Source: a virus
Length of the DNA stretch: 26,230 bases
Virus record (IMG/VR): IMGVR_UViG_3300029448_000366
Coordinates: 1 to 26,230 of that record
Strand: one strand, 5' to 3'
The translations under genes and the position numbers were made by a program. The notes under the pieces were generated by a model. The model was not told where the DNA came from. It saw nothing but the letters and a program-made list of their open reading frames with translations, and did not search any database. Numbering within the stretch: position 1 is the first letter of the stretch; each line of letters opens with the position of its first letter. This document shows positions 1-26,230 of the stretch, one piece after another.

Positions 1-93
1 TGTAACGATAGCTACTATGTTTTGTATTGATAATCCAAACTTTGCGTTTTGTAGATTATCTACCAATTGTTCTGCGTCTACTTGTTTCGCCAT
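1..93 (-). CDS. Partial CDS, N-terminal 31 residues of an unknown protein
   Basis: The reading frame starts at ATG (93-91) and stays open to the window edge, so only the first 31 residues are visible, beginning MAKQVDAEQLVDNLQ. A strong Shine-Dalgarno AAGGAGA lies at 107-101, seven bases before the ATG, which supports this start. It is the last gene in the window of the minus-strand unit holding the T9SS cargo and PorV-like genes, and follows the 11-residue Cys peptide by 16 bases. The visible part is a short amphipathic, probably helical segment, too short to assign to a family. The call as a gene rests on the start and ribosome binding site; the function is unknown. Confidence 0.65.
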   Translation of the reverse strand, partial: MAKQVDAEQLVDNLQNAKFGLSIQNIVAIVT

Positions 94-109
94 TTTATTC
101 TCTCCTTGA

Positions 110-145
110 TTAACAACAAGTGCAATTACAACAATCACATTTCAT
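110..145 (-). CDS. 11-residue cysteine-rich micro-ORF
   Basis: A 12-codon frame encodes MKCDCCNCTCC, in which six of eleven residues are cysteine. The ATG (145-143) is preceded by AGGAG (157-153) at a 7-base spacing, as good a ribosome binding site as any in the window. The stop TAA (112-110) lies just before the Shine-Dalgarno of the next gene. No family is recognised. Dense CxCC spacing suggests metal or heme ligation or disulfide cross-linking, but this is inference. It could instead be a leader peptide whose translation affects the next gene, or a chance frame. The ribosome binding site and extreme composition argue against chance. Confidence 0.45.
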   Translation of the reverse strand: MKCDCCNCTCC

Positions 146-155
146 TGTATTTCTC

Positions 156-287
156 CTATTTATGATAATTAATAATTTTAAATCTACTGTCTATCCAACA
201 TTTTCCATAATACAATATACCTAACCATATTGTAAACAATACTCCGTCAAAGTATCCTATTGAATTCCATATTTCAACGATATCCAT
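156..287 (-). CDS. 43-residue putative single-pass membrane protein
   Basis: The ATG (287-285) overlaps the TAA stop of the PorV-like gene (289-287) as TAATG, so translation is probably coupled; no independent Shine-Dalgarno is visible. The product begins MDIVEIWNSIGYFDG. It has one hydrophobic stretch at residues 15-27 (VLFTIWLGILYYG), then a charged/polar tail (CWIDSRFKIINYHK), consistent with one membrane span and a cytoplasmic basic end. No family is recognised. Coupling to the PorV-like gene suggests co-expression at the envelope. Roles such as accessory lysis or exclusion peptide are possible, with no direct evidence for either. Confidence 0.55.
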   Translation of the reverse strand: MDIVEIWNSIGYFDGVLFTIWLGILYYGKCWIDSRFKIINYHK

Positions 288-1141
288 TATAAGTCAAACC
301 CAAATGAAATCATTAAAGTTTCGTTGTGGAAACTATCTGTATTGTAATAATATGCTAATGATAAATCTACAATACCTGCGTCAATACTACCACCTAATGT
401 GATATAATCAACTTCAAATTCTGATTCTGTGTAGTATCCTAATTTAAAACTTGCGATACCTAAGTCGTATTGTCCACCTAATCCGATTGAATTATAATCT
501 TCAAACACTTTAACATCTGATGCTAATGTGAAGTTTCCAAACTTCTGTCCAACACCAATACCTACTGACATAGGTAAATTAAGTGATTGGTCTAAAAATT
601 TAGTTTCACCACCGACATCTTTTAATACAATACCGACTGATGTATTACCGAACTCTTTGTAAGCACCTAAGTCAAATCCATAATTCATATCAATATCTAA
701 ATCATCAATAAAACTATGATTGTATAGATTTAATCTTGCTCCAAACATCCAGTCCTTGATTTGAAAACCATACCCACCACTTAATCTAAATGATGCGGAT
801 TCAAAATCTCCAAGTATAATACCACCTTGGTCTGCTTGTGTTTGTTCACCATAGTTAAAGTAAAATAATTCACTTGACCAACCTAAGTCTGATGTGTATA
901 GAATACTTTGGTATCCCATATCATCTGTTAGGTTTGGTAACCAATCTACATATGATATTTCTTGGTGTGATTCTCTTAGTCCTGCAAACGCTGGATTATG
1001 AAATACATTTTTCACATCTGCGTGTGCTATACCGACATTACCCATACCGGCACTATTTACACTTGGATTAAGTGTAAAGACATTGTTTGCTTGTGCAAAT
1101 AATGTTCCTGTTAATATTAATAAACTTAATAGTTTTTTCAT
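287..1141 (-). CDS. PorV/PorQ-family outer-membrane beta-barrel (T9SS-associated)
   Basis: This 284-residue protein starts with a signal peptide (MKKLLSLLILTGTLFAQA). A mature N terminus follows with the PorV/PorQ pattern SAGMGNVGIAHADVKNVFHNPA at about residues 30-51: small residues, then Met-Gly, then an Asn-Pro-Ala turn. The rest alternates hydrophobic and polar residues in amphipathic strands rich in Gly and aromatics and ends in an aromatic strand (SFGFDL), as outer-membrane barrels do. PorV is the T9SS shuttle that carries cargo from the translocon to the attachment complex; PorQ is its paralogue, and the sequence alone does not tell them apart. The start has AAGGAG five bases upstream. 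The gene follows the T9SS cargo gene by nine bases, so the two form a cargo/acceptor pair. A generic outer-membrane porin of the same superfamily is the alternative. Confidence 0.75.
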   Translation of the reverse strand: MKKLLSLLILTGTLFAQANNVFTLNPSVNSAGMGNVGIAHADVKNVFHNPAFAGLRESHQEISYVDWLPNLTDDMGYQSILYTSDLGWSSELFYFNYGEQTQADQGGIILGDFESASFRLSGGYGFQIKDWMFGARLNLYNHSFIDDLDIDMNYGFDLGAYKEFGNTSVGIVLKDVGGETKFLDQSLNLPMSVGIGVGQKFGNFTLASDVKVFEDYNSIGLGGQYDLGIASFKLGYYTESEFEVDYITLGGSIDAGIVDLSLAYYYNTDSFHNETLMISFGFDL

Positions 1142-1150
1142 AATTACTCC

Positions 1151-4081
1151 TTATTTAATAATTGTAAATTTCTTAGATTTAATTTTGTTTTCAGTTTCCA
1201 TTACGAATAGATAAACACCAGATTCTAATTCTTGGTATCCACCAAAACCTTCACCTATCGCGTCTGGTAAATCTGAGAAAGTGTATGTGTGCATTCCGTC
1301 GTTAACGACTTCATCTAATAAAGTTCCAACCTTTTGACCATTAACATTATAAATACTAATTGATACTTGTCCTGTTGACTCCATATAGAATTGGAAGTTA
1401 ATTGAGTTATGTTCACTATCATTATATGGATTTGGATAAACATAAGTCATCTCGTCTTCACTTGGTTGTCCACCACCAAATGCCCAAAACTTATTCCATA
1501 TTCTAATCTTACCACTTTGTCTTTGCATTAGTAAGTCATCACCTGCTGGATTACCTGCATTAGCTTTACCTACAAATTGTAAGTCTGCTTCTGTCCACTC
1601 TTGATTATTGTTTTCGTTTAACCTTGAGTTAAATACCAATTGTAATCCAACCAACTCTTCAGTCAAATAATATTCTTCTGGTGAATTGTTTGGTGAGTTT
1701 TCTAATGCTCCAAATGAAATTACTTTATATCCCTCTTCGTCTATTTCACTTTCGTTTAGATAAGTCATCCAAGGTCCTGGTAAAAGTCCTGTTTGAGCGT
1801 CAATAAATTGAAGTTGTTCTTCTTTGTATCTAACTTCAAACTCAAATCCTGCTACCTTAGTTGGTAGTCCTGTTATTTCATCTAAACTTGGTGTAATGGT
1901 TAAAGGAACTACAACTTGATTACCCATTTGAACTTTAACACTTCCGTCATCTGGTAATGATAAACTAACACCTTGTGTGTTGATTATACTTCTACTACTT
2001 CCGTCGTAAGTGTTGTTTGTATTGGTGTATGTCCAAGCACTTGGTGCGTCATCACAATCTGCGTTTACACAAGTGTCGTTCCAAGAATTTTCACCTGCTT
2101 CTCCGTTTTGAACCGTGTGTGTATCCCAACGATAGTATGTTGCTCCTGTGTATGCGTCTTGATATCCGTCTCCATTTTGTTCTTGAACCTTTGTTCCTGA
2201 TAAATTCATATCACCAGTAAAGTAAAGTGCTACATCATCTGCTGTGTAGTCTGGATTTACATCTCCGTCTGTTGTTACATCTGGGTCATCAAATGTTGAT
2301 GTTCCACCCAACACTACTACTTGTAAAGTATCATTACCTGTTTGGACATCATCCATCATTGGATTTAACCAAATAACTCCACCTGCGTCTTGTGTTAAAA
2401 CATCTGTTTCTTGGTCTAAGTCGTCGTCCCAAAATGCCGTGAACTCTCTTCTTTGTTTAGTGTCACCCCCTCTAAGTGCTTGATAGTAATTAAGAGTTTC
2501 TGCATTTCCGTTTGATTTTAAGTTGTCAATACTTGACCATTGTTGATAAGTGTTTCCATTAACGTGTGTATATGATGTTGAAAATACTCCACTTGTATAT
2601 GCCCATATAAAGTAAGCGTCATTTAATTGAAACAAGTCATCTCCGTCTACATCACCAATCAAATAAGCACTTGGTGAATCTACATTGATATCACTTTCGT
2701 TTACAAATTTGTTTGATTGAAAATTGAATGCTGCGATTGCGTCATTAATGTTTGTAATCGCTCCTCTATCTAATTCTAATTGTGTATGTTGACCAATGTC
2801 GTCATCTGCGTTTGGTGGCCAGAACGATACACGATAAGTATTGTTTCTTGGTAATTGAATATTGTAATATCCATTTTTATCTGTGTAGGTGTAATCAAAA
2901 TAAGATACTCCTAAAAATCCTTTACCTGGTAATGCTTGGTCTGCAAATGTTGTTGTTCCGTTTGTATCGGTCATTTTCAAATAGTAGTATGTTCCATTTG
3001 TATCTCCGATAACATCATCAGATAAATCTTCATCTGCTGTGTTTGAATCATCTGCCACATCTTCAATATCATACCAATTAGAAAATGGTGTATTATCATC
3101 TACATCTGGATTGTCTTCATCTAATTCAAATACAACTTTCCAATAAGGATAAGTTTTCTGAACAAATGTATCATCATCTACTCCGTCACTATCTGTGTCG
3201 GTTTTCTCTCCAATGTATCTACCGAAACCTTCAATATCAACAAGTTTTGGGTGTAGAGTAATGTCTCCTCTTGCACCACCATTGTTAGTTGAATCTGTTC
3301 CCCAATTTCCGTCAATATAAACTTTATAGTCTAATAGATAATCATCACTTACATAAGTATAATATCCTGTGTTTCCACTATAATATGTTGGTATTCTAAA
3401 TGAGTGTGGTTGATAATTATCAGCTACATCATTGATTCTAAATTGTAATTTTAATACTTGTTTTTCAACTCCATTACCACCACCAAATGTGTAGTCTGGT
3501 GTTCCATCTGAGTTATCATCAACTCCGTGAGATACCATAGTAATTCTTAACCAATCATAATCTGAATCAACTGCTGATTGTTCATTACCATTACTTTGAA
3601 TACTATCCGTATATCCTACATTAGAAAAGTAAACTACTTCAAAAGAATAATCTGCACCTGAACTTTCATCACCTTCAGTCCAACCTGATATATGTGAACC
3701 TTTGACTACTCGTGAGTTTCCTTGACTCCAAGCATTGATTGATGTTTCTTGATTGGTTCCGTCGTTTTCCACCCAAGTAATTAAATCATTGTCAAATGCA
3801 ATATCAAATCTAACTGATGTAATATCTTGACCTACATCATCAAGAGTGACTTCTATTTCTAAAACGTCATCTCTCCAAGAATCAAAATTATTGTTTAGAT
3901 AAGCTGGTTGGTCTTTATCATCTGCAAGAAAATCTTCTAAATTAACTGTTTCTTGAGCTTTCCACCAATATTCTGGTGTGGACCAATTACCTATTTGTTT
4001 AACTCTTATGATTGGACTTTGTGCAAAGACCATTCCAAACATAACTGCTGTCATAACCGTATTTTTTATAAAACGAAACAT
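1151..4081 (-). CDS. Secreted multidomain protein with T9SS C-terminal sorting domain, cohesin-like and dockerin-like segments
   Basis: The 976-residue protein begins with a signal peptide (MFRFIKNTVMTAVMFGMVFAQ). Asp-rich calcium-site-like repeats follow, for example DTDSDGVDDD near residue 295. Next come a carboxypeptidase-regulatory-like beta segment (DKNGYYNIQLPRNNTYRVSF, near 405-425) and a dockerin-like pair at about 435-495 (INDAIAAF, then GDVDGDDLFQLNDAYFIW). A cohesin-like beta-sandwich spans about 710-840, with VQMGNQVVVPL, FEFEVRYKEEQLQF and VISFGALENS. The last ~95 residues are a type A T9SS sorting domain: YVYPNPYND, VSISIYNVNGQKVGTL, ESGVYLFVMETENKIKSKKF. In known systems this domain routes a protein through the type IX translocon to the cell surface. 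GGAG lies seven bases before the ATG. The gene sits directly after phage tail genes and shares an upstream element with them. The cargo's own activity is unknown; no catalytic domain was recognised. Confidence 0.85.
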   Translation of the reverse strand: MFRFIKNTVMTAVMFGMVFAQSPIIRVKQIGNWSTPEYWWKAQETVNLEDFLADDKDQPAYLNNNFDSWRDDVLEIEVTLDDVGQDITSVRFDIAFDNDLITWVENDGTNQETSINAWSQGNSRVVKGSHISGWTEGDESSGADYSFEVVYFSNVGYTDSIQSNGNEQSAVDSDYDWLRITMVSHGVDDNSDGTPDYTFGGGNGVEKQVLKLQFRINDVADNYQPHSFRIPTYYSGNTGYYTYVSDDYLLDYKVYIDGNWGTDSTNNGGARGDITLHPKLVDIEGFGRYIGEKTDTDSDGVDDDTFVQKTYPYWKVVFELDEDNPDVDDNTPFSNWYDIEDVADDSNTADEDLSDDVIGDTNGTYYYLKMTDTNGTTTFADQALPGKGFLGVSYFDYTYTDKNGYYNIQLPRNNTYRVSFWPPNADDDIGQHTQLELDRGAITNINDAIAAFNFQSNKFVNESDINVDSPSAYLIGDVDGDDLFQLNDAYFIWAYTSGVFSTSYTHVNGNTYQQWSSIDNLKSNGNAETLNYYQALRGGDTKQRREFTAFWDDDLDQETDVLTQDAGGVIWLNPMMDDVQTGNDTLQVVVLGGTSTFDDPDVTTDGDVNPDYTADDVALYFTGDMNLSGTKVQEQNGDGYQDAYTGATYYRWDTHTVQNGEAGENSWNDTCVNADCDDAPSAWTYTNTNNTYDGSSRSIINTQGVSLSLPDDGSVKVQMGNQVVVPLTITPSLDEITGLPTKVAGFEFEVRYKEEQLQFIDAQTGLLPGPWMTYLNESEIDEEGYKVISFGALENSPNNSPEEYYLTEELVGLQLVFNSRLNENNNQEWTEADLQFVGKANAGNPAGDDLLMQRQSGKIRIWNKFWAFGGGQPSEDEMTYVYPNPYNDSEHNSINFQFYMESTGQVSISIYNVNGQKVGTLLDEVVNDGMHTYTFSDLPDAIGEGFGGYQELESGVYLFVMETENKIKSKKFTIIK

Positions 4082-4100
4082 TGTTTTCTCCGTTGGTTTA

Positions 4101-4130
4101 TTTCAATAATAAATATAAGATTGTTAAAAA
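4101..4130 (-). promoter_or_regulatory. Candidate late promoter upstream of the T9SS cargo gene
   Basis: The plus-strand text at 4101-4120, tttcaataataaatataaga, is identical over 20 bases to 6878-6897 upstream of a tail gene. On the minus strand it reads TTTTTAAC, seven bases, then TATTTATT. The same arrangement recurs at 19424-19447. It ends 26 bases before the cargo ATG, in the only sizeable gap around this gene. T4-type late promoters consist of a -10 element only and are read by gp55, which this phage encodes. The assignment is inference, because the consensus here differs from TATAAATA. Confidence 0.5.
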
Positions 4131-5120
4131 TTAGACATCAAAACGCACTATGAAACTGGTTTCAATGTCGTCTGATAATTTTATAGGTTTAGCAAGTTTT
4201 CCGTGAGCCAAGAGCTCATTATTTTCACTATATAGTCCAATATCAGTTACAAAAGGTTTAAAATTAGACTCAGTTACAAATCCTAATGCCTCTGATGCTG
4301 CATTATAAAATGTAGCATAACTTCCTGTTCCTTGTCCTGTTGGTTGGTCACCTGGTCCAAAGTAATTGGACATAGATACAACACCCTCAGCCATTGTAAT
4401 ACTACCACTTCTATCTGGTGTAATACTAATATTTGTAGTTGTGTTGAACTCAAATGGTTTTACTCTTACACGATATTCATATTGATAGTGAGTTTGAGTT
4501 GCTTTATAATCTAAACTATATGAAGTTCCAAATCCAACATCTTTATATGAACCCGTATCAGTCATTACTAATAGTCCTTGTTCATAGAAAATGTTTCCTA
4601 CTTCTGAACCACTTCCACGAGTTGCGGCAGTAGTTGAACTACCACTTAAAAAATTATTTGTTTTGAATGTTGAGAAACTTGCTGAATGATTGTTATCATA
4701 TAGATTACCTTCCCCGTCATCTCTGATATCAAATGTCTGTCCACCAACCGTAGCTGATAGTTCAATACTACCTGGTTTTATTTTTTCACCATACAATTCT
4801 CTCGCTACACTAATTACTGATGCTGAGTTATGTAGGTTTCTATTCATAGAACCAGTATTTACATATTCTCTTCCGTGTTTAGAATAAAATAGATTGTGCA
4901 ACATAGTATATGTTGGTAATCCAAAGTAATTTGTAGATACTGAACCTGTTGTTATTGTTATGGTTGCGTCTGATGAACTGACATAATTAAACTTAGAACC
5001 TGAACGAGCTTTAATAGCAAATACACCACTACCACTATCGTTGTTAGTGAATGTAAAGTTCTTAAAGGATTGAAAGGACTTTATAGTTGCGTCGTTATCT
5101 AAGTCAAGATTTTTGAACAT
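4131..5120 (-). CDS. Tail/fibre structural protein, paralogue of the upstream gene
   Basis: This 329-residue protein is rich in Ser, Thr, Gly and Asn, and beta-strand-like throughout. It resembles its upstream neighbour over most of its length. Both have an EKI-x-PG-x-x-EL segment followed by an Asp-Asp-Gly turn, then an IFY/GLL-type strand. Both end with GLYxxxNELLAxxKLxKP (here GLYSENNELLAHGKLAKP) just before a final hydrophobic strand. Proteins with these hallmarks occur as virion structural proteins in large marine myoviruses; that is recall, not a search result. The start has TAGGAC upstream and lies nine bases past the previous stop. It is the last gene of its unit, before the promoter gap of the T9SS cargo. 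It could form a trimeric fibre with its paralogue; the exact role is unknown. Confidence 0.7.
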   Translation of the reverse strand: MFKNLDLDNDATIKSFQSFKNFTFTNNDSGSGVFAIKARSGSKFNYVSSSDATITITTGSVSTNYFGLPTYTMLHNLFYSKHGREYVNTGSMNRNLHNSASVISVARELYGEKIKPGSIELSATVGGQTFDIRDDGEGNLYDNNHSASFSTFKTNNFLSGSSTTAATRGSGSEVGNIFYEQGLLVMTDTGSYKDVGFGTSYSLDYKATQTHYQYEYRVRVKPFEFNTTTNISITPDRSGSITMAEGVVSMSNYFGPGDQPTGQGTGSYATFYNAASEALGFVTESNFKPFVTDIGLYSENNELLAHGKLAKPIKLSDDIETSFIVRFDV

Positions 5121-5129
5121 TAGGTTGTC

Positions 5130-6158
5130 CTAAAAATCAAGTTTCACTTTAATAATAGCTTCCCTTGAATATGATTTTAATAATGGTTTACTTAGTTTAG
5201 CAATTGCTAATAACTCATTCTCATCATTGTAAAGACCAACCTGTGTAATAAAAGTTTTAGGGTCTTTAAAGAAAGTTCCTTGTGTTAGACTTCCGTCTGA
5301 ACCAGTAGAGAAAGTTGGATTAGAACTAAAATTAAAGTCTTTATTATTTGCTCTAATAAAGTAATTTGTTGAACTAATTTCTTCTTCTCTTCTTGCTTGG
5401 AAACTTGAACCTGATTTAATTGAGTTATAGAACTTTTGTGGTCTATTATCAAAAGTATCCGAACTTCTCGGATTTACTGGGTCCGCTATTCCACCACTCG
5501 CTTCCATTTGAGATGCGTCTAACAATATAATTCCTAAGTCTGGATAGAATAATCCTAATCCACCACCTGGTTGACTTGCTGCTGCTGTATTGATTCCGTC
5601 ATTGATAGAACCACTAACAACATTAAATACTCTACCACCCTCATTTACGGTTGGATTAAGTCCAGCACCACTATCATCAATTAGTTGAATCTTTGCAGCT
5701 TTACCTGACATCTGACCTGTTAATTGTAATTCCCAATTACCTGGGTCAATCTTTTCTCTTTGTCTTGCTCTTTGGAACGAGATAAAGTAGAAGTCATCAC
5801 TTGATGATGGTGCACCTGTAAATGTAAATTCATCTGTGTTTGGTGCCAAGATAACATTTCTAAATTGTCTATATAGAGCTGCTGTCTGTCTACCACCAGT
5901 TGTTAGTTTAGTTGTGTTACCTGCTGAACCACTTCCGTGAATATTTGCATATCCAACTGCGATTTGTGTTTCTGCAGATGTGTCTGTATTTGGGTCTACA
6001 TTATATAATTCTAATACTGAACCCGTAATATTTCCATTAGATGATTGAGTAAAAAATCCAGTAAGAGTTGAACTTCCACCCGTCCACAAACCACTTGATA
6101 TGGTTGTTCGTTGATTTTCAACTACATCATTTTCTGGATTAAATCTTTGAAATGCCAT
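5130..6158 (-). CDS. Tail/fibre structural protein
   Basis: The product has 342 residues, is Ser/Gly/Asn-rich and predicted mostly beta. Landmarks shared with the next gene are EKIDPGNWELQLTG at about residues 134-147, an aliphatic strand GLFYPDLGIILLD at about 203-215, and the C-terminal GLYNDENELLAIAKLSKP. The pair therefore arose by duplication, and their divergence suggests different positions or receptors in the tail. AAGGAG precedes the ATG by six bases. The gene starts ten bases after the 223-residue gene and probably shares its promoter. No enzymatic motif is visible. The fibre/baseplate role comes from position and composition. Confidence 0.7.
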   Translation of the reverse strand: MAFQRFNPENDVVENQRTTISSGLWTGGSSTLTGFFTQSSNGNITGSVLELYNVDPNTDTSAETQIAVGYANIHGSGSAGNTTKLTTGGRQTAALYRQFRNVILAPNTDEFTFTGAPSSSDDFYFISFQRARQREKIDPGNWELQLTGQMSGKAAKIQLIDDSGAGLNPTVNEGGRVFNVVSGSINDGINTAAASQPGGGLGLFYPDLGIILLDASQMEASGGIADPVNPRSSDTFDNRPQKFYNSIKSGSSFQARREEEISSTNYFIRANNKDFNFSSNPTFSTGSDGSLTQGTFFKDPKTFITQVGLYNDENELLAIAKLSKPLLKSYSREAIIKVKLDF

Positions 6159-6168
6159 TATCTACTCC

Positions 6169-6840
6169 TTATACTTTACTTGGGTCTGCTTTTACTGAGA
6201 TAGCTACGGTGAATTGTGCACCTGAACTATTACCAGTTACTGACAAGTTTGTGTTTGTTAACGTTGTTAATGACCTTGAAATAACTCTTACACTTTTACC
6301 GACAACTGATATCGAACGTTTTCTTTCTGCTTCATTCATAAATACTGGTGTTGTTGCTCCAGCGTTAATGAAGTCTTGGTCAAGTCTACCATTTGGAAGT
6401 CTTCTTCCACCACCACCACCCGTTAATGACATATTAGCAACATCTGCATTAAACAATGTAAATGTATATGTTTCATTAGGTGCGTTTCTTGTGTTAGGTG
6501 TTACGGCTTGTGTGATACCAGCTCCATTGAAAGTCAATGAAGGACTTGGTAATTCCAATATAGGAAGCTTATTTGTTTCCTTTGGAAGTGTTGTTAATTT
6601 ATATCTCATTAATTGATTTTCATCTACGAATGCTTCTAATAACGGCATATTTTCTATTACTGCCGCATAAAAGTTTGACCCATTTGGGTGCGCTGTATCG
6701 TAAAGATTGTAATCAACCTCGTCGTCTGCTAATGCAAACTTCGTAATTTTAAATTCGTTCTGCCCTCTTGCCAAAAGTTCACGACCTTTTTTTGTCAAAA
6801 TTGCGTCTACTGTTATACTTGTATTATCTAAAAATCCCAT
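6169..6840 (-). CDS. Small conserved-looking tail structural protein
   Basis: The 223-residue product opens with MGFLDNTSITVDAILTKKGR, then LLARGQNEFKITKFALADDE, a start I recall from structural proteins of marine T4-like phages. The N-terminal third is mixed helix/strand and the remainder is strand-rich, with a Gly run (TGGGGGRRLP) that probably makes a flexible loop. AGGAGT lies eight bases before the ATG. It heads a three-gene unit with the two paralogous fibre proteins, behind a 77-base gap holding the 20-bp repeated promoter-like element. It may be an adaptor for those fibres, an inference from order only. No domain name can be given with confidence. Confidence 0.65.
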   Translation of the reverse strand: MGFLDNTSITVDAILTKKGRELLARGQNEFKITKFALADDEVDYNLYDTAHPNGSNFYAAVIENMPLLEAFVDENQLMRYKLTTLPKETNKLPILELPSPSLTFNGAGITQAVTPNTRNAPNETYTFTLFNADVANMSLTGGGGGRRLPNGRLDQDFINAGATTPVFMNEAERKRSISVVGKSVRVISRSLTTLTNTNLSVTGNSSGAQFTVAISVKADPSKV

Positions 6841-6877
6841 TTTATTTTACTCCTGTGGAAATGATATAACTATTCTT

Positions 6878-6907
6878 TTTCAATAATAAATATAAGAAAG
6901 TTAAATT
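6878..6907 (-). promoter_or_regulatory. Candidate late promoter of the fibre unit
   Basis: This is the second copy of the 20-base identity (6878-6897 equals 4101-4120). On the minus strand it reads TTTAAC, seven bases, TATTTATT. It lies in the gap between the 1292-residue gene and the 223-residue gene, ending 44 bases before the latter's ATG. No convincing -35 hexamer precedes it, which fits a gp55-type late promoter better than a host sigma70 promoter. Confidence 0.5.
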
Positions 6908-6917
6908 TTCCATTGTT

Positions 6918-9900
6918 TTATTCTGTTCGTAATTTACTTGTATCTGAATCTTGTGTCTTTAATACGGTAGGTGCAACTTCATTAACTATTACTGGTTCTT
7001 CCCCGTCAATTGTGTTGTCCCTGGTTAAAATATTTCCTTGATAAAATGCTCTAAACAAATTAGTTGATACTGCCATACTTTCAACATCTGATGCTTTGAA
7101 TGATGAACTATATGCAACACTCGGTCCAATAGAAGCACTCAATGAACTTGAGTAAAAGAATTCTCTCTCTTGAGACTTTTCTGATAATCTTGAACCTGAA
7201 ATATTAGGTTGTAATACTTCTGTAAATATATTGTTATGTGAACCAGAAGAAATACTTGCCGTAGCGTATAATGTTCCATACTCTCCTCTTTTGTCTATAC
7301 CATTTAGTATCATTAAAGAACGATTGTTTAAAAATCCTAATGATGAACCCGTATCAAAAAATGCTAAATTAATCTCTCCACCATAGGTTGTATATTCACC
7401 ACTTGTTTGAAAATAGTTGTTATCAGAACCAGTAATAAATCTTGTTACTTGTATTCCGTCCTCAAAGTGTCCTGCATTTTCAAAAAATGTATTTTCAAAT
7501 TCTGGTTGTCTTCCTATAATTTGTTTATTTCTTTCTAAGATGTTTGGTTCAATCAATACACCGACACTTGTTTTTGCTCTTGCTGGAACTAATTGTAAAA
7601 GTGTATCGTAAACACTACTATCATAAAATTGTAGTATTCTTAAATAATCAAAGAAGTTATTTGACATATCATATCGTTTAAAATATTCTTTTCTTAAATG
7701 TCTTAAATCTTTATAAGTTTGTTTGAATTGGTCTCTTGGGTCACCAATGTAATCATCAAAATTAAAGTCTGCAATACTATACATTATGTCTTCGTTTACT
7801 ACATCAACCGGTGAGAAATAAATTCCCAATGAGTGGTCGTCAAGTGGTGCAAAATCGTCATTAGATTCTTCTCGTCTTTTATCAACTAACAATGAACCTG
7901 TTCCATTTACATCTCTTGGTATATCGGAATCCTCAACTCTAATCTTAGTTGCATTTCTACGAGTTGGTCCTAAACTTGGCACTCTTAATTTTTCTTGGTC
8001 CACTATTGTTCGTGAGAAGTTTCCTGTAAATCCATTTACATCAACTGATTGTGCTTCTGTATATAATGATAAATCGTGTGCGGTATTTGAAGAAGTCGCT
8101 GATGATGATAAATTTTTGTTTTCATCTAATTGATAACGAACTAATAATTCATCAAATGATGATGAATAACTATTACCATTATATGCTTTAGGTGTTCTTG
8201 TATGATTATCAAATACACTTGAACTTAATGGTTCTGACCATAAACGATATTCCATTAATGAACCAGTAAATTGATTTCCAAATGAACTACCACTACCACC
8301 TAAGTAAACGTGTCCACTTGAAGTAAATGCCGCATTAATTGCAGAAGATGTTACTTCCATACTTTGACTATCTTGATATAAAATCTTTTGTCTTGTTGAT
8401 TCGTAATACTTTGTAGTTAATTCAAATGATGAACTAGCGTAAATACTATCATCATCAAATTCTGTTCCATTACTTGCTGACTTTCTTGTCAACATTACTG
8501 ACCACATTTCATCATTATAAAATGGTTGTTCTGATGAAGTGATGTAATTTACACTTCCGTCTGAACCACTAATGGTAAATCTTAAATGTCCATATTCATC
8601 TGTTTCACCATTATCTTCTAATGATATAGCAAAGTTGTCATCTTTTTGTAAAATTACTTGGTCCTGTGACTTAGGACTTCTAAATCTAAATTCTATTGTG
8701 TCTGGAATTAATCCGTCAGAAGCTGCTTTCCAATTAGATTGAATATATTGTGCCGCTCTAAAATCTGTTGCTCTTGTAAACTTTCTTTTGATTTCATAAC
8801 TTACTCTTGTTCCTTTATCTGGTCCACCATACTCACGAACTCTTAACATTGTGCTTGGAATACCATAACAATTTAGTAATCCTTTTAGAGAGCGCTCTGT
8901 TCCTTTTGTTTTAATAAAGAAAGGTAAGTTTGCTAATATTCTTTTCCAAATCTTTTCTGTTACCTCTTCTTGTGGTGATTCATATAAAGCTGTTCCGTCT
9001 GGATTTTTACCCAATAAATAAGTTGGTAAAGTTAATAAATCATTACCACTATATAGATTCATACCAAGTGCATTTGCATAATGTATTGCTACATCTTTCG
9101 ATATACCCTCAGACATTTTATTTACTCTTACATTTAAATCAGTAATGGATTTAGTATAAGTCCATATTTCATCAAATTGTTGTCCAGTCATATCCATAAA
9201 TTCTAAGAATACATTATTTTGTGTATCAGCGTAAATGTGTTCTGGTAATGAATTTCGTAATGAATTCATATTTCTTTGGTCGTAATCAGAAGACTCTGTA
9301 ATTCTTCTATTGAACCAAGTATTAGCATCTGAACTACCTACTGCTGCTAATGTATATGGTGATGATGAGTTTGTCTTAGGCCAAGTTGTATCGTGGAATT
9401 GTCCAGCTGATGAACTCACATAAGATGAACTTTCAAAATACATATGATGTTCAAATGGGTCAAATGAATTTTTAACTCGTTGTCGTTTTCTTTCTATCTC
9501 TTGGATAGTTTCTAATGAACTTGAGATACTAACTAATGATGAACTATCTGAATTATATCCCTCAATTAGTTTTAATTTTTTCTCAAAGTTTCTAATTCTT
9601 GTTTCTGCACTTGAGAAATGAACAAAGTTTCCAAAACCATAATCGTCTGATTCTATTGTTAAATCAGTTGTTGTTTGACCATACTCTATATTTGGTTGAA
9701 CATCTAATAAACTACCCGATACTAATATTCTTTCTATGTCTCTTGAATCATCATCAGAATCACTTAACAATCCTGTATGCGTATTGTATTGTGTTCCTTG
9801 AAAATTTATTGGATTATCTTGTGAATTAAAGTTTGGTAATCGTAAAAATATTCCGTCATCTACATCATCTTCAAATGGAACTAATCTCACACTATCAACA

Positions 9901-10796
9901 TAGTCTGGTAATCTTTTTTCTACAAATGAAAATCCCTCACCAAACTCAATATCATTTGATAGTGGTAGTTTTGTTTTTAAAATTCTTTGCTGTCCGTCAA
10001 CACCTAATACACTATTCGTAACAAGATAATATTGTGAATCAATTTTTACATAAGTTTTATATCGTTCTATATTATTCTTTACATAATTTACTCTAAATCC
10101 TTTAAACCTATTTGCTACTTGGTCATCACCTTTATGTCCATAAAGATTTACTCCGTCATTGTAAGATAAAGAAACACGAATACGATTACTATCTATAACT
10201 TCTTCAATGGTAGCAACATAATCTCTCGGTGATAAATTAGCTTGTTCTTGATTAGGATTAATAATTTCTTCATCAGCTACCTGTTTATATTTATTGGTAA
10301 ATTCACCATTTGGTTTAATAATTTTTCTTTTAACCAAATCATCTTTTGAAAATGCTTTATCTCCCAATCCGTCATTAACCAATGCTGCTTTTGTTTCATC
10401 ACTTACAAAAAATACTTCACCCGCTTCATCTCTACCACTTTCAACGTGTTCTCTAAATTCATCTCTTACTGCTTGAATACTTACTGGTGGATTTTTTGGG
10501 TCAAACCCTGCGTCTTTGATTGGGTCAACAATCATTTTTCCATCAACACCGATTTCCTCTAATACTACTCCACCTGGACCCAATACTTCTATTACTCCGT
10601 CTGGTCTTACGATTGTAGGTGAACCTTTAAATGTTGGTCCCTCAACTATATTCTGTGGTTTTGGTTGTGGTGCAACTACTTTTGCTTTTGGTGTTCTTGC
10701 TGGTGTAATTCTTGGTGGAGCTGTTCCTGTTGGTCGTTTTCTATTTGAACGACTTCCTGCTCCTACTTGTCTTGATTTACTTGTTGCTCTTGCCAT
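6918..10796 (-). CDS. Large baseplate/tail protein with gpI/gp7-like core and LamG-like domain
   Basis: This is the largest gene of the window, 1292 residues. The first ~60 residues are basic and Pro-rich. Around residues 545-660 a region resembles P2 tail protein I/gp7-type wedge proteins: a helical segment, then FFIKTKGTERSLKGLLNCYG near residue 625. About residues 695-865 look like a concanavalin/LamG sandwich (TIEFRFRSPKSQDQVILQKD, then GSLMEYRLWSEPLSSSVF), which often binds glycans. The remainder is Ser-rich with many SSS runs. The ATG overlaps the previous TAA (TAATG) and follows a purine-rich AGGTGGGGG stretch. Placed after gp6 and gp25, it is a plausible wedge-to-fibre connector or proximal fibre. 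The domain calls rest on pattern recognition, without a profile search. Confidence 0.65.
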   Translation of the reverse strand: MARATSKSRQVGAGSRSNRKRPTGTAPPRITPARTPKAKVVAPQPKPQNIVEGPTFKGSPTIVRPDGVIEVLGPGGVVLEEIGVDGKMIVDPIKDAGFDPKNPPVSIQAVRDEFREHVESGRDEAGEVFFVSDETKAALVNDGLGDKAFSKDDLVKRKIIKPNGEFTNKYKQVADEEIINPNQEQANLSPRDYVATIEEVIDSNRIRVSLSYNDGVNLYGHKGDDQVANRFKGFRVNYVKNNIERYKTYVKIDSQYYLVTNSVLGVDGQQRILKTKLPLSNDIEFGEGFSFVEKRLPDYVDSVRLVPFEDDVDDGIFLRLPNFNSQDNPINFQGTQYNTHTGLLSDSDDDSRDIERILVSGSLLDVQPNIEYGQTTTDLTIESDDYGFGNFVHFSSAETRIRNFEKKLKLIEGYNSDSSSLVSISSSLETIQEIERKRQRVKNSFDPFEHHMYFESSSYVSSSAGQFHDTTWPKTNSSSPYTLAAVGSSDANTWFNRRITESSDYDQRNMNSLRNSLPEHIYADTQNNVFLEFMDMTGQQFDEIWTYTKSITDLNVRVNKMSEGISKDVAIHYANALGMNLYSGNDLLTLPTYLLGKNPDGTALYESPQEEVTEKIWKRILANLPFFIKTKGTERSLKGLLNCYGIPSTMLRVREYGGPDKGTRVSYEIKRKFTRATDFRAAQYIQSNWKAASDGLIPDTIEFRFRSPKSQDQVILQKDDNFAISLEDNGETDEYGHLRFTISGSDGSVNYITSSEQPFYNDEMWSVMLTRKSASNGTEFDDDSIYASSSFELTTKYYESTRQKILYQDSQSMEVTSSAINAAFTSSGHVYLGGSGSSFGNQFTGSLMEYRLWSEPLSSSVFDNHTRTPKAYNGNSYSSSFDELLVRYQLDENKNLSSSATSSNTAHDLSLYTEAQSVDVNGFTGNFSRTIVDQEKLRVPSLGPTRRNATKIRVEDSDIPRDVNGTGSLLVDKRREESNDDFAPLDDHSLGIYFSPVDVVNEDIMYSIADFNFDDYIGDPRDQFKQTYKDLRHLRKEYFKRYDMSNNFFDYLRILQFYDSSVYDTLLQLVPARAKTSVGVLIEPNILERNKQIIGRQPEFENTFFENAGHFEDGIQVTRFITGSDNNYFQTSGEYTTYGGEINLAFFDTGSSLGFLNNRSLMILNGIDKRGEYGTLYATASISSGSHNNIFTEVLQPNISGSRLSEKSQEREFFYSSSLSASIGPSVAYSSSFKASDVESMAVSTNLFRAFYQGNILTRDNTIDGEEPVIVNEVAPTVLKTQDSDTSKLRTE

Positions 10797-11779
10797 TAGT
10801 ATCTACCCCCACCTTGTCGTCTTGTTCTTCTTGTTCTAACTGGCGCTGACGCTACCTGTGGTCTTGATGTTCTAATTGGTGCCGTTGAGACTTGTGGTCT
10901 TGGTTCACTTACTTGTCGTGTTGGTGGTGGTGAAGGAACACCTAAAGCTGGTGGTGCCGCTACTCTAATTGGTTGACCACCTATACTTCTTGTTGGTCTT
11001 ACTTCTCTAACTGGAACACTTGGTCTTGGTCTAACGATTTGTATTACCGAGCGAACTGGTGCTGGTCTTGAAACTTTTTTTGTTTTTCTTGTAACTTCTA
11101 TCTGTTCATTTATAACTTGAATTATTGTTTCTCCGTTAGGAACTCTTTCTTTTTTAAGACCTGCTTTAATATTGTTTCTGGCATTACCTCTTTTAGATTT
11201 TACTTTTCTAACATCTACCTTAATAGGTTTTCTTTTAATAGGGGTAATTTTCTTTTTCTTTTTAACCTTTATTGGTCCACCTAAAATCTCTTGTTGTTTT
11301 ACACCACCTGAACCTATAACTCCAAGTCCTGTTTTTACCTCTTTGAAATCTGGTAAGTCTTTAATGAAAGGTCCTTTTGGTGGCGGCGGTGGTGGTGGTA
11401 AAATTAAATCTTTTCTTTTTTTCTCTTCCTTTAAATCAACATCAGAAATAATTTCATCGCCTTTTGTATCGCCTTGACCTGGTCTATTTGGTTTAATATC
11501 GACCGGAAATCCACTTACGGTTTGTGGTTTAGGAACTGGTCCATTATCATCTATTGGTAATGGTTTTATTTCATCTAACACCTCTATATTTTGTGGTCCT
11601 ATTCCTCCTGGTCCTGGATTTGGTGTTGCTATATCTACCCTTATTGGGGTAAAGCTATTATCTTGGACCGATAATCCTGTACTTCTTGAACGAGCACCTT
11701 GTGCTACTTCTGCTCGTCCGGGTTTCCTACGAATTCCGTCAGTTCTTCTGTTTGCTCCTATAAATGCTCTTCTTGCCAT
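10796..11779 (-). CDS. Basic proline-rich low-complexity protein, structural block
   Basis: The 327-residue product is dominated by Pro, Arg, Lys and Gly. It has a run of seven prolines near residue 132, Lys clusters (KVKKKKKITPIKRKPIKVD near 172-190) and an Arg-rich C terminus (RTRRTRRQGGGRY). It is probably disordered and strongly positive. Its start (MARRAFIGANRRTDGIRRKP) resembles in style the basic Pro-rich head of the following 1292-residue protein. Start and stop both form TAATG overlaps with neighbours, so it is translated in fixed ratio with them. No family is recognised. It may be a flexible linker or scaffold in the tail or may contact DNA; neither is shown. Confidence 0.6.
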   Translation of the reverse strand: MARRAFIGANRRTDGIRRKPGRAEVAQGARSRSTGLSVQDNSFTPIRVDIATPNPGPGGIGPQNIEVLDEIKPLPIDDNGPVPKPQTVSGFPVDIKPNRPGQGDTKGDEIISDVDLKEEKKRKDLILPPPPPPPKGPFIKDLPDFKEVKTGLGVIGSGGVKQQEILGGPIKVKKKKKITPIKRKPIKVDVRKVKSKRGNARNNIKAGLKKERVPNGETIIQVINEQIEVTRKTKKVSRPAPVRSVIQIVRPRPSVPVREVRPTRSIGGQPIRVAAPPALGVPSPPPTRQVSEPRPQVSTAPIRTSRPQVASAPVRTRRTRRQGGGRY

Positions 11780-12702
11780 TAGTATTGCTCGTTTGCTCTT
11801 TCTTGTAATGCTCCGTCTGCTATTTCTCTTTCAATTGGGTCTGGGTCATTTAACATTATGTCAATTAATTCTTTGTTTGATATTCCGTCACCTCTAAAAT
11901 CAGTTGAAGCTCCATCACCAAGAAGTCCTTGTAGATATGGTGTATCGTCATCACCATCATCTATAACAATATCACTATTGTCAGTATCTTCATCTCCATC
12001 AACTTTATATAGTTTTGGTATAACGATTTGACCACCTACCATATTCTGTGTAAATCCTCTATCAGTTGGGTCTATATCAAACTCTAAAACATGCGGGTCT
12101 TTTGGGTCAAATTTTATAGAACCCATATTTTGTCTACTTATTGGTTTGTATTGAATCATCTCACCCATTTCCGCAAACTCGTGCATATATTCTGAATTTT
12201 TTATTTTATCATCAAGTTGTAATATAAATTCTGTTCTGTCTGGTGAAGTTTCTACGAGTTGATATTTCATTTCTTTAATAAATACTTCTTCACGCATAGT
12301 CTTATCTGATTCATCACCGGTTGATTTAAAAAACTTTACTTCATCATTTACTACATCTCTATCAACTTGTCCATCAAAAATTATTCCTTTTCTATCTACA
12401 AATTGTGTAGTTTCTCTACCAGCTAATCTTCTAAGAAACTTATATGTAACATTATACTCACCCTCACTAAATCCTAAATCTCTTAAATGTTGTCCTACAT
12501 CAAGGTCTACGAAGTCTCCATCATTTTGAAAGTTAACTTCATTAAGACCCATAATTTTACTAATAAGAAAGTTACCCTCCATATCATAAACATATAGAAC
12601 CATAAAATCGCTTTCAAAGTCTCTACCCCAACTACTATAAACCTTTTCTGGATTAAAGTATTGGTTTCTTTCTTGTTGTGTAAATCCGTATTCTAATGCC
12701 AT
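11779..12702 (-). CDS. Unidentified structural protein
   Basis: The 307-residue product begins MALEYGFTQQERNQYFNPEK. It has a mixed alpha/beta N-terminal half with YNVTYKFLRRLAG near residue 83-95, a segment type I associate with phage tail proteins, and a very acidic linker (VDGDEDTDNSDIVIDDGDDD, about 234-253). Both ends overlap neighbouring genes by TAATG, placing it inside the coupled virion operon between two other unidentified structural proteins. No catalytic motif or signal peptide is visible. A baseplate or fibre-attachment role is inferred from its location only. Confidence 0.6.
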   Translation of the reverse strand: MALEYGFTQQERNQYFNPEKVYSSWGRDFESDFMVLYVYDMEGNFLISKIMGLNEVNFQNDGDFVDLDVGQHLRDLGFSEGEYNVTYKFLRRLAGRETTQFVDRKGIIFDGQVDRDVVNDEVKFFKSTGDESDKTMREEVFIKEMKYQLVETSPDRTEFILQLDDKIKNSEYMHEFAEMGEMIQYKPISRQNMGSIKFDPKDPHVLEFDIDPTDRGFTQNMVGGQIVIPKLYKVDGDEDTDNSDIVIDDGDDDTPYLQGLLGDGASTDFRGDGISNKELIDIMLNDPDPIEREIADGALQERANEQY

Positions 12703-13487
12703 TATTCTGCTTCATCCGTTTGGTATGGAAAACCTAATTGTAACCAAATTTCTTGTCCTCGTTTAGTATGATATAATTGTTTGTTAATTACATCATCATA
12801 TTGATAAGTAGCTAAATCACTTTTTAAAGAACGATAGTTGTGTCTATGACCACGACCACCGAACAATTTTTTCTTTTTTCCTTTTTTTGTAAATCTTTTA
12901 ACATCAAGTTTGTCTTTTCTAAATTCTTTCCAACCTTCAGCGTTTTTAAATTTCTTTTTATTTCTAATGACGGTACCGATTCTCATTGGTGGTCTCTTAC
13001 CTTCTATTTTAAAAAACTCGTTTAATAGTGAGTGTAATTTGTCAGTTGATATATCTGGTGTAAATTCTTCATTAAAGTAAACATTCATAACCTGAATTAG
13101 ATTATCTCGTTTTGTCATTTGGAATTCTACTTGTTCGTCTGTTGCTTCTTCAGTAGTATCATCTTCTTCATCATCTTCTTCTTCGTCTGCTTCTGGTTGA
13201 AAGTAATGTGTAAATTCGTTGTCAATTTCACCCTCAAAAAAATATTGTGCATTTTCTAAACGAACTTGTTCAAATTCTTCTTCTAATGAAACACCTGGTG
13301 TTTCACCCTCAAATGAAACTAAAAATCCCTCATCATCTCTAAGTGGTGTATTGGCATCTACTGAACCAGAAATAGCTTGTTGTTGTTTTAAAAAGTCTAT
13401 TTCCTTTTGATATTCTATTTCAGGACCATTAAGTATATTACTATATACTTTAGATTTTTTTGCTGCTTCACTTGGTAAATAAGGCAT
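12702..13487 (-). CDS. Unidentified structural protein with acidic and basic segments
   Basis: The 261-residue product divides into a helical N-terminal part (MPYLPSEAAKKSKVYSNILN), a strongly acidic stretch at about residues 100-120 (EADEEEDDEEDDTTEEATDE) and a basic region (KRFTKKGKKKKLFGGRGHRH, about 192-211). It ends in KSDLATYQYDDVINKQLYHT and a short hydrophobic tail. The ATG is two bases past the preceding stop and its own stop overlaps the next ATG. No family is recognised. The charge-segregated layout suggests a flexible adaptor; position places it in the tail/baseplate set. Confidence 0.6.
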   Translation of the reverse strand: MPYLPSEAAKKSKVYSNILNGPEIEYQKEIDFLKQQQAISGSVDANTPLRDDEGFLVSFEGETPGVSLEEEFEQVRLENAQYFFEGEIDNEFTHYFQPEADEEEDDEEDDTTEEATDEQVEFQMTKRDNLIQVMNVYFNEEFTPDISTDKLHSLLNEFFKIEGKRPPMRIGTVIRNKKKFKNAEGWKEFRKDKLDVKRFTKKGKKKKLFGGRGHRHNYRSLKSDLATYQYDDVINKQLYHTKRGQEIWLQLGFPYQTDEAE

Positions 13488-13489
13488 TG

Positions 13490-14647
13490 TTATCTCACAA
13501 CTCTAAATTCATAATTGTCATCATAGAAGTTTATTTGTTCGTCTGTTGTTCCACTACCACTAACAACCTTAATACAAAAACGATAATCTCTTTCTGCTTG
13601 TAGTCCGTTCATTTGAACTCGGAAAAAGTTTCCGTCCGAATCACAACTAACTCTTGAACCACTACCAAAAGGTATGATTACTTCTTCAGTATCAGCGTCT
13701 CTTACTTCATATTCTACTGAAGCGCTTGGTAAATATTTAACACCTAACTCACTTGGTGTTGCGCTGAAACTTGATGAAGGATAAAGTTCTCTACCAACGA
13801 CTCTAAATTTTACAATTGACTTTTCTTTATATTCTGTTTTCATATTCTTGAAATAAACTTTTAGTCTTTCTAAGTCTGTTGAACTTAATGGTGATAAACT
13901 TCCTGAGTTCCAAGATGAATCGTCCCACTCAACTTCTAACTTAGGTGGATAGATTGTATGTGTTTCCCTTGAGAAATATTTTAGGTTTCCTAATCTTGAA
14001 CTATCACCCTCTTGTCCTGTATTGAAATCAAAACTTGCAGTTGCGTGATTGTTTCCATAAGAACCACTATCTTCTCTTTTAACGATAAATCCATTGTTTG
14101 GATAAACTGAACTTGAATAAATGAAATTGTTTACCAAGTCTGTTACATCTGCTCTAACATCTTTTTTATCAAATGTTAAATCATAAGATGAACTAACTTC
14201 ATATTGACCATTACTCGCAGTAAACCAAGAACCACCTTCAGTCAATACTGAACCTGTTACCCAAGGTGTTTTTGCCTCGTGGTCTCTATATTGATAAGTT
14301 GCTCCATTATCAGTTACTGGGTCGTGGTCAAGTTTTCCTGAACCTTGTTTCCAACTACCACTAACCATATAAATGTGAAGTGGTTGTTCAACTTCTACTT
14401 CTTCAGAAGTTGCGTCAAATAAATTTAAATAATATTTTGCAGTAGAAGGTATTTTCCCGTCCTGTATAGACTTAGAGATAAAACTTAAATCAAAGTCAAT
14501 CAATACTCTTGATACATTACCTACCGTACCATTGTTGTTTACAACTTTATTAATTTCTAATATTTCATCAATACCAGTATTTCTTGATGCTGTTGTTCCA
14601 CCAGAATATAATGTTGTATCTCTTTTACCAAATTCAAAATAATGCAT
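13490..14647 (-). CDS. DNRLRE-like beta-sandwich tail protein
   Basis: Residues 1 to about 240 follow the layout of DNRLRE-type beta-sandwich domains: FGKRDTTLYSGG start, RVLIDFDLSFI, then SWKQGSGKLD, a central Trp-rich block (TPWVTG, SWFTAS), NNGFIVKRED and a closing YPPKLEVEW. The last ~140 residues look like one or two Ig/FN3-type strands (IVKFRVVGRELYPSSS, VEYEVRDADTEEVIIPFGSG). DNRLRE domains are found in surface and secreted proteins and some phage fibres. The gene overlaps the gp6-like stop (TAATG) with GGGAGA upstream. A fibre or baseplate-decorating role fits; the domain call is by eye. Confidence 0.6.
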   Translation of the reverse strand: MHYFEFGKRDTTLYSGGTTASRNTGIDEILEINKVVNNNGTVGNVSRVLIDFDLSFISKSIQDGKIPSTAKYYLNLFDATSEEVEVEQPLHIYMVSGSWKQGSGKLDHDPVTDNGATYQYRDHEAKTPWVTGSVLTEGGSWFTASNGQYEVSSSYDLTFDKKDVRADVTDLVNNFIYSSSVYPNNGFIVKREDSGSYGNNHATASFDFNTGQEGDSSRLGNLKYFSRETHTIYPPKLEVEWDDSSWNSGSLSPLSSTDLERLKVYFKNMKTEYKEKSIVKFRVVGRELYPSSSFSATPSELGVKYLPSASVEYEVRDADTEEVIIPFGSGSRVSCDSDGNFFRVQMNGLQAERDYRFCIKVVSGSGTTDEQINFYDDNYEFRVVR

Positions 14648-16617
14648 TATCTATCTCCCACTACTCTACCCTCAATATCGCTATTTGGGTTTTTTAATTC
14701 AAATATACTTGGGTCTAATGATGGATAAATGATTCCGTCTTTTGTAGCTGATAACATATCATAAGTATTACCACTATATCCAAGACCTGTTTCAAACTTA
14801 TTCTCAATAAGTATAAGTTCGTTGTTTGGATTATTTTCTGCCGGTGGAACTAATGATACTACACCCTCACAAGTAGAAATCTGATATGCTAAGTCACTCA
14901 ATATAATTGGTTGATTCATTTGCCATTTTTCTATTTGAAAGAATTCTTTTACTTTTTGTATTGTTCTAAACAACACATCATTTTTATTATACCCTCTTTT
15001 TGTAACGATATTATATTTTACACCAAAATTAATTATGTATCCGTCTTTAATATTGATAGCGTCTGTTAATAATCTATATTGTGAAAGATATGTTTTAACA
15101 TTTTGTTTTACTGCTCTATTCAATCTAACCAAACTTTTACTTGCGTCATATCCTAATAAATACATATTTAATGCTAATGGATTTTTTACTTCTGTTCCTT
15201 TACTTCTTGTATCCGTTATGATTCCGTCATTAACAACTAATTGTCCGTTCTGTTCTAATTGTTCATCTTGAACAATAAATGCTTTTGCTACATTACCATA
15301 TTTTTGTGGTAAAGAGTAAACTCTTGTTATGTAGTCTGCTTTTGTAACTGCTCTATTTTGTGCGTTAAAGTAAGCAGATGCATTTTGCTTTATTTCTGTA
15401 ATAGTTTCTGTTGAAGCACCACCCGAAGCTGGGTCTTCATTAATAGGTGTGATACTTGCTTCTACTGCATTTAGTAGGTCAGCATCCAATCCTGTTGTAG
15501 GATTGGTGTAATTTAGTCTATTGAAAGATGTTATACTATTTGTTGATACATTATGTTCTACTGCTCCACCATAATTATAAGTTACGGTAAGTGTTGTGTT
15601 ACTTGGTGCTAATCCAAATGTTCTTGTTTTTAAGAAATTACTTGGGTCAAATGACTCATCTAATCTTGATACACCAAGACCTAATCTTGAACCGACATTG
15701 TCTGGATTTGGAATTATTTCTTCATCTGCATTATCACTAATACCTGAACCGAATCTTAATTCCATTTTATTATCATCACGAACTCTTGTTGTAAATCTTC
15801 TTGATGCTTTTATTAATTTTAACAAATAAGGTGTATCAGTTTTAAATTCAGCTAACGCTGGGTCATTGAGTGTTGAATTTTCTTCATCTTCAAAAACTGT
15901 ATCCTGTGCTAAAAATGGAACCTCATAAAATTTATTATTTTCACTATCAGTAACTTCAACAATACTTGTAACTTTATCATTAGATAAAATTATCTTATCG
16001 AATTCTTTTGCATTGGTAAATGAAAATGTTTCTTCTTCTCTAACACCAGATTGAGCCATACCTTTTTTAGTTAATCTAAAGTTTGTAGGAATATTACCTG
16101 ATGTAGGTTGTAATGCTTTTACTTCCATATTATCTAATGAACTCGATACTTTAAAATCAACATCATCTAATAATGTAAATTCTGTTCCATTATTTGCTAC
16201 TAATGTTGAATTAGATTGTATTTTTCCTGCGTAGTCTAAATCTGGTTTGTAGTTGTTAGCGTCAATGGCTACTGCTGGAACATCAATACTAAATGTCATC
16301 TCAACAATAGCAGGTGTTGCTAACCTTGGTTTATATCCATATGATTGTGCAATTGATAGAACATTTTTTCTTTCTTCTGCAAATTCAATTAAAGTTTCTC
16401 TAAATTGATTATCAACATAGTAATTCAATACATCACCAACATACGCTGCCATTTCAACAAACATCATACCTGGTGATGCTTCATTAAAGTCATTGTATTG
16501 ATTTGGGAAATATGATTTCGCAAACTCTATTAAGTTTTCTCTAATGTCTGTAAAGTCTCTACCGAGATAATTTACTTCTTTTGATAATGTTTTTTTATTT
16601 GTTCCGTAGTCGGACAT
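14647..16617 (-). CDS. 6: Baseplate wedge subunit, T4 gp6-like
   Basis: At 656 residues this matches the usual length of T4 gp6 (about 660). The N-terminal block reads YLGRDFTDIRENLIEFAKSY, then NDFNEASPGMMFVEMAAYVG, then DVLNYYVDNQFRETLIEFAE, characteristic of gp6-type wedge proteins in T4-like phages. It is followed by the baseplate J-like part with AVTKADYITRVYSLPQKYGN near residue 420. gp6 forms the wedge ring that links the hub to peripheral baseplate proteins. GGAG lies seven bases before the ATG, two bases after gp25. The gp25-gp6 adjacency supports the call strongly. Confidence 0.92.
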   Translation of the reverse strand: MSDYGTNKKTLSKEVNYLGRDFTDIRENLIEFAKSYFPNQYNDFNEASPGMMFVEMAAYVGDVLNYYVDNQFRETLIEFAEERKNVLSIAQSYGYKPRLATPAIVEMTFSIDVPAVAIDANNYKPDLDYAGKIQSNSTLVANNGTEFTLLDDVDFKVSSSLDNMEVKALQPTSGNIPTNFRLTKKGMAQSGVREEETFSFTNAKEFDKIILSNDKVTSIVEVTDSENNKFYEVPFLAQDTVFEDEENSTLNDPALAEFKTDTPYLLKLIKASRRFTTRVRDDNKMELRFGSGISDNADEEIIPNPDNVGSRLGLGVSRLDESFDPSNFLKTRTFGLAPSNTTLTVTYNYGGAVEHNVSTNSITSFNRLNYTNPTTGLDADLLNAVEASITPINEDPASGGASTETITEIKQNASAYFNAQNRAVTKADYITRVYSLPQKYGNVAKAFIVQDEQLEQNGQLVVNDGIITDTRSKGTEVKNPLALNMYLLGYDASKSLVRLNRAVKQNVKTYLSQYRLLTDAINIKDGYIINFGVKYNIVTKRGYNKNDVLFRTIQKVKEFFQIEKWQMNQPIILSDLAYQISTCEGVVSLVPPAENNPNNELILIENKFETGLGYSGNTYDMLSATKDGIIYPSLDPSIFELKNPNSDIEGRVVGDR

Positions 16618-16619
16618 TT

Positions 16620-17027
16620 CTATTCTCCAATTCTAAAGTCAAATGATAATAATTCAATTACATCTGGATTAAGTGCTGCTGAAAACTCAACCTGAATATT
16701 GACTTGATTCTGTTCTTGTATAGTGAATACATTTATAATGTTGATATAAGGTAAGAAAGTATCAGTAGCTATTCTAATGGCTTCGTCAACCCTGTTAGGA
16801 ATATCTTGTCCTTGTTCAAAGACAATATTTTTTAAACGACTTCCAAAGTTTGGTTGAAATACTCTTTCACCTGGTGTGGTAAGTAATAGGTTTCTAAGAT
16901 TTGCTTTTGATTGTTCTAATACGGTTTTTGTTTTATAGAAAAATCCCTCTGGACTATGGTCCAATGGAAATCTTATTCCAACATACTTGTCTTCGTTTTT
17001 ATCTATTTCTCTTACGCTTCTTGCCAT
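16620..17027 (-). CDS. 25: Baseplate wedge subunit, T4 gp25-like
   Basis: At 135 residues it matches gp25 (T4: 132). The middle has the family hallmark KANLRNLLLTTPGERVFQPN followed by FGSRL, then the helix EAIRIATDTFLPYINI, and ends in a short beta region (VNIQVEFSA, LLSFDFRIGE). gp25/gpW proteins join gp6 and gp7 homologues in the baseplate wedge and nucleate sheath assembly; the fold was once named after a lysozyme. AAGG precedes the ATG, eight bases after the stop of the 160-residue gene. Length, motif and neighbour gp6 all agree. Confidence 0.93.
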   Translation of the reverse strand: MARSVREIDKNEDKYVGIRFPLDHSPEGFFYKTKTVLEQSKANLRNLLLTTPGERVFQPNFGSRLKNIVFEQGQDIPNRVDEAIRIATDTFLPYINIINVFTIQEQNQVNIQVEFSAALNPDVIELLSFDFRIGE

Positions 17028-17035
17028 TATTTACC

Positions 17036-17518
17036 TTATGGTCTAAAACCACCTTCACCTGTTTTCTTTTTATTGATTGCTTTCATCAAACCAGAATAAT
17101 CACGAGTTAATGCGTTTTGAACATCTTCTGGCACTTGGTCTACTGAAACACCTGCTTTCTTGATTGTATCAACCGCTCCCATTTCTCTTGCTTTTTCTTT
17201 ATTCTGTCCACGACCTAAATCCCCATAACCTAATACTTCTGCCATATTGTCAGAACCTAACACTCCACCACCCAATGTTGGATATTCATCTTCCATTGGT
17301 GCACCTAATGGTTTGGTTTGGTTCAATACTTCATTTAACGCTGTGTTTTTTGTGTATTGTTTTTTAGGTTTTTTGATAACCTTTTTAGGTTTAGGTTTAG
17401 AAATCGTTTCTGCTAATTTGATTTCTTTTTCTTCATTAATAAATATCTCGCTAAGTTGTTTTTTAACTTCTTTACGAACAACTAATTCAATTATATTTCT
17501 TAATTTATTTTTATCCAT
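17036..17518 (-). CDS. Unidentified basic helical protein of the baseplate cluster
   Basis: The 160-residue product has a charged N-terminal helix (MDKNKLRNIIELVVRKEVKK), a Lys/Pro-rich linker (SKPKPKKVIKKPKKQYTKN, about 41-59), a Gly-rich middle and a short helical end finishing in a basic tail. It lies between the spike-like gene (two-base gap, AGGAG in the preceding coding end) and gp25. I recognise no domain. Its place between hub and wedge genes suggests a small baseplate or assembly factor. The Lys/Pro linker implies a flexible tether. Confidence 0.6.
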   Translation of the reverse strand: MDKNKLRNIIELVVRKEVKKQLSEIFINEEKEIKLAETISKPKPKKVIKKPKKQYTKNTALNEVLNQTKPLGAPMEDEYPTLGGGVLGSDNMAEVLGYGDLGRGQNKEKAREMGAVDTIKKAGVSVDQVPEDVQNALTRDYSGLMKAINKKKTGEGGFRP

Positions 17519-17520
17519 TA

Positions 17521-19020
17521 TTACTCCTGTTTTGCTAATTGTGATATTTCTGCAAGATTAATTACTTGCTCTAATTGTGCTACATCTTGTTGACCTTGTG
17601 CAGCGTTTCTCGTTAATTCTTGTAATTGTGGTGAACCACCATTTTGGAAGTATCTTTGTAATGCCCTTGGACCAGCGCCATCTGATATAACATCTCTAAC
17701 ATCTGCTGTATCTATTTCTGGGTTATCTGGGTTACTTTCAAATTCATCAAGTGTTGCTATAAAGTCACTCGGTTCTACATCTCCACTTTCTACGATTGAA
17801 TTTAATTGACCTCCTACTTGTTGTGCACTTTGTGCTAATCCATCTGCTACACCTTTCATAGCTTCAAGTTTAGCCTTTGCTCCAGCTATATCAGCTAACA
17901 CACCATCAAATCCACCAAGTGCGTCAAGTCCTGGTAAACCTGGTAAACCAAGTTCATCTAATACTTCTTGAAGGTTTACCATTTCAAAATCAAATCTTGG
18001 TAACCATTCTAAACTTATAAATCTTTTAATCATTTCTATATAAAATTTTATTGCGTCATATCTAATTTTCATACCTACCATAAAACTTGGATTAGGTATT
18101 CCACCTGGTAATACTGGTGGTAGTATTAAAAAAGGTAATGCTTGTAATTCTAATTTAAGTATTTCAACCATTGGTCTTAAGTCCCCAGCTCTTTCTTTTA
18201 TAAACTTAGGTAACATTATATCTCCGTCTGGATTTGCTATATCCCTTTTTTGTCCATTGATAGTTATAAAATCCATTTGACTATCTTTAACTTCTAATGT
18301 AAGTTTTTTATTACCTTGAACTAAAACATCTCCTTCTATTGAAGCTAACTTTATATCTTTTTGTGCTAATAAATCTAATTCATCTGTAATAGCTCTTATT
18401 TCTATTCTATCAGAGTTAAGTAATGTTGTTGGAACTTCTTCATTAGTCATAGAGATGAAAGAAGTATCATTATCAATAGTGATTGTTCCATCATTATTTT
18501 TATCACTACCCAATCTAATATAATTACTAAATCTACCTTGTAATAAAGTATCACCAATTTTTATATTTGTATATGGTGGATTAGTATCTATGAATTCTCC
18601 ACCTCTTTCAAAATCAAAAGTTTTGTTTTCTATTTTTGTGCTTTCGTTAAAAGCTGAAAAGTTTACATTTTTAATATCTTCACTTAATCTTGATAAATAG
18701 TAATGATTTCCTTTATACTCCATACCTAACCACAATTCACCTCGTAATGGAAACTGAACTATGTTAGAATTTAATGGTAAAAATATTCTATCTTCAACTT
18801 CTTCAATTGTATCACCTTGCTCAGATATAACATACCTACCAGTAACTTCACCTACATTGATGTCATCAACACTAACAACTTCAAAGATTTCTAACTCATA
18901 AAATTTTTGAGTTTCTTTTAGTTGTGCAAGTATTGCATATAATTCACCTTTTGTTACTAATGCTCCAGTATCAAAATTTGAATCAAGTCCAGACCCTTCG
19001 TCCGTATTTATATAAGCCAT
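17521..19020 (-). CDS. Baseplate hub/tail-spike protein, gp5/VgrG-like
   Basis: The 499-residue product has a beta-rich N-terminal region (EIFEVVSVDDINVGEVTGRY, then LPLNSNIVQFPLRGELWLGM) compatible with the OB fold of T4 gp5-type spikes. A segment at about residues 200-245 (IEIRAITDELDLLAQKDIKL, then ASIEGDVLVQGNKKLTLEVK) has the short strand repeats of VgrG/gp5 beta-helices. After that come hydrophobic Pro-rich and coiled-coil segments (AKAKLEAMKGVADGLAQSAQ). No lysozyme catalytic domain is evident, unlike T4 gp5. Order (spike, then gp25 and gp6) fits a contractile-tail baseplate cluster. The call depends on fold-like patterns and position. Confidence 0.6.
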   Translation of the reverse strand: MAYINTDEGSGLDSNFDTGALVTKGELYAILAQLKETQKFYELEIFEVVSVDDINVGEVTGRYVISEQGDTIEEVEDRIFLPLNSNIVQFPLRGELWLGMEYKGNHYYLSRLSEDIKNVNFSAFNESTKIENKTFDFERGGEFIDTNPPYTNIKIGDTLLQGRFSNYIRLGSDKNNDGTITIDNDTSFISMTNEEVPTTLLNSDRIEIRAITDELDLLAQKDIKLASIEGDVLVQGNKKLTLEVKDSQMDFITINGQKRDIANPDGDIMLPKFIKERAGDLRPMVEILKLELQALPFLILPPVLPGGIPNPSFMVGMKIRYDAIKFYIEMIKRFISLEWLPRFDFEMVNLQEVLDELGLPGLPGLDALGGFDGVLADIAGAKAKLEAMKGVADGLAQSAQQVGGQLNSIVESGDVEPSDFIATLDEFESNPDNPEIDTADVRDVISDGAGPRALQRYFQNGGSPQLQELTRNAAQGQQDVAQLEQVINLAEISQLAKQE

Positions 19021-19409
19021 TAACTTTCCTTACTGATAGAACTTTCTATTTCGTCTTTTTTGATTTGTAACTCTTGAACATCTGTTTCTATTGCACTCAT
19101 CAGTTGTTCTTTTTCTGCTTCTGATAAACCGAACTCACTATCGTCAGATGTTATTCGTTTTTCAGCTGCTGTAATTCTTTGAACGATTGTTGCTAACTTG
19201 ACAAGTTGTTCGTCGTTCTTTACATTGATTTCTAAATATTCTTTTAGCATAGGAACTATCTGAACGGCTGTATCTCCGTCCTTGATAAATCCCACAACCT
19301 CTTTCATCAATACTTCTAATTGTTGTTTATTGGTTTTGGAATTATCGTATATGTCCTTGAAGACATCTGATAAGGTTTTTCCCTCGAATATTTCGTAATC
19401 TTTTGCCAT
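19020..19409 (-). CDS. Small helical protein heading the virion block
   Basis: The 129-residue product (start MAKDYEIFEGKTLSDVFKDI) is almost wholly helical with heptad-like spacing and high Glu/Lys content, for example AEKRITSDDSEFGLSEAEKE at about 92-111, suggesting a coiled coil. It overlaps the spike-like gene at TAATG. As first gene after the divergent regulatory gap it is probably transcribed from the candidate late promoters at 19424-19465. Only a weak TAGG lies upstream of the ATG. No family is recognised. It could be a chaperone or hub accessory for the spike, based on adjacency. Confidence 0.6.
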   Translation of the reverse strand: MAKDYEIFEGKTLSDVFKDIYDNSKTNKQQLEVLMKEVVGFIKDGDTAVQIVPMLKEYLEINVKNDEQLVKLATIVQRITAAEKRITSDDSEFGLSEAEKEQLMSAIETDVQELQIKKDEIESSISKES

Positions 19410-19423
19410 AGTTTTTACCTAAC

Positions 19424-19447
19424 AATAAATAGTAAATAGTTAAAAAA
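19424..19447 (-). promoter_or_regulatory. Third copy of the TTTAAC-N7-TATTTATT element
   Basis: On the minus strand the sequence reads TTTTTTAAC, seven bases, TATTTATT, ending 14 bases before the ATG of the 129-residue gene. Layout and spacing match the copies at 4108-4130 and 6885-6905, although the rest is not identical. All three stand directly upstream of late virion or cargo units. Read on the plus strand the core is AATAAATA, one base from the T4 late consensus, so orientation is not certain. Confidence 0.4.
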
Positions 19448-19457
19448 TAGGGATATA

Positions 19458-19465
19458 TATTTATA
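19458..19465 (-). promoter_or_regulatory. TATAAATA: exact T4-type late promoter octamer
   Basis: The minus strand carries the exact octamer TATAAATA, 48 bases upstream of the ATG of the first gene in the virion block. This is the gp55-dependent late promoter sequence of T4, and a gp55 homologue is encoded 350 bases away. In so AT-rich a region a chance match is possible: the same octamer occurs inside the start of the spike-like gene (19005-19012). Confidence 0.4.
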
Positions 19466-19471
19466 TACTCG

Positions 19472-19507
19472 TTGATTTTTTTGATTTTACCTTATAGTTA
19501 TTATACG
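19472..19507 (+). promoter_or_regulatory. Candidate sigma70-type promoter for the plus-strand gene
   Basis: TTGATT (19472-19477) is followed after 16 bases by TATAGT (19494-19499). A second, overlapping TTGATT (19481-19486) has TATACG 15 bases on. Both are 45-55 bases ahead of the only plus-strand gene, in the divergent gap 19410-19552. Matches are partial, so this is a candidate only. Confidence 0.3.
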
Positions 19508-19523
19508 AGTCGGGTAAAACCGG

Positions 19524-19541
19524 CTTTTATTGTAATAAAAG
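19524..19541. repeat. Perfect inverted repeat next to the ribosome binding site
   Basis: CTTTTATT, GT, AATAAAAG forms a perfect inverted repeat with 8-base arms. It runs directly into the GGGGGAAG ribosome binding site of the plus-strand gene. With only two loop bases it is unlikely to fold tightly as RNA with all pairs, so a dimeric protein operator is as likely as a hairpin controlling translation. Confidence 0.4.
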
Positions 19542-19552
19542 GGGGAAGCACA

Positions 19553-19774
19553 ATGAAAGACACAATCAAAATGATTATGGAAGGCGTATCTGGTATTAAA
19601 GATATGTTACTTCACATAATCGGCTTAGGTGTTCTTGTACAATTAGTATTTGTAGGGGGATTCTTAGGTATTGATATTGTTAGTAATTTGATTAATTTAG
19701 TAAACTTATTTGGAAACGCTGGGTTTGCTGGATTTATATCACTAATCGTGATACTTGGATTACTGAATAAATAA
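19553..19774 (+). CDS. 73-residue conserved-looking two-span membrane protein
   Basis: The frame is open from farther upstream, but the ATG at 19553 is preferred because GGGGGAAG stands just before it and the upstream extension overlaps the promoter region. The product begins MKDTIKMIMEGVSGIKDMLL. It has two hydrophobic spans, about residues 22-43 (IIGLGVLVQLVFVGGFLGID) and 52-70 (GFAGFISLIVILGLL). I recall similar small membrane proteins in T4-like phages of marine bacteria. It is the only plus-strand gene and has its own promoter-like sequences and terminator, so it is expressed independently of both blocks. A holin-like or envelope role is conceivable; nothing in the sequence decides it. 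Confidence 0.8.
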   Translation: MKDTIKMIMEGVSGIKDMLLHIIGLGVLVQLVFVGGFLGIDIVSNLINLVNLFGNAGFAGFISLIVILGLLNK

Positions 19775-19784
19775 AGGTGGAATT

Positions 19785-19814
19785 AAAAGGGCAGTAGAAA
19801 TACTGCCCTTTTTT
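19785..19814. terminator. Bidirectional intrinsic terminator
   Basis: GGGCAGTA (19789-19796), tetraloop GAAA, TACTGCCC (19801-19808) make an 8-bp GC-rich stem, extended by AAAA/TTTT to 12 bp and ending in a run of six T. The complementary A run on the other side gives the same structure on the minus strand. It lies between the convergent ends of the plus-strand membrane gene (19774) and the late sigma gene (19818), so it can stop transcription from both. Confidence 0.92.
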
Positions 19815-19817
19815 GTT

Positions 19818-20543
19818 TTATAATATATCCCAACTACCAGTATATTTAGTTTCTATACTTCCGGTAGCTAAGTAATTCTTTTGTAAATTAACGTGATGTT
19901 TTTTCAGAACATTAATCACACGAGTAATGTGTTGAGTATTGGACCCAGTCATTTCTCTAATCAGAATATACAAAGCTTTCTTATTAAAGTTCTCAATGTT
20001 CTTTCTTTGTTCCATAAGATACAATACTGAATTAGCAACATCTATATCTTGTTTTCTTTTAAACACGGTAGTTAAGTTGTTGGACCAATAGTCTACGAAT
20101 AAATCCATATACTCTTTCTGACCCTCTAAAACATCTTCTCTATTGGTTTCCCACAAAGCATCTCTTTTGTAATCAGTAGCTTCTTCTCCGTCAGTCTGTT
20201 TTAGTTTTTTGTAATTGTTGTTGTTGTGTAGAATCAAATAGTTCTTAGCAACAATACTAAAGTATGAGAATGCTTTACCTTTACCTTCGGTAAATTTATG
20301 CATATTCATATATAGAAAACTAACAACCTCGTGCATTACATCTGTGCTTGGAACATCAAAGTAATAAAACTTAAATGTATGAATTATATTTTCTGCCAAC
20401 TTCTCAAAGGGTTGTCTAATATGTTCATTGTAAATTCGTTCTCTCATATGTGGACGAGTTTCTTTATTGTGTCTAATGATTGCGTCTTCTGTTCCTTGGT
20501 GGAAGTAATATCTTGGTGAACCCTTTTTTGCTTTTCTTGGCAT
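19818..20543 (-). CDS. 55: Late-transcription sigma factor, T4 gp55-like
   Basis: The 241-residue protein carries the sigma-70 region 2-like core seen in gp55 homologues: VMHEVVSFLYMNMHKFTEGK, then GKAFSYFSIVAKNYLILHNN (about residues 69-108). A basic helical C-terminal half follows, with ALYILIREMTG and ITRVINVLKKHHVNLQKNYL. T4 gp55 is 185 residues, so this is longer. gp55 directs host RNA polymerase to late promoters, normally coupled to the sliding clamp through gp33, neither of which is in this window. The ATG overlaps the preceding TAA (TAATG). It closes the right-hand operon at the bidirectional terminator and is the obvious reader of the late-promoter-like elements at 19424-19465, 6878 and 4101. 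Confidence 0.85.
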   Translation of the reverse strand: MPRKAKKGSPRYYFHQGTEDAIIRHNKETRPHMRERIYNEHIRQPFEKLAENIIHTFKFYYFDVPSTDVMHEVVSFLYMNMHKFTEGKGKAFSYFSIVAKNYLILHNNNNYKKLKQTDGEEATDYKRDALWETNREDVLEGQKEYMDLFVDYWSNNLTTVFKRKQDIDVANSVLYLMEQRKNIENFNKKALYILIREMTGSNTQHITRVINVLKKHHVNLQKNYLATGSIETKYTGSWDIL

Positions 20544-20794
20544 TATAATTCCTTTTCTGTTATTTGATTTATCTCGTCTACTGCTTCTTTGATTGATGTA
20601 AACACTACACCGATTTCATCATCAGCTTCAAAACTACCCTTAGCATCTATTTCTTCTAAGACTTGTTTTGTATCTTGTATTCTTTGTGCATAATCTTCAA
20701 TCCAAGTTTCAAGTCGTTCTACTTTTCTTAATTGATTGAATGTAGTCCAACCTAATGTGATTGCGATTACACTTAGTAATATGTATCCTATCAT
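20543..20794 (-). CDS. Small membrane-anchored coiled-coil protein
   Basis: The 83-residue product opens with one hydrophobic span (MIGYILLSVIAITLGWTTF), followed by a charged helix with heptad character (VERLETWIEDYAQRIQDTKQ) and an acidic tail. The topology suggests an inner-membrane anchor with a cytoplasmic coiled coil. It overlaps the HD gene by four bases (ATGA) and the sigma gene by TAATG, so the three are translationally coupled. No family name is available. Its position just before gp55 may be conserved in marine T4-like phages, from recall only. Confidence 0.65.
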   Translation of the reverse strand: MIGYILLSVIAITLGWTTFNQLRKVERLETWIEDYAQRIQDTKQVLEEIDAKGSFEADDEIGVVFTSIKEAVDEINQITEKEL

Positions 20795-21582
20795 TTTTTT
20801 GGTTCTCCAAATAGTTCGTTAAATATATCCTTAGCGTCTGTGGTCTTGGTATTGAACTTTTCCTTAACCTCAGTATCTACTGCTTGTTTGATTTTGTTTA
20901 CTGATTGTTCAACCTTAGCAGATTCTTTTTTGTCTTCTCTGTGCCACTCATCATACTCGGTGTGTGTAGCCATCATATCTGCCTGGTGTATAATGTAAGC
21001 GATATTACTTTTTAGATTCCAAGCTGGATTATATCCTTTTAGATATTTTTCATTAGCGTCTTCATAAAGTCCGTCAGCTAATTTCAATCCAAGATATTCC
21101 CACTCAGACATTTCTATTCCGTAATGTTGTAAAATAAATAATGACCTATCCGTAACATTCATATATGAAGATATGTTTTCATTATGAGTATAGACTTCAC
21201 CCATATTCTTTACTCTCCAATCATTGTCTTGAATGATATAATAATCATTACCCTCTAAGTCTCCAATCTTTCCTAAGTCGTGGTGCATAGCAGCGAATAT
21301 TAATTCTTCATCTGTGAAATTAATCATAGCTCCATTTGACACCCAGACATCTTTAATTTGTTTTGACATATTGATAACGTGTAATATGTGTTCTACATAT
21401 CCACCCACCATAGCATTGTGAAATGCTTTTTTAGCACTTGCTGGTGCCACGACCATTCTGTCTTCAAAGTCGTCATACATCTTGTTTAGTTTTTCTAATC
21501 TATCTCCACTAAATGTATTGTTGATAATTGTTCGTAAGTCTTTCCAATTACCTGTTATTTGTTGTTCTGTTAACTGCTTCAT
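20791..21582 (-). CDS. HD-domain metal-dependent phosphohydrolase
   Basis: The 263-residue protein shows the HD signature in order: H65 in GGYVEH, H100-H101-D102 in AAMHHDLGKIGD, a His in the THNEN stretch (about 133), and D202 in HQADMMA. The invariant HD pair after the first His and the distal Asp are the metal ligands of this superfamily, whose members hydrolyse phosphoester bonds in nucleotides or cyclic nucleotides. The substrate cannot be told. It overlaps the glycosyltransferase stop by ATGA and has GAGG upstream. It could serve nucleotide metabolism or turnover of host signalling nucleotides; the context favours neither. Confidence 0.8.
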   Translation of the reverse strand: MKQLTEQQITGNWKDLRTIINNTFSGDRLEKLNKMYDDFEDRMVVAPASAKKAFHNAMVGGYVEHILHVINMSKQIKDVWVSNGAMINFTDEELIFAAMHHDLGKIGDLEGNDYYIIQDNDWRVKNMGEVYTHNENISSYMNVTDRSLFILQHYGIEMSEWEYLGLKLADGLYEDANEKYLKGYNPAWNLKSNIAYIIHQADMMATHTEYDEWHREDKKESAKVEQSVNKIKQAVDTEVKEKFNTKTTDAKDIFNELFGEPKK

Positions 21583-22907
21583 TTTTCAATAACCTCGTAT
21601 CTATTTTTTGTTAATCTTATATCTTTTTCATTTCTCAATCTATTTCTATATGGTGTCCATTTTATTCTTAATCCCCAACCACCCATATGTTCAATTATAT
21701 CTTTTTTTGTAACTGATTTTCTTCTTCTTATAAACTTAACTATTTTATCATAGGATTCAGTTTTAGAAATAGTTTTTAAATCTTCTATCGTTGACCAATT
21801 ATCAAACCAGCTCAATACTCTACCACTCCATTTAAAGTCTGGTAATAGTGGATTTAAATAGTCTTTTGCCTCTTCTCTGACATTTGGATTATCTAACATA
21901 TTTTCTATCGTTGATAAGAAATCTTTTTCTTCATACAATAATGGATAATCTTTTCCAACCATTTCTGGATAACATAATTTATTTGGTAATACATAAGGAA
22001 CACCTTGACTTAATCCGTCTGTTGTAGATATGGACCAAGCACTATAAGTTTTAAAACACCCAACACCCATATGCATTTTACGAACAAAGTTTAGATATTC
22101 TTCTCTACTGGATAACTTAACTCTTTCGGCATAAGGTCTGTCAAGAGTTGTTAATGTTGTAAAGACTTTAAAGTCTTGTCTTGTTTTATATAACTCGTCC
22201 ATTTGTTCTACGAACCAACTATAACCAGTATAATCATTATCTCTATGATTGAATAAAATTGTTTTAGGTTCATACTCGTGGTCTGGTGAAACATCATCAA
22301 TACCAAGATAGTGTGGTTGAATAATCTTTTCTAATTTACCAACTTGTTTATTATTTAAAAGTTCCTTACTTTTTTCAATAGTAAATTCTTTTAACCATTC
22401 TGAATTAACACCACACTCTTCCATTTCTAATACACCCAATAAATTCTGTGATAGCATTGTTGGTGTATAGTTTGAGTTTTCTTTTACTTCAAACCAATGT
22501 GAATAACCAATAATCTTAGGTGATAGATTTGTAGAGTTCTTAAATAAATTACTTAATGCTAAAGTTTGTTCTGGTAAATGTGAGTATACAATATCATACT
22601 CCTCATTTCTCCAATCAATAACTTTTAATATTTCATCAGCGTTAAAGTGTGTTCTCATTTTGTTCGGATAACTTGGCATACTGATTATCAATTGTTCTGT
22701 GTTTTCAAATTGTAAACTCTTGACATGCTTTGATGTTAGTATTGTCCAATGTATGTCGTGACGAACTTTATTTAATTCATTGATAACATTTCTCAACACC
22801 ACGACATAAGAGTCTTTTTCTAAGTCTTTCTGAAAAGTTTCGTTTGGATATACGAGTATTCTATACTTGTATGCTTTGTCTTGATTGTATTCAATGAAAC
22901 TATTCAC
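21579..22907 (-). CDS. GT-B-like glycosyltransferase with C-terminal winged-helix-like tail
   Basis: The 442-residue protein begins at GTG (22907-22905), overlapping the stop of the nuclease/ATPase gene; no ATG occurs before the first Rossmann strand (YRILVYPNET), so the GTG start is the best. A central linker leads to the nucleotide-sugar half, with ILFNHRDNDYTGYSWFVEQM at about 219-238. Near 283-340 is the acceptor-side block MGVGCFKTYSAWSISTTDGL, then SQGVPYVLPNKLCYPEMVG, like the family-4 type donor site. The last ~60 residues (YDKIVKFIRRRKSVTKKDII, then EHMGGWGLRIKWTPYRNRLR) look like a winged helix. Such a tail suggests nucleic acid binding, so the acceptor may be phage DNA, as for T4 alpha- and beta-glucosyltransferases. 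Donor and acceptor are unknown. Confidence 0.65.
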   Translation of the reverse strand: MNSFIEYNQDKAYKYRILVYPNETFQKDLEKDSYVVVLRNVINELNKVRHDIHWTILTSKHVKSLQFENTEQLIISMPSYPNKMRTHFNADEILKVIDWRNEEYDIVYSHLPEQTLALSNLFKNSTNLSPKIIGYSHWFEVKENSNYTPTMLSQNLLGVLEMEECGVNSEWLKEFTIEKSKELLNNKQVGKLEKIIQPHYLGIDDVSPDHEYEPKTILFNHRDNDYTGYSWFVEQMDELYKTRQDFKVFTTLTTLDRPYAERVKLSSREEYLNFVRKMHMGVGCFKTYSAWSISTTDGLSQGVPYVLPNKLCYPEMVGKDYPLLYEEKDFLSTIENMLDNPNVREEAKDYLNPLLPDFKWSGRVLSWFDNWSTIEDLKTISKTESYDKIVKFIRRRKSVTKKDIIEHMGGWGLRIKWTPYRNRLRNEKDIRLTKNRYEVIEK

Positions 22908-24474
22908 TTCTTTTTACAACCTTATGATTAAGAATATTGTCAAATATAATATTAATATCAAGAATTTTCTTCCACATAGCCATAGCTGAAGTTCCACTTG
23001 GTGTCAATCTTTGAGCTACTAAAATAATTTGGTCAGCTCCTATTTCAGCTGCGTATCCAGCAGCTTGTGAAACATCCTGTCCTCTTATTTCTTCTTTTTT
23101 AGCTTCAACAACTATTGTTTTGTTTCTACCAGTAACTAAGATATCTGGTCTACCAATGTTAAGTTCAGTTTCTATTGAAACTTGTTCATCAAATTCATCT
23201 AATGAAACTCCCCACTCTTGTCTTAAAAGGGCATTTTCTTTAATAACTCGTTTATACTCATCACGAACGTCGTGATTTTCTCCTATGACCTGTGTGCCAA
23301 CTTTAGAACGCCTCCTAAATCCGTGCTCTTTCAACCAATCCTTAACCACTCCAATCATTTCTTTTGACTCATCTTTTGTCATATCAATTCCCGATTTCAT
23401 CATAGTTGGTGGAATACCCTTGATAAGTCTTACTTCAACCCATAAGTTTTCTGCTCTACTCGAAGGTGGAAATTGATTAAACATAAGAATCTTTCCGTCT
23501 TTCGAAGTGGTATCAATACCAGAAGATTTAAAGTTAATACCGGCTGTCTCTGATGACCAAGCATAAGGACCTTTTACTTCACCATAAACATTGTCAACCA
23601 ACTCTGGATTAGTTGAACCATAATACTTTTCAGCTGTTTGTGGATAAAGTTTTCTACCAGCGCTAATCTCCACTTCCCAACCCTTTCCAGCTTTACCTTT
23701 TAATATTTCAGTTCTTTCTGGTTCATTAGCACCCACATTTAATGTTGGGTCTAACATATTGTTTGGATTAGTCAGTAGTGGTCTGATTGATTGAACTGGA
23801 ATAATCTTTTTACCACTTTGTTGTATAAAATGAAATTTACATTTAAGTTTACCACTATCTATATAATCTGCGTATGTTGCTCCAATATAATTTAGACACT
23901 TTTCTAAAGTGGTAATTTTTTGTGGATACTGACCCGTAATATTAGATAGTTTTACTTCTGTTCCATACTCTCTATACTTATCATCCTTTTCTGATTTACT
24001 AAATGAAGCTTCTTTTTCAGATTCATCTTCAAGAGTAAAGTTTGGTATTAACTGATAAATCTTATCAGTTTCAGCTCTCGGTTTAGTAATTATTTCAAAG
24101 TTTTCTGCCAAAGCAAAAATGGCTGCTTTCATACCAGTTCCACTATAACTCAATAATTGTTTTCCTTTATTTACTTGTTTTCCCACTTGAATAATTTCAT
24201 TAAGATATTTTCCTGGGATACCAATTGAATCATCTATGATAGTAACTTGCTTTTTTGGAAGATTAATTATTACTTCTACATTTGTATTTCTGTCAAGTGT
24301 TAAAGTGTTGTCAATTAATTCTGTTATGTATTTCCACCAATCTAACTCTTGCCTAGCTAAAGCTTTATATAAACCCACGACTGGCACTGATTTTATATTA
24401 CCATCTGTAATTTTCCACTTACCCATTTTTTTTGCTTCACTTCTATCATTCATTCTTTTTACTTGTCTACTCAT
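22900..24474 (-). CDS. GHKL ATPase fused to a PD-(D/E)XK nuclease domain
   Basis: The ATG at 24474 is chosen: AGGAAG stands seven bases upstream and the previous stop is two bases away. A longer frame to 24522 would overlap the neighbour by 46 bases. Of 524 residues, the N-terminal part has the GHKL ATP site: N box E52-LI-D55-N56 in YITELIDNTL, G1 DDSIG (81-85) and G2 SGTGMK (111-116), as in MutL, Hsp90, gyrase B and MORC. The C-terminal part has a PD-(D/E)XK core: E435/E437, D444 in RPDILV, E457-A-K459 in VVEAKK, and Q470. Together this is an ATP-gated DNA clamp with a probable endonuclease. It overlaps the glycosyltransferase start. Roles could be replication/repair, host DNA attack, or anti-competitor defence. 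Confidence 0.75.
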   Translation of the reverse strand: MSRQVKRMNDRSEAKKMGKWKITDGNIKSVPVVGLYKALARQELDWWKYITELIDNTLTLDRNTNVEVIINLPKKQVTIIDDSIGIPGKYLNEIIQVGKQVNKGKQLLSYSGTGMKAAIFALAENFEIITKPRAETDKIYQLIPNFTLEDESEKEASFSKSEKDDKYREYGTEVKLSNITGQYPQKITTLEKCLNYIGATYADYIDSGKLKCKFHFIQQSGKKIIPVQSIRPLLTNPNNMLDPTLNVGANEPERTEILKGKAGKGWEVEISAGRKLYPQTAEKYYGSTNPELVDNVYGEVKGPYAWSSETAGINFKSSGIDTTSKDGKILMFNQFPPSSRAENLWVEVRLIKGIPPTMMKSGIDMTKDESKEMIGVVKDWLKEHGFRRRSKVGTQVIGENHDVRDEYKRVIKENALLRQEWGVSLDEFDEQVSIETELNIGRPDILVTGRNKTIVVEAKKEEIRGQDVSQAAGYAAEIGADQIILVAQRLTPSGTSAMAMWKKILDINIIFDNILNHKVVKRSE

Positions 24475-24476
24475 TT

Positions 24477-25664
24477 TTATCTTCCTATATCCTTTAAATA
24501 TTTTTCTTTTGCTTCTTCCCACGAGATGTTAATCATTCCGGAATAGAATAATTTCTCTGGTTTTATTTTGTTTTGTTCTAATAGTTTTTCATATCGTTTG
24601 ATTGCTTTTCTTTTCCACCAACTATCTATATACTCTATGTCTCTGTCAAACATATTTCTGATTACAAGTTGGTCTTCATTGATTTCACTTCTTAGAAATT
24701 CTTTTCCATTTTGATATATGTTAGCAAAATAACAACCTCGTTTAAATCCGTGTTCATACTTTGCTCTCTTGATATCTAACTCTTTATATATCATTTGAAT
24801 AATCTTTTGTTTAATACCTGTAACGGGTTGTCCAGTTTTAGAAGTAGTTACTTCATCATATCTTTCTCTGTTGTTATCTTTCAACCATTGATGCCATACA
24901 TCATAAAATTTATCATCTGGTTTTAAACTAATCTTACCTTTGGTTTCACCAAGAGTTTTCCATTGTGGTATTCCATTATACATTGAGTGAATACCATACA
25001 AAGCAGTAGTAGATATACCGACTAATGTTTGTCCATATAGTTTCTTCCAAGTATCACGAACTACTTTTGATGTAACCATTTGTGCTACTAACTTACCACC
25101 CAACATATTGAAACCTAATGGTTGAACACAACATATTGTAGTTCCGATTGCAGTGTGATTTAGTTTACCCTCTTTAAATTTATTTTCTTTGTTCCAACCG
25201 ATTAGTGTATCTCTAACTCCTAATGAAGTTACATCACTACCTAAACAAATCATACCTAATACTTTATTAGTTGATTTATCTCTAACATAAAATTTTACAT
25301 TACGGCCTGGATTAGCTGTGAACTCCATTGAGTGAATTAGTCTTCTTGTGATAATCCAATCCTCGTTTGCTTTCGCATTACCTTGTTCTACTGGTTCGAC
25401 GATTGGTTCTATTGAATTGATTTCTTGAATTGTAAGTTCTTTATTGAATATGTCTGTTGGTTGCCAGATAGTCTTTTCTAATCTATCAATTGTATCTGCT
25501 CTATCCATAAAGAATTGTGGGTCTTTATTGAACTCTTCCCACTTCTTCCACAAGACTGATTCTTGTACTGACATTTCTTTTAGAAAGTCCATATTGTCTA
25601 TGAACTTTTGTTTCTCTGCTTCGTAATTAAACTCAGCTTCTCCGAAAAAGTTTTCAAAACTCAT
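24477..25664 (-). CDS. DruA-like (DUF4338) protein
   Basis: The 395-residue protein has, at about residues 104-245, the pattern I know from DUF4338, the family of the Druantia antiphage protein DruA. The blocks are a VKFYVRD...LGMICLGSD core, then GVRDTLIGWNKE (149-160) matching the family RDxxIGW motif. After these come TAIGTTICCVQPLGFNMLGG (171-190), VVRDTWKKLYGQTLVGISTT (201-220) and ALYG. The N-terminal ~100 residues are helical and charged, and the C-terminal part (WWKRKAIKRYEKLLEQNKIK) is basic. The biochemical activity of the family is not settled to my knowledge. GAGG is six bases before the ATG and the previous stop abuts it. Phage carriage is notable since DruA is best known from host defence. 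The large DruE helicase is absent from this window. Confidence is moderate without a profile search. Confidence 0.55.
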   Translation of the reverse strand: MSFENFFGEAEFNYEAEKQKFIDNMDFLKEMSVQESVLWKKWEEFNKDPQFFMDRADTIDRLEKTIWQPTDIFNKELTIQEINSIEPIVEPVEQGNAKANEDWIITRRLIHSMEFTANPGRNVKFYVRDKSTNKVLGMICLGSDVTSLGVRDTLIGWNKENKFKEGKLNHTAIGTTICCVQPLGFNMLGGKLVAQMVTSKVVRDTWKKLYGQTLVGISTTALYGIHSMYNGIPQWKTLGETKGKISLKPDDKFYDVWHQWLKDNNRERYDEVTTSKTGQPVTGIKQKIIQMIYKELDIKRAKYEHGFKRGCYFANIYQNGKEFLRSEINEDQLVIRNMFDRDIEYIDSWWKRKAIKRYEKLLEQNKIKPEKLFYSGMINISWEEAKEKYLKDIGR

Positions 25665-25817
25665 CTATAACCTCGTGATAATATATAGTTGTAAAGATAA
25701 AACAACAAATGCTAATATTGTTCTAATGAACTCCATTAGATGATTGTGTCGGTCAAAAAACCTTTCTATCTTATACCATACTGATTGTTTGTATTTTTTA
25801 TATTCTGCTTTACTCAT
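25665..25817 (-). CDS. 50-residue single-pass membrane protein
   Basis: A 50-codon frame begins MSKAEYKKYKQSVWYKIERF and ends at TAG (25667-25665), touching the ATG of the DruA-like gene. The N-terminal half is basic and amphipathic, with FDRHNHLMEF as a linker. Residues 31-49 (IRTILAFVVLSLQLYIITR) form one membrane span, so an N-in topology is likely. An AAGG sits 11 bases before the ATG. A near-consensus sigma70 promoter ends only 15 bases upstream, so a transcript from it would have almost no leader. No family is recognised. The abutting stop/start implies coupling to the downstream gene. Confidence 0.7.
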   Translation of the reverse strand: MSKAEYKKYKQSVWYKIERFFDRHNHLMEFIRTILAFVVLSLQLYIITRL

Positions 25818-25832
25818 AATTTATATAACCTT

Positions 25833-25861
25833 AATATACAACATTTTTGTTCCGTTGTCAA
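25833..25861 (-). promoter_or_regulatory. Near-consensus sigma70 promoter
   Basis: On the minus strand a perfect TTGACA (25861-25856) is followed after exactly 17 bases by TATATT (25838-25833), 11 of 12 consensus positions at optimal spacing. It sits in the 53-base gap after the 3D-domain gene and points into the membrane-peptide/DruA/ATPase/glycosyltransferase/HD/gp55 operon. This makes it a good candidate for an early or middle promoter read by host polymerase. It does not look like the Bacteroidetes type (TTG / TAnnTTTG). Confidence 0.75.
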
Positions 25862-25870
25862 GAACTTTTT

Positions 25871-26230
25871 TTAATTTGATATAAATTTTATATCCTCATT
25901 TAAATTTGCTTTCTTAATCTTAGCATCTGTAAACTTATATGGTTTGGTTCCTGGTGATTCCAAGATATCAATACGATTTACAAATCGTCTATTCATTGTA
26001 TCTTTGACTTGATAGACTCCGTTCTTTCCGTCTGTTCCAGTCAATACAATAAAGTCACCATAGTCTAACCAACCACCCCAACGCTTTAATAGATTTCTAC
26101 TCACCGCAACATACTTGTATTCTGATGCTTTATGTATTGTAATCTTTGTTCCGTCTGCTAATATATCTGGTGTTCTATCAGTCTGTCCTCTGACCGGGTG
26201 ATACATTGTAACCACAACATCAAGTCCGTC
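25871..26230 (-). CDS. 3D-domain / double-psi beta-barrel protein, 5' end outside the window
   Basis: The frame is open to the window edge with no stop, so the N terminus, probably with a signal peptide, is missing; a GTG at 26215 is unlikely to be the real start. The visible 119 residues contain VAVSRNLLKRWGGWLDYGDF, then VYQVKDTMNRRFVNRIDIL. The three Asp positions (YGD, KDT, RID) that name the 3D domain occupy the expected places, within a double-psi barrel related to RlpA and MltA. Such domains act on or bind peptidoglycan, and phage copies are usually associated with lysis or envelope passage. It precedes the strong promoter at 25833-25861 and may belong to a separate upstream unit. Confidence 0.65.
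   Translation of the reverse strand, partial: DGLDVVVTMYHPVRGQTDRTPDILADGTKITIHKASEYKYVAVSRNLLKRWGGWLDYGDFIVLTGTDGKNGVYQVKDTMNRRFVNRIDILESPGTKPYKFTDAKIKKANLNEDIKFISN

Follow-up and report, generated by a model that had tools for sequence, protein, structure and literature searches.

Cargo proteins of the type IX secretion system (T9SS) have been reported on phages before. Phage-encoded T9SS cargo was described in Cryophage, with a proposed role in superinfection exclusion (Bellas et al. 2020, PMC7468147), and T9SS-domain proteins were found on crAss-like contigs (2019, PMC6949934). These two reports correct a first-pass annotation of the DNA studied here, a linear virus record of 26,230 bases (the window), which had held phage T9SS genes to be hardly described. 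As far as the Cryophage passage goes, type A sorting domains of the T9SS are found on genes of both that phage and the window phage; the Cryophage cargo consists of variable enzymes or PA14 proteins (endoglucanase, GH39), whereas the window phage has one conserved family, and the passage mentions no PorV-family partner, whereas the window lineage couples its cargo to a PorV-family gene (PMC7468147). The crAss-like T9SS proteins are likewise encoded on phage contigs, yet they lie near head genes, carry BACON repeats in one case and have no described partner (PMC6949934).

Cellular systems provide further points of comparison. Bacteroidota PorV and the phage barrel both belong to the PorV/PorQ family, have a FadL-like barrel and adjoin a protein with a C-terminal sorting domain (CTD) (8gl6, 6h3i; PMC5562754). 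However, the phage barrel is phage-encoded, has 284 residues against ~370-400 in Bacteroidota PorV, and scores far under the PorV equivalog cut-off. In the bacterial porU-porV pair, as in the phage pair, a CTD-bearing protein is directly followed by PorV, but the phage CTD protein, unlike PorU, has no C25 peptidase/sortase domain. The tandem layout also recalls type B cargo, whose cognate PorP/SprF shuttle is encoded immediately downstream and also fixes the final location of the cargo; in contrast, the phage pair joins a type A CTD to a PorV/PorQ-family partner (PMC12618676). Because phage T9SS cargo was reported earlier, the cargo alone is not new; what seems new is its conserved partner from the PorV family. 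Our search of the open-access literature gave no account of a PorV/PorQ-family gene in a phage, and a virus that pairs a member of a secretion-system outer-membrane family with a matching substrate is undescribed in the part of it that was searched.

A phage-encoded T9SS cargo protein

The cargo gene is read from the minus strand (Table 1); translation of the plus strand over the same interval gives many stops. By inspection, its product starts with a Sec-type signal peptide, MFRFIKNTVMTAVMFGMVFA, followed by QSPII, with a charged start, a hydrophobic core and an A/Q cleavage site, and the glutamine after this site is conserved across all aligned cargo homologues. At the other end of the protein, NCBIfam TIGR04183 matches residues 881-974 of 976 over model positions 1-71 of 72 (E=6.3e-9, 35.7 bits; curated cut-off, 23 bits), whereas Pfam PF18962 narrowly misses its cut-off (E=1.2e-5, 26 against 27 bits). 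The 976-residue protein with signal peptide and type A CTD that had been proposed from inspection is thereby confirmed. Seven strands are predicted within residues 877-974 (structure model, pLDDT ~35-76). TIGR04183 scores 23.4-35.6 bits in four diverged cargo homologues with bodies 57-66% identical, and the CTD is kept in all 57 complete cargo homologues from other viral contigs. With a CTD above the curated cut-off at its extreme C terminus, the protein is, as judged by profile, a T9SS type A cargo.

Profile searches of the cargo gave no C25 peptidase or NF033707 match, and the protein does not have the C25 domain ahead of the CTD by which a PorU sortase is recognized. Domain profile searches found no enzyme or catalytic domain in the cargo or in any family member searched, and PDB sequence searches returned only spurious matches to DARPin, Rpn8 and FtsZ.

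Table 1. Features of the cargo-partner locus and its borders in the window
Feature	Position	Strand	Basis
Start of small membrane/coiled-coil protein, ~135 aa in relatives, runs off window	1..93	-	full length in L015/L020
PorV/PorQ-family outer-membrane protein (partner), 284 aa	287..1141	-	NF033709 match and PorV fold
Partner signal peptide, residues 1-16, cleavage A16/Q17 (FA/QA)	within 287..1141	-	
Partner Shine-Dalgarno GGAG, inside 9-base gap past cargo stop	1147..1150	-	
Cargo gene, 976 aa, no known enzyme domain	1151..4081	-	ORF, TIGR04183 match, family in IMG/VR
Cargo type A sorting domain (CTD), residues 880-976	1154..1444	-	TIGR04183 match, predicted strands
Cargo cohesin-like beta-sandwich, residues ~703-865	1487..1975	-	Foldseek; range read off modelled strands
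Cargo dockerin/EF-hand-like calcium loop DVDGDDLFQLND, residues 477-488	2618..2653	-	nearly invariant in alignment
Cargo signal peptide, residues 1-20, cleavage A20/Q21, Q at +1	4022..4081	-	inspection
Cargo Shine-Dalgarno GGAG	4088..4091	-	motif before start codon
Two tail genes upstream of module, 329 and 342 aa	4131..6158	-	homologous to last structural genes of immuto and Mel-JY01

A PorV/PorQ-family gene directly behind the cargo

The partner gene starts nine bases downstream of the cargo stop. The PorV-family model NF033709 matches its product with 89.9 bits (E=2.2e-25), short of the cut-off of 90 by 0.1; close homologues score above this cut-off (103.3, 102.1, 100.7 and 95.1 bits), and two further homologues reach 80.5 and 82.2 bits. 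With the equivalog models, the window partner scores 44.9 bits for PorV (NF033710; cut-off 250, best homologue 61.8) and 65.5 bits for PorQ (NF033711; cut-off 220, best homologue 71). Since these scores are far under both equivalog cut-offs, the partner is, by profile, a diverged member of the PorV/PorQ family and an orthologue of neither PorV nor PorQ. Its structure model (pLDDT 70) finds PorV as the best PDB fold, with 8gl6_F at Z 24.6 over 253 residues and 6h3i_F at Z 24.0; FadL structures follow closely at Z 23.2. The first of these, 8gl6_F, is the PorV of the F. johnsoniae translocon in the RemA-CTD-bound complex. As modelled, the partner is a PorV-like (FadL-type) outer-membrane barrel. 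No PorV-like protein was found among the BFVD viral structure predictions, in which generic porins gave the best TM-score, 0.39. With this PorV/PorQ-family gene next door, which the first-pass annotation had overlooked, the lone cargo becomes a cargo with an outer-membrane partner.

Of 10 loci with the bacterial relatives closest to the phage barrel, 6 have the relative directly behind PorU, which is a CTD protein too, and one has the PorV-family gene behind an Ig-like adhesin that bears a type A CTD. A cellular parallel of the phage pair is seen in a bacterial genome (L075:1102-3617), where a PorV-family gene comes directly after the gene for an invasin-like adhesin with Ig repeats and a type A CTD.

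Conservation of the pair and selection

A cargo-body scan of IMG/VR revealed relatives on at least 133 contigs, with cargo identity down to about 44%; 80 were kept for analysis, and 57 of these hold complete cargo genes. The partner follows the cargo in 53 of the 57 (one partner being cut by the contig end), and the other four have at most 107 bases of contig remaining. In a second sample, collected by tail genes, the partner lies behind the cargo in 32 of 32 testable genes (23 distinct pairs), usually after 6-11 bases, and none of its 79 contigs has a partner without cargo; the two samples overlap, and their counts are not independent. An extra secreted protein of 132 residues, rich in His and Lys, is encoded between cargo and PorV-like gene in L020 (12970-13368) and also in L017.

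Both genes are under purifying selection, with pairwise dN/dS against the window of 0.10-0.27 (partner) and 0.20-0.34 (cargo). The cargo ORF is not a chance reading, because ORF and CTD recur in 57 of 57 homologues at a dN/dS of ~0.2-0.34. In the tail-gene sample, partner identity falls to 22% where the cargo stays at 51% or above. Such fast evolution would be odd for a protein bound to a conserved translocon, and it counts against a shuttle role of the partner.

No relatives of cargo or barrel were found in isolated phages (tblastn, 50,697 phage records). A profile search of genome contigs with the barrel alignment gave no cellular relatives, and with the cargo alignment the sole match was L043, a phage contig in a Flavobacteriaceae MAG. 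In the module region there was no promoter excess over shuffles, and no terminator-like site was found on the coding strand between tail gene, cargo and partner.

A proposed secretion module and its main alternative

We favour, with moderate confidence, the reading that the myovirus-like phage uses cargo and partner as a secretion module of two genes, in which a T9SS substrate and a dedicated shuttle/anchor place an adhesin on the infected cell. The host Sec system would export the cargo, with the signal peptide cut before glutamine, and the type A CTD would steer it through the host T9SS translocon (SprA/Sov). The phage PorV/PorQ-family barrel would take the CTD at the translocon, or hold it afterwards, and the cohesin-like, calcium-loop adhesin would end up on the surface of the infected cell. 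We infer translocation, the shuttle/anchor step and display from what was observed directly, i.e. the genes, domains, fold, coupling, selection and phage context. A dedicated shuttle/anchor is the most economical reading because of the tandem layout and the combination of a type A CTD with a PorV-family partner; type A CTDs are known to pass from the SprA translocon to PorV, which is needed as shuttle (PMC12618676).

The main rival holds that the cargo leaves via the host PorV and shares no more than the operon with the phage barrel, which would be an outer-membrane protein of another kind, e.g. a PorQ-like anchor, a FadL-like uptake channel or a receptor decoy. This would agree with F. johnsoniae, where the host PorV serves all type A CTDs (PMC12618676), with the near equality of the FadL and PorV Z scores, and with the equivalog scores, in which the window partner leans to PorQ and the L020 partner leans the opposite way (PorV 61.8, PorQ 57.1 bits). 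A separate barrel is nevertheless unlikely in our view, given that its coupling to a CTD protein is unbroken in 53 of 53 testable contigs and that a PorV-like gene without cargo is absent from the 79-contig tail-gene sample.

On the dedicated shuttle/anchor reading, infection probably gives the host cell a new surface coat, because a T9SS-tagged protein lies among tail genes with a relative of the carrier directly behind it; the surface dressing proposed in the first-pass annotation is plausible. Phages are known to alter host envelopes. The benefit is the least certain part: our first guess, superinfection exclusion or receptor masking, is possible but doubtful, and adhesion or aggregation would come second. 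The cargo-partner pair is compact and open to testing with the CTD-shuttle assays available in Flavobacterium johnsoniae, and a shuttle role of the barrel would bear on the specificity of PorV-type carriers for type A signals.

The cargo body

The loop GDVDGDDxFQLND is near-invariant in the aligned cargo homologues and, by motif reading, looks like a dockerin/EF-hand calcium site. The top Foldseek matches of the sandwich module are cohesins (4dh2_A, E 1.7e-7, TMt 0.69), at a local pLDDT of ~40-85; the model of the whole cargo is poor (pLDDT 39), and the parts outside the cohesin-like module and the CTD are too poor for interpretation. Residues 72-113, toward the N terminus, give a Pfam cohesin match that misses its cut-off. 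With a putative calcium loop, a cohesin-type sandwich and no enzyme domain found, the cargo reads as an adhesin or scaffold.

The cohesin-like module with the dockerin-like loop would also suit an auxiliary host function, in which the secreted cargo would collect nutrients, or hold enzymes or particles in place, during infection in the manner of a cellulosome. A match in three family members to fn3_3, a domain of polysaccharide lyases, points the same way. We consider this function improbable, as no member searched has a catalytic domain and cohesin folds are common in plain adhesins too.

The host

A T9SS-bearing host, as deduced in the first-pass annotation, is supported by the type A sorting domain on a phage gene, but the Bacteroidota host that it implied is doubtful. 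GGAG, GAGG or AGGA precedes the start codon in 13 of 19 window genes, all on the minus strand, against 22% in shuffles (p=1.6e-5); in Flavobacterium phage immuto, such Shine-Dalgarno sites are found in 1 of 37 genes. As the phage uses Shine-Dalgarno sites, which Bacteroidia ribosomes do not recognise (PMC9976891), a host within Bacteroidia is questionable. The secreted proteins inspected in these phages have glutamine after the cleavage site, i.e. the Bacteroidetes Q-rule, which is also found in some other FCB members (PMC5837995). A full-length, phage-encoded FCB-type GroEL on a sister contig (L083:15759-17387) is 63-70% identical to Bacteroidota GroEL, its top PDB match is a reconstructed FCB chaperonin, and it suggests an FCB host, no finer. 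Since glutamine at cleavage sites, an FCB-type GroEL and heavy Shine-Dalgarno use come together, the host is perhaps an FCB member outside Bacteroidia, with Marinimicrobia (SAR406) as first candidate; as many as 24 genes with Por sorting domains occur in genomes of this group (PMC5596340). L043 is a single MAG-binned contig that points to Flavobacteriaceae, a weak clue because bins often pick up stray viral contigs.

Taken as a whole, a phage lineage with its own T9SS shuttle and its one cargo, redirecting the translocon of an FCB host outside Bacteroidia, e.g. Marinimicrobia, to recoat the cell, is a plausible though tentative picture. Marinimicrobia are an abundant marine phylum that is rarely cultured, and to our knowledge their T9SS function and phages of this kind have hardly been studied. 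If they are the host, the module would offer a genetic handle on protein secretion there.

Phage context

The cargo begins 49 bases past the last gene of a run of tail genes, which includes a gp25-like baseplate gene (PF04965, E=1e-9) and a gp6-like baseplate wedge (phrog_219, E=2e-22; phrog_6 also matched). The order from baseplate to last tail gene is shared with Flavobacterium phage immuto and Microcystis phage Mel-JY01. By gene content, the window phage is a myovirus-like tailed phage, and the cargo lies directly downstream of phage tail genes, as first noted from the sequence. A tail-gene scan gave 80 loci, of which 79 were newly retrieved; 54 of these 79 carry the cargo at the same place, and many of the others end too early to show whether it is there.

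In immuto and Mel-JY01, the slot past the last shared tail gene holds fibre/spike genes or extra tail-protein copies, and no other receptor-binding protein was recognised within the window, as if the cargo were a structural virion adhesin (tail fibre) with an incidental C-terminal likeness. This is very unlikely: the cargo has a signal peptide with a conserved cleavage site, its CTD exceeds the curated cut-off and persists in every complete homologue, and it comes with a PorV-family partner, whereas phage tail proteins assemble in the cytoplasm. No T9SS tail was visible at the C termini examined in the slot proteins of immuto and Mel-JY01.

Cargo and barrel resemble host envelope genes, and the window stops just past them. 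That the contig end is a host fragment joined near position 4100, a chimera considered at first, is nevertheless refuted, as independent contigs, at least 133 with the cargo family, carry the cargo amid phage genes on both sides, the long ones running on into ferredoxin, primase and SbcC-like genes, while cargo codon usage is phage-like (r 0.975) and 247 Bacteroidota genomes hold no cargo-body homologue except on one phage contig inside a MAG.

Beyond the module, longer sister contigs continue with genes for a small membrane protein and a ferredoxin, and for several secreted proteins, a primase and a protein resembling SbcC. The phage-encoded ferredoxin adjoining the module is of the two-cluster 4Fe-4S type (L020:14865-15152; PF00037, E 2e-11). 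Secreted envelope proteins follow in L020 (15157-18073), with equivalents in L015, L024 and L012; the L020 run consists of a lipoprotein with a weak CsgG match, two secreted proteins of 328 aa (beta-rich) and 171 aa, and a membrane-anchored protein of 238 aa. A curli (CsgG) reading of these proteins was rejected, the single Pfam match being sub-threshold (E 0.018) and not repeated in homologues. Elsewhere in the window, positions 22900-24522 encode a 540-aa protein with, by eye, a GHKL-type ATPase and a nuclease-like C terminus; its only good match is phrog_20521, of unknown function. A related group of contigs (L145, L152, L157, L161 and L174) has a different secreted module in the cargo slot; the first four, which lack the cargo-partner pair, have in this slot a secreted protein of 420 aa, probably of the outer membrane, and also encode a secreted protein resembling thioredoxin.
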